Source: an uncultured Flavobacteriales bacterium (GTDB lineage: Bacteria > Bacteroidota > Bacteroidia > Flavobacteriales_E > Vicingaceae). From it: DNA of 47,361 nt. A program made the position numbers and the translations under genes. The notes beneath the pieces are model-generated. The model was not told the DNA's origin. It worked only from the letters and a program-made list of their open reading frames with translations, and searched no databases. Positions 1 through 47,361 of this stretch are shown here, piece after piece. Location of the stretch: the NCBI GenBank assembly GCA_913056345.1, contig CAJXMH010000003.1, positions 102,694 through 150,054 on the forward strand, written 5' to 3'. Numbering within the stretch: the stretch's first letter is position 1; every line of letters begins with the position of its first letter.

Positions 1-441
1 ATAAGGTCCCGGTGTTGCATTTGAGGTAAAGAATCCTTGTGCCGAGCCATAAGGCATACCGTCTAATGTTGGTCCTAAAGAGATTTCACCTAAGCAGTCT
101 GCTGAATAGTCAAGTTTAAGCTCAGGAACAATCAGGTTCTGCCCTAATAGATCTAAGCCTGCACCTCTGCTGCCGTAGTCGCCGGTAAGTAAAGGCACAG
201 TATGCTCACCTCCTCCTGCTAGCTTCATTTGAGCTGAAAGAATTGCAGGGAAAGAGTTTAACTGTCCATCTGCACTCAGCGCATTGCTTTGGTATCCGGC
301 AGTTAAAGAATTACCTACTGCTACGTAATTTGTAAAATCTGCACTTCCGCCAGTTGGTGCGGGAAGGTCATCGAACTCTGGCTCGCATGAAAATGCAAAA
401 GCTAGAGGTAGTAAATAAAGTATTTTATGTAAATTTTTCAT
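1..441 (-). CDS. SGNH/GDSL-type lipoprotein, 3' part outside window
   Basis: The 147 codons visible are the N-terminal part; the gene runs off the left edge. The protein begins with a lipoprotein signal peptide ending in a lipobox (FAFSC, Cys19), followed by acidic residues (CEPEFDD). Around residue 40 is VAVGNSLTAGY, which matches block I of the SGNH/GDSL hydrolase family with the nucleophile Ser in GNSL. It lies 17 bp downstream of the FadL-type porin on the same strand, so the two are probably co-transcribed. Pairing of a FadL-like porin with such a lipoprotein is familiar in Bacteroidetes. By inference it could release or bind lipids or esters whose products pass through the porin. The catalytic Asp/His near the C-terminus cannot be checked here, so enzymatic activity is unproven. 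Confidence 0.72.
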   Translation of the reverse strand, partial: MKNLHKILYLLPLAFAFSCEPEFDDLPAPTGGSADFTNYVAVGNSLTAGYQSNALSADGQLNSFPAILSAQMKLAGGGEHTVPLLTGDYGSRGAGLDLLGQNLIVPELKLDYSADCLGEISLGPTLDGMPYGSAQGFFTSNATPGPY

Positions 442-458
442 CGTCAAGTTGTTTTAGC

Positions 459-1706
459 TTAAAAATTATAACGCACTCCGATACCTGGAATAAAGCTGCT
501 GCTTTTGTACTTTCCCCCAAAGTTATCACCGAAGTCTTGGTTTAAGTTATTTCCTGTGTAGTAGGATTCACGCTCTAGTCCATTAATGTAAATAAAAGAA
601 GCATCTATAGCTAGTTTATCACTAAAGAGGTATGATAAACCGGCAGTTAAACCAAGGTTGTCACTATTAGGCGTTTCTGGGTTGAAAAAGTCGTCTTGAA
701 TAGGAGATTCGTCATAGTATCCGCCAATTCTAGCAGTTAATTTATCGTTAACCATGTACTGGAAGCCTAATCTGAAGATTGACGAAGATTCATATCTTCT
801 TGGATTTTCTGAATCTTGAAAACCATCTGTATTGGTTTCAAAATCAAAGTCAAGCGATTCGTAAACATCCCAATTGATATTGCTATACTCTGCTGAGATA
901 AGTAATTTCTCATTCAGTTGATAGCTAATACCAATAGTGGTAGTGCTAGGCAATGGTAAAGTAGCACTAAAGGTATTAGTAGGTGGCACTGTAGCTTGGA
1001 CTGGAGTAGGAACGGTGAATTCAGCATCACCATCTTCTAGTTCCATTTTTACTCCCGAGCGGTAGGTAACTCCAATACCTAATTTATCTGTTGCTTGGTA
1101 GTGTGCTCCAAAATTAAATCCATAGCCATTTGCTCCTCCTGATAAAGAAGCGCCTGACTGAATATTGTTTGAATTCTGAAAAGCTAGCGCTCGGTTGATC
1201 TCTACATTTCCTGTAGCGTAGACAAAACCGAGTCCTAAAGACAGTTTTTCACTTGCCTGAATCGATATTGTTGGTTGAATGAATACTGCTTGTAGCGAAA
1301 TATCTTGGATTAAGTGACGGCCTTCCCAATCATCTCCCCAAACTACGGAACTTCCAAAAGGGGTATAAACAGCTAGACCCGCAGTAAGCTCATCATTTAT
1401 TTTATAGGTACCATATAAATAAAATGGAGTCCCTAAAGGATTATCTGTCCTTGAAACATCACCTGTCATTTGGTTTTGAAAGGCAACAGAAGAGATGATT
1501 CCACTACCTCCAAATTCAAGATCAAATTTGTTTTCTGAATGGCCCATCATAGCAGGATTGAAGAAAGTACTTGAAGCACCGAGATAAAAACCCGTGCCTA
1601 AATGTCCCATTCCTGCCTGTTGGTTACCCTGTAGATTTACCTGAAAACCTCCCGCGAGCGAGATTAAAGGAAGAATCGACAATAAACTCGTAATTAGTCT
1701 TTTCAT
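459..1706 (-). CDS. OmpP1/FadL/TodX family outer-membrane transport protein
   Basis: This is a 415-residue protein with an N-terminal signal peptide (MKRLITSLLSILPLISLAGG). Directly after it comes the FadL-type hatch region: a mature N-terminus rich in Gly/Asn/Gln (GFQVNLQGNQQAGMGHLGTG) and then SSTFFNPAMMG, a hallmark of this family. The rest is alternating beta-strand sequence ending in an aromatic residue (GIGVRYNF), as expected for a 14-stranded outer-membrane barrel. FadL proteins take up long-chain fatty acids or other hydrophobic compounds; the substrate here is unknown. The SGNH-like lipoprotein gene follows 17 bp later on the same strand. The upstream gap of 128 bp is shared with divergent korA. 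Confidence 0.9.
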   Translation of the reverse strand: MKRLITSLLSILPLISLAGGFQVNLQGNQQAGMGHLGTGFYLGASSTFFNPAMMGHSENKFDLEFGGSGIISSVAFQNQMTGDVSRTDNPLGTPFYLYGTYKINDELTAGLAVYTPFGSSVVWGDDWEGRHLIQDISLQAVFIQPTISIQASEKLSLGLGFVYATGNVEINRALAFQNSNNIQSGASLSGGANGYGFNFGAHYQATDKLGIGVTYRSGVKMELEDGDAEFTVPTPVQATVPPTNTFSATLPLPSTTTIGISYQLNEKLLISAEYSNINWDVYESLDFDFETNTDGFQDSENPRRYESSSIFRLGFQYMVNDKLTARIGGYYDESPIQDDFFNPETPNSDNLGLTAGLSYLFSDKLAIDASFIYINGLERESYYTGNNLNQDFGDNFGGKYKSSSFIPGIGVRYNF

Positions 1707-1803
1707 TTTATGATTTTTTAATTTCGCTAAAAGTATAAATTTTTTATGAAGTTTTAGTTATTCAAACCTACTTGGTTTAGAAGTGTTGTTCTTATCAAAC
1801 CAT

Positions 1804-1811
1804 TATTTTTG
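1804..1811 (+). promoter_or_regulatory. Candidate -7 promoter element for korAB
   Basis: The octamer TATTTTTG fits the Bacteroidetes -7 consensus TAnnTTTG and is followed by CAC. It lies 23 bp upstream of the korA ATG. A TTG at 1786-1788 could be the -33 element, but its spacing of 15 bp is short, so only the -7 part is supported. Confidence 0.5.
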
Positions 1812-1834
1812 CACGCTAAACAGACCAAATCCGA

Positions 1835-3670
1835 ATGGCAAAAGAATTAGAAGAGAAAAAAGAGGTCACCATTGTTTTTGCTGGTGACTCAGGTGACGGC
1901 ATACAATTAACTGGTACTCAGTTTACTAACACAAATGCGCTTTTTGGGAATGACATTAGTACCTTCCCAAATTATCCCGCTGAAATTCGCGCTCCGCAAG
2001 GTACAGTAGCCGGGGTATCAGGTTTTCAATTACAATTTGGCAGTATTGAAATTTCTACTCCCGGAGACACCTGTGATGTTTTGGTAGCCATGAATGCAGC
2101 TGCCTTTAAAGTGAATTTCGCTAGTCTTAAGAAGCACGGCACTGTCATTGTAAATACAGACGGCTTTAGTGCTCGGAACCTGAAACTAGCCGGTTATGAA
2201 TCAAATCCGCTTGAAGATCATACTTTAGATGACTACCGCACCATTCAGATAGATGTTACCAAAATGACACGCAGTGCTTTGGTGGATAGCGGTATGGGGA
2301 AAAAAGAGATTGACCGTTCTAGAAACATGTTTGTTTTGGGTTTCCTCTATTATATGTACAACCGCAACCTTAAAGGAACGGAAGAATTCATTAAGCAAAA
2401 ATTTGCAGGAAAGCCTGAATTGATTGATGCCAACATTCGAGTATTAAAGGCAGGGTACAATTTTGGGGATACTTCTGAAATTTTCACCTCTCGATACAAT
2501 GTAAAGGCAGCACAGCTTAAAAAGGGTAAATACCGTAACATTATGGGTAATCAAGCAACAGCCTTGGGCCTTATTGCTGCATCCCAAAAATCAGGATTGG
2601 ACCTTTTTTACGGTTCTTACCCCATTACACCTGCCTCAGACATTTTGCATGAGCTTGCACGACATAAGAATTTTGGAGTAAAAACCTTTCAAGCGGAAGA
2701 TGAAATTGCTGCAGTTTGCTCCGTAATTGGTGCATCATTTGGTGGGAAGCTTGGTGTAACAGCTTCCTCCGGACCCGGAATTGCTTTAAAAGGCGAAGCT
2801 CTAGGTTTAGGCATGATCTTAGAGTTGCCCATGGTGGTGATCAACGTACAAAGGGGTGGTCCCTCAACTGGATTGCCTACTAAAACTGAGCAAGCCGATT
2901 TGTTACAAGCCGCTTATGGAAGAAATGGAGAAGCACCCATACCCATCGTTGCTGCAAAATCTCCCTCAGATTGCTTTGATGCTGCATATGAAGCCTGTAA
3001 GATCGCCATTGAGCACATGACTCCTGTATTGTTCCTGTCTGATGGTTACATTGCAAATGGATCAGAACCCTGGAAGTTTCCTCAATCAAATAAATTAAAG
3101 GAGATTAAGCCAAAAGCGGCGAAGAAAGAAGGAGACTATTTACCCTACAAGAGAGACGAGAACCTAGTACGTGATTGGGCCATTCCAGGTCAAAAGGGTC
3201 TAGAACACCGTATTGGTGGTTTAGAAAAAGAAGCTGAAACAGGCAATGTGTCATATGATCCTCAAAACCATGAAGAAATGGTAAGAGTGAGAGCTGAGAA
3301 AGTGGCTAAGATTTCGAATTCTGTACCTGATGCAAGCATAGATTTTGGTCCTGAAAAGGGAGATCTACTCGTACTTGGCTGGGGTTCAACATTTGGAGTT
3401 ATAAAAACTGCAGTTAAAGATTTAAACGAGGAGGGACTTGCCGTAAGTCATTTGCATTTGAGAAACTTATTGCCTTTCCCGAATAAATTAGCTGAAGTGT
3501 TGCAAAACTTCAAAAAAGTGATCATACCTGAAATGAACAATGGTCAGCTATTGAGTATGATCAGAGATGAATTTTTAATTGACGCCAAGGGAATTAATAA
3601 AATACAAGGGGTTCCTTTTTCTACCCAAGAGATCAAGGCAGCCATCAAAGAAAACATAGCCACCTTATGA
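1835..3670 (+). CDS. korA: 2-oxoacid (2-oxoglutarate):ferredoxin oxidoreductase, fused gamma-alpha subunit
   Basis: This 611-residue subunit works with KorB to oxidise a 2-oxoacid to the acyl-CoA with reduction of ferredoxin. The first ~190 residues are the gamma-type domain, with a glycine-rich [11 protein letters not shown] near residue 18. Residues ~235-600 are the alpha-type pyrimidine-binding and transketolase-C-like domains, with [13 protein letters not shown] near residue 262 and [11 protein letters not shown] near 338. Fusion of gamma and alpha and the length are typical of the KorA/OorA type of aerobic Bacteroidetes. The stop overlaps the korB start by 4 bp (ATGA), which implies translational coupling. 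Substrate assignment to 2-oxoglutarate is by family resemblance; pyruvate or branched-chain oxoacids are alternatives. Confidence 0.9.
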
Positions 3671-4698
3671 GTGAAGTAAAAGAAATAACTGAAAAATTAA
3701 AGCCTAAAGACTTTTCTACTGATCAAGATGTGCGTTGGTGCCCCGGTTGTGGGGATTATTCGATCTTGAAGCAAGTTCAATCAGTTATGCCTGATCTAGG
3801 GCATAAAAAAGAAGATATCGTATTTATTTCTGGTATCGGCTGCTCGTCTCGGTTCCCTTATTACATGGAAACCTATGGCATGCACAGTATTCATGGTAGG
3901 GCAACCGCAATTGCAAGTGGACTAAAAATTAGCAGACCTGAATTGAGTGTATGGATCGTAACGGGAGATGGTGATGCCCTTTCAATAGGAGGGAATCATT
4001 TAATTCATTTGATCAGAAGGAATTTAGACGTAAATATTTTGTTGTTCAATAATGAGATTTATGGTCTTACTAAAGGACAATATTCCCCCACTTCCCCCGA
4101 AGGAAAGATTACAAAGTCAACTCCGATGGGCTCCGTTGATCATCCTTTCAATCCGCTGAAATTATGTCTTGGTGCTGATTCTACTTTTATTGCTCGAACC
4201 ATGGATCGAGATCCCAAACACCAAAGGGAAGTGCTGCATAAAGGGAGTCAACATGTTGGGACTTCCATGATAGAGATCTACCAAAACTGTAATGTATTTA
4301 ACGATGGTGCTTTTGAAGTTTTTACGGATAAAAGCACCAAAGCAGAAGAAACACTATTTCTTGAGCAGGACGAACCCTTAATATTTGGGAAAGAAGCCGA
4401 TAAGGGTATTTGGCTAGACGGCTCGCAGCCAAAAGTAGTAAGTCTAGCAGATGTAAGTAAGAATGATCTTTGGGTGCATAATGAAAATGATAAGTTTAAA
4501 GCTCAACTATTGACTACCTTCTTTGACAATCCTGCTGAGCCGGAACATTTACCTCGTCCATTTGGGGTGTTCTACAGCGAAGACCGTTACCGATATGAAG
4601 ATGCAGTAGAGGATCAAATCAAAGAAGCCATCGACAAGAAAGGCAAGGGAAATTTAGATGAAATTCTGAGCGGTAAAAACGTTTGGACAGTAGATTAG
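3667..4698 (+). CDS. korB: 2-oxoacid:ferredoxin oxidoreductase beta subunit
   Basis: This 343-residue protein is the thiamine-diphosphate-binding beta subunit. It has the [10 protein letters not shown] motif near residue 26, a further Cys in [12 protein letters not shown] near residue 58, and the TPP/Mg-binding [12 protein letters not shown] near residue 98. The Cys residues match those that ligate a [4Fe-4S] cluster in this family. It is translationally coupled to korA. The 3' end overlaps the convergent nadE gene by 4 bp, so no terminator separates the two. No ferredoxin gene lies next to the pair. Confidence 0.92.
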
Positions 4699-6323
4699 AT
4701 CAGGTATTTACCAACTATTGGCATTCGTCTGCCCATCCCAAAAGCTTTTTTGGAAACTCTTAAGATTGGAGGAGCTTGATGTCTTTTGTATTCGTTTAAG
4801 TTTACAAGTCGCAAGATCTTAGCAAGTAATTCCTCATTGTAGCCTTTCTTGGAAATCTGTTGCGGACTCATTTCATTCTCTATGTAATCGTATAAGATTT
4901 TGTCAAGGATTTCATAGTCGGGTAAAGAATCAGAATCTTTTTGATTGGGTCTCAATTCGGCTGATGGTTCCTTGGTAAGGATATTTGTAGGAATAATTTC
5001 CTCATCTCGGTTTAGGTATTCACTCAATTCATATACCTCAGTTTTATAAAGGTCACCTATGACTGAAAGACCACCGGCCATATCACCGTAAAGGGTTCCA
5101 TAACCCACTGCTAGCTCGCTTTTGTTTGAGGTGTTTAAAAGAATGGTTCCAAACTTATTCGTGTGGGCCATTACCAGCGCACCTCTGATCCTCGATTGTA
5201 TGTTTTCTTCAGCTACATTGAAAGCAGTGTCTTTAAACAAAGGTTCAAGCTGCTTTTCAAAGGAGTCGTAAATAGGTTTGATCGCTATTTCATGGTACTT
5301 ACAGCCTAAGTTGTTACAAAGTGCTATTGAGTCGGTTATTGAATGATCAGATGAGAATTGCGAGGGCATCATTATCGGTATTACCCTTTCAGCACCTAGA
5401 GCTTTGACTGCAATAGCTAGCGTAAGCGCAGAGTCAATGCCCCCACTTAAACCTAAAGTCGCAGTTTTGAAATTTAGTTTTTTGAAGTAATCCCGAACCC
5501 CAAGGATCAATGCCTTTTCAATTTTCTCGATGGAAGATGCAGGCTTTGGCTTGACTTCTTTTAAATCTTCTTCACTATCTAGAAATAGCAGACCTTCCTC
5601 AAATGAATTCAGCTCAGTGCATTTTTTACCTTTTGAATCATAATAGGCTGTTCCTCCATCAAAGATTAGCTCAGTTTGCGCCCCAATATGGTTTACATAG
5701 TAAAGAGGTAAATCAAATGCTTTGGTGTTCCAAGCAAATACTCGATCTCTTTCTTCAGTCTGATTTTTATGGAAAGGAGAGGCAGCAATGTTGACCATGA
5801 AATCAGCTCCTAAGCTTTTAAGCTGTTTCATCGGGCTTTTTTGATAAAGGTATTCTCCTTCAATGTTCCATAGGTCTTCACAAATGGTCAGTGCGATTTT
5901 TTTCCCCTTGTATTGGATACAGTTCACTTCTCCTGCAGGTTCAAAGTAGCGGTATTCATCAAAAATATCGTAAGTAGGCAGTAACTGTTTATGATGCACT
6001 GATTGAACTTTCTGCTCTGCCAAAAAGTAAGCTGAATTGTAGAGCGGTTTGCCTTTTTTGTTGGGGTTTTTAGAGGGAGCTCCCACAATGGCAGCTATTC
6101 CATTGCAATGTTGTGCAATCTCCTCAATGCTATTTTCACAATGTGCAATGAAATCGTCAAACTGTAAAAAGTCTCTTGGTGGGTAACCGCAAATACTCAG
6201 TTCTGCAAATACAACAAGCTCGGCTTGTTTTGCTTTTGCTTCTTCGATCGCATTCACGATCTTTTTTTCATTGGCCTTAAAATTGCCAATATGGTAATTT
6301 AATTGAGCGAGGGCAATTTTCAT
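4695..6323 (-). CDS. nadE: Glutamine-dependent NAD+ synthetase
   Basis: This 542-residue two-domain enzyme converts nicotinate adenine dinucleotide to NAD+ using glutamine amide nitrogen and ATP. Residues 1-250 form a nitrilase-type glutaminase with the expected triad: Glu41 ([11 protein letters not shown]), Lys112 ([14 protein letters not shown]) and Cys148 (LTICEDLW). Residues ~265-542 form the synthetase, with the PP-loop SGGIDSA at 293-299, STSNKSE-like [15 protein letters not shown], and KEPSAELRP. It lies 18 bp downstream of a PorT-like barrel gene on the same strand and overlaps korB by 4 bp at its 3' end. The length and motifs are complete. Confidence 0.95.
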
Positions 6324-6341
6324 AAATGCTGTTTCACCGTT

Positions 6342-7088
6342 TTAAAACAGCACACCAAAGTTTAAGATCAAGGAATTGTTTATTGCTTTAAAATCTTCGC
6401 TTCGACCACCCGGGGTGCCATTTCCGTTGCTGTCTTCAGCATAATTGTCTTCACTTAAAATATTCAAGAAACCATTATCGAAAGTGATTCCGAACATAAG
6501 TGAGGTATTTCCGCTCAAGTTATACTCTGCGCCAATTCCCATTAACAAACTAGCTCTAAATAAACTGATTTCATCTGTAAAGTCAACATCTTCTCTGTTT
6601 ACCGTTCCTGAAGCTCCAGGGTAATCAAATTCAGTATCAGCTACAGCATCAATGTTAACTGCTCCCGCTAAACCGAATTGGCCAAAGTATTTCATGTAAC
6701 CAATTTCATTTGTTTTCAATTTAATCGTGAGGGGAACTTGAATGTAGTTGAGTCTGATGTCTGCAGAATTCCTGCCGCCTATTGAGCCATTTGGATTTGC
6801 AGTGGTCAGAGGTAGAACATCTTCTTGAACGTCAGGATAATTGATTCTGCCACCTGAGTTTAATAAGGTTATTCCGGTTGAGAAGGCATAGTTTTCAGCA
6901 ATTTTGAAATCAGCCACGATACCATAGGAAAAACCCAACTTCATTCCATCGCTTTCAATCCCTTCACTATCGGGGCTGATCCAGCTTAGGTTTGGCGATA
7001 ATTGAAATCCCAATTGAAAATCTTTGTCTTGAGCTTTTAAAGCTAATGCCGTGCTAAAAATTAGGGCTAAGGCGAATATCTTTTTCAT
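6342..7088 (-). CDS. PorT-like outer-membrane beta-barrel protein
   Basis: This 248-residue protein has a cleavable signal peptide (MKKIFALALIFSTALALKAQ). It then shows alternating hydrophobic strands typical of the small 8-stranded barrels annotated as PorT family or 'outer membrane beta-barrel protein' in Bacteroidetes, with paired strands such as YGIVADFKIAENYAFSTGI and IQVPLTIKLKT and a final strand SLILNFGVLF. The IQVPLTIKLK strand is a recurrent signature of this superfamily. It probably shares a transcript with nadE. The function is unknown; there is no reason to equate it with the T9SS protein PorT itself. Confidence 0.8.
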   Translation of the reverse strand: MKKIFALALIFSTALALKAQDKDFQLGFQLSPNLSWISPDSEGIESDGMKLGFSYGIVADFKIAENYAFSTGITLLNSGGRINYPDVQEDVLPLTTANPNGSIGGRNSADIRLNYIQVPLTIKLKTNEIGYMKYFGQFGLAGAVNIDAVADTEFDYPGASGTVNREDVDFTDEISLFRASLLMGIGAEYNLSGNTSLMFGITFDNGFLNILSEDNYAEDSNGNGTPGGRSEDFKAINNSLILNFGVLF

Positions 7089-7113
7089 AATTTTGACTCT
7101 CTTATTTCGCCTG

Positions 7114-7121
7114 CAAATCTA
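7114..7121 (-). promoter_or_regulatory. Candidate -7 promoter element for the PorT-like gene and nadE
   Basis: On the minus strand this reads TAGATTTG, an exact fit to TAnnTTTG, followed by CAG. It lies 25 bp upstream of the barrel gene's ATG in the 49-bp gap shared with divergent gldB. No clear -33 TTG was found. Confidence 0.45.
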
Positions 7122-7137
7122 AGCGGTTTTTTTATTT

Positions 7138-8160
7138 ATGCGAGAGAAATTCTACTACTTCCTTTTTATTCTAACTTTTGGCTTGCTTTCTTGTCAAAGC
7201 GACCGTTGGGAAATACCCGCAGATCAATTTACTGTAAAGCGCGAATGGAAAAGGTTTGATCAGGATTTATATCGTTTGACTAATAAGGAAGTTGACACAG
7301 CAAAATGGAATCAGCTAGAGAGCAACTATCCGCGTTTCTTACCTCTTTATACCCAAGGCATTATGCGGTTTGGAACACCTAAGCAGGTAAAAACGGTTGA
7401 GCAATTTCAAGATTTTGTAAACGATACCGATATAGCCTCCTTGATCGAAGATGTTTCCGAGGCCTACCCTAAGGAAAGCTTACAAGCAGAGAAATTTAAC
7501 TTAGATCAGGCTTTCTCTAGGTTTAAATACTTTTTTCCAGAGCGCACTGTTCCCGCTGTTTACACCTTTTTATCAGCTTTAACTTACCACACCGTGGTAG
7601 ATGATAGTTTACTTGGCATAGGGCTAGATATGTACTTAGGAAAAGAGTATTCGGTTTACCCTAAAGCAGGTATACCGAAATACAAGTTCAAACATTTTGA
7701 GCAAAAGTATTTAGTTGCTGATGCTATGCGTGCTTGGGTAGTTTCTGAATTTCCTTTAAAAGGCGGCGGCAATTTATTGGAGCAAATGATTTACCACGGT
7801 AAGGTTGCCTATTTGCTCAGGGCTTTGCTGCCAAATAAATCAGAGCATGTGCTCGTGACTTACACGGAAAAAGAATACGATTGGTGCCTGAATAATGAAG
7901 CTGAAATTTGGTTTCACTTTGTGGATATGAATTTGCTACATAATCGTGAAAACCATCAATTGCGAAAGTATCTTGGTGAAGCTCCTTTTATAGCAGGCTT
8001 TCCCGAAGGCTCTCCCGGAAGGGTGGGGCAGTGGTTAGGCTATCAGATTGTAAAAGATTTTATGGAGCAGAAGCAAAAATTAAGCCTGCAGGAATTGATG
8101 AATATAGATAATGCTGATCTGATCCTGCAAGAATCAAACTATAAACCAAAAAGACCATGA
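7138..8160 (+). CDS. gldB: Gliding motility lipoprotein GldB
   Basis: This is a 340-residue lipoprotein: the signal peptide ends in LLSC with Cys19 as the lipidated residue, followed by QSDRWEIP. The overall pattern fits GldB of Flavobacterium-type gliders: an N-terminal DRWEIP..F.VKREWKRFDQDLY, a central AVYTFLSAL, LGIGLDMYLG, and a C-terminal GSPGRVGQWLGYQIVKDFM. GldB is needed for gliding together with the type IX secretion-linked machinery, but its molecular role is not defined. The next gene, gldC, overlaps by 4 bp, the classic gldB-gldC arrangement. Presence of the pair does not by itself prove motility. Confidence 0.92.
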   Translation: MREKFYYFLFILTFGLLSCQSDRWEIPADQFTVKREWKRFDQDLYRLTNKEVDTAKWNQLESNYPRFLPLYTQGIMRFGTPKQVKTVEQFQDFVNDTDIASLIEDVSEAYPKESLQAEKFNLDQAFSRFKYFFPERTVPAVYTFLSALTYHTVVDDSLLGIGLDMYLGKEYSVYPKAGIPKYKFKHFEQKYLVADAMRAWVVSEFPLKGGGNLLEQMIYHGKVAYLLRALLPNKSEHVLVTYTEKEYDWCLNNEAEIWFHFVDMNLLHNRENHQLRKYLGEAPFIAGFPEGSPGRVGQWLGYQIVKDFMEQKQKLSLQELMNIDNADLILQESNYKPKRP

Positions 8161-8498
8161 GTAAAAAGAAATCAGAAATAAAATTTACGATTCAATTAGA
8201 CGAAAACAATGTGCCTGAAAAGATTCATTGGGATGCTGAAGGTTCAGATAAGGGAAAGAATAACATTAGCAGTGCGGTGATGTTGGCTCTTTGGGATCAG
8301 GCAGAGAACAATACCCTACGGATTGATTTGTGGACAAAAGATATGATGGTGGATGAAATGAAGAAGTTTGCCTGCCAAAACATCATTACCATGGCCGATT
8401 CCTTTGAAAGAGCAACTGGAGAGCAGAAGGTTGCTGCTGAAATGCGCGACTTTGGAAAGGATATTGCCATCCGACTAGGTGTATTAAAAGGGAATTAG
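8157..8498 (+). CDS. gldC: Gliding motility protein GldC
   Basis: This 113-residue cytoplasmic protein has no signal peptide. Its order of motifs is that of GldC: FTIQLDENNVPEKIHWDAEG near residue 10, SAVMLALWD near 40, and LRIDLWTKDMMVDEMK near 54. It starts within the gldB stop (ATGA), so translation is probably coupled. GldC supports efficient gliding in Flavobacterium johnsoniae, but its biochemical role is not known. Closely related proteins occur in non-gliding Bacteroidetes. Confidence 0.92.
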   Translation: MSKKKSEIKFTIQLDENNVPEKIHWDAEGSDKGKNNISSAVMLALWDQAENNTLRIDLWTKDMMVDEMKKFACQNIITMADSFERATGEQKVAAEMRDFGKDIAIRLGVLKGN

Positions 8499-8503
8499 CA
8501 GTC

Positions 8504-8534
8504 TTGTGTTTCCTTTTGATTTGCGTTAATTTAG
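8504..8534 (+). promoter_or_regulatory. Candidate promoter for ftsX (-33 TTG, imperfect -7)
   Basis: A TTG at 8504-8506 is followed after 20 bp by TAATTTAG (8527-8534), one mismatch from TAnnTTTG. The spacing is right for a Bacteroidetes promoter and the ftsX ATG lies 19 bp further on. Confidence 0.35.
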
Positions 8535-8553
8535 TCGCCAACAAACCTATATA

Positions 8554-9426
8554 ATGAGTTCAGAAAAAAATAAAGCTGCTTTTAAGGTTAGGTCATCCTA
8601 CCTCAGCACCATCATCAGTATTTCGCTGGTGCTTTTTATGCTTGGGTTACTTGGACTCATTCTGCTGAATGCTCAAAAGATTTCCAATCACGTAAAGGAA
8701 AACATTGGCTTTTCACTGTATCTGCACGAAGATATTAGCGAACGACAGTTACAGAGCCTTCGAACCGACCTAATTGCTAAAACTTACACTAAGCACATTG
8801 ACTACACCAATAAAGAGCAAGCAGCGGAACTACTGAAAAAAGATCTGGGAGAAGACTTTGTTGATTTCTTAGGTTACAATCCATTATCAGCTAGTTTAGA
8901 CCTTTATTTAAAAGCTGATTATGCTGAGCAGAACATTATTGAAGACATCACCAAAGAGTTAAAAAAATATCCTGCAGTAAAAGAGGTGATCTATCAAAAG
9001 GACTTGGTGGCAGAGGTCAATAACAACATTCGAAAAATTGGATTGGTGTTACTTGCTTTTAGTGCGTTACTCTTAGTTGTGGTAATTGCCTTGATCAACA
9101 ACACCATACGCTTAGCGATTTACTCTAAACGCTTTTTAATCAAGACCATGCAGTTGGTTGGTGCAACCGGCGGATTTATTCGCAGACCATTTGTTGCAAG
9201 GGGAGTACTAAATGGCATTTTAAGTGCTTTGATTGCAATACTTTTACTTTTAGGCGTGCTTTACACTGCCAAGCAAAACTTTCCTGCCTTGGTTGAATTA
9301 CAAGACTTTAACATCTACTTGATTCTTTTCTCTATAGTGATTGTTTTGGGAATCCTAATTTCGTGGATCTCTACTTCACTTGCGGTAAGAAAGTTCTTGC
9401 GTATGCAGAGTGGAGATTTACATTAA
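8554..9426 (+). CDS. ftsX: Cell-division permease FtsX
   Basis: This 290-residue inner-membrane protein has the FtsX layout. It has one N-terminal membrane segment (~18-42: TIISISLVLFMLGLLGLILL), an extracytoplasmic domain (~45-155), and three further membrane segments (~160-185, ~215-237, ~250-272), with the FtsX-type loop LVGATGGFIRRPF near residue 201. With the ATPase FtsE it forms an ABC-type complex that activates peptidoglycan hydrolases at the septum. FtsE is not adjacent here, which is usual for Bacteroidetes. The next gene (DUF3098) begins 10 bp after the stop. Confidence 0.92.
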   Translation: MSSEKNKAAFKVRSSYLSTIISISLVLFMLGLLGLILLNAQKISNHVKENIGFSLYLHEDISERQLQSLRTDLIAKTYTKHIDYTNKEQAAELLKKDLGEDFVDFLGYNPLSASLDLYLKADYAEQNIIEDITKELKKYPAVKEVIYQKDLVAEVNNNIRKIGLVLLAFSALLLVVVIALINNTIRLAIYSKRFLIKTMQLVGATGGFIRRPFVARGVLNGILSALIAILLLLGVLYTAKQNFPALVELQDFNIYLILFSIVIVLGILISWISTSLAVRKFLRMQSGDLH

Positions 9427-9436
9427 ACAAAATAAG

Positions 9437-9682
9437 ATGAGCGATAAACCACAAGATGAATTTGCCTTCGGAAAAGAAAACTACAAGCTTTTTGGCCTTG
9501 CTACCATAGTCGTAATAGTTGGTTATGTGCTAATGGTAGGCGGCGGCACTGATAATCCTAACGAATTCCTTTACGATGAATTGTTCTCATTCAGAAGGAT
9601 TACTCTAGCGCCGATCATTATTTTAGCTGGCTTTGGGATTGGTTTCTATGCCATATTAAAACGACCTAAGAACGAAAAATAG
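9437..9682 (+). CDS. DUF3098 family small membrane protein
   Basis: This 81-residue protein begins MSDKPQDEFAFGKENYKL and has two membrane segments (about residues 20-38 and 54-74) separated by a short loop with DNPNEFLYDELFSFRRIT. That pattern and its position directly after ftsX identify DUF3098, a family of unknown function confined mostly to Bacteroidetes. I chose the ATG at 9437 over an in-frame GTG at 9410, because the GTG lies inside ftsX and adds nine residues without family resemblance. A linked role with FtsX at the envelope is only inferred from context. Confidence 0.85.
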   Translation: MSDKPQDEFAFGKENYKLFGLATIVVIVGYVLMVGGGTDNPNEFLYDELFSFRRITLAPIIILAGFGIGFYAILKRPKNEK

Positions 9683-9691
9683 ATCAGCCTA

Positions 9692-10393
9692 ATGGCAGAT
9701 TACCAAGCTGGCGAGGTTATCTTAATTGATAAGCCACTGAAGTGGACCTCCTTTGATGTGGTAAACAAACTCAAGTGGACTTTTAAAAAACATTTTGGGT
9801 ATAAGAAAATAAAGGTTGGTCATGCCGGAACGCTCGATCCTTTGGCAAGTGGTTTACTCATAGTTTGCACAGGCAAGAAGACGAAATCAATTGCCGAGAT
9901 CCAAAACCAAAAAAAAGTCTATACCGGAAGATTTGAACTCGGTGCAGTTACTCCCTCTTATGACTTAGAGACAGAAGTAGAAGCTAAAGCAGATCCTACT
10001 CATTTAAAAGAAAATGAGCTGCATGAAGCAGCAGCCAAACTGACAGGAGAGCTTGAACAAGTCCCACCTATTTTTTCAGCTAAAAAAATCAAAGGCAAAA
10101 GAGCCTATGACTTAGCTCGTGATGGTCAAAAGCCTAAAATGCAGCCTAAAACGGTATTCGTTCACAGTTTTGAAATAGTGAAGGTCGACTTGCCGGAAGT
10201 TTACTTCAAAATTGAGTGCTCAAAAGGCACTTACATTCGCTCTTTGGCGCATGATTTTGGAGAACTATTGGAGGTTGGTGCCTATTTAAAGCGTTTAAGA
10301 AGAGAGGCAATTGGCAACTATCATTTGAAAGAAGCTACAAGCATTGATGCCTTAGTTAGTGAGCTTCAAGAACAAGCTGCTGAAAAGACTTGA
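9692..10393 (+). CDS. truB: tRNA pseudouridine(55) synthase TruB
   Basis: This 233-residue enzyme isomerises U55 to pseudouridine in the T-loop of tRNAs. Motif I is VGHAGTLDPLASGLL with the catalytic Asp49. Other family motifs are YTGRFELGAVTPSYDLE near residue 77, QVPPIFSAKKIKGKRAYDLAR near 122, and CSKGTYIRSLAHDFGE near 178. It is short because it lacks the extended C-terminal PUA domain of the E. coli enzyme, as usual in Bacteroidetes. It follows DUF3098 by 9 bp. The uppP gene often found between these two in related genomes is absent here. Confidence 0.95.
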   Translation: MADYQAGEVILIDKPLKWTSFDVVNKLKWTFKKHFGYKKIKVGHAGTLDPLASGLLIVCTGKKTKSIAEIQNQKKVYTGRFELGAVTPSYDLETEVEAKADPTHLKENELHEAAAKLTGELEQVPPIFSAKKIKGKRAYDLARDGQKPKMQPKTVFVHSFEIVKVDLPEVYFKIECSKGTYIRSLAHDFGELLEVGAYLKRLRREAIGNYHLKEATSIDALVSELQEQAAEKT

Positions 10394-10401
10394 TTATTTC
10401 T

Positions 10402-10409
10402 TAATTTTG
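10402..10409 (+). promoter_or_regulatory. Candidate -7 promoter element for queA-ispD
   Basis: TAATTTTG is an exact fit to TAnnTTTG and is followed by CC. It lies in the 52-bp gap after truB, 36 bp upstream of the queA ATG. No well-spaced -33 TTG is visible. Confidence 0.42.
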
Positions 10410-10445
10410 CCATTCATTTTTTGAAACGGCCTAAACAGATAGAAC

Positions 10446-11492
10446 ATGAAGTTATCTAAATTCAAATTTGACCTTCCAAAAGAGCTTTTAGCTCAACATC
10501 CTGCCGATAACCGAGATGATTCGAGGTTGATGGTGATCCATCGCGATACAGGAAAAATAGAGCACAAGCTTTTTAAAGATGTGATTGACTATTTTGATGA
10601 AGATGACGTATTGATCATGAACGACACCAAAGTATTTCCAGCTCGTTTATACGGGAATAAGGAAAAGACAGGCGCCAAGATTGAAGTTTTCTTGTTAAGA
10701 GAACTCAATAGCGAAAACCTACTTTGGGATGTATTGGTAGATCCTGCTCGAAAGATCAGAATTGGTAATAAACTCTATTTTGGTGATGATGATTTGGTTG
10801 CTGAGGTAATAGACAATACCACTTCTAGAGGTAGAACCCTTCGTTTCTTGTTCGATGGTAGCCATGATGAGTTCAAAAAGATCATTGATTCATTAGGTGA
10901 AACCCCGATTCCTAAATTCATTGAAAGAGAAGTAGAGCCCGAAGATGAAGAGCGTTACCAAACAGTTTATGCCAAGAATGAAGGGGCTGTTGCAGCGCCT
11001 ACTGCGGGATTGCACTTTAGTAAAAATCTGCTTAAAAAATTAGAGATAAAAGGGGTTGATTTCTCTTATGTCACCTTGCACATTGGTTTAGGCACATTTA
11101 GGCCTGTTGAAGTTGAAGACCTTACCAAGCACAAAATGGACTCTGAAGAGATGGTTATTAGTGAGGAGGCCGCTGACCGAGTGAATCTTGCTAAGCGAAG
11201 TAAGAAGAAGGTTTGCGCTATTGGTACCACGAGTATGCGCGCCATAGAAACTTCTGTTTCTACTGATGGGTTTCTAAAGCCTTATAAAGGATGGACCAAT
11301 AAATTCATTTTTCCTCCTTATGATTTCAGTATTGCCGACATGATGATCACAAATTTTCACACCCCTGAATCAACCTTGCTGATGCAAGCAGCTGCTTTTG
11401 GAGGTTATGATCTCATTATGAAAGCCTATCAAGAAGCCATTAAAGAGAAATACCGTTTTTATAGCTATGGCGATGCCATGCTGATCCTCTAA
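10446..11492 (+). CDS. queA: tRNA preQ1(34) S-adenosylmethionine ribosyltransferase-isomerase QueA
   Basis: This 348-residue enzyme transfers and isomerises the ribosyl moiety of SAM onto preQ1 at position 34 of tRNA, giving epoxyqueuosine. Recognisable family blocks include [22 protein letters not shown] near residue 8, [16 protein letters not shown] near 54, [21 protein letters not shown] near 166, [13 protein letters not shown] near 209, and [16 protein letters not shown] near 300. The length is typical. It follows truB, as in many Bacteroidetes, and is separated from the next gene by a single base. Confidence 0.96.
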
Positions 11493-11493
11493 G

Positions 11494-12150
11494 GTGAAAC
11501 AATCAGTTATTATAGTAGCAGGAGGTAAAGGAAGCCGCATGGGCTCTGAAACTCCTAAACAGTTTTTACCCTTAAAGGGTGAACCTATTTTATTTCACAC
11601 TATAAGGTCTTTCCAACTTGCTTTGCCCGAAGCGGAAATTGTACTAGTACTACCTCAAGCTGAAATGGCACGCTGGCAGGTAATGGCTTTTGACACTCCC
11701 TTTCAATCCATTAAAACAGTTGCAGGCGGAGCACAACGCTTTGATTCCGTAAAAGCAGGACTTGAGTTGGTTGAAGAAGGCATTGTAGGGATTCATGATG
11801 CAGTAAGGCCATTGGTGAGCCAAACATGCATTCAAAATGCTTTTAAGCTTGCCGCTGAAAAAGGTTCAGCCATACCGGTAGTGGAATTAAAAGACAGTCT
11901 GAGAGAGTTGAGTGGAGCACAATCACAGGCAAAAAATCGAGCTGATTTTTGCTTGGTACAAACCCCACAATGCTTTGAAGTTACAAAATTAAAAGAGGCC
12001 TATCAGCAAAGCTATCAAGCCAATTTTACCGATGACGCATCAGTTTTTGAAGCAGCAGGAAATACCATTAAGTTGGTTGCAGGAAATACTGAGAACATAA
12101 AGATTACCACACCTACAGACTTAGTAGTTGCTGAAGCGCTTATGGTCTAA
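11494..12150 (+). CDS. ispD: 2-C-methyl-D-erythritol 4-phosphate cytidylyltransferase IspD
   Basis: This 218-residue enzyme couples MEP with CTP in the third step of non-mevalonate isoprenoid synthesis. The nucleotide-binding signature AGGKGSRMGSETPKQFLPL lies at residues 8-26. IHDAVRPLVS near residue 99 and TDDASVFEAAG near 179 complete the fold. Translation starts at GTG (11494), one base after the queA stop. No ATG upstream is possible and the next ATG would delete the nucleotide-binding loop. The 3' end overlaps the convergent amidohydrolase gene by 4 bp. It fits with the downstream polyprenyl synthase in isoprenoid supply. Confidence 0.95.
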   Translation: MKQSVIIVAGGKGSRMGSETPKQFLPLKGEPILFHTIRSFQLALPEAEIVLVLPQAEMARWQVMAFDTPFQSIKTVAGGAQRFDSVKAGLELVEEGIVGIHDAVRPLVSQTCIQNAFKLAAEKGSAIPVVELKDSLRELSGAQSQAKNRADFCLVQTPQCFEVTKLKEAYQQSYQANFTDDASVFEAAGNTIKLVAGNTENIKITTPTDLVVAEALMV

Positions 12151-13313
12151 ACTTTAAGTCTTCTCACTTTTGTGCCAGACAAAGCATCAGGTGCTTTGAG
12201 GTTTTCCAACCAATTTAATCCCGGCTTTTTCCCAATTTCTAAAGTGCCGAAATCTGTTAATCCTAAAAATTCAGCTCCATTTTTACAGCCACATTCAATC
12301 AGTTTTGCATTGCTAATTTCTGGAAATTCAGCCTGAATGATTTTCATCTCCTCTAAAATTGAAAGGCCATCGTTTGAGGCTAGGCTGTCTGTTCCTAAAG
12401 TGCATTTTACGTCAGCTGCAACATAGTTTTTGATATTAGGTAAACGCTTTTCAATGTATTGGTTAGCTGCCGGGCAAAAACACCAATAAAGATGAGGGTG
12501 AAGCTTTTCGGCTTGCTCTAAATCAGAGGCGCTTGTAAAGGTGTTATGAACTAATAAGAGCGGTTTTTCTTTGTCAAGCAAAGGCAGGTAAGTCGGTAAG
12601 GAGTTTTGCTTATTGGCTTTAAGGTGCTCGGTAGATAAACCAAAGCTTTCGAGCATCTCCTTTAGTTCGCCGCTATTTGCATGGAATAGTTCATTTTCTG
12701 CTGCGGTTTCTTGGTTGTGAATGCTAAGTAAAGCATTGTTTTTTTCAGCTTTCAAGTATTTAAAAAGCGCATTAGAAACAGAATAAGGACTGTGCGGGAC
12801 TAAAGAGGCCAAAAGTCCCACTTTCTCAGCTTCAGCTTTTAGTGTTTTTCCGCTTTCAAAAATGTCTTTTGCTTTTTGCGGATCAAAGCCAAAAAGTTCA
12901 ATAAAAGTATGGTAGTGAATCTTAGATTGTATTTTTTGATGAAAACTGCTGCTTCCATTTGAAATGTCCCCAACCGCCACAATGCCATTTTTCCACATAG
13001 CCAGATCAGCTTGTCGAATGGCCTCGTGAATTTCTTCCTCTTCAGCTTTACGCTGACTTTGAACTCCTTGAATGAATGAAACTAAGCCTTTCCCACTTTG
13101 TACTTTTGACTTTAAGTGTGATAACTCTAAGTGACAATGTGTATTCACAAATCCTGGGCAAATTCCTCCCGGTAAATACTTCACTTCAGAAGTTTCGCTT
13201 TGGAGCTTTTGACCAACTTCTAACACTTCCCCATCAGAACTCATCCGAATCATGCCGTTTTGTATCGGCTCGCCAACTGCGGTGTAAAGAAGATCTGTTT
13301 TGAATAACATCAT
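12147..13313 (-). CDS. Amidohydrolase-family metal-dependent hydrolase
   Basis: This 388-residue protein belongs to the amidohydrolase superfamily of the chlorohydrolase/aminodeoxyfutalosine-deaminase-like branch. The metal-binding HxH sits at His59/His61 (GFVNTHCHLELSH). Later candidate ligands are HSPYSVSN near residue 173, SIHNQET near 197, and CTLGTDSLASNDGLSILEE near 305-323, where the Asp is expected. The substrate cannot be told; an aminofutalosine or other purine-like amine is possible. There are two consecutive Met codons at the start (13313 and 13310), and a TAnnTTTG element ends only 2 bp upstream, so the second may be the true start. The 3' end overlaps ispD. Confidence 0.85.
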   Translation of the reverse strand: MMLFKTDLLYTAVGEPIQNGMIRMSSDGEVLEVGQKLQSETSEVKYLPGGICPGFVNTHCHLELSHLKSKVQSGKGLVSFIQGVQSQRKAEEEEIHEAIRQADLAMWKNGIVAVGDISNGSSSFHQKIQSKIHYHTFIELFGFDPQKAKDIFESGKTLKAEAEKVGLLASLVPHSPYSVSNALFKYLKAEKNNALLSIHNQETAAENELFHANSGELKEMLESFGLSTEHLKANKQNSLPTYLPLLDKEKPLLLVHNTFTSASDLEQAEKLHPHLYWCFCPAANQYIEKRLPNIKNYVAADVKCTLGTDSLASNDGLSILEEMKIIQAEFPEISNAKLIECGCKNGAEFLGLTDFGTLEIGKKPGLNWLENLKAPDALSGTKVRRLKV

Positions 13314-13315
13314 TA

Positions 13316-13323
13316 CAAAGGTA
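13316..13323 (-). promoter_or_regulatory. Candidate -7 element for the amidohydrolase gene (leaderless?)
   Basis: On the minus strand this reads TACCTTTG, an exact TAnnTTTG, within CCTTACCTTTG. A TTG on the minus strand at 13342-13340 lies 16 bp upstream. Only two bases separate the element from the first ATG, so transcription would start at or inside the doubled ATG. Confidence 0.5.
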
Positions 13324-13399
13324 AGGATAGCAATTTCTGCAATTAGTAATTAAAAGCTGGTCAGTGCCAACTAATGTAGGAATCTCCCTTTTCCCACCT

Positions 13400-13407
13400 T
13401 ACCTTTG
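13400..13407 (+). promoter_or_regulatory. Candidate -7 element for rlmN
   Basis: TACCTTTG is an exact TAnnTTTG within CCTTACCTTTG (13397-13407), followed by CAC. It is an 11-bp perfect inverted copy of the element for the divergent amidohydrolase gene. The rlmN ATG lies 8 bp further on, implying a leader of only a few bases. No -33 TTG was found. Confidence 0.5.
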
Positions 13408-13415
13408 CACTGCTT

Positions 13416-14471
13416 ATGGCAGAGAAGAAAAACATACGAGAGCTTAGTTTAGAAGAAATGAAAAGTTTCTTTGTAGAAATAGGCGAAAAACCTTTTCGGG
13501 CTAAGCAACTTTATGAATGGCTGTGGCAAAAGTCAGCACGCTCATTTGAAGAAATGACCAACCTCTCTAAAGGTTTAAGGGAAAAGTTGGAATTACACTT
13601 TGACTTGCCTGCAGTAAAAGTTGCGGAAGAGCAGATTAGCAACGATAAAACGGTAAAGAACGCTTTTCAATTAGCTGATGGAAAAATTACTGAAGGGGTT
13701 TTGATTCCGACCACGAAAAGAATGACAGCTTGTATTTCTTCGCAAGTTGGATGCAGCCTGGCCTGTAAGTTTTGTGCCACAGGCAAGCTTAAACTGATGC
13801 GTAACATTCGCTTCGATGAAATCTACGATCAAGTTGCCATTATAAAAGCGCAAGCTGAAAAATACTACGACCGTCCACTTTCTAATATTGTATACATGGG
13901 CATGGGTGAGCCGCTGTTAAACTACAGTCAGCTGTTAAAATCGGTAGAGCGCATTACAGCTGAAGATGGTTTGGGGATGTCGCCAAAACGCATAACCGTT
14001 TCAACTGCTGGCATTGCCAAATTAATTAAGCGCTTAGGTGACGATGAAGTGAAGTTTAACCTTGCGCTTTCCTTGCATGCGGCAAATGATGAAAAGCGCA
14101 GCCACATTATGCCGATTAACGAGCAGAATAATTTGGAGGTTTTAGCCGAAGCGCTCAAGCATTTTCATGATAAAACTGGCAGTCGCGTTACTTTTGAATA
14201 CATCATTTTCAAAGATTTTAACGACGAATTGCAAGATGCCGCTGAATTGGCTGAATTCTGTAAGCATGTCCCGTGTAAGATCAACATCATTGAATACAAC
14301 CCGATCGACGAGGGAGAATTTCAGCAAGCTGATCCTCAAAAAGTAGACGCTTTTGCCGACTTTTTAGAAAGCAGGAATCTGGTGGTGAATGTTCGGCGAA
14401 GCAGGGGAAAAGATATTGATGCTGCTTGTGGTCAATTGGCCAACAAAAATGGGGCAGTTACGGTTGATTAA
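13416..14471 (+). CDS. rlmN: Dual-specificity 23S rRNA/tRNA adenine-C2 methyltransferase RlmN
   Basis: This 351-residue radical-SAM enzyme methylates A2503 of 23S rRNA and A37 of some tRNAs. The [4Fe-4S]/SAM motif CxxxCxxC is at Cys113, Cys117 and Cys120 (VGCSLACKFCATGK). The methyl-carrying Cys lies near the C-terminus in DIDAACGQLA. Other blocks include FRAKQLYEWLW near residue 27, VYMGMGEPLLNY near 158, and RVTFEYIIFKDFND near 249. The start is supported by the family-typical distance from Met1 to FRAKQLYEW. The next gene starts 18 bp after the stop with its own -7 element. Confidence 0.96.
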   Translation: MAEKKNIRELSLEEMKSFFVEIGEKPFRAKQLYEWLWQKSARSFEEMTNLSKGLREKLELHFDLPAVKVAEEQISNDKTVKNAFQLADGKITEGVLIPTTKRMTACISSQVGCSLACKFCATGKLKLMRNIRFDEIYDQVAIIKAQAEKYYDRPLSNIVYMGMGEPLLNYSQLLKSVERITAEDGLGMSPKRITVSTAGIAKLIKRLGDDEVKFNLALSLHAANDEKRSHIMPINEQNNLEVLAEALKHFHDKTGSRVTFEYIIFKDFNDELQDAAELAEFCKHVPCKINIIEYNPIDEGEFQQADPQKVDAFADFLESRNLVVNVRRSRGKDIDAACGQLANKNGAVTVD

Positions 14472-14473
14472 GG

Positions 14474-14481
14474 TACTTTTG
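14474..14481 (+). promoter_or_regulatory. Candidate -7 element for the polyprenyl synthase gene
   Basis: TACTTTTG matches TAnnTTTG exactly and fills the 18-bp gap between rlmN and the next gene. The ATG is 8 bp downstream, giving a leader of a few bases at most. No spaced -33 TTG is evident. Confidence 0.42.
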
Positions 14482-14489
14482 TACTCCGC

Positions 14490-15467
14490 ATGAAAATATC
14501 GCTTGACCAGATAAAAGCTCCCATTAAAGAGGAAATGCAAGATTTCGAAAAACACTTTCGAAACAGCATGAAAAGTGATGTCGCCTTGTTGGATAAGATC
14601 ACCCACTACATTGTGAAGCGAAAGGGCAAGCAAATGAGACCCATGTTTGTCTTTCTTTCAGCAAAATTATTTGGTAAAAGCAATGAATCTACCTACACGG
14701 CAGCTTCCTTAATTGAGCTGTTGCATACCGCTACTTTAGTTCATGATGATGTAGTGGATGAGGCCTACAAGCGAAGAGGTTTCTTCAGCATCAATGCCCT
14801 TTGGAAAAATAAAATTGCCGTATTGGTTGGGGACTATTTACTTTCTCGTGGATTGCTCCTTTCAGTTGATCAGAATGAGTTTGATCTTTTACGCATCGTC
14901 AGTACTTCAGTTAAACTTATGAGTGAAGGAGAGCTACTCCAAATAGAGAAAGCCAGAAAGCTTGATATCAGCGAGGAAGTTTACTTTGATATCATCACGA
15001 AAAAAACCGCCACTTTGATTGCCTCTTGTTGTGCAACTGGAGCAAAATCTGCAGGGCAAAATGATGAAACCGTTGAACTAATGCGCAAATTTGGAGAAAC
15101 GGTGGGGATTTGCTTTCAAATTAAAGATGACTTGTTTGATTATGGAAGCGGAGACGAAATTGGCAAACCAACCGGCATCGATATCAAAGAAAAAAAGATG
15201 ACCTTACCGCTTATTTACGCCCTTTCTCAGGCAAAACGTGCTGAAAAAAGGAGAATCATCAATACCGTTAAAAACAACAACAACGATGATAAAAAGGTAA
15301 ATGAAGTGATTCAGTTTGTATTGCAGTCTGGAGGTATTGAGTACGCTACTGAGAAAATGCATCAATACCGCGATGATGCACTAAAGTTGCTGGAACAATT
15401 TCCCGAGAATGAAGCAAGAAATTCGTTGAAAGACTTAGTTTTATATACCACAGAAAGAAAGAAGTAA
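14490..15467 (+). CDS. Polyprenyl (all-trans) diphosphate synthase
   Basis: This 325-residue prenyltransferase elongates allylic diphosphates with IPP, most likely to make the side chain of menaquinone. The first Asp-rich motif is HDDVVD (Asp86, Asp87, Asp90) and the second is KDDLFDYGSGDEIGKPTG near residue 212. The substrate-binding KGKQMRPMF lies at 45-53. The product length (hexa-, hepta- or octaprenyl) cannot be deduced safely. IspB-like or solanesyl synthases are the nearest families. It is adjacent to a small lipoprotein gene starting 1 bp after the stop. Confidence 0.92.
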   Translation: MKISLDQIKAPIKEEMQDFEKHFRNSMKSDVALLDKITHYIVKRKGKQMRPMFVFLSAKLFGKSNESTYTAASLIELLHTATLVHDDVVDEAYKRRGFFSINALWKNKIAVLVGDYLLSRGLLLSVDQNEFDLLRIVSTSVKLMSEGELLQIEKARKLDISEEVYFDIITKKTATLIASCCATGAKSAGQNDETVELMRKFGETVGICFQIKDDLFDYGSGDEIGKPTGIDIKEKKMTLPLIYALSQAKRAEKRRIINTVKNNNNDDKKVNEVIQFVLQSGGIEYATEKMHQYRDDALKLLEQFPENEARNSLKDLVLYTTERKK

Positions 15468-15468
15468 A

Positions 15469-15894
15469 ATGAATAAGCTGTTTATCTTGATCTTGGGCTT
15501 CTTTTTAATCGCTTGTGGCGAAGAAGCCAAACAAGCAAGCACAGAAGCATCTACAGAAAGTATAATTGAGAAAGAAGAAAATTACCTTGAACGCTATCCC
15601 AATGGCTTGAAGAAGGTAGAGGGGAAGTTGATCAACGGTCAGCGCCATGGTATATGGACCTATTATTACGAAAATGGGATGAAGTGGAGTGAAGGTAAAT
15701 ACAAACGAGGCATCCGAGATGGATTTTCAGTGGTTTATTACGAGAATGGTCGCAAAAAATTAGCTGGAGAATACAAAGGAGATCTCAAAGTAGGTATCTG
15801 GAAGGTTTGGAACGACGATGGGAGTTTCGCTGCTGAAGTGAACCTTAATGAAAAACTGTCTGCTGCAGACTCTCTCAAGCTTGGAATGAAATAA
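15469..15894 (+). CDS. Small lipoprotein with MORN-like repeats (YwqK-type)
   Basis: This 141-residue protein begins with a lipoprotein signal peptide (MNKLFILILGFFLIAC, Cys16). From about residue 40 there are successive MORN-like units: YPNGLKKVEGKLINGQRHG, YYENGMKWSEGKYKRGIRDG and YYENGRKKLAGEYKGDLKVG, ending in WKVWNDDGSF. Such repeats occur in proteins loosely annotated as 'toxin-antitoxin system YwqK family', but nothing here indicates a toxin or antitoxin. The role is unknown. It is probably co-transcribed with the polyprenyl synthase gene 1 bp upstream. Confidence 0.85.
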   Translation: MNKLFILILGFFLIACGEEAKQASTEASTESIIEKEENYLERYPNGLKKVEGKLINGQRHGIWTYYYENGMKWSEGKYKRGIRDGFSVVYYENGRKKLAGEYKGDLKVGIWKVWNDDGSFAAEVNLNEKLSAADSLKLGMK

Positions 15895-15939
15895 GTCTTC
15901 TGACTATTTCTTTACTTATCTTCGTTTAAAATTCAAGGC

Positions 15940-17919
15940 ATGATTCCCAAGGAAACGGTAGATGAAATCTTAGGTACTGCTCGTGTAGACGAAGTAGTGG
16001 GTGATTTCGTAAACCTAAAAAAAAGAGGAGCCAATTTACTGGGTTTATGTCCATTTCATAATGAGAAAACCCCCTCTTTTACGGTTTCTCCTTCTAAGGG
16101 AATTTACAAATGCTTTGGGTGCGGTGAGGCAGGTAGTGCGGTAAATTTTATCATGCAGCATGAGCAGTATACTTACCCTGAGGCTCTCAAATACCTGGCT
16201 AATAAGTACAACATTGAAATCGAAGAAGAGGAGCAAACCGCTGAGCAGATCCAAGCTGCTAATGAGAAGGAATCACTTTTTTTGGTTACCCAATTTGCCG
16301 CAGAGTACTTTCATAAGCAGCTTTTAGAATCAGAAGATGGTCGGGCAATAGGCTTAAGTTATTTTAAAGAGCGGGGCTTTCGTGAGTCAACCATTGAAAA
16401 ATTCAACTTGGGCTATAATCCCGATAGTTGGGAAGCCTTTACCAAAGCAGCTTTAGATAAAGGCTATAAGCTAGAGTATTTGGAAAAAACCGGTATGACC
16501 ATCGTGAAAGATGATGGTAAGAAGCGATTTGACCGCTTTAAAGGAAGAGTGATCTTTCCCATACACAACATCTCGGGTCGGGCTATAGCATTTGGAGGTC
16601 GCACGCTTTCAGCCGATAAAAAGATTGCAAAATACCTGAACTCTCCCGAGTCTGACATTTACTACAAAAGCCGTGTGCTGTATGGTTTACACCTTGCTAA
16701 AAGGAAAATTGTAGAGCAAGACAATTGTTTTCTTGTTGAAGGCTATACGGATGTAATTTCATTGCACCAAAATGGGGTGGAAAATGTAGTAGCTTCATCA
16801 GGTACTTCGCTCACTGAAGACCAAATTCGCCTCATAAAGCGTTACACGCAGAATATCACCATTTTATTTGATGGTGATACAGCAGGAATCAAGGCTGCAT
16901 TTAGGGGAATAGACATGATCTTGGAAGAAGGCATGAACGTAAAAGTGCTTTCTTTCCCAGAGGGTGAAGATCCTGATTCATTTGCCATGAATCGCAGTGA
17001 AGATGAATTGACTTCTTTCTTGAATGAAGAAGCTCAGGATTTCATTCGCTATAAAACCAGTTTGCTCCTTGCTGAGGTTGGAAATGACCCAATTAAGCGA
17101 GCAAACCTGATCAAGAGTATTGTGGGCAGTATTGCCCTTATTCCCGATACCATCGCCCGTTCTGTTTATGTGCAGGAGTGCAGCGACCTGATGGAAATTG
17201 GTGAACAGGCTTTAATGAGTGAACTTAACAAAGTTCGGCGCAAGCGATTAAATCAAAAAAATAAAGAACTACAAAGGCAACAACAAGCTGAAGATACCGC
17301 TCCACCTCCTAGTGAGGCCGATATGCCCTTGGATCCATACAATGTTCAGGAAGATAGCAAACCAACTTCTACCACTCCCTTAGCCTTTCAAGAGCGAGAT
17401 GTGATTCGCACTTTAGTGAAGTTTGGAAATGAAAAATTTCAATTAGCCGGTGAGCAGGAAGACGAAGCGATAGAACTTACCGTGGCAGAGTATCTCATTT
17501 TTGAAATGGAACAAGATCAACTAAGCATAGATGACGGAGATCTTAGAAAAGTGTATGAAATCTTCCAAAAGGCAGTTGATGAAGAAAGAGCAGTAGATGA
17601 AAATGAATTGGTTTCAAATTCTGACCAAACCATTAGCAGCATAGCCATTGAATGTTTAATGGATAAATATTCGCTGAGCATGAATTGGGAAGAGAAGCAT
17701 AATATCATCACCATTAAAGAAGAAGAGATCTTACAGCACAAAGTGCATAAAGGGATTTGTTCATGGCGCTTGAATAAAGTGCAGCAAATGATACAAGAAA
17801 AGCAAGAAAGCCTAAAAGACCGAAAGGAGGAATACGAAGATATTATAGCAGAAATTCTACGCTTAGAAGAAGCAAAAAAGGCTTTGGCAAAAGAATTAGG
17901 AAGAATCATATTGCGCTAA
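15940..17919 (+). CDS. dnaG: DNA primase DnaG
   Basis: This 659-residue primase makes RNA primers at replication forks. The N-terminal CHC2 zinc finger has Cys37, His40, Cys58 and Cys61 (CPFHNEKTPSF ... YKCFGCG). The catalytic core follows, including FKGRVIFPIHNISGRAIAFGGR near residue 199. The TOPRIM domain has VEGYTDVISLHQNG near residue 266 and LFDGDTAGIKAA near 308. Residues ~440-659 form a helicase-interacting C-terminal region with a highly charged helical end. The ClC gene starts immediately after the stop. Confidence 0.96.
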   Translation: MIPKETVDEILGTARVDEVVGDFVNLKKRGANLLGLCPFHNEKTPSFTVSPSKGIYKCFGCGEAGSAVNFIMQHEQYTYPEALKYLANKYNIEIEEEEQTAEQIQAANEKESLFLVTQFAAEYFHKQLLESEDGRAIGLSYFKERGFRESTIEKFNLGYNPDSWEAFTKAALDKGYKLEYLEKTGMTIVKDDGKKRFDRFKGRVIFPIHNISGRAIAFGGRTLSADKKIAKYLNSPESDIYYKSRVLYGLHLAKRKIVEQDNCFLVEGYTDVISLHQNGVENVVASSGTSLTEDQIRLIKRYTQNITILFDGDTAGIKAAFRGIDMILEEGMNVKVLSFPEGEDPDSFAMNRSEDELTSFLNEEAQDFIRYKTSLLLAEVGNDPIKRANLIKSIVGSIALIPDTIARSVYVQECSDLMEIGEQALMSELNKVRRKRLNQKNKELQRQQQAEDTAPPPSEADMPLDPYNVQEDSKPTSTTPLAFQERDVIRTLVKFGNEKFQLAGEQEDEAIELTVAEYLIFEMEQDQLSIDDGDLRKVYEIFQKAVDEERAVDENELVSNSDQTISSIAIECLMDKYSLSMNWEEKHNIITIKEEEILQHKVHKGICSWRLNKVQQMIQEKQESLKDRKEEYEDIIAEILRLEEAKKALAKELGRIILR

Positions 17920-19755
17920 ATGAAGAACTTACTCAAAAAGGGCTTGCGTTTTTTGCTACGCTTTCTGCGTAATCTACCTGAAAACAGTCAACTAGCGCAC
18001 AAAAGATTTATGGTTTGGCGTTATAAGCGCCTCAGTGATAGACAGTTTTTAATCTTGGTTAGCATTTTAGTGGGATTTACAGCAGGAATGGCTGCGGTAG
18101 TCCTTAAAAACATGGTGCACTGGATTCAAGAATTGCTTAAGGCAGACTTTGTGCTGTCTTATGAGAATATTCTGTATTTGATCTACCCAGGTATCGGCAT
18201 TTTCCTTACGGTAGTTTTGATTAAATATGGTTTAAAACGAAGGGTTGGTCATGGTATACCCTCAACTCTTTTCGCCATTTCAAAGCGAAGTTCAAAAATG
18301 CCGAAAACATCCACCTTTGCCTCCTTAATTACCAGTATGTTAACCGTTGGTTTTGGGGGTTCTGTTGGGTTAGAGGGACCTACAGTTGGTGCCAGTAGTG
18401 CCATTGGTTCTAATTATGCTCGCTTAGGCAGAATGAACTATAAGACAACCACACTAATGCTAGGTTGTGGAGCAGCAGGAGCCATGTCGGGCATTTTTAA
18501 TGCTCCCATTGCTGCTATCGTATTTGCGCTAGAAGTAATCATGCTAGACCTCACAGCAACCTCCTTGATTCCACTGTTAATGGCATCTGTTTCAGCGGCT
18601 TTAACTTCGTCATTTATGCTGGGAGATGATGTGCTCTTTGATGTTGACGTGATCGAGAATTTTACTTTTGGAGACTTGCCTTTTTATATTTTGTTAGGTG
18701 CTTTTACTGGATTAATTTCTGTCTACTTCTGTAAGACTTATTGGTTTATTGAGAGCCTATTCGAAAAATTGAAGGGACAATTCCGTAAAGCCATTATTGG
18801 AGCGCTTATACTCGGTTTTTTGATCTTTCTTTTCCCTCCATTATATGGTGAAGGTTTTGCGACTATCAATCATCTTCTAGGAGATCAAATCAATTCAATC
18901 CTTGAAGGTAGTTTCTTTTATGAATTTAGAGAGAATGTCTTTGTGCTTATTGGCTTTTTAATCGCCATTGTTTTACTTAAGGCGGTCGCAACTACCGTTA
19001 CGCTTGGAGCAGGTGGCATTGGAGGCGTATTTGCCCCTTCTTTGTTTATCGGTTCTGTTACAGGCTACGTTTTTGCAAAAGCAATCAATTTAATTGAGCT
19101 CGTATCGCTTTCTGAGCGGAACTTTACGCTTGTGGGTATGGGAGGCGTAATGGCCGGTATACTTCATGCACCTTTAACCGCTCTTTTCCTTATTGCTGAA
19201 ATTACAGGGGGCTATGAATTGGTAATTCCACTCATGATTACGGCAGCTATTGCTTTTTTAACTTCAAAATACTACAACCAGCATTCTTTGTATACCATGC
19301 AATTGGCAAAAAGAGGCGAGTTGATCACGCATGATAAAGACAAGGCTGTGCTTACCCTTATGCGTTTAGGTAATGAAATCGAAAAAGATTTTGCACTTGT
19401 TTACTCTTCTGACAGCTTGGGCCAGTTAGTAGAAGTAGTTTCTCGCTCTAGGCGAAATATTTTCCCAGTAATTAATCAGGATTCAGAACTGCAGGGTATT
19501 GTTAAGCTAGATGATATTCGTCAAATTATGTTTGAACCTAATCTTTACCAAGAGGTTAAAGTTGCTGATGTTATGAGTGCTTTTGAAGAACAAGTCTCAC
19601 CAGTTGAGTCAATGGATTCTGTGATGAAGAAGTTTAATGAATCTGGAGCATGGAACCTGCCTGTGATCAAGGATGGGAAATACGTAGGGTTTGTTTCGAA
19701 GTCAAAATTGTTTAATGCTTATCGAAAGGTATTACAAGATTTTAGTCAAGAGTAA
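17920..19755 (+). CDS. ClC-family chloride channel/antiporter with C-terminal CBS pair
   Basis: This 611-residue membrane protein belongs to the ClC family. The selectivity segments are visible: HGIPSTLF near residue 109, GSVGLEGPTVG near 147 (with the gating Glu of the GxEGP motif, which favours a Cl-/H+ exchanger over a pure channel), and GGIGGVFAPSLF near 366. A tandem CBS domain pair occupies about 480-605 (VVSRSRRNIFPVINQD, GAWNLPVIKDGKYVGFVSKSKL) and may sense a nucleotide ligand. It starts directly after the dnaG stop with no spacer, so translational coupling is likely despite the unrelated function. Confidence 0.93.
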   Translation: MKNLLKKGLRFLLRFLRNLPENSQLAHKRFMVWRYKRLSDRQFLILVSILVGFTAGMAAVVLKNMVHWIQELLKADFVLSYENILYLIYPGIGIFLTVVLIKYGLKRRVGHGIPSTLFAISKRSSKMPKTSTFASLITSMLTVGFGGSVGLEGPTVGASSAIGSNYARLGRMNYKTTTLMLGCGAAGAMSGIFNAPIAAIVFALEVIMLDLTATSLIPLLMASVSAALTSSFMLGDDVLFDVDVIENFTFGDLPFYILLGAFTGLISVYFCKTYWFIESLFEKLKGQFRKAIIGALILGFLIFLFPPLYGEGFATINHLLGDQINSILEGSFFYEFRENVFVLIGFLIAIVLLKAVATTVTLGAGGIGGVFAPSLFIGSVTGYVFAKAINLIELVSLSERNFTLVGMGGVMAGILHAPLTALFLIAEITGGYELVIPLMITAAIAFLTSKYYNQHSLYTMQLAKRGELITHDKDKAVLTLMRLGNEIEKDFALVYSSDSLGQLVEVVSRSRRNIFPVINQDSELQGIVKLDDIRQIMFEPNLYQEVKVADVMSAFEEQVSPVESMDSVMKKFNESGAWNLPVIKDGKYVGFVSKSKLFNAYRKVLQDFSQE

Positions 19756-19785
19756 GAGTGGAGACTTTAATGTAAATTCGTAGTC

Positions 19786-20292
19786 ATGAAGAAGTGGTTG
19801 GTAATCCTCATGTTGTTTAGTACATCATGCATTTGGGCTCAAGAAGTGCAAATAATGGATGGAATCCCTAAGGACCTGAAAGATGAAAAGATTATTTTTT
19901 TCAAGTTTGAAGCTGTTGAAGTTACAGCCAAAGAGGATGGTAATGCGCAAGAGCGCTATTTGCATTTAAGGCAAACTAACCACAACCATGTAATCAAAGA
20001 AGCCAATCGAGAACTTACAATTGCAGCTATGGATTACCCTTATGCCTATGCAATTACACAAAAGTCAAGGCACAAACCCTTACTTGGGGCAGGTTATAAA
20101 TATATTCTCACAAGTAAGGTCTACGACAATGAGCACCTAAAAGCTCAGCCTGAACAAGATGAATTGATTGTGTTCGAATATTACATTGTAGACACAGAAA
20201 ATTTACTAGCCTACAAAGCCTTTCAGCTTGACGAAATGAAGGTATATGACTCGAAGATGCTTATTAGAAGACTAAAAAAAGCCATCAAGTAA
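19786..20292 (+). CDS. Secreted protein of unknown function
   Basis: This 168-residue protein has a signal peptide (MKKWLVILMLFSTSCIWAQ) best cleaved after IWAQ. A Cys at position 15 resembles a lipobox but lies within the hydrophobic core with no suitable residues after it. The mature part is mixed alpha/beta with no motif I recognise, and includes KIIFFKFEAVEVTA, YPYAYAITQKSRHK and IVFEYYIVDTENLLAY. It lies 30 bp after the ClC gene and converges on cysN with 7 bp between. I cannot assign a function. Confidence 0.7.
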   Translation: MKKWLVILMLFSTSCIWAQEVQIMDGIPKDLKDEKIIFFKFEAVEVTAKEDGNAQERYLHLRQTNHNHVIKEANRELTIAAMDYPYAYAITQKSRHKPLLGAGYKYILTSKVYDNEHLKAQPEQDELIVFEYYIVDTENLLAYKAFQLDEMKVYDSKMLIRRLKKAIK

Positions 20293-20299
20293 AAGTGCA

Positions 20300-21574
20300 T
20301 TAACCTACAATCATTCCTGCTCCAACGGTTTCATTGGTAGCCTCATCAATAATGATCAGACTGCCACTTACTCGGTTTTTCTGATAAGCATCGAAAAAGA
20401 GTGGTTTGGTCGTTCGCAGGCTAACTCTCGCAATATCGTTCATGGCAATGTCTTTCTCATCCTCGAGTCTATGCAATGTATTGATGTCAAGTTTATACTT
20501 AATGTCCTTTACAATACATCTGGCATCGTTAGAGGTATGTTTTACAGCATATTTTCCACGTAATTGAAGCGGTCTTTCACTCATCCAACAAACCATCACT
20601 TCTATATCTTGAGAAACCTCAGGTTGGTTGTTCTCACGCACAATCATGTCTCCACGGCTAATGTCAATCTCATCTTCAAGGGTCATCGTAACTGACATAG
20701 GTGCAAAGGCCTCTTCTACTTCGCCATCAAAAGTGTCGATAGACTTGACAGTGGTACTAAAGCCAGAAGGCAGAGCTACCACCTTGTCCCCTGGTTTAAA
20801 AACTCCCCCTGCTATTCTACCCGCATAGCCTCTGTAATCATGAAATTCATCAGTCTGAGGACGAATAACATACTGAACAGGGAAACGACAGTCAATGTGA
20901 TTGTGATCACTGCCGATGTGAATATTCTCCAGTAGATAAAGTAGAGTGCCTCCTTTGTACCAAGGCATGTTTTCAGACTTATTCACGACATTGTCGCCCT
21001 TTAAGGCAGAAATAGGAATAAAATGAATGTCTTTAACCGCTAGCTTTGAAGCGAAGGCCTCTGTTTCTTTCTTAATACGCTCAAAGGTTGCTTCATCATA
21101 ATCAACTAAATCCATTTTGTTGATACAGAACACAACGTGTGGAATACCTAAAAGCGAGGCAATAAAAGTATGACGGTGCGTCTGCTCAATTATTCCTTTT
21201 CTAGCATCAATTAAGATAATAGAAAGGTTGGAGGTAGAAGCACCAGTTACCATATTTCGGGTATACTGAATATGTCCCGGAGTGTCAGCAATGATAAATT
21301 TTCGCTTTGGCGTAGCAAAGTAGCGGTAAGCTACATCAATGGTTATACCTTGTTCTCTTTCTGAACGTAGCCCGTCAGTTAGCAGTGCAAGGTTTACTTG
21401 TTCCTCACCCTTCTTTTTACTGCTTTGCTCAATCGCTTCGTATTGGTCTTCAAATATCGATTTACTATCGTATAACAATCTGCCGATTAAGGTACTTTTT
21501 CCATCGTCAACACTTCCTGCAGTTGAAAAACGCAGGAGTTCCATGTCGAGGTAAGTATTCGGATCGTTGTTCAT
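20300..21574 (-). CDS. cysN: Sulfate adenylyltransferase subunit 1 (GTPase)
   Basis: This 424-residue GTPase subunit drives formation of adenosine 5'-phosphosulfate with CysD. The G1 motif GSVDDGKST lies near residue 20, DTPGHIQYTRNM (G3) near 96, and NKMDLVDYDE (G4) near 151. Translation-factor-like beta-barrel domains II and III follow (GYAGRIAGGVFKPGDKV, RGDMIVREN). It lacks the fused C-terminal APS kinase domain of CysNC proteins, consistent with a separate cysC in the same operon. It is the last gene of cysC-cysD-cysN, 48 bp after cysD. Confidence 0.95.
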   Translation of the reverse strand: MNNDPNTYLDMELLRFSTAGSVDDGKSTLIGRLLYDSKSIFEDQYEAIEQSSKKKGEEQVNLALLTDGLRSEREQGITIDVAYRYFATPKRKFIIADTPGHIQYTRNMVTGASTSNLSIILIDARKGIIEQTHRHTFIASLLGIPHVVFCINKMDLVDYDEATFERIKKETEAFASKLAVKDIHFIPISALKGDNVVNKSENMPWYKGGTLLYLLENIHIGSDHNHIDCRFPVQYVIRPQTDEFHDYRGYAGRIAGGVFKPGDKVVALPSGFSTTVKSIDTFDGEVEEAFAPMSVTMTLEDEIDISRGDMIVRENNQPEVSQDIEVMVCWMSERPLQLRGKYAVKHTSNDARCIVKDIKYKLDINTLHRLEDEKDIAMNDIARVSLRTTKPLFFDAYQKNRVSGSLIIIDEATNETVGAGMIVG

Positions 21575-21622
21575 TTTTTTGGTCGTTTAAATAGTTCCTT
21601 TTGTAGGAGTATACATTCTTGT

Positions 21623-22528
21623 TTAAAAATAGCCTTGTTTCTTTCGGTCTTCCATTGCTGCCTCAGATCGTTTATCGTCTGATCTCGTTCCTCTTTCAGT
21701 GGTTCTAGTAGCAGCAACCTCTTCAATGATCTTCTCCAAGGTATCAGCCTCTGAGGAAACAGCTCCGGTACAAGTCATATCGCCAATGGTTCTAAAACGA
21801 ACGGTGGTTTTCATGTTCTTCTCTTCTTCCTTTTGTTCAATAAAGTCTGAAGTTGACATGAGTACACCATCTCGGCTGAATACTTCTCTTTCGTGGGCGA
21901 AATAAAGGGGTGGCAGTTCAATGCCTTCTGCAAGAACGTATTGCCAAACGTCCATTTCTGTCCAGTTACTTATCGGAAATACTCTGAAGTTTTCGCCAAA
22001 TTGCTTCATTCCATTAAAAATGTTCCACAATTCAGGACGTTGGTTCTTAGGATCCCACTGACCAAATTCATCCCGGTGAGAAAAGAAACGTTCTTTAGCT
22101 CTTGCTTTCTCTTCATCTCTTCGCGCACCACCCATAGCGGCATCAAACTTATGTTCTTCTATTGCATCAAGCAGGGTAGTGGTTTGCAAGCCATTTCGGC
22201 TAGCGTTAAATCCTTTTTCTTCAACTACTCTGCCCTGATCAATCGAGTCTTGCACGGAGGCAACAATTAAGTTGGCACCAATTTCCTTGATAAACTTATC
22301 TCTAAATTCAATGGTTTCAGGAAAGTTATGACCCGTATCCACATGCATGAGTGGGAAAGGAATCTTAGCAGGATAAAAGGCTTTCCGTGCAATGTGTGCA
22401 CATACGATAGAATCTTTACCGCCTGAAAAAAGCAGCACAGGATTCTCAAATTGGGAAGCTACTTCTCTCACCACGTAGATCGCTTCTGATTCTAATTCTT
22501 TGAGGTGTTTTAAATTATAAGTTTGCAT
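21623..22528 (-). CDS. cysD: Sulfate adenylyltransferase subunit 2
   Basis: This 301-residue ATP-PPi-type subunit adenylylates sulfate. The PP-loop is LLFSGGKDSIVCAHIA near residue 33. Other family blocks are FPLMHVDTGHNFPET near 58, DAAMGGARRDEEKARAKER near 129, and PISNWTEMDVWQYV near 180. The C-terminal end has RTIGDMTCTGAV and TTERGTRSDD. It starts 3 bp after the cysC stop, so the two genes are very probably translated from one message. Confidence 0.95.
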   Translation of the reverse strand: MQTYNLKHLKELESEAIYVVREVASQFENPVLLFSGGKDSIVCAHIARKAFYPAKIPFPLMHVDTGHNFPETIEFRDKFIKEIGANLIVASVQDSIDQGRVVEEKGFNASRNGLQTTTLLDAIEEHKFDAAMGGARRDEEKARAKERFFSHRDEFGQWDPKNQRPELWNIFNGMKQFGENFRVFPISNWTEMDVWQYVLAEGIELPPLYFAHEREVFSRDGVLMSTSDFIEQKEEEKNMKTTVRFRTIGDMTCTGAVSSEADTLEKIIEEVAATRTTERGTRSDDKRSEAAMEDRKKQGYF

Positions 22529-22531
22529 GGC

Positions 22532-23146
22532 TTAAGCTTCTGCTGATTTTTTAATTTTTGGAATAAGCTGGTCTAATAATATTTGGGCAGACTCAGCAAC
22601 TGTGTGGTTTTCTGTCTGAATCTTGATCGCTTGCTCAGGCGCTTCAAAAGGGGCACTAATGCCAGTAAAGTCTTTAATTTCACCTTTCCGGGCCTTTTTG
22701 TAAAGTCCTTTTACGTCTCTTGCCTCACAAATGGCTAAAGGCGTATCCACGAGAACTTCAATAAAGTCATCTTCTCCTATGATTGATCTAGCTTCTTGCC
22801 TGATTGCTTTCGTAGGGCTAACAAAACAATTAATGGTAATTACCCCGCAGTTCAAAAACAACTTTGATACCTCTGCAATTCGCCGAATATTCTCTGTTCT
22901 ATCCTCTTCGGAGAAGCCAAGATTATTGTTAATTCCACTGCGGATATTGTCACCATCTAAGAGTTGGGTTAAAAAGCCTTGTTGATGCAGCTCTTTTTCA
23001 AGATATTTAGCAATGGTTGTTTTGCCTGAGCCGCTGAGTCCTGTCATCCATACCACTCTTGCTTTTTGCTTTAAGAGTACTTCTTTCTCGGCTCGAGGAA
23101 TGATCTCGTCAAAAACGGAAAAGATATTTTTGCCTTCGTCTTTCAT
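22532..23146 (-). CDS. cysC: Adenylyl-sulfate (APS) kinase
   Basis: This 204-residue kinase phosphorylates APS to PAPS. The Walker A loop is GLSGSGKTTIA near residue 35. Family motifs LLDGDNIRSGINNNLGFSEEDRTENIRR (near 62) and FIEVLVDTPLAICEARDVKGLYKKARKGEIKDFTGI (near 127) are intact. It is the first gene of cysC-cysD-cysN. No PAPS or sulfite reductase lies nearby, and cysQ and an SLC13 transporter follow on the divergent strand, so PAPS is more likely a sulfate donor here than a cysteine precursor. Confidence 0.95.
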   Translation of the reverse strand: MKDEGKNIFSVFDEIIPRAEKEVLLKQKARVVWMTGLSGSGKTTIAKYLEKELHQQGFLTQLLDGDNIRSGINNNLGFSEEDRTENIRRIAEVSKLFLNCGVITINCFVSPTKAIRQEARSIIGEDDFIEVLVDTPLAICEARDVKGLYKKARKGEIKDFTGISAPFEAPEQAIKIQTENHTVAESAQILLDQLIPKIKKSAEA

Positions 23147-23155
23147 TTAAGCGGG

Positions 23156-23163
23156 CAAATTTA
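23156..23163 (-). promoter_or_regulatory. Candidate -7 element for cysCDN
   Basis: On the minus strand this reads TAAATTTG, an exact TAnnTTTG followed by CC. It lies 9 bp upstream of the cysC ATG within the 135-bp region shared with deoC. No correctly spaced -33 TTG was found. Confidence 0.45.
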
Positions 23164-23228
23164 ATAAAAAACAAGGCAGCGAGCTATTCCATATTTCTTG
23201 ATTATCAGCCAATGTGTATCGCTTAGGC

Positions 23229-23262
23229 TTGGCAATCTTTCTGCTTAATTCTATTATCTTTG
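23229..23262 (+). promoter_or_regulatory. Candidate promoter for the deoC operon
   Basis: TTG at 23229-23231 is followed after 23 bp by TATCTTTG (23255-23262), an exact TAnnTTTG. The deoC GTG start lies 19 bp further. It is one of the better two-part promoter candidates in the window. Confidence 0.5.
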
Positions 23263-23281
23263 AGCCACTAAAACAAAATGT

Positions 23282-24172
23282 GTGTCTAAACTTTTCAACT
23301 CCCCTAAAATAGACCAGCTTGGCTTAATTGAACGTGCAGCGAAGTTCAAGACAAGAAGCATAAAAAAAGAAGCAAAGATCAACGGATTAAAGTTGGCTTT
23401 GAGCATGATTGACCTCACTACTCTCGAGGGAAAGGATACTGAGGGTAAAGTAAGACAACTTTGCTACAAAGCAATGCACCTGCATGATGATCTTGATGTA
23501 CCTACAGTTGCAGCAATATGCGTTTATCCCAATATGGTTGCTATAGCAAAAAAAGCACTTGAAGGAAGTGGAGTTAAGGTAGCTTCTGTTGCAACCGCTT
23601 TCCCATCCGGTATGTCGAGCCGGGAGGTTAAGTTAGCAGATACCAAACTGGCAGTAGACCATGGTGCAGATGAAATTGATATGGTCATTTCAAGAGGTCG
23701 TTTTCACCAAGGTGATTACCAGTATGTATTTGATGAAATTGCGTTGATCAAAGAAGCCTGTGGTAAAGCACGTTTAAAAGTTATTTTAGAAACGGGAGAA
23801 TTAGGCACGCCTGATCAAGTGAGACGAGCAAGTGATATAGCAATTCATGCAGGGGCAGATTTTATTAAAACTTCAACAGGTAAGATTTCTCCGGCTGCAA
23901 CCATGCCCACTACTTTATTAATGCTAGAAGCCATTAAGGATCATTATCAGAAGACAGGTAAAATGGTTGGAATGAAGCCTGCAGGAGGGATTTCAGATGC
24001 TAAAACCGCGCTGCATTATTTGGCTATGTTAAAAGAAACTTTGGGTGAGGCATGGATGAGCTCAGAATGGTTTCGTTTTGGTGCTAGTCGTTTGGCTAAT
24101 GATGTTTTAATGCAGCTTTATAAACAAAAAACAGGAGCATATCAGTCAGCTGATTATTTCTCAAAAGATTAA
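23282..24172 (+). CDS. deoC: Deoxyribose-phosphate aldolase
   Basis: This 296-residue aldolase cleaves 2-deoxyribose 5-phosphate to acetaldehyde and glyceraldehyde 3-phosphate. The Schiff-base lysine is in GADFIKTSTGK near residue 194. VAAICVYPNMV near 77, DEIDMVISRG near 131 and VILETGELG near 163 are family blocks, and GMKPAGGISD near 234 carries the second Lys. It is about 40 residues longer at the N-terminus than short bacterial DeoC and resembles eukaryote-like DERA. It starts at GTG; an ATG at 23278 is out of frame and reads only three codons before a stop. It is the first gene of a long, tightly spaced run and is followed after 5 bp by an aldehyde dehydrogenase. Confidence 0.93.
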   Translation: MSKLFNSPKIDQLGLIERAAKFKTRSIKKEAKINGLKLALSMIDLTTLEGKDTEGKVRQLCYKAMHLHDDLDVPTVAAICVYPNMVAIAKKALEGSGVKVASVATAFPSGMSSREVKLADTKLAVDHGADEIDMVISRGRFHQGDYQYVFDEIALIKEACGKARLKVILETGELGTPDQVRRASDIAIHAGADFIKTSTGKISPAATMPTTLLMLEAIKDHYQKTGKMVGMKPAGGISDAKTALHYLAMLKETLGEAWMSSEWFRFGASRLANDVLMQLYKQKTGAYQSADYFSKD

Positions 24173-24177
24173 AAAAC

Positions 24178-25653
24178 ATGAGTAAGAAAGAAAACGCTTT
24201 TTCTCTCAAATTCGATACTGAGTGGACGTACGCAGAAGCACCTGAAAGTACTTCTCATATTGCGATAGAGAAGAAGTATGATTTGTTTATTGACGGCAAG
24301 TTTGTGAAGCCAAAATCTGGAAAATACTTTGAGACAATAAACCCGGCTACGGAAAAGCCACTCGCTAAAGTTGCGGAGGCAAATCAAAAAGACGTTGATG
24401 CGGCGGTTAATGCTGCTCGCAAGGCTTTCCCTAAATGGAGCGGACTGCCTGCTAAAGAAAGAGGCAAATACATTTTTAGAATTGCTCGTTTAATACAAGA
24501 GAAAGCACGCGAGTTTGCTGTAATTGAAACAATGGACGGTGGAAAGCCCATTAAAGAAGCCAGAGATATTGATATTCCTTTAGCGGCAGCACACTTTTTC
24601 TACTATGCGGGATGGGCTGATAAGTTACAATACGCCTTCCCCAATGCAAAAGCCGAACCTTTGGGAGTTGCAGGACAAATTATTCCCTGGAACTTTCCTT
24701 TGTTAATGGCCGCTTGGAAAATTGCTCCTGCTTTAGCTTGTGGCAATACGGTTGTTTTAAAGCCTGCGGAAACGACACCTTTAACTGCTCTGAAGTTAGC
24801 GGAACTGATACAAGAATCAGGTTTGCCTAATGGGGTTGTAAACATTGTGACTGGTGACGGTAAAACTGGAGCGTTAATTGTAGAGCATCCTGAAATCGAT
24901 AAAATTGCTTTTACCGGATCTACTGAAGTTGGAAAAATTATTCAGCGAGCAATTGCTGGGACTAATAAGAAAGCAACACTAGAATTAGGGGGTAAAGCAG
25001 CAAATATCATATTTGAAGATGCCCCGATCGACCAAGCTGTAGAAGGGGTAATCAACGGTATTTTCTTTAATCAAGGACATGTTTGTTGTGCAGGTTCGAG
25101 ACTATTTGTTCAAGAGTCAATCCAAAAAGAGGTTGAACGAAAATTGGTAGACCGTCTGGAAACGCTGATTGTGGGAGATCCGCTTGATAAGAATACGGAT
25201 GTGGGTGCTATTAATTCCAAGCAGCAACTCGAAACCATTAATGGATACCTTAAAATTGGTGAATCTGAAGGGTTAAGAAGTCATCAAGCAAAGAATAAAC
25301 TTCCTGATAGTGGCTATTTCTGTAGACCAACCCTCTTTTTTGATGTAGCTCAATCTAGTCGTTTGGCTAAAGAAGAGATTTTTGGACCTGTATTGGCCAT
25401 ACAAACTTTTAGAACTGTTGATGAGGTTATTGAAAAGGCCAACAATACACCTTATGGGCTTTCAGCGGGAGTTTGGACAGATAAAGGGAGTAAAGCTTTT
25501 AATTTAAGCAGTCAACTGAAAGCAGGAGTAATCTGGGCTAATACCTTTAATAAGTTTGACCCTACTTCTCCATTCGGAGGTTATAAAGAAAGCGGTTTCG
25601 GCCGAGAAGGGGGCTTGCACGGTTTAGCCGCCTATTTAAAGATTAAAGCTTAA
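24178..25653 (+). CDS. NAD(P)-dependent aldehyde dehydrogenase (ALDH16-like catalytic half)
   Basis: This 491-residue dehydrogenase has all catalytic residues: Asn172 (PWNFP), Lys195 (LKPAE), Glu269 (LELGGKAANI) and the nucleophile Cys303 (FNQGHVCCAGSR). EEIFGPVLAI and NNTPYGLSAGVWT are present in the C-terminal part. It follows deoC by 5 bp and is followed after 4 bp by a truncated, inactive ALDH-like gene. That deoC / active ALDH / dead ALDH order mirrors the bacterial DERA-ALDH16 pairing, where the two ALDH domains are fused. It plausibly oxidises the acetaldehyde made by DeoC, but the substrate is not shown by sequence. Confidence 0.9.
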   Translation: MSKKENAFSLKFDTEWTYAEAPESTSHIAIEKKYDLFIDGKFVKPKSGKYFETINPATEKPLAKVAEANQKDVDAAVNAARKAFPKWSGLPAKERGKYIFRIARLIQEKAREFAVIETMDGGKPIKEARDIDIPLAAAHFFYYAGWADKLQYAFPNAKAEPLGVAGQIIPWNFPLLMAAWKIAPALACGNTVVLKPAETTPLTALKLAELIQESGLPNGVVNIVTGDGKTGALIVEHPEIDKIAFTGSTEVGKIIQRAIAGTNKKATLELGGKAANIIFEDAPIDQAVEGVINGIFFNQGHVCCAGSRLFVQESIQKEVERKLVDRLETLIVGDPLDKNTDVGAINSKQQLETINGYLKIGESEGLRSHQAKNKLPDSGYFCRPTLFFDVAQSSRLAKEEIFGPVLAIQTFRTVDEVIEKANNTPYGLSAGVWTDKGSKAFNLSSQLKAGVIWANTFNKFDPTSPFGGYKESGFGREGGLHGLAAYLKIKA

Positions 25654-25657
25654 TGTT

Positions 25658-26548
25658 ATGGCAAATCGAATTGACGTCTTGAAGACTTACAAACTTTACA
25701 TAAATGGCAAATTCCCAAGAACAGAATCTGGGCGTTACTATCAGCCAAAAGGGGCTAAGGGTGAAAGCCTAGGCAATATTTGCCTTGCTTCTCGTAAGGA
25801 CTTTCGCAATGCCGTTGTGGCTGCTAGAAAGGCACAACAAGCTTGGTCTTCACGCTCGGCTTTTAATCGTGGTCAAATCTTATACCGGATTGCTGAGCAC
25901 ATGGAAAGCCGAAAAGCAGAGTTTGTAGAATTACTGGGCAAGGAAGAAGGCCTTAGCAGCGCAAAATCTAAAAGTAAAATAGAAAGTTTAATTGATCGCA
26001 TCGTTTATTATGCAGGCTGGACAGACAAGTTTCAGCAGCTTTTTAGCTCTGTTAACCCTGTCGCCAGTAGTCACTTTAATTTTTCTATGCTTGAGCCTGT
26101 AGGAGTTGTGAGTGTCCTTTGTGATGAAAAGGTGGGTTTTGAAGGTTTGGTAACAGCCATATCGAGCATCATAGGAAGTGGAAACTCGCTTGTTTTATTG
26201 GCTTCAAAAAACAGTCCTACCAGTGCAATTACCTTTGCTGAGGTGCTACACCATTCAGATCTGCCTGCAGGAGTAGTTAACATACTTAGCGGAGATAGAG
26301 ATGAACTTGCAACTCACATAGCCAAACATATGGATGTGAATGCTCTCTTGTATTGTGGGGATGATGAAAAACTGCTAAAGGAACTGCAGACTGAATCTGC
26401 AAATAATTTAAAGCGGATTATTCATTGGTCTGCAGAAGACAATTCGGAGGAGTATCTTGAAAGTCCTTATCGAATTCAAGAGTTCTTAGAGACTAAAACT
26501 ACTTGGCATCCTGTAGAACAAATCGGAGGCTCTGCACCGGCTTACTAA
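25658..26548 (+). CDS. ALDH-superfamily pseudoenzyme lacking the catalytic domain
   Basis: This 296-residue protein aligns with the N-terminal, NAD-binding part of its upstream neighbour: YKLYINGKF vs YDLFIDGKF, VVAARKAQQAWS vs VNAARKAFPKWS, YYAGWTDKFQ vs YYAGWADKLQ, and LPAGVVNILSGD vs LPNGVVNIVTGD. PWNFP is replaced by LCDEKVGFEG, and the Lys, Glu and Cys catalytic residues are missing. The C-terminal ~70 residues are unrelated to the usual catalytic domain. The frame is intact and well conserved in spacing, so it looks like a functional non-catalytic partner rather than decay. The closest precedent is the inactive second domain of ALDH16 proteins, here encoded separately. Confidence 0.78.
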   Translation: MANRIDVLKTYKLYINGKFPRTESGRYYQPKGAKGESLGNICLASRKDFRNAVVAARKAQQAWSSRSAFNRGQILYRIAEHMESRKAEFVELLGKEEGLSSAKSKSKIESLIDRIVYYAGWTDKFQQLFSSVNPVASSHFNFSMLEPVGVVSVLCDEKVGFEGLVTAISSIIGSGNSLVLLASKNSPTSAITFAEVLHHSDLPAGVVNILSGDRDELATHIAKHMDVNALLYCGDDEKLLKELQTESANNLKRIIHWSAEDNSEEYLESPYRIQEFLETKTTWHPVEQIGGSAPAY

Positions 26549-26557
26549 GCACTTAGT

Positions 26558-28333
26558 ATGATCATGACTCCATCCATTGTCTTAATCCTTTGTGTGTTGC
26601 TTTTTTTGCTCACAGCACTCTATTTGGAGTGGTTTAGGCCAACGGTTACTTTTTTTATTGCCATACTTGGACTAGTTGTGGGTGGAGTGTTGAGCCCAGA
26701 AGAAGCTATTCATGGGTTTGCAAATGAGCAATTAGCTGTCATCATCCTTTTGTTGATCATTAGCGATATCTTTAAAAAGTCTTCGGTGATCGACGTGATC
26801 TTTAATCGTCTTTTCGGGGCGCATCATTCATATACACGCTTTCGTTTTTCTATGATGACAGTGGTTGCCTCTTTTTCTGCTTTTTTCAATAATACCCCTT
26901 TAGTTGCCATGATGATGCCCTATGTAAACAACTGGGCTAATAAACGAGAAGTTTCTGCTTCCAAACTGCTGATTCCTCTCTCCTATGCTGCTATTCTGGG
27001 AGGTTGCGTTACATTAATTGGTACGAGCACCAATTTGATCGTAAATGGCTTAGCAGTTGAGGCAGGATTTGAGGCTTTATCCATCTTTGATTTTGCTTAT
27101 GCTGGTCTACCGATGTTTTTGATTGGAGTTCTTTACCTCCTTTTATTTAGCGATCGACTGCTTCCTGAGAAGGAAACTCAATTGGATCATCAACTGAGTA
27201 ATCGACGTGAATTTTTTATAGAAACACAAGTAAAGGCAGGTTCTCAGCTGATTGGTCAAACGGTGCAACATGCAGGTTTTCGAAATTTGAAAGGGCTTTA
27301 CTTGGTTGAGATTCATCGTGGCATGCAAAGCATTGCCCCTGTTTCGCCAGAGGAGCAGATCCAAAAAGATGATGCCTTGATCTTTGCCGGAGAAACCACT
27401 TCGGTGGAAGAAATTCAAAAACAAGACTTGGGACTTACTTTACCTAAAATGGTTGAGCGAATGCTCGATACCAAGTCAAGTATTAATGAAATTGTGGTGT
27501 CTTTCAATTCTAATCTCATTGGAAAGAAAGTTCAGGATACTGATTTTAGAGCACGCTTTGATGCAGCTATTGTGGCCATTCATCGAAATGGTGAAAAAGT
27601 AAGTGGAAAAATAGGAGAGGTAGAGTTAAAAGCAGGCGATGTGTTACTTGTTTTTAGTGGAACAGACTTTTTAAGCAGAACTAAAAATCACCAAGCTTTT
27701 TACGTGCTCACGCATACTGAAGAACCAGAACAAATTAATGTAACGAAAGTGGCGGTAGTTTTTACTGCTCTCATCAGCTCGATTCTGCTTGCAGCCTTTA
27801 CTTCGATTTCACTGCTGACTTGCCTTTCGGCTGTCTTGCTCATAGCTGTATTCATGAAAATTGTGCCATTGAATGAAATACGGAAAGGGTTGGATTTTGA
27901 CCTTATTCTACTGATTGCTTTTGGCCTTGCTCTGGGAAAAGGTATGATCAATTCAGGTGCTTCGATTTACTTGGCTGATCTGTTTCTTTTCTTGAATCCT
28001 TATTTGGGCGGATTCGGTTTTCTGGTTTTGATCTTTTTTGTTACAAATATTTTAGCCGCCTATATTACCAATAAGGCAGCTGTGGCTATTCTGTTTCCAA
28101 TTTCAGTTGCTTTAGCTATGGAGCTTGGATTAAATCCAATACCATTTATTTTGATCGTTTCATTTGGGGCAGCAGCCAATTTTATTACTCCTATTGGTTA
28201 CCAAACTAACTTAATGGTTTATGGACCTGGGGGGTATTCGTTTAAAGATTTCATGAAAATAGGTTTGCCGCTAACTATCATTTACATGCTGGTTACTGCA
28301 TTCATTCTAAATTATATGTACTTATCAAATTAA
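26558..28333 (+). CDS. SLC13/DASS-type anion permease with two RCK_C (TrkA-C) domains
   Basis: This 591-residue transporter has roughly ten or more membrane segments in two halves: about residues 1-200, with FFNNTPLVAMMMPYV near 110 and LIGTSTNLIVNGL near 155, and about 395-591, with ITNKAAVAILFPISVAL near 506 and PIGYQTNLMVYGPGGY near 548. Two cytoplasmic TrkA-C-like domains lie between them (about 208-290 and 300-375). The repeated ST(N) and QTN motifs are typical of DASS transporters. This architecture is common among bacterial sulfate permeases. Its place 3 bp upstream of cysQ and close to cysCDN supports sulfate as substrate, though dicarboxylates cannot be excluded. Start ATG 26558; a second ATG lies 6 bp later. 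Confidence 0.87.
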   Translation: MIMTPSIVLILCVLLFLLTALYLEWFRPTVTFFIAILGLVVGGVLSPEEAIHGFANEQLAVIILLLIISDIFKKSSVIDVIFNRLFGAHHSYTRFRFSMMTVVASFSAFFNNTPLVAMMMPYVNNWANKREVSASKLLIPLSYAAILGGCVTLIGTSTNLIVNGLAVEAGFEALSIFDFAYAGLPMFLIGVLYLLLFSDRLLPEKETQLDHQLSNRREFFIETQVKAGSQLIGQTVQHAGFRNLKGLYLVEIHRGMQSIAPVSPEEQIQKDDALIFAGETTSVEEIQKQDLGLTLPKMVERMLDTKSSINEIVVSFNSNLIGKKVQDTDFRARFDAAIVAIHRNGEKVSGKIGEVELKAGDVLLVFSGTDFLSRTKNHQAFYVLTHTEEPEQINVTKVAVVFTALISSILLAAFTSISLLTCLSAVLLIAVFMKIVPLNEIRKGLDFDLILLIAFGLALGKGMINSGASIYLADLFLFLNPYLGGFGFLVLIFFVTNILAAYITNKAAVAILFPISVALAMELGLNPIPFILIVSFGAAANFITPIGYQTNLMVYGPGGYSFKDFMKIGLPLTIIYMLVTAFILNYMYLSN

Positions 28334-28336
28334 ATT

Positions 28337-29140
28337 ATGACTGAGAAAGAACAAAAAGAATACCTTTCTAATATCTGTAGAGTTGCCTTGAACGGCGGGC
28401 GTGCTATCCTAAAAGTATATGATTCAGATTTTGCTGTTGAGCACAAAGACGACAAGTCTCCCCTTACAGAAGCAGATAAAAAATCACATGAAGCTATAGT
28501 AGAAGGTTTGGAGCAAACTCCTTTTCCGATCCTAAGTGAAGAAGGAAGAGATATTCCTTATGAAGAGCGCTCTAGGTGGGATTATTTTTGGATGGTCGAT
28601 CCTTTAGATGGAACTAAAGAATTTGTGAAACGAAATGGGGAATTCACGGTTAACATCGCACTCATTCACCAGCAAAAATCGATTATGGGTGTAATCTATG
28701 TTCCGGTTAAAGATGAACTTTATTTCGGGGCAGAAGGTTTAGGATCATTCAAAGTCGAAGAGTTTAGCCAGCTTTCTGAAGGAATTGATCAGTGGATGAA
28801 AACGGAAAATAAATTGCCGAAGAAATTTGATCGAAAATACACCATGGTTGGCAGCCGCTCGCACATGTCAGAAGAAACCATGGATTTTATGAATGAAATG
28901 AAAGCACAGAAAGGCGAAGTGGAGGTCATTTCAGTAGGAAGTTCGTTAAAACTATGCATGGTTGCAGAAGGCAAAGCAGATGCTTACCCTCGATTTGCAC
29001 CAACTATGGAATGGGATACGGCAGCAGGTCAAGCGATAGTAGAAGCTATGGGAGGTAAGGTTGTTAATTGGGAAACAAAACAGCCTATGTTGTATAACCG
29101 CAAAGACTTATTGAATAAATGGTTCCTTGTCACCGCCTGA
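28337..29140 (+). CDS. cysQ: 3'(2'),5'-bisphosphate nucleotidase CysQ
   Basis: This 267-residue Mg2+-dependent phosphatase hydrolyses PAP (3'-phosphoadenosine 5'-phosphate) to AMP, clearing the by-product of PAPS-dependent sulfotransfer. The inositol-monophosphatase-family metal sites are visible: LSEEGRDIPYEER near residue 65, MVDPLDGTKEFVKRNGEF near 86, and MEWDTAAGQAIVEAMGG near 219. It lies 3 bp after the SLC13 gene and 31 bp before gmd. Its presence with cysCDN but without reductases fits a sulfation role. Confidence 0.94.
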   Translation: MTEKEQKEYLSNICRVALNGGRAILKVYDSDFAVEHKDDKSPLTEADKKSHEAIVEGLEQTPFPILSEEGRDIPYEERSRWDYFWMVDPLDGTKEFVKRNGEFTVNIALIHQQKSIMGVIYVPVKDELYFGAEGLGSFKVEEFSQLSEGIDQWMKTENKLPKKFDRKYTMVGSRSHMSEETMDFMNEMKAQKGEVEVISVGSSLKLCMVAEGKADAYPRFAPTMEWDTAAGQAIVEAMGGKVVNWETKQPMLYNRKDLLNKWFLVTA

Positions 29141-29171
29141 AAAAGATTAATATTGCATCAAATTTAAGTTT

Positions 29172-30260
29172 ATGAGCAAAGTAGCGTTAATAACAGGGGT
29201 TACAGGTCAGGACGGAGCATATCTTTCAGAGCTTTTGCTAGAAAAAGGGTATGAAGTTCATGGAATTAAAAGAAGAAGTTCCCTTTTTAATACTGATCGA
29301 ATCGACCATCTTTATCAAGACCCGCATGAAAAAAATGTAAAGTTCAAGTTGCATTTTGGCGACATGACCGATTCGTCAAACCTGACTCGCATTATTCAAG
29401 AGGTTCAGCCTGATGAAATCTATAACCTGGCTGCTCAATCTCATGTAAAAGTTTCTTTTGAAACTCCTGAATATACTGCAAATTCAGATGCTATGGGCAC
29501 GCTTCGAATTTTAGAAGCCATCCGTATTTTAGGATTAGAAGAAAAAACCAGGTTTTACCAAGCTTCAACTTCTGAGCTTTATGGAAAGGTGCAGGAAATT
29601 CCGCAGTCGGAAACAACCCCATTCTATCCGCGTAGTCCTTATGGTGTGGCTAAGCTATATGCTTTCTGGATTGTTAAGAATTACCGTGAAGCTTACAATA
29701 TGTATGCGTGTAACGGTATCTTATTCAACCATGAGAGCCCCCTTCGTGGCGAAACATTTGTAACAAGAAAAATAACGCGTGCAGCAGCTCGAATTAAGCT
29801 TGAGATGCAAGATTGCATGTATCTAGGTAACCTAGATGCAAAACGCGATTGGGGACATGCCAAAGATTATGTAGAAGGTATGTGGCGCATGTTACAACAA
29901 GAAACAGCCGATGATTATGTGCTTGCCACAGGTGAAACCATAGAAGTTCGTGAATTTGTTGCAAAATCCTTCAAAGAGCTTGATATTGAAGTGGAATGGA
30001 AGGGTGAAGGTGTAAATGAAGTAGGAATCAATAAAGCGAATGGCAAAGAGGTGGTAAGAGTTGATCCGAAATACTTTAGACCGACTGAGGTTGATCTGCT
30101 TGTAGGCGATTCTTCAAAAGCAAGAAATGAATTAGGTTGGGAGCCCACTTTTGGGGTTGATGGATTGGTTAAAGATATGATCAAAGCTGATTTAGCTCTA
30201 TTTAAGCGAGATAAATACCTAATGGAAGGCGGACATAAAGTTTATGATTTCCATGAATAA
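29172..30260 (+). CDS. gmd: GDP-mannose 4,6-dehydratase
   Basis: This 362-residue short-chain dehydrogenase/reductase converts GDP-mannose to GDP-4-keto-6-deoxy-mannose. The Rossmann motif [19 protein letters not shown] is at residues 9-27, the HGIKRRSS loop at 31-38, and the active-site YGVAK within [13 protein letters not shown] near 152-164. [19 protein letters not shown] near 194 and [17 protein letters not shown] near 222 are gmd hallmarks. It overlaps fcl by 8-17 bp. The pair makes GDP-L-fucose. Confidence 0.96.
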
Positions 30261-31191
30261 ATCATCGAAAATATACGTTTCAGGACACCGTGGGATGGTG
30301 GGTTCTGCCATTGTTAGAAAATTGAAAGAACAAGGCTATCAAAACTTGTTACTTAGAACCTCAAAAGAGCTTGATCTTCGTAACCAAGCTGCAGTGAATC
30401 AATTTTTTGAGGCTGAGAAGCCTGAATATGTTTTTATAGCGGCCGCAAAAGTTGGTGGGATTCAAGCCAACAATATATACCGCGCTGACTTTTTATATGA
30501 TAACCTCATGATTGAGGCAAATTTGATCCATGCCTCTCATGAACATGAGGTGAGTAAGCTTTTATTTCTTGGATCTTCTTGCATTTACCCTAAAATGGCT
30601 CCACAACCATTAAAAGAAGAGTATTTGCTTACCGATTATTTAGAGCCAACAAACGAACCTTATGCCATCGCAAAGATTGCAGGTATAAAACTTTGTGAGA
30701 ATTATCAGCGGCAATATGGAGATAATTTCATCTCTGCTATGCCAACTAATCTCTATGGCCCAAATGACAATTACGATCTGAATAATTCGCATGTCTTACC
30801 TGCCCTGCTAAGAAAGTTCCATACTGCAAAACAAGAGGGGCATGATTCAGTTGAAATTTGGGGAACTGGTAGTCCGAAACGCGAGTTTTTGCATGTTGAC
30901 GACCTTGCTGACGCTTGCTTGGTTTTGATGAATCAGTATGAAGGTACAGACTGGTTCAATGTTGGTACAGGAGAGGATATATCCATCAAGGACTTAGCCT
31001 TAATGATTAAAAAAGTGGTTGGTTTTCAAGGTAAATTGAAGTTTGACAGTTCTAAGCCAGATGGAACTCCTCGAAAATTAATGGACGTGAGTAAGATTCA
31101 TCAAGCAGGCTGGAGACATAAAATTTCGCTTGAAGAAGGAATAGCAGCTGTTTATGAAGATGTTAAACAAAAGGGTTTTGAAAAGGTATAG
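30244..31191 (+). CDS. fcl: GDP-L-fucose synthase (3,5-epimerase/4-reductase)
   Basis: This 315-residue enzyme makes GDP-L-fucose from the Gmd product. The NADP-binding [14 protein letters not shown] lies near residue 14. [14 protein letters not shown] near 65, [17 protein letters not shown] near 104, and the active-site Tyr/Lys in [11 protein letters not shown] near 136 follow. [13 protein letters not shown] and [16 protein letters not shown] complete the signature. Start could be ATG 30244 or ATG 30253; the latter reduces the gmd overlap to 8 bp and removes three residues. Also known as wcaG. The 3' end overlaps the next gene by 38 bp in another frame. Confidence 0.95.
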
Positions 31192-32677
31192 CTTTTTCAA
31201 GCTTGCTTTATTCTCTATCTTTTTTCTATTGGTCGGAAACAAGCTTTCTGCCCAAGCCCAAGTAGTACCCATTCAGAAGCAGTTTTTTTTACCTATTGAA
31301 CGCCAAGCTTTAGTGGCTGAGCAGAATAATCACCTTGCTTTTAAACCCATTATAGCAAAACAGCTTCCTTTAGCAGACTCTTTGCATTCAGTGCTGGTGC
31401 CTTATTTTAGAATTGGCAATACTCCTAATAAGTCTTTTGTAAATAGAAAGCTGTTTAATGACCACCTTATTCAGCTTGACTCTAACCAAGTGAAACTAAG
31501 CATAGACGCCCTTGTAAACTTGCAATTTGGACAAGAGGAGCGTCAAGACCCTAGAGATATTTCACTGTATAAGAATATGAGAGGGTTTCGCATGCGACTT
31601 GATCTTGGGTCAAAGCTGTCTATCTTTTCTTCTTTCAGAGAAAATCAAGCTAATTTACCTTTATATCTTTCTCGAAGAACAAGGTCAAACAGCATGGCTT
31701 ACGGGCAGGGGAGGGTTAAGCGTTTTAACGATGGCTTTGATTTCAACATGGCAAGTTCAAGAATATCTTACCAGGCAGCCGATTGGTTGAATTTGCAGCT
31801 AGGGCATGACAAACATTTTATTGGTCATGGTCACCGTTCCATGCTGCTTTCAGATTTGAGCTTTAATTACCCATTTGCACGTTTGCAGTCTTCTTGGTTT
31901 AATGGCAAATTGAACTACCAAAACCTTTTCGCAATTTTTCAAGATATTGAAAGAGTGGCCACCAGTTCTCAAAGTGAGGGATTGTTTGAGCGCAAGCAGG
32001 GTGTGTTTAACTATCTGTCTTACACACCTAATAAGAAGTTTCAAATTGGGCTTTTTGAAGGGGTTATTTTCCCTAGTTTAGATAGCAGTGGTAACATTCC
32101 AGTTGGTGCTAATTTCTACTTTCCCATGCTTTTTCTTAATACAGCCATAGAAGGAAACCAAAGAAGCGGGAATACGCTTGCAGGTATTGATCTTTCTTAT
32201 CGTATGCTGAAGCAGGTATTACTCTATGGTCAATTGACAGCCTTCGACGAACAACTAGCAAATTCAAGTACCCAATTGGGTGTTAAATGGTTTGCGAATA
32301 AAGAACTTACCTTCCAGTTTGAGCATAATCGACAAGCTCATCAAAGTTCTCAAAGTCTTTTCCATCATCTAAACGAAAGTTTAACTCACCCAACTCAAGA
32401 ATCCTTTTCGGAGCTGTTGGTTGGAGTCTACTTTCAGCGAGGAAGATGGCTGAGTCGATTGGTAGGAAATCAGATAGAGACCAGTGATGATCGGGTACAA
32501 TTTGTTGACTTTTGTCAAGCGTATTTGCTAAACCCTTCAAATAACTTTACCATTAACTTGGGAGCACAGTGGAGGAACAGCAATCAAGAAGTTACTTTTG
32601 TAAGACCCCAACAAGAGTCTTTGTATGTTTATGTTGGTTTAAGTACAAATTTTCAAAACCTATATTTTAACTACTAA
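31154..32677 (+). CDS. Wzi-like capsule assembly outer-membrane protein (copy 1)
   Basis: This 507-residue protein has a signal peptide after a charged N-terminus ([21 protein letters not shown] region, cleavage after SAQA) and a beta-strand-rich body ending in an aromatic residue (LYFNY), as in outer-membrane barrels. The key block [18 protein letters not shown] near residue 216 matches the Bacteroidetes Wzi/capsule-assembly family and recurs in the second copy downstream. Wzi-type proteins anchor or organise surface polysaccharide; RemB-like gliding proteins are a related alternative. The start could be ATG 31154 or 31160; both overlap fcl. It sits between nucleotide-sugar genes and a polyprenyl-phosphate sugar transferase. 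Confidence 0.8.
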
Positions 32678-32700
32678 GCCTATATTTGTCAAATCTATTT

Positions 32701-33741
32701 ATGGTCATTGCTTTATCTATAATTATATCTTTTTTCATCGTCTTGCTCGCAACACCGTCTTTTATAAGAGTTGCTGAGCTAAAAAATCTTTTTGATGAAC
32801 CAGGTGAAGATAGAAAGCTCCACAAGCATCGTGTGCCTTCCATGGGTGGGATCATGATCTTTGCAGGTACGCTTTTTTCATTTCTGATTTGCTACCCTTC
32901 AGGCGATATCGGTTACATTAAATATTTGATTCCTGCCATGCTCGTAATGTTTTTTATCGGAATAAAAGACGATATCATTGGTACCGCAGCGGTTAAGAAG
33001 CTAATTGGCCATTTGTTGGTGGCTTTTATCATGGTTCTTATGGCTGAAATACGCATTACGAGCCTTTATGGCATTTTTGAGATCAGAGAAATTCCCGAAT
33101 GGGCTAGCATCTCATTGTCCATTTTTACATTCGTGGTTGTTATCAATGCTTTTAACTTAATCGATGGAGTAGATGGTCTTGCAGGAGGAGTTGCTTGCAT
33201 AGCATCAATTGCATTTGGCGTTTGGTTCCTACTCATTGGAAGTCAGGTAGATGCTATTATTGCCTTTGCTTTAGCAGGTGCTTTATTGGGTTTTTTGCGC
33301 TTTAATTTTTATCCGGCAAATATTTTTATGGGTGATTCGGGCTCATTGGTCGTGGGGCTGATTATTTGCACCTTGGCTATTCGATTGATCGAATTTGACC
33401 TTTCGGCCATACCGTCTAGTATGATGCCAATTTCTAAGCCCGTATTTGTTATGGCAGTTTTATCTTATCCTCTTTTAGATACATTTAGGATCTTTATCTA
33501 CCGCATGATCAAAGGGATCTCTCCTTTTCAGGCCGATAGTAATCACATTCACCATCGCTTAATTAAGCTTGGATTAAACCATGCTCAAACAGTGAGTGTG
33601 ATTTACTTTTTTAACGCCTTGCTAATCATTTATTCAGTTTTCGTCACAGGAATAAATACCAGTCTGGTCTTTATTATTCTTGCGCTTCTCGTTTTCTTGC
33701 TTTTGGGGATACTTTATCTCATGCCGATCAAAAAAAAGTAA
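32701..33741 (+). CDS. Undecaprenyl-phosphate GlcNAc-1-phosphate (or related) transferase, WecA/MraY family
   Basis: This 346-residue polytopic membrane enzyme attaches a sugar 1-phosphate to the polyprenyl phosphate carrier, the first committed step of surface-glycan synthesis. Family motifs are intact: FIGIKDDIIG (Asp-Asp), INAFNLIDGVDGLAGG, IFMGDSGSLVVG, and NHIHHRLIKLGLNHAQ with the His cluster. I start it at ATG 32701, directly before the first membrane segment; an in-frame TTG at 32686 would add five residues. MraY itself is unlikely because the gene is not in a peptidoglycan cluster. The sugar (GlcNAc, GalNAc or other) cannot be told. Confidence 0.9.
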   Translation: MVIALSIIISFFIVLLATPSFIRVAELKNLFDEPGEDRKLHKHRVPSMGGIMIFAGTLFSFLICYPSGDIGYIKYLIPAMLVMFFIGIKDDIIGTAAVKKLIGHLLVAFIMVLMAEIRITSLYGIFEIREIPEWASISLSIFTFVVVINAFNLIDGVDGLAGGVACIASIAFGVWFLLIGSQVDAIIAFALAGALLGFLRFNFYPANIFMGDSGSLVVGLIICTLAIRLIEFDLSAIPSSMMPISKPVFVMAVLSYPLLDTFRIFIYRMIKGISPFQADSNHIHHRLIKLGLNHAQTVSVIYFFNALLIIYSVFVTGINTSLVFIILALLVFLLLGILYLMPIKKK

Positions 33742-33745
33742 TGTT

Positions 33746-35275
33746 TTGAAGCCCTTTAAAGTCGTTTTGATCATTTCTTTATTGGTTGGCTTTAATTCGC
33801 TTTTTGGACAGTTGTCATTGAAACAAGATCAGCTTTTTAGAAACGATAGTGTTTTCGATCAAGATGATGAGCGGGCATTTCAAACAAAGTATAAAAGCCT
33901 TGAGCCATCAGAAAACGCTTTGCTGTTCATAGGGCAAGATAGTTTTAAGCTTGAAGTAAACCCCGCTCTTGATCTAGCTTTAGGAGCCTTGCCTAATGAA
34001 GAGGAATGGTACAATCAATATGGAGTTGGTCTTCAATTAAATATCACCTTCAAACGGTTTAGTTTAGGATTTACCTACTTAAATTATTCAACGGACTTAC
34101 TTCCTTATCAGAAGGAATATATAGAGCAACGAAAGGTATATCCTTCTTCAGGCGTGGTATTGGGCAATAGCTTTGCTTCCTTCAATTATTTAGAATCGTT
34201 TTTACATTACAAGTCAGAGAGATTTTTTGACTTTGAAGTAGGATATGGTCGAAATTTTATTGGTGATGGTTATCGTTCTTTGTTGCTTTCTGATTTTGGA
34301 CAGGCATCACCGTACGCCATGCTTCAAGCATCTTTTTGGCATATACAATATACCACCTTATTTAGCATGCACCGGGATATTCGTGGAGTTGAAAGTAGTG
34401 CTGATCTATTTAGGCAAAAATATACAGCTACTCATTTCTTAGAATGGAAAATAGCACCTTGGATCCGAGTAGGAGTTTTTGAGAGTATTGTTTGGGCCGC
34501 TGATGATGGTCAGTACCACAGAGGGTTTGACGTTAATTACCTTAATCCGGTTATTTTTTATCGTCCTGTTGAATTTTCTGTTGGATCTTCAGACAATGCC
34601 TTGCTTGGAGCTAACTTGGCAATTGAACCAACCAGTAGCCAGAAATTCTATTTTCAGCTACTTTTCGATGAATTTTTGCTTGATGAATTACGGGCTGATC
34701 TTAATCAATGGCGAAATCCCGACCAAGATATTCAGTCAGGTTGGTGGGCCAATAAGTATGGAATACAATCAGGATGGACCGGTTTAAATGATTTTGGTAT
34801 CAAAGGACTAAGTCATCTTGTTGAATTTAACCTTGTGAGGCCATACACTTACGCTCACAGTAACCCAACGCAAGCGTACAGTAATTACAACCAGTCACTT
34901 GCTCATCCCTTAGGAGCAAATTTTCATGAGTTTGTTGGACGCCTAACCTATAGTCGAAAGAAGGTTTCTTTTAACGTACAATATAACAACCAATTAAGGG
35001 GTATTTCTGAAACAGGAACTAATTTTGGTGATGACCTTGAGCTTTCAAACCAAGATAGGGATAAGGAATACGAGAATTACGTCGGCCAAGGTCTTACAAG
35101 CAGGGTGCAAGTCCTAGACCTTAGTTTTTCCTACCTACTTAAGCCGGAATGGGACCTAAGTCTTAGTGTGGGACACTTTTCACGGAATGAAGTAAGGGCA
35201 GGAGCGACACTTGAGGATAACATGACTTATATTCGTTTGAGAACGAATCTTTTTAATCGGTATTTCGATTTTTAA
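33746..35275 (+). CDS. Wzi-like capsule assembly / RemB-like outer-membrane protein (copy 2)
   Basis: Counting from TTG 33746 gives 509 residues with a clean signal peptide (KPFKVVLIISLLVGFNSLFGQ region). No ATG is available: the one at 33741 hits a stop after one codon, and the more distal in-frame TTG at 33680 lies in the upstream gene. The block GYGRNFIGDGYRSLLLSD near residue 170 parallels [18 protein letters not shown] of copy 1. In both it is followed by PYA/PFA..LQ.S.W, and both proteins end in ..NLF/..NLY..F. The two are paralogues. It starts 4 bp after the sugar-phosphate transferase. Role in polysaccharide export or anchoring is inferred; resemblance to the gliding protein RemB is an alternative reading. 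Confidence 0.75.
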   Translation: MKPFKVVLIISLLVGFNSLFGQLSLKQDQLFRNDSVFDQDDERAFQTKYKSLEPSENALLFIGQDSFKLEVNPALDLALGALPNEEEWYNQYGVGLQLNITFKRFSLGFTYLNYSTDLLPYQKEYIEQRKVYPSSGVVLGNSFASFNYLESFLHYKSERFFDFEVGYGRNFIGDGYRSLLLSDFGQASPYAMLQASFWHIQYTTLFSMHRDIRGVESSADLFRQKYTATHFLEWKIAPWIRVGVFESIVWAADDGQYHRGFDVNYLNPVIFYRPVEFSVGSSDNALLGANLAIEPTSSQKFYFQLLFDEFLLDELRADLNQWRNPDQDIQSGWWANKYGIQSGWTGLNDFGIKGLSHLVEFNLVRPYTYAHSNPTQAYSNYNQSLAHPLGANFHEFVGRLTYSRKKVSFNVQYNNQLRGISETGTNFGDDLELSNQDRDKEYENYVGQGLTSRVQVLDLSFSYLLKPEWDLSLSVGHFSRNEVRAGATLEDNMTYIRLRTNLFNRYFDF

Positions 35276-35306
35276 TTCTCCCTGTTTTTAGCGAACTACT
35301 TTTAAT

Positions 35307-35314
35307 TAATTTTG
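35307..35314 (+). promoter_or_regulatory. Candidate -7 element for the cyoE-cox cluster
   Basis: TAATTTTG matches TAnnTTTG exactly and is followed by TA. The cyoE ATG is 17 bp downstream. It marks a likely new transcription unit after the polysaccharide run; no -33 TTG at proper spacing was seen. Confidence 0.45.
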
Positions 35315-35331
35315 TATTCTCTTTTACACTT

Positions 35332-36225
35332 ATGCAGGCAAGTTCAAAAGAAATAGCAAAAACTTCTACTTTAGGCTTAAAGCTCAAGGCTTATGCAGCT
35401 TTTTTTAAGTTGCGTTTAGCTTCTTTAGTAGTTTTTTCGGCTATTATGGGCTATTTCATTGCAGCTGAAGGTATTTATTGGCTTGACTTGTTTTACCTCT
35501 CGATTGGTGGCTTCTTGGTCACTGGTGCTTCCAATGGCTTTAATCAAATTATCGAGAAAGATCTGGATAAGCTCATGACAAGAACTCAAGACAGGCCATT
35601 GGTTACAGGTAAGATGACCGTAAATGAAGCTTACGTTGTAGCTTCTGTTTCCGCTTTCGTTGGTATTGCAATGCTTTGGATCGCCCTTAATCCTTTAAGT
35701 GGTATTTTAGGTGCTTTAGCCTTGTTTCTTTACGTTGCTATCTATACTCCATTAAAGCAAATTACTTCTTGGGCCGTTTTTGTAGGTGCCTTTCCTGGTG
35801 CAATTCCGCCTATGCTTGGCTGGGTAGCTTACACTGGTGAGTTTGGCTTAGAGCCTGGCTTATTGTTTGCTTTGCAGTTTATGTGGCAGTTTCCTCATTT
35901 TTGGGCCATCGCTTGGAAAGTGAACGATGACTACAATAAAGCAGGTTTTCATCTTTTGCCTTCAAAAGGAGGGAAAGACCTCACCTCTGCTTTCATGATC
36001 TTACTGTATTGTTTGTTTATGATCATGGTAAGTGTGCTACCCACTTTCTTCGGTTTTACAGGAAATATTGCTCTGGGGCTAACTGTTTTTGCAGGTTTTT
36101 TAATGCTGTGGCCTTCCATAAAACTCTTTCAAAAAAAATCTGATAAGGACGCAACAAAAGTGATGTTTGCAAGCTTTATTTATGTGCCAATTGTATTGAT
36201 AGCTTGGTTAATAGATAAAGTTTAA
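35332..36225 (+). CDS. cyoE: Protoheme IX farnesyltransferase (heme O synthase)
   Basis: This 297-residue polytopic UbiA-family enzyme adds a farnesyl group to heme B to give heme O, the precursor of heme A in aa3/caa3 oxidases. The Asp-rich prenyl-diphosphate site is NGFNQIIEKDLDKLMTRTQDRP near residue 66, and the second conserved loop is NDDYNKAGFHLLP near residue 198. FPGAIPPMLGWVAY near 154 is also typical. It leads the oxidase accessory cluster, 3 bp before the first subunit III gene. Also called ctaB. Confidence 0.95.
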   Translation: MQASSKEIAKTSTLGLKLKAYAAFFKLRLASLVVFSAIMGYFIAAEGIYWLDLFYLSIGGFLVTGASNGFNQIIEKDLDKLMTRTQDRPLVTGKMTVNEAYVVASVSAFVGIAMLWIALNPLSGILGALALFLYVAIYTPLKQITSWAVFVGAFPGAIPPMLGWVAYTGEFGLEPGLLFALQFMWQFPHFWAIAWKVNDDYNKAGFHLLPSKGGKDLTSAFMILLYCLFMIMVSVLPTFFGFTGNIALGLTVFAGFLMLWPSIKLFQKKSDKDATKVMFASFIYVPIVLIAWLIDKV

Positions 36226-36228
36226 AAG

Positions 36229-36816
36229 ATGGATATTAGTTTGGAAAAAGATAATTATCAAGAGTATAAAAGAAAGCGCGTTGCTAAGCCCCTTTTGTGG
36301 TTTGGTATGATGAGCATCATCATGTTGTTCGCAGGTTTGACCAGTGCGGTATTGGTAAGGAAGGGTGATGGAAATTGGATGCAATTTGAATTGCCTGAGA
36401 CATTCCTCTACAGCACCATTGTGATTGGGTTAAGCAGCCTTACTTTGATTTGGGCCGGTTTTTCTGCTAAGAAAGATAAGTTTGAAGCTGTTAAGATAGG
36501 CGTTGGGGTCACTTTTGTGCTCGGGATACTCTTTGTAGTCCTGCAGTTCATGGGGTATAGCCAGCTAGTCGACCGTAATATTTTCTTTACAGGAACTAGC
36601 CAGTATGCTTCTGGTTCATACCTCTATATTGTTTCTTGGGTTCACCTTTTGCATTTAGCAGGTGGTATGATTTCCCTTGCAGTAGTGCTTTTTAATGCCT
36701 TTAGAAAAAAATATTCCTCAAAAAATTTATTAGGTTTGCAGGTATCTTCCACCTACTGGCATTTTATGGGCGGTATTTGGATTTATTTGTTCATATTCTT
36801 TAGTACAGTTATTTAA
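36229..36816 (+). CDS. Heme-copper oxidase subunit III family protein (short form)
   Basis: This 195-residue membrane protein has about five transmembrane segments and the subunit III end pattern: YIVSWVHLLHLAGGMISL near residue 128 and the C-terminal STYWHFMGGIWIYLFIFF near 174. It lacks the extra N-terminal helices of seven-helix subunit III. It is the first of two adjacent subunit III genes, the usual arrangement in Bacteroidetes after cyoE. It is structural or accessory to a cytochrome c oxidase whose subunits I and II are not in this window. Confidence 0.88.
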   Translation: MDISLEKDNYQEYKRKRVAKPLLWFGMMSIIMLFAGLTSAVLVRKGDGNWMQFELPETFLYSTIVIGLSSLTLIWAGFSAKKDKFEAVKIGVGVTFVLGILFVVLQFMGYSQLVDRNIFFTGTSQYASGSYLYIVSWVHLLHLAGGMISLAVVLFNAFRKKYSSKNLLGLQVSSTYWHFMGGIWIYLFIFFSTVI

Positions 36817-36828
36817 TCTAGACGAACA

Positions 36829-37632
36829 ATGGCAGGACATACAGCGCCAATCGATTCTAAAAAGTTATGGGGAGGAGGAATCTCTCCTTTCAATGCGAGC
36901 TACGGAAAAATCATGATGTGGTTTTTCTTAGTATCAGATGCTTTCACCTTTTCAGGTTTATTGATCTCTTACGGTTACATGCGTCATCGTTTTGAAGATG
37001 TTTGGCCAGTGGCAGAAGATGTTTTTACACACTTTCCATTTTTGCATGGAGACCATCCATTGCTATATGTTGCCTTAATGACCTTTATTTTGATTATGAG
37101 TTCGGTTACGATGGTTTTAGCTGTTGAGGCCGGTCAACGCATGAACAAGAAAGGGGTTACCTTATGGATGGCTTTAACAATTGTTGGTGGTTTGATCTTT
37201 GTTGGCTCTCAGGCTTGGGAATGGTATCATTTTATTCATGGTACAGAGTTAGGAGCTTTGCAGTTGGCTGACGGAACCATTGCTCAATGGGCTAGCGCTG
37301 CGAAAGATGCTTTAGTGCTTCCGGGTGGTGCTGAAATTACTGGTGCAGAAGCAGCCGCAATGATCCAATCAGGAACAGAAGTTTATGGAGCAAACTTGAC
37401 CGTTAATGAATATGGAGTTCCGCTTTTTGGAGACTTCTTCTTCTTTATTACGGGCTTTCACGGTACGCACGTTTTCAGTGGTGTGGTCTTAAATTTCATC
37501 ATTTTCGTAAATGTTTTAAAAGGAACCTACGAGAAACGTGGCCATTATGAAATGGTGGAGAAGGTTGGTTTGTACTGGCACTTTGTAGACCTTGTTTGGG
37601 TATTTGTCTTTACCTTTTTCTATTTAATATAA
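36829..37632 (+). CDS. Cytochrome c oxidase subunit III
   Basis: This 267-residue membrane protein is the longer of the two subunit III paralogues. It has MMWFFLVSDAFTFSGLLISYGYMRHR near residue 24, SQAWEWYHFIHG near 125, FFFITGFHGTHVFSGVVLNF near 204 and YWHFVDLVWVFVFTFFYL at the C-terminus, all typical of caa3-type subunit III. A periplasmic or loop insertion of about 60 residues (~140-200) separates the central helices. It follows the short paralogue by 12 bp and precedes the subunit IV gene. Confidence 0.92.
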   Translation: MAGHTAPIDSKKLWGGGISPFNASYGKIMMWFFLVSDAFTFSGLLISYGYMRHRFEDVWPVAEDVFTHFPFLHGDHPLLYVALMTFILIMSSVTMVLAVEAGQRMNKKGVTLWMALTIVGGLIFVGSQAWEWYHFIHGTELGALQLADGTIAQWASAAKDALVLPGGAEITGAEAAAMIQSGTEVYGANLTVNEYGVPLFGDFFFFITGFHGTHVFSGVVLNFIIFVNVLKGTYEKRGHYEMVEKVGLYWHFVDLVWVFVFTFFYLI

Positions 37633-37655
37633 TTTGTTGCTAAGAAACTTAAGTT

Positions 37656-38018
37656 ATGTCTGATTTCGATAGAACTGCTGAATATGCCATCCATCACTCT
37701 GAAGAGGCTGGCAAAAAAATGAGAAAAACCATTTGGTTGATTTTCTGGGTGCTGCTAGTGGTAACAGGAGTTGAAGTTACATTAGGATTGATCTGGAAAG
37801 ACATGGGTCTTGCTTGGTCTTTTGTAAAATGGACCTTCATCATCTTGACCTTGGTTAAAGCCTATTACATTGTAGCTTACTATATGCACTTAAAGCATGA
37901 ATATAAAAACTTTATCTACGCTGTAGCGTTACCATACATCGTATTAATAGCCTATTTAATTGTAATGATGCTTACTGAAGCTATGTACATTCACGAAGAG
38001 GCTGATATATTGATGTGA
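37656..38018 (+). CDS. Cytochrome c oxidase subunit IV family protein
   Basis: This 120-residue protein has three predicted membrane helices (about residues 25-45, 52-75 and 84-106). It has the pattern of the prokaryotic caa3-type oxidase subunit IV, with a YYIVAYYMHLKHEYKNF stretch between helices 2 and 3. The position after two subunit III genes supports this. Its role is assembly or stability of the oxidase. Confidence 0.85.
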   Translation: MSDFDRTAEYAIHHSEEAGKKMRKTIWLIFWVLLVVTGVEVTLGLIWKDMGLAWSFVKWTFIILTLVKAYYIVAYYMHLKHEYKNFIYAVALPYIVLIAYLIVMMLTEAMYIHEEADILM

Positions 38019-38028
38019 CGGCAATAAA

Positions 38029-38703
38029 ATGAACAACAAAAGACTTCAAAAGGTAGTAATCTTGATCTCCATCTTGTTACTACCTTCTTTATTTTACCTT
38101 GGCTTGCACACGGGAGTCAATAACTTTAAGCGTTTGCCAATTATGGGACCTAAAAAGTTTAATCCTGTGACCCAAGATACTGTTTACCATACTATCCCAT
38201 CTTTTTCTTTTGTAAATCAAAATGGTGACACCATTACTGATGAGTACTATGAAGGGAAAATTTACGTGGCTGATTTTTTCTTCGCCACTTGTCCTACCAT
38301 TTGTCCTAAGATGGCAACAAACATGGGTGAATTACAAAAGCATTTTTATGACAGAGATGATTTTAAATTGCTTTCGCATACAGTAAACCCTTCTCACGAT
38401 AGTGTAGCTGTTTTAAGAGAGTACGCAGATCAAGTTTATGCCATGGATTCTGTTTGGAATTTTGTTACAGGTAATAAAGATTCAATTTACAGTATAGCCT
38501 TTAACGGATACTTTGCCAATGCCATGGTAGATGACCTAGCTCCTGGTGGCTTTTTGCATACTTCAAACCTGATTTTGGTTGACAAACAAAAGCGGATAAG
38601 AGGGGTCTTTGACGGTACAAGCCTATCAGAAACAAATGACTTGATGGACGCCATAGAGATTCTTTACCGGGAACAATACGCACCTTTAAAAGACGAAAAT
38701 TAA
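38029..38703 (+). CDS. SCO1/SenC family copper chaperone
   Basis: This 224-residue protein is anchored by an N-terminal membrane segment (~8-26) followed by a thioredoxin-fold domain. The copper-binding CxxxC is present in ATCPTICPKMA near residue 87, and the distal His in GFLHTSNLILVDKQKRIRG near residue 171. SCO proteins deliver copper to the CuA site of cytochrome c oxidase subunit II. It starts 10 bp after the subunit IV gene and ends 1 bp before the next start, so it belongs to the oxidase operon. Confidence 0.93.
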   Translation: MNNKRLQKVVILISILLLPSLFYLGLHTGVNNFKRLPIMGPKKFNPVTQDTVYHTIPSFSFVNQNGDTITDEYYEGKIYVADFFFATCPTICPKMATNMGELQKHFYDRDDFKLLSHTVNPSHDSVAVLREYADQVYAMDSVWNFVTGNKDSIYSIAFNGYFANAMVDDLAPGGFLHTSNLILVDKQKRIRGVFDGTSLSETNDLMDAIEILYREQYAPLKDEN

Positions 38704-38704
38704 A

Positions 38705-39235
38705 ATGACAATTTCTCAAACAACTGCAAAGTGGGTGGTAATTCTAGCTTCTGCTTTGATTCCTATTGTAGTAGTGATTTTATACCTAATGCCTGAGGTA
38801 GAGGGAGTGGGCAAAGAGGTATTGCTACTGCCTAAGCTGAATGCCTTTATAAATGGTACAACTTTTTTGGTGTTGTTAGCAGCTTTTTGGGCTATAAAAA
38901 ACCGTAACATAGTTTTGCATCGTCGTTTGATGCTTACCGCCCTAGTATTGTCTGTTATCTTTCTCTTGTCTTATGTTACTTATCACACCCTAACTGAATC
39001 AACAGCTTACGGTGGAGAAGGAGCAATGAAGACCATTTATCTTTTTATATTGATTACCCATATTATTTTAGCGATAGCCATTGTGCCTTTAGTACTGATA
39101 AGTTTTGTGAGAGCGCTTTCAGAGCAGTTCGATAAACATAAAAAAATCGCTCGTGTTACTTTACCGATATGGTTATATGTTACCCTTACAGGTGTGATAG
39201 TTTATTTAATGATTTCGCCTTATTACACTTATTAG
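38705..39235 (+). CDS. DUF420 family membrane protein
   Basis: This 176-residue protein has about five transmembrane helices. NAFINGTTFLVLLAAFWAIKNRNIVLHRRLM near residue 43-75 carries the family's conserved polar residues, and HKKIARVTLPIWLYVTLTGVIVYLM marks the C-terminal part. DUF420 genes sit with SCO and oxidase genes across Bacteroidetes and are taken to help oxidase assembly, but no activity is established. The start lies 1 bp after the SCO stop. Confidence 0.9.
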   Translation: MTISQTTAKWVVILASALIPIVVVILYLMPEVEGVGKEVLLLPKLNAFINGTTFLVLLAAFWAIKNRNIVLHRRLMLTALVLSVIFLLSYVTYHTLTESTAYGGEGAMKTIYLFILITHIILAIAIVPLVLISFVRALSEQFDKHKKIARVTLPIWLYVTLTGVIVYLMISPYYTY

Positions 39236-39255
39236 GAAAGCTACCATTTGCTGTT

Positions 39256-39263
39256 TAAATTTG
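39256..39263 (+). promoter_or_regulatory. Candidate -7 element upstream of the small CxxC protein
   Basis: TAAATTTG is an exact TAnnTTTG followed by CA. It sits 6 bp upstream of the ATG at 39270, so any transcript from it would be almost leaderless. Confidence 0.38.
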
Positions 39264-39269
39264 CATAGA

Positions 39270-39518
39270 ATGAAAAAAGCACATTTAATTTCTTTTCTTT
39301 TTTTGATAGGTTTATTTTTTATTCAAATAGATCTTGAAGCACAGTGCGCCATGTGTAAAGCTGTATTAGAGTCTAATATGCAAAGTGGTGAAGATGCTGT
39401 TGGAAAAGGAATTAATATCGGAATTATGTACATCATGTTTGTCCCCTATTTATTGTTAGGAGTAGGAGGATTTTTAATGTATAAATATTACTTGAAGCCA
39501 CAGCAGGCAAGCAAGTAG
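39270..39518 (+). CDS. Small exported membrane protein with CxxC motif
   Basis: This 82-residue protein has a signal-like N-terminus ending in LEAQ, followed directly by CAMCKAVLESN (a CxxC pair) and one C-terminal membrane helix (about residues 49-70) with a short basic tail. I use ATG 39270; the in-frame TTG at 39261 lies inside a probable promoter. It follows DUF420 in the oxidase cluster, which suggests a link with copper or redox handling, but this is inference. I do not recognise a named family. Confidence 0.75.
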   Translation: MKKAHLISFLFLIGLFFIQIDLEAQCAMCKAVLESNMQSGEDAVGKGINIGIMYIMFVPYLLLGVGGFLMYKYYLKPQQASK

Positions 39519-39533
39519 CGTTCTTATAATATA

Positions 39534-39636
39534 CTTATCAAGAAAGGTGGAGGGACAGGCCCTTTGAAACCTTGGCAACCTTTTCCATAGAAAGCGGTGC
39601 CAAATCCTGTTTTCGCTGCGTGCGAAAGAAGATAAG
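39534..39636 (+). ncRNA. SAM-I (S-box) riboswitch upstream of metH
   Basis: The closing stem P1 is CTTATC (39534-39539) with GATAAG (39631-39636). The core has the S-box landmarks in order: AAGAAAGGTGGAGGGA, GGCCCTTTGAAACC, TTGGCAACC and GGTGCCAAATCCTG. The layout matches the SAM-binding SAM-I family. It is followed after 14 bp by an intrinsic terminator and then metH, so high SAM should shut down methionine synthase expression. Note that GGCCCTT (39558-39564) in the core could pair with the 3' arm of the terminator and act as antiterminator. Confidence 0.93.
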
Positions 39637-39650
39637 CCAAAAGAAATTGA

Positions 39651-39682
39651 AGCCCTTTTGACTAAGTCTGAAGGGCTTTTTT
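39651..39682 (+). terminator. Riboswitch-linked intrinsic terminator
   Basis: AGCCCTT (39651-39657) pairs with AAGGGCT (39671-39677), with an inner GAC/GTC stem, and is followed by six T residues (39677-39682). It is placed directly after the SAM-I aptamer and is the expected expression platform. Confidence 0.85.
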
Positions 39683-39691
39683 AGTGAAACA

Positions 39692-39780
39692 CAATTTTGA
39701 AAATCAATTCGATGAACTCAAAATTGAATGTTGAACTAATCCTGCCTTTGAGCGGGATTTATTAATGCTAGATTGATTTT
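39692..39780 (+). promoter_or_regulatory. Structured metH leader with overlapping inverted repeats
   Basis: Between the terminator and metH are three pairings. CAATTTTGA (39692-39700) pairs with TCAAAATTG (39718-39726). AAAATCAAT (39700-39708) pairs with ATTGATTTT (39772-39780). An eight-pair hairpin AATCCTGC/GCGGGATT lies at 39738-39759 (one T-G pair). The first two share base 39700, and TCAATT (39704-39709) can also pair with AATTGA (39722-39727), so some pairings exclude others. No known riboswitch was recognised. The remaining bases to 39828 show nothing further. Confidence 0.4.
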
Positions 39781-39828
39781 TAGATGATTACTTTGAATGG
39801 CACGAAGCCAAGGTAAACTTAAGTTAAG

Positions 39829-42800
39829 ATGAAAACAGACATTAAAGAAGTATTAAAGGATCGAATTTTAGTGCTTGACGGTGCCATGGGAACCATGATT
39901 CAACGTCACACTTTAAGTGAAGAGGATTTTAGAGGGCCCCAATATAAAGATCATCACATGCCCCTAAAAGGGAACAATGATCTGCTTTCCATTACAAAAG
40001 CTGAGATCATAAAAGAGATCCATGCGGAATATTTCAAAGCTGGAGCTGATATCGTTGAAACCAATACCTTTTCCTCAACCACCATTGCTCAAGCTGATTA
40101 CGGCTTGGAGAGTGAAGTGTATGAATTGAACTACCAATCTGCAAAGATTGCGAAAGAGGTTGCCGAAGAATTCACTGAAAAAGAGCCCAATAAACCGCGC
40201 TTTGTTGCAGGATCTATTGGTCCAACCAACCGAACTGCTTCTTTGTCGCCAGACGTTAATAAACCGGAATACCGGAATATTAGCTTTGATGAACTGAAAG
40301 ATGCTTATTATGAACAAGCCAAGGCCCTAGCTGAAGGAGGAGTAGATCTGTTTCTAGTTGAAACTGTTTTTGATACCTTGAATTGTAAGGCTGCGCTCTT
40401 TGCTATTTCAGATTATCTTGGAGAATGTGGTAAAGATATTCCAACCATGGTTTCAGGAACGATAACTGACGCCAGTGGTAGAACCCTTTCCGGCCAAACG
40501 GCTGAAGCTTTTTTGATCTCTATCAGTCACATGCCCTTATTGAGTATCGGCTTTAATTGTGCGCTCGGAGCAAAAGAAATGCGTCCGCACTTGGAAGTAA
40601 TTTCTGATAAGACGGAGTTCTTTACTTCTGCACACCCCAATGCAGGCCTACCCAACGCCTTTGGTGAATATGACCAAGATGCTGCTGAAATGGGTGGCTT
40701 TATTGAGGATTTTATAAAGAGTGGTTTTGTAAATATTATTGGAGGCTGCTGTGGAACAACGCCTGAACATATTTCTAAAATAGCTGAAATTGCTGCCAAA
40801 TACCCTCCTCGAAAACCGAGCAAGCAAGAGCCTCTCCCCCGCTACAGTGGATTGGAACCATTAGAGATCTTTAAGGAAAGCAATTTTGTCAATGTTGGGG
40901 AACGCACCAACGTAACAGGTTCCTTAAAGTTCAAACGGCTTATCAAAGAAGAGGATTACGAAGAGGCTTTATCAGTGGCTTTGCAACAAGTGGAGGGAGG
41001 AGCACAGATCATCGATGTGAACATGGATGAAGGCATGTTGGAATCAGAAGAAGTAATGGTAACATTCCTGAATATGATTGCTTCAGAACCAGACATTTCT
41101 AGAGTGCCAGTCATGATTGACTCTTCTAAATGGTCGGTAATTGAAGCGGGCTTGAAGTGTGTGCAGGGGAAATCAGTAGTAAACTCGATCAGTTTGAAAG
41201 AAGGTGAAGAAAACTTCATTCAACAAGCTAAACTAGTTCGCAAATATGGGGCGGCTGTAATTGTAATGGCCTTTGATGAAAAAGGTCAAGCGGATAACTA
41301 CCAGAGGCGTATAGAAATTTGTGAAAGAGCTTACAGAATCCTAGTCGATAAAGTAAACTTTCCACCTCAAGATATCATATTCGACCCCAATATTCTAACT
41401 GTTGGTACAGGCATCGAAGAGCATAATAATTATGCAGTTGACTTTATCAATGCAACGAAATGGATCAAAGAAAACCTGCCCGGTGCATTAGTGAGCGGCG
41501 GGGTAAGCAATGTTTCTTTTTCCTTTAGAGGGAATAACATTGTGAGGGAAGCTATGAATTCAGCTTTTCTTTATCATGCTATCAAGGCAGGCTTAGATAT
41601 GGGTATTGTGAACGCGGGTATGATCGAAGTGTATGATGACATCCCAAAAGATCTCTTAGACCGGATAGAAGATGTTTTATTGAATAGAAGGGAGGACGCT
41701 ACAGAGCGTTTGACTGACTTTGCAGAATCAGTAAAAGGAAAAGGAAAAGTCGCTGTAAAAGATGATTCTTGGCGTAAAGAAAATGTGCAAGATCGTTTAA
41801 GTCATGCTTTGGTAAAAGGGATCGTAGAACACATTGTAGCTGATACAGAAGAGGCTCGTCAACAATATGATAAGCCTTTAGAGGTGATTGAAGGTCCTTT
41901 AATGGATGGAATGAACGTAGTCGGAGACTTGTTTGGAGCAGGTAAAATGTTTCTGCCTCAAGTGGTAAAGAGTGCACGGGTTATGAAAAAAGCGGTTGCG
42001 CACCTACTCCCTTACATTGAAGAGGAAAAAAGGATATCTGGTGATCAGGCAAAAAATGCAGGCAAAATCCTTATGGCTACCGTTAAGGGCGATGTGCATG
42101 ATATTGGAAAAAACATTGTTTCAGTTGTATTGGCATGTAATAATTACGAAGTGATCGACATGGGCGTGATGGTGCCTGCTGAAAAAATACTCGCTAAAGC
42201 GAAGGAGGAGCAAGTCGACATGATCGGCCTCAGCGGATTGATTACTCCCTCTTTGGATGAAATGGTGCACGTAGCCAGTGAAATGGAAAGGCAAGGGTTT
42301 GAAGTGCCTTTATTGATTGGAGGAGCAACTACCTCAAAGGCACATACTGCAGTGAAAATTGCCCCTGCTTATCAAAAGCCGGTGGTTCATGTTTTAGATG
42401 CCTCTCGCTCTGTTCCTGTTGCCGGCAGTTTACTAACAAAAGTAGAAGAACAAAAAGCCAAGTTTGAAGAGCAGATCAAAGCGGAGTATCAACAGATGCG
42501 CGAGCAGCATGAGAAAAGAAAGAGCACCAAGAAGCTTATTCCGCTTGAAGCAGCAAGAAGTAACAAAATGCAGCTAGCATGGGAAAGTTTTGAAGCAACT
42601 AAACCTCAATTCATTGGAACAAAAGTGCTAGAAGATTATCCTTTAGAAGATCTAGTGCCATACATTGATTGGACTCCCTTCTTTAGTACTTGGGAATTAG
42701 CAGGGAAATTTCCCAAAATATTAGAGGATAAAGTGGTTGGAGAGGAAGCTACCAAGCTTTATCAAGACGCTAAAGCTATGTTGGAGCAAATCGTAAACGA

Positions 42801-43509
42801 AAATTGGCTTACAGCTAAAGCTGTTTTTGGCTTTTGGCCAGCCCAAGCTGAAGGTGATGATTTACATTTATATCAAGATGAGCAATTGAAAGAGCATTTT
42901 TGCACCTTACACCAATTGAGGCAACAAGGTAAAAAAGCTTCGAAGATCCCTAACCTGTGTTTGAGCGATTTTGTTGCTCCAAAAGAAAGTGGGAAAACAG
43001 ATTATGTTGGAGCTTTTGCAGTTACGGCGGGCTTGGGAATTGATGAATATGTAAAACGTTTTGAGGCTGACCACGATGATTACAACAGCATTATGATCAA
43101 GGCTTTGGCTGATCGATTAGCTGAAGCTTTTGCAGAGCGCTTACATCAGCTAGTTAGAACGGATTATTGGGGCTACATTAAAGACGAAAAGTTGGATAAT
43201 GAGTCTTTGATCAAAGAGAAGTATCAAGGAATTCGTCCTGCTGCTGGTTATCCCGCTTGTCCTGATCATACTGAAAAGGCGACTATTTTTGATTTGCTTG
43301 ATGCTCCTAGCATTGGGTTAAACCTGACAGAGAGCTTCGCAATGTTTCCCACCGCAGCAGTAAGTGGGCTGTATTTTTCACACCCTAACTCAAAATATTT
43401 TGGCTTAGGTAAAATTGAAAAAGATCAGCTTGTAGACTATGCGCAACGGAAGGGCAAGAGTAATGAAGAGATGGAAAGGTGGCTAGCTCCTAACTTGGCT
43501 TACAAATAA
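39829..43509 (+). CDS. metH: Cobalamin-dependent methionine synthase, full length
   Basis: This 1226-residue enzyme transfers a methyl group from methyl-tetrahydrofolate to homocysteine via cobalamin. Domains in order: homocysteine-binding (1-~325) with zinc ligands Cys244, Cys307 and Cys308 ([12 protein letters not shown]); pterin-binding (~350-640) with [14 protein letters not shown] and IDSSKW; cap and cobalamin-binding (~650-890) with [10 protein letters not shown], where His757 is the lower cobalt ligand; and the reactivation domain (~920-1226) with [15 protein letters not shown] near 1136. All four modules are in one gene. A SAM-I riboswitch precedes it, so it should be repressed by SAM. 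No metF is adjacent. Confidence 0.97.
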
Positions 43510-43570
43510 GTCAAACATTTTAGTTAAATAAAATATTCAGGAAGAAAACCAACGAAGAAGCGATGTGTAA

Positions 43571-44578
43571 TTAGCGTTCAAGTGTGACGCTATTGCGCTC
43601 AGGTGCAAATACTTTGCCGTCTTTAAAGAAGTTTACCTGATAATAATAAACTCCTTCAGGCGCCGGAGTTCCGTCAGGCAAGCTGCCATCCCATTTACCA
43701 TATCGACCCTTCCACTGAGCTACTAGTCGGCTAGTTCTTGAATAGATTCTTACTTCTAAATCGTCTATTTCAGTATCGATGATCTCAAAATAATCATTGG
43801 CACCATCTCCATTAGGGGTGAAAGCGTTTGGCATATCAATTTTTGGAGTAGTCAGGTCCGTTTTCTCATCAGAAAAATTACCGTTGTTTCTTGCTATTTG
43901 ATCATCATTTGCTGTTTCATTAACTTGTTCAGCAGCAGACTTGGCTAATTTTTTAGGTTCAGCGCTTGTAGTTGCTTGATCTAATTCTTTTGCTTGAGGG
44001 TCTTCTTTAACTTCGATTTCATTTATCAGTTCTTCAACGTTTATACTTGAAGAAGTTTGTTCGGTTTTCTCGACGGTGTTCTTTGAAACCGCATCTGGTT
44101 TTGTGTCAAAGCGAGAAGACTTGTCTGTGGTTTGATTTTTATCAGTTGTATGCTGCCTTTTATTGCTTGATGAAGCAGTGTTTTGCTCTGCTTGATCTTT
44201 TTTTAACTCAACTTCTACCTTCGTTTTGGTTGGTTCATTTTTAGTTTTACCTTCAAGCTTATTTTCGTTCTCAACCGCTTCTACAAGTTCAGTATCGTCT
44301 TGCTTTTCGGTTTTTACTTTTTTGTTATTTGTAGCTTTTTGATCGAATAGATAATAGCCACCTAAAGCTACCCCTGAAATCACAACAGCTACAACAGCGG
44401 TAGTTAAAATAGAGGAACTGCCTGCTGTGCTTGCCGCGGTTGCTTTTGTAGAAGCGCTTGCTACTTCAGCTTGCGGTAAGTTGTTTTTAATTCCATTCCA
44501 AGCGTTAGCACCAGGATCAACTTCGTAGTCTTTAAAAGCCTCCTCAAATATTTTCTCTATGTCTTTTGCTTGTTTCAA
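43571..44578 (-). CDS. Membrane-anchored anti-sigma-like protein with C-terminal gliding-associated (CHU_C) domain
   Basis: This 335-residue protein starts at TTG, the only start preserving the conserved N-terminus KDIEKIFEEAFKDYEVDPG..AW, which resembles the cytoplasmic N-termini of Bacteroidetes anti-sigma-like proteins. A single membrane helix lies at about 54-76 (SILTTAVVAVVISGVALGGYY). A low-complexity, charged linker (~78-245, rich in Lys, Glu, Thr, Ser and Asn) follows. The end (~248-335) is a gliding motility-associated C-terminal domain: MPNAFTPNGDGANDYFEI, VRIYSRTSRLVAQWKG, WDGSLPDGTPAPEGVYYY. Its start is 4 bp after the sigma factor stop. A role as sigma partner is inferred from context; it lacks a cleavable signal, so the domain is probably periplasmic rather than secreted. 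Confidence 0.78.
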   Translation of the reverse strand: MKQAKDIEKIFEEAFKDYEVDPGANAWNGIKNNLPQAEVASASTKATAASTAGSSSILTTAVVAVVISGVALGGYYLFDQKATNNKKVKTEKQDDTELVEAVENENKLEGKTKNEPTKTKVEVELKKDQAEQNTASSSNKRQHTTDKNQTTDKSSRFDTKPDAVSKNTVEKTEQTSSSINVEELINEIEVKEDPQAKELDQATTSAEPKKLAKSAAEQVNETANDDQIARNNGNFSDEKTDLTTPKIDMPNAFTPNGDGANDYFEIIDTEIDDLEVRIYSRTSRLVAQWKGRYGKWDGSLPDGTPAPEGVYYYQVNFFKDGKVFAPERNSVTLER

Positions 44579-44582
44579 AGCC

Positions 44583-45119
44583 TTATCTTTTGATGTTTAG
44601 TTGTTCTAGTTTCTTTTGAAGCAAGGAACGTGCCCTTGAATACTGTGATTTTGAAGTATTTTCTGATACCCCAAGTTTTTCCGCTATTTCTTTATGCGTA
44701 TAGCCTTCAATGGCATACATGTTAAATACTGTTCGATAACCCAATGGCAAGCTTTGCACCAATTTTAATAAGTCCTCTGCTTGCATACTCGCTATAATCA
44801 CTTGGTCATCTTTCAGTTTGTATTCGACTTCTTCTACATCTAAGTGAAAACGCTCTTTTTTGCGTTTTCGTAAATGGTCTAAAGCCGTATTTACCATGAT
44901 TTTTCTAATCCATCCTTCCAAAGAACCCTTGCCGGTATACGAACCGATCTTCTTGAATACCTTGATAAAGCCATCTTGCACCATGTCTTGGGCTTCTTCA
45001 TAGCGGTCTGCATAACGCATACAAACACCAGTCATAACCCTTGAGTAGCGTTCAAAAAGTTGTTTTTGTGCTACTTCATTATTCTTTTGGCAGCCTTCCA
45101 ACATTTTTTCATCACTCAT
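44583..45119 (-). CDS. ECF-type RNA polymerase sigma factor
   Basis: Counting from ATG 45119 the protein has 178 residues. Region 2 spans ~12-80, with LFERYSRVMTGVCMRYADRYEEAQDMVQDGFIKVF containing the core-binding helix. Region 4 spans ~115-170, with LPLGYRTVFNMYAIEGYTHKEIAEKLGVSENTSKSQYSRAR as the helix-turn-helix. An in-frame TTG at 45143 would add eight residues, but the ATG fits the family better. It is co-transcribed with the membrane-anchored CHU_C protein that follows after 4 bp, the usual sigma/anti-sigma order. Confidence 0.9.
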   Translation of the reverse strand: MSDEKMLEGCQKNNEVAQKQLFERYSRVMTGVCMRYADRYEEAQDMVQDGFIKVFKKIGSYTGKGSLEGWIRKIMVNTALDHLRKRKKERFHLDVEEVEYKLKDDQVIIASMQAEDLLKLVQSLPLGYRTVFNMYAIEGYTHKEIAEKLGVSENTSKSQYSRARSLLQKKLEQLNIKR

Positions 45120-45202
45120 TCTGCTTGGGTCAGACTTTAACAAGGTTCCGTTTTTAGATGAAAAATAGGATAAGATAGTTGCATGCCCTTAGCGCTTTTT
45201 TA

Positions 45203-45210
45203 CAAAAATA
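45203..45210 (-). promoter_or_regulatory. Candidate -7 element upstream of the sigma factor gene
   Basis: On the minus strand this reads TATTTTTG, an exact TAnnTTTG, about 83 bp upstream of the sigma factor ATG (45119). No paired -33 TTG was found. Confidence 0.35.
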
Positions 45211-45227
45211 AAGCAGCTAGCTTGATT

Positions 45228-46274
45228 TTAGCGATTAGTCGCCTTTTTAAGCGTGAAAGAAAAAGTTGAGCCTTCGCCCTCTGTGCTGCGGACATTTATG
45301 GTTTGGTCGTGGGCCTCAATAATGTGTTTTACAATGGCGAGGCCTAATCCTGAACCGCCTTCAGCCCTCGAGCGCCCTTTGTCAATTCGGTAGAAACGTT
45401 CAAATAAACGAGGCAGGTGTTCCGCGGCTATGCCCTTTCCATTATCATTCACTTCTACCAAGATGTTTTCGTCCATGTCAAAAAACCTTATTTTGGTAAA
45501 GCCTTCTTCTTTTCCGTAGTTAATGGAGTTAACAATCAAATTGGTAAGGACTTGGGCGATTCGTGTAGGATCCGCATTTACCTTGGTAGGTCTATTGGTA
45601 CTCAGACGAAGTTGAATGTTTTTCGACTTTGCTTTATATTCAAGTGATTCGATCACTTCTTCTGTCAAATCGTTTAAGTTAAAATCCCTTCGATTAAGGT
45701 TGATTCGGTTGGACTCTAAACGCGAAATTTCCTCGAGGTCATCGACCATTTCAATCATGCGGTTAATACTTTTCTCAGCCTTCAACAAAAAGTTTCGATT
45801 GATCTTTTTGTCATCCAGCCCACCTTCTAAAAGTGTTAGAATATAACCTTGGATGCTAAAAATTGGTGTTTTCAATTCGTGTGAAACATTCCCTAGAAAG
45901 TCTCTTCTGAATTTCTCCTGATCTGTTAATCGCTCGATCTCCCGCTTATTATCGCGATCCCACTCAATCACTTCTTCCCTGATCTTGCCAAAGATGTCTT
46001 CCTTCATATCAATTGACTGTGCTTCTTTTTTTAAACCAAGTTTCCGATTATGGATGGTTTTGTAGATCAAACGGAATTTACGGTCAATAAATTGACGTAT
46101 CCCCCAAATAAAAACGAGGTAAGTGATGAGGAGTGTGGCGAGGAAAAGTGTAGTGGTGAAAAAGAAGTTAAATTCTTGGTAAGCAAGCCAATAAAGGCTT
46201 CCAATCGAAGATACGATCACTGCAATAGCAAGTGATAAACGAATGGCAAGGTCTTGGGGGCTTAAATTTCGCAC
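45228..46274 (-). CDS. PhoR-like sensor histidine kinase
   Basis: From GTG 46274 the kinase has 348 residues. Two membrane helices (about 11-32 and 37-57) enclose a very short periplasmic loop, so it probably has no classic sensor domain outside the membrane. The HisKA domain has the phospho-acceptor His132 in FLGNVSHELKTPIFSIQGY, and the HATPase domain has LTNLIVNSINYG (N box), VNDNGKGI (G1) and GGSGLGLAI (G2). In-frame TTG codons at 46334 and 46322 are alternative starts that overlap or adjoin the response regulator gene; GTG fits best because related kinases begin just before the first helix. The pair with the upstream regulator resembles PhoR-PhoB. Confidence 0.9.
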   Translation of the reverse strand: MRNLSPQDLAIRLSLAIAVIVSSIGSLYWLAYQEFNFFFTTTLFLATLLITYLVFIWGIRQFIDRKFRLIYKTIHNRKLGLKKEAQSIDMKEDIFGKIREEVIEWDRDNKREIERLTDQEKFRRDFLGNVSHELKTPIFSIQGYILTLLEGGLDDKKINRNFLLKAEKSINRMIEMVDDLEEISRLESNRINLNRRDFNLNDLTEEVIESLEYKAKSKNIQLRLSTNRPTKVNADPTRIAQVLTNLIVNSINYGKEEGFTKIRFFDMDENILVEVNDNGKGIAAEHLPRLFERFYRIDKGRSRAEGGSGLGLAIVKHIIEAHDQTINVRSTEGEGSTFSFTLKKATNR

Positions 46275-46311
46275 CCTTAAAGCTAACGGTTTTCTAGGAA
46301 AAAAGTAAGCC

Positions 46312-46989
46312 TTAAGCCTCAAACTTGTATCCAACTCCTTTTACTGTTTTGATGTATTCATCGCCCAGTTTTTCTCTTAGCTTTCTAATGTGAACGTCAA
46401 TGGTGCGATCTCCCACCACAACTTCTCCACCCCAAATGCTATTCATGATTACTTCTCTGGTATATACTCTGCCGGGCTTGCCCATTAATAAAGAAAGTAG
46501 TTCAAATTCTTTTTTGGGCAAACTGATCTCTTTTCCCTCCTTTTTGATCAAATAGCGCTCTCGGTCAATTGAAATGTCACCCACTTCTATGTCTTGCTCT
46601 TCTGCAGCATTACTGCCTTTTCTTCTTAAAATAGCCTTTACCTTACTGATTAATACTCTTGGTTTAACCGGCTTAGTAATGTAATCGTCAGCTCCTGCAT
46701 CAAAGCCGGCAATTTGGGAATAATCTTCGCCTCTAGCGGTTAGAAATGCGATTAAAGTGTTTTTTAGCGATGGAATGTTACGCATTTGATAACAGGTTTC
46801 CATCCCATCCATTTCAGGCATCATGACATCAAGTATAATCAGATCAGGTAATTCTTTCTTGGCAACTTTAATGGCATCTTTACCATTGGAGGCTGTAGAA
46901 ACCTCGAAGCCCTCTTTTTTTAGGTTATAGCCAACAATTTCTATAATGTCTGGCTCATCGTCAACAAGTAAAATTTTTTCTTTTTTCAT
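46312..46989 (-). CDS. OmpR/PhoB-family response regulator
   Basis: This 225-residue regulator has a receiver domain with acidic pocket Asp10/Asp11, phospho-acceptor Asp54 (LIILDVMMPEMDG), and the conserved Thr and Lys in AFLTARGED and YITKPVKPRVL. A winged-helix DNA-binding domain (~128-225) follows, with LPKKEFELLSLLMGKPGRVYTREVI and VVGDRTIDVHIRKLREKLG. It is transcribed first in the kinase pair. The region upstream carries TTAA repeats at 11-bp spacing, which is how this family of regulators usually binds, so autoregulation and control of the divergent lipoprotein gene are plausible. The stimulus (phosphate?) is not shown by sequence. Confidence 0.93.
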   Translation of the reverse strand: MKKEKILLVDDEPDIIEIVGYNLKKEGFEVSTASNGKDAIKVAKKELPDLIILDVMMPEMDGMETCYQMRNIPSLKNTLIAFLTARGEDYSQIAGFDAGADDYITKPVKPRVLISKVKAILRRKGSNAAEEQDIEVGDISIDRERYLIKKEGKEISLPKKEFELLSLLMGKPGRVYTREVIMNSIWGGEVVVGDRTIDVHIRKLREKLGDEYIKTVKGVGYKFEA

Positions 46990-47043
46990 TAAAGCTAAGA
47001 TAGGTAAAGCGCTGCTAAATTATTCACTCTTACACTTACCCAT

Positions 47044-47091
47044 GTTAACTAATGTTTAAGGATTGCTTAAGTTGATTAAAGCCCTGTTAAA
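47044..47091. promoter_or_regulatory. Pho-box-like array 1: phased TTAA direct repeats
   Basis: TTAA cores begin at 47045, 47056, 47067, 47076 and 47087, i.e. steps of 11, 11, 9 and 11 bp. The flanking units read GTTAACTAATG, TTTAAGGATTG and CTTAAGTTGAT. Direct repeats with one-turn spacing are typical sites for PhoB/PhoP/OmpR-type regulators, and such a regulator is encoded next door. The binding protein is inferred. Confidence 0.5.
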
Positions 47092-47129
47092 TCAAGCTTT
47101 CCAAAGGGATGATCTACTCTTTCTGCTTG

Positions 47130-47162
47130 CTTAACATTTCCTTAAACTATCCATAAGTTTTT
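47130..47162. promoter_or_regulatory. Pho-box-like array 2: three 11-bp repeats
   Basis: Three consecutive 11-mers CTTAACATTTC, CTTAAACTATC and CATAAGTTTTT lie end to end (47130, 47141, 47152), each with C(T/A)TAA at its start. They sit about 95-125 bp upstream of the lipoprotein ATG. A possible -7 element further down (CACATTTG, 47201-47208) is one mismatch from TAnnTTTG. Confidence 0.45.
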
Positions 47163-47256
47163 AATAACTCCAAAAAAAGATAGGGCTAATAATGCCGTGC
47201 CACATTTGCGGCAACAAAATAAAACACTAACTGAAACTAATTTTAACTAAACAATC

Positions 47257-47361
47257 ATGAAAAATTTCAGATTTACAACAAGACTACTAATGGGAGCTGC
47301 TATTGCTTTTGCAGCTATGGCTCCTTTAACTTCATGCAGCGACGATGACGACGATGATGAA
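47257..47361 (+). CDS. Surface lipoprotein, 5' part only
   Basis: The window ends after 35 codons. The visible part is a basic N-terminus (MKNFRFTTR), a hydrophobic stretch, and a lipobox LTSC with Cys27, followed at once by Ser and six Asp. The SDDDD-type stretch after the lipidated Cys matches the lipoprotein export signal described for Bacteroidetes, so the protein is probably moved to the cell surface. The rest and the function are outside the window. It is divergent from the two-component system, with Pho-box-like repeats upstream. Confidence 0.75.
   Translation, partial: MKNFRFTTRLLMGAAIAFAAMAPLTSCSDDDDDDE

Follow-up and report, generated by a model that had tools for sequence, protein, structure and literature searches.

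Phased TTAAC direct repeats between a phoB-type gene and a divergent lipoprotein gene form a probable Pho box in Bacteroidota

In an uncultured Flavobacteriales bacterium, the intergenic region between a phoB-type response regulator gene and a divergent surface lipoprotein gene carries two outward-reading arrays of direct repeats, phased at 11 bp and built on a TTAAC core. We propose with good confidence that these arrays constitute a Bacteroidota Pho box, which would drive an autoregulated phoBR pair on one side and a phosphate-starvation uptake operon on the other. This assignment draws on the invariance of the cores among relatives and on the enrichment of the same repeat pair upstream of phosphate genes, and both lines of evidence favor the original prediction of a Bacteroidetes Pho box or an analogous operator. 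The arrays seem to represent a familiar switch in its Bacteroidota form, and not a novel type of switch. In the following, the window is the whole stretch of DNA analyzed (47,361 nucleotides).

Results

The regulator encoded next to the arrays has TIGR02154 (PhoB) as its best NCBIfam match, with 231.5 bits for a cut-off of 296.2, while the adjoining kinase scores 260.4 bits against PnpS and 249.8 bits against PhoR, both under cut-off. Because these scores are below the curated equivalog cut-offs, the names given to both proteins rest also on the gene neighborhood. The DNA-binding domain of the regulator matches that of Escherichia coli PhoB (1gxp) at 1.4e-18, in a whole-length alignment that takes in the recognition-helix stretch RT-DVHIR. 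The window stops at the contig end and therefore includes no more than 35 codons of the divergent lipoprotein gene. L005, the nearest relative, has a regulator that is 89% identical and a complete lipoprotein of 418 residues, whose gene is followed by that of a TonB-dependent receptor. This lipoprotein matched no family in Pfam or NCBIfam; its predicted model (mean pLDDT of 80.8) is strand-rich, and its best fold matches, weak and with no E value under 0.001, are for the most part to proteins with a parallel beta-helix, polygalacturonases and tailspikes among them, so that a beta-helix fold is predicted. Downstream of the kinase gene, the minus strand of the window (43571-45143) encodes an ECF sigma factor and then a CHU_C/type B sorting domain protein, and similar open reading frames follow the kinase gene in L005.

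Table 1. Genes, repeat cores, and putative promoter elements around the intergenic region (window coordinates)
Feature	Position	Strand	Evidence
phoB-type response regulator gene, receiver and winged-helix DNA-binding domains	46312..46989	-	Pfam Response_reg, Trans_reg_C
PhoR-type histidine kinase gene	45228..46331	-	HisKA, HATPase_c
Divergent surface lipoprotein gene, 5' part	47257..47361	+	Orthologue of L005:4480-5736
Putative -7 element of phoB, TAATTTAG	47015..47022	-	Fits TAnnTTnG, whose five specified bases (T, A, T, T, G) are unchanged in 10/10 genomes
Candidate Pho-box pair at the phoB promoter, with cores at 47045 and 47056, TTAAACATTAGTTAAC	47045..47059	-	Core positions 8/8 identical in 10/10 genomes; 11-bp TTAA pair in 80/108 phoB upstreams
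Third phased core of the phoB array	47067..47070	-	In phase only in nearest relatives G007, G018, and G014; column identity 6-9/10
Two extra TTAA cores, 47076 and 47087, out of phase (9-bp step)	47076..47090	-	Column identity 1-8/10, unconserved
Candidate Pho-box array of the lipoprotein/TonB-receptor operon, cores 47131, 47142, 47153 (ATAA), and 47164 (ATAAC)	47131..47168	+	15/16 core positions identical in 10/10 genomes, remaining one in 9/10
Putative -7 region of the lipoprotein gene, TAATAATG	47187..47194	+	Moderate conservation; putative assignment

The intergenic region (46990-47256, 267 bp) is A+T rich. All eight cores of the original prediction, namely TTAA at 47045, 47056, 47067, 47076, 47087, 47131, and 47142 and ATAA at 47153, were found again, and the steps given between them (11, 11, 9, and 11, then 11 and 11 bp) are correct. 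A ninth phased core had been overlooked: ATAAC at 47164 stands 11 bp past the ATAA of 47153, and the second array has four cores in phase, the TTAA at 47161 being off phase with them. Read outward, the first array is TTAAGCAATCC TTAAACATTAG TTAACATGGG on the minus strand and the second is TTAACATTTCC TTAAACTATCC ATAAGTTTTTA ATAACTCC on the plus strand. Repetition of an 11-nucleotide unit in at least two direct copies, one of the hallmarks of a Pho box, is thus present in the window arrays. Four TTAA pairs are separated by exactly 11 bp, for a mean of 0.096 in 20,000 dinucleotide-preserving shuffles of the intergenic region, and at least four such pairs occurred in 0/20,000 of them. By contrast with this spacing, the number of TTAA alone is mildly above chance (9 vs 5.2 expected, P 0.04), and it is the spacing that is the remarkable feature. 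Elsewhere in the window, no stretch of 120 bp has an array that comes close.

We aligned the orthologous intergenic regions of ten genomes, one of which is that of the window. Identity to the window is low over the region, with a mean of 5.6/10 rows per position (the window itself being counted). The cores at 47045, 47056, 47131, 47142, and 47164 are nevertheless identical in 10/10 genomes and that at 47153 in 9-10/10, and the sequence between the cores varies while they stay invariant. Indeed, 23 of the 24 positions in these six cores are invariant vs 47 of 267 overall, for a hypergeometric value of 4e-19 that is indicative only, as alignment columns are not independent. The two arrays are kept almost letter for letter among relatives. 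Of the "at least eight half-sites" originally put forward, all are present in the window, but the conserved set is a different one: it comprises the four lipoprotein-side cores, including the one overlooked, and two on the phoB side (three in the nearest relatives), leaving out 47076 and 47087, which are probably fortuitous or accessory.

Because the cores and the -7 positions are conserved, the two arrays can be seen as pointing outward, one per gene, with a promoter element of its own downstream of each. On the phoB side, the last core starts 26 nt from the -7 element in the window and 26-27 nt in relatives, which is the fixed distance upstream of a promoter-proximal element that characterizes a Pho box; the lipoprotein side, with 23 nt between the start of the last core and the putative -7 region, is less clear.

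To examine enrichment, we gathered genes by protein family instead of by motif, in genomes of the family or class, and inspected the 250 bp before each. A few Na/Pi cotransporter loci earlier retrieved through the motif were merged into this set, and the RR2 query set was dropped since it mostly recovered phoB genes. The exact 11-bp TTAA pair is found upstream of 24/31 Na/Pi cotransporter genes (2.4 in shuffles), 19/27 polyphosphate kinase (PPK) genes (2.1), 7/8 pstS genes (0.8), and 80/108 phoB genes (10.0), the remaining 28 of the 108 phoB upstreams being devoid of it. As background, the other genes of these loci provided 221 upstreams, of which 14% have an 11-bp pair and 2-12% the other spacings. 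The dominant enriched spacing is thus 11 bp, and the enrichment applies to phosphate genes rather than to genes in general. At phoB and Na/Pi, the frequent presence of an extra TTAA between two boxes also raises spacings 5 and 6. PafA, a phosphate-irrepressible alkaline phosphatase (PMC8115612), served as a negative control, with an 11-bp pair in only 5/30 upstreams. Typical sites are CTTAACAATAACTTAACAT at pstS and Na/Pi and TTAATCTTGAATTAACAT at phoB, and the clearest targets give the consensus CTTAACAwTAACTTAACAT with TTAAC as core. The repeats therefore occur, as expected of a Pho box, upstream of several phosphate-regulon genes and not at one locus alone, the anticipated enrichment before candidate targets is strong, and the arrays accompany phoB across genomes and genera.

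The genome that holds the window was searched by exact patterns, each with a reversed control. TTAA-N7-TTAAC-N20..23-TAnnTTnG has three matches in 2.9 Mb and 0 in the reversed control, one before phoB and the two others on both sides of a single intergenic region between a Na/Pi cotransporter gene (Na_Pi_cotrans and PhoU domains) and a PhoB paralogue gene. Two cores with a -7 element discriminate better in this genome than three cores, as TTAA-N7-TTAA-N7-TTAA was rejected for matching three places vs two in the reversed control. Over 41 genomes of the family, the box pair with the -7 pattern gives 115 matches vs 62 in the reversed control, those in related genomes being non-independent. Two matches of a looser pattern were also discarded: at pafA, the site is inside the upstream crcB gene and unconserved, in keeping with the 5/30 above, and at moxR, the conserved repeat has a spacing of 10 bp, not 11. 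Neither PstS nor PstC was found in this genome (99.7% complete), and the Na/Pi cotransporter is therefore likely the main phosphate importer. Hence, the matches that had been expected upstream of pst have the Na/Pi cotransporter as a substitute target here.

The PhoB-like paralogue (L121:8201-8893, minus strand of contig C14) is divergent from the Na/Pi cotransporter gene and flanked by the candidate Pho boxes. At the place expected for the phospho-accepting Asp, its receiver reads LIILPVEL; since this Asp appears to be missing, the usual mode of phosphorylation is improbable for this protein. Counterparts exist in relatives (L186-L189, L294-L296, and L298).

Two further repeats were observed. 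Upstream of the moxR/bat operon, a TTAACA-N4-TTAACA direct repeat with 10-bp spacing is present in 29/30 genomes (L306-L335; contig C6 of the window's own genome, about 108109), and because of this conserved repeat, TTAACA half-sites are not unique to the window regulator. In two genomes of one genus (L156 and L158), TTAACGCTTGCTTAACAA with a -7-like element lies upstream of an aldehyde-dehydrogenase-like gene.

With respect to gene neighborhood, the Na/Pi cotransporter, the PhoB paralogue, the TonB receptor, the lipoprotein, and phoB are encoded within about 10 kb in three relatives (L294, L295, and L296). A phosphate-selective porin O/P gene, confirmed by Pfam, stands in front of this cluster in L295, and a similar gene is found in L296. 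The Na/Pi gene of L299 and L304 occurs together with pstSCAB and phoU. In the phoBR cluster of Flavobacterium johnsoniae, a TonB receptor and a lipoprotein adjoin phoB, and phosphate depletion strongly induces both, with about 8 and 10 as their values in the first fold-change column (PMC8115612). The Flavobacterium loci that we examined have the same cluster with the receptor/lipoprotein order reversed.

Discussion

The window half-site has counterparts in several known systems. The PhoP box of Bacillus subtilis is made of TTAACA-like half-sites about 11 bp apart, which resemble it, but in another phylum and with another promoter type. PhoB-type regulators bind 11-bp direct repeats in a head-to-tail manner, and the Pho box consensus varies between species (PMC4415409). 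The E. coli Pho box likewise consists of 11-bp direct repeats near the promoter of phosphate-regulon genes (PMC4415409), and the DNA-binding domains align; however, its core is CTGTCAT instead of TTAAC, and the window promoter has a -7 element like the TAnnTTnG of Bacteroidota. The cyanobacterial SphR box, CTTAACCT (8 bp and a 3-bp linker), has a nearly identical half-site and the same period of 11 bp (PMC1906773), but targets and promoter are different, and SphR reportedly requires at least three boxes, whereas two to four cores are found here.

Closer to the window, the PHO regulon of F. johnsoniae includes phoB and phoR, which adjoin genes for a TonB receptor and for a lipoprotein weakly similar to pectate lyases (proteins of beta-helix type), although the order of the two is reversed; the main text of that study gives no binding motif (PMC8115612). 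Our literature search, which covered open papers, found no Bacteroidota Pho-box consensus. PhoP of Riemerella anatipestifer, a flavobacterial regulator of the OmpR family, recognizes a TTTAACA core upstream of its own operon, which its authors liken to ArcA and not to a Pho box (PMC9603813). It binds the moxR promoter too, at which relatives of the window genome have the conserved 10-bp repeat. We downgraded it as proof of a Pho box because this PhoP may not be an orthologue of the window regulator and because pstS rose upon its deletion (PMC5399024).

The repeats are very probably the docking site of the neighboring regulator, judging from their sequence and setting. Under phosphate limitation, the PhoR-type kinase would phosphorylate the adjoining PhoB-type regulator, which would then bind head-to-tail on the 11-bp direct repeats through their TTAAC core. 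From the array about 26 bp upstream of the TAnnTTnG -7 element, it would activate phoBR itself, and from the four-core array, the divergent operon encoding the outer-membrane lipoprotein, predicted as a beta-helix, and the TonB-dependent receptor, which would scavenge phosphorus. At 26-27 nt from the -7 element, the bound regulator would occupy the usual place of the Bacteroidota -33 element and might replace the contact made there. Binding, phosphate dependence, and the activating direction of the effect are what we infer from these arrangements.

The arrays could instead be bound by another regulator of the OmpR/PhoB family, or be shared with the PhoB paralogue, in such a way that phosphate genes are the targets while the neighbor is not the main binder. 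The paralogue that adjoins the Na/Pi gene has the same boxes and apparently no phospho-accepting Asp, and a second conserved TTAACA repeat exists at moxR. We nonetheless regard this alternative as improbable, as the arrays belong to the promoter of the regulator itself and go with phoB from genus to genus, and as the 11-bp spacing is common to phosphate targets when that of moxR is 10 bp. Even less credible is that the repeats, with no specific regulator, belong to the A+T-rich promoter as such, be it as DNA that is curved or melts easily or as an extended promoter element, since base composition and a mild excess of TTAA account neither for a dominant 11-bp spacing enriched at phosphate genes nor for cores that are invariant amid intervening sequence that is not.

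Beyond a Pho box for the neighboring regulator, one may speculate on a Bacteroidota-wide TTAAC Pho box under two regulators, PhoB and the paralogue without phosphorylation site sharing the same boxes, the latter perhaps competing with PhoB or helping it, independently of phosphorylation, in bacteria lacking Pst; we hold this extension to be possible but rather unlikely.

Expression studies are the source of what is known about phosphate regulation in Bacteroidota, which are major degraders of organic phosphorus. With a consensus that is testable and has the right spacing, one could recognize the phosphate regulon of uncultured members of the phylum, such as the present one, by sequence alone, and it would link orphan pairs of beta-helix lipoproteins and TonB receptors to phosphorus scavenging.
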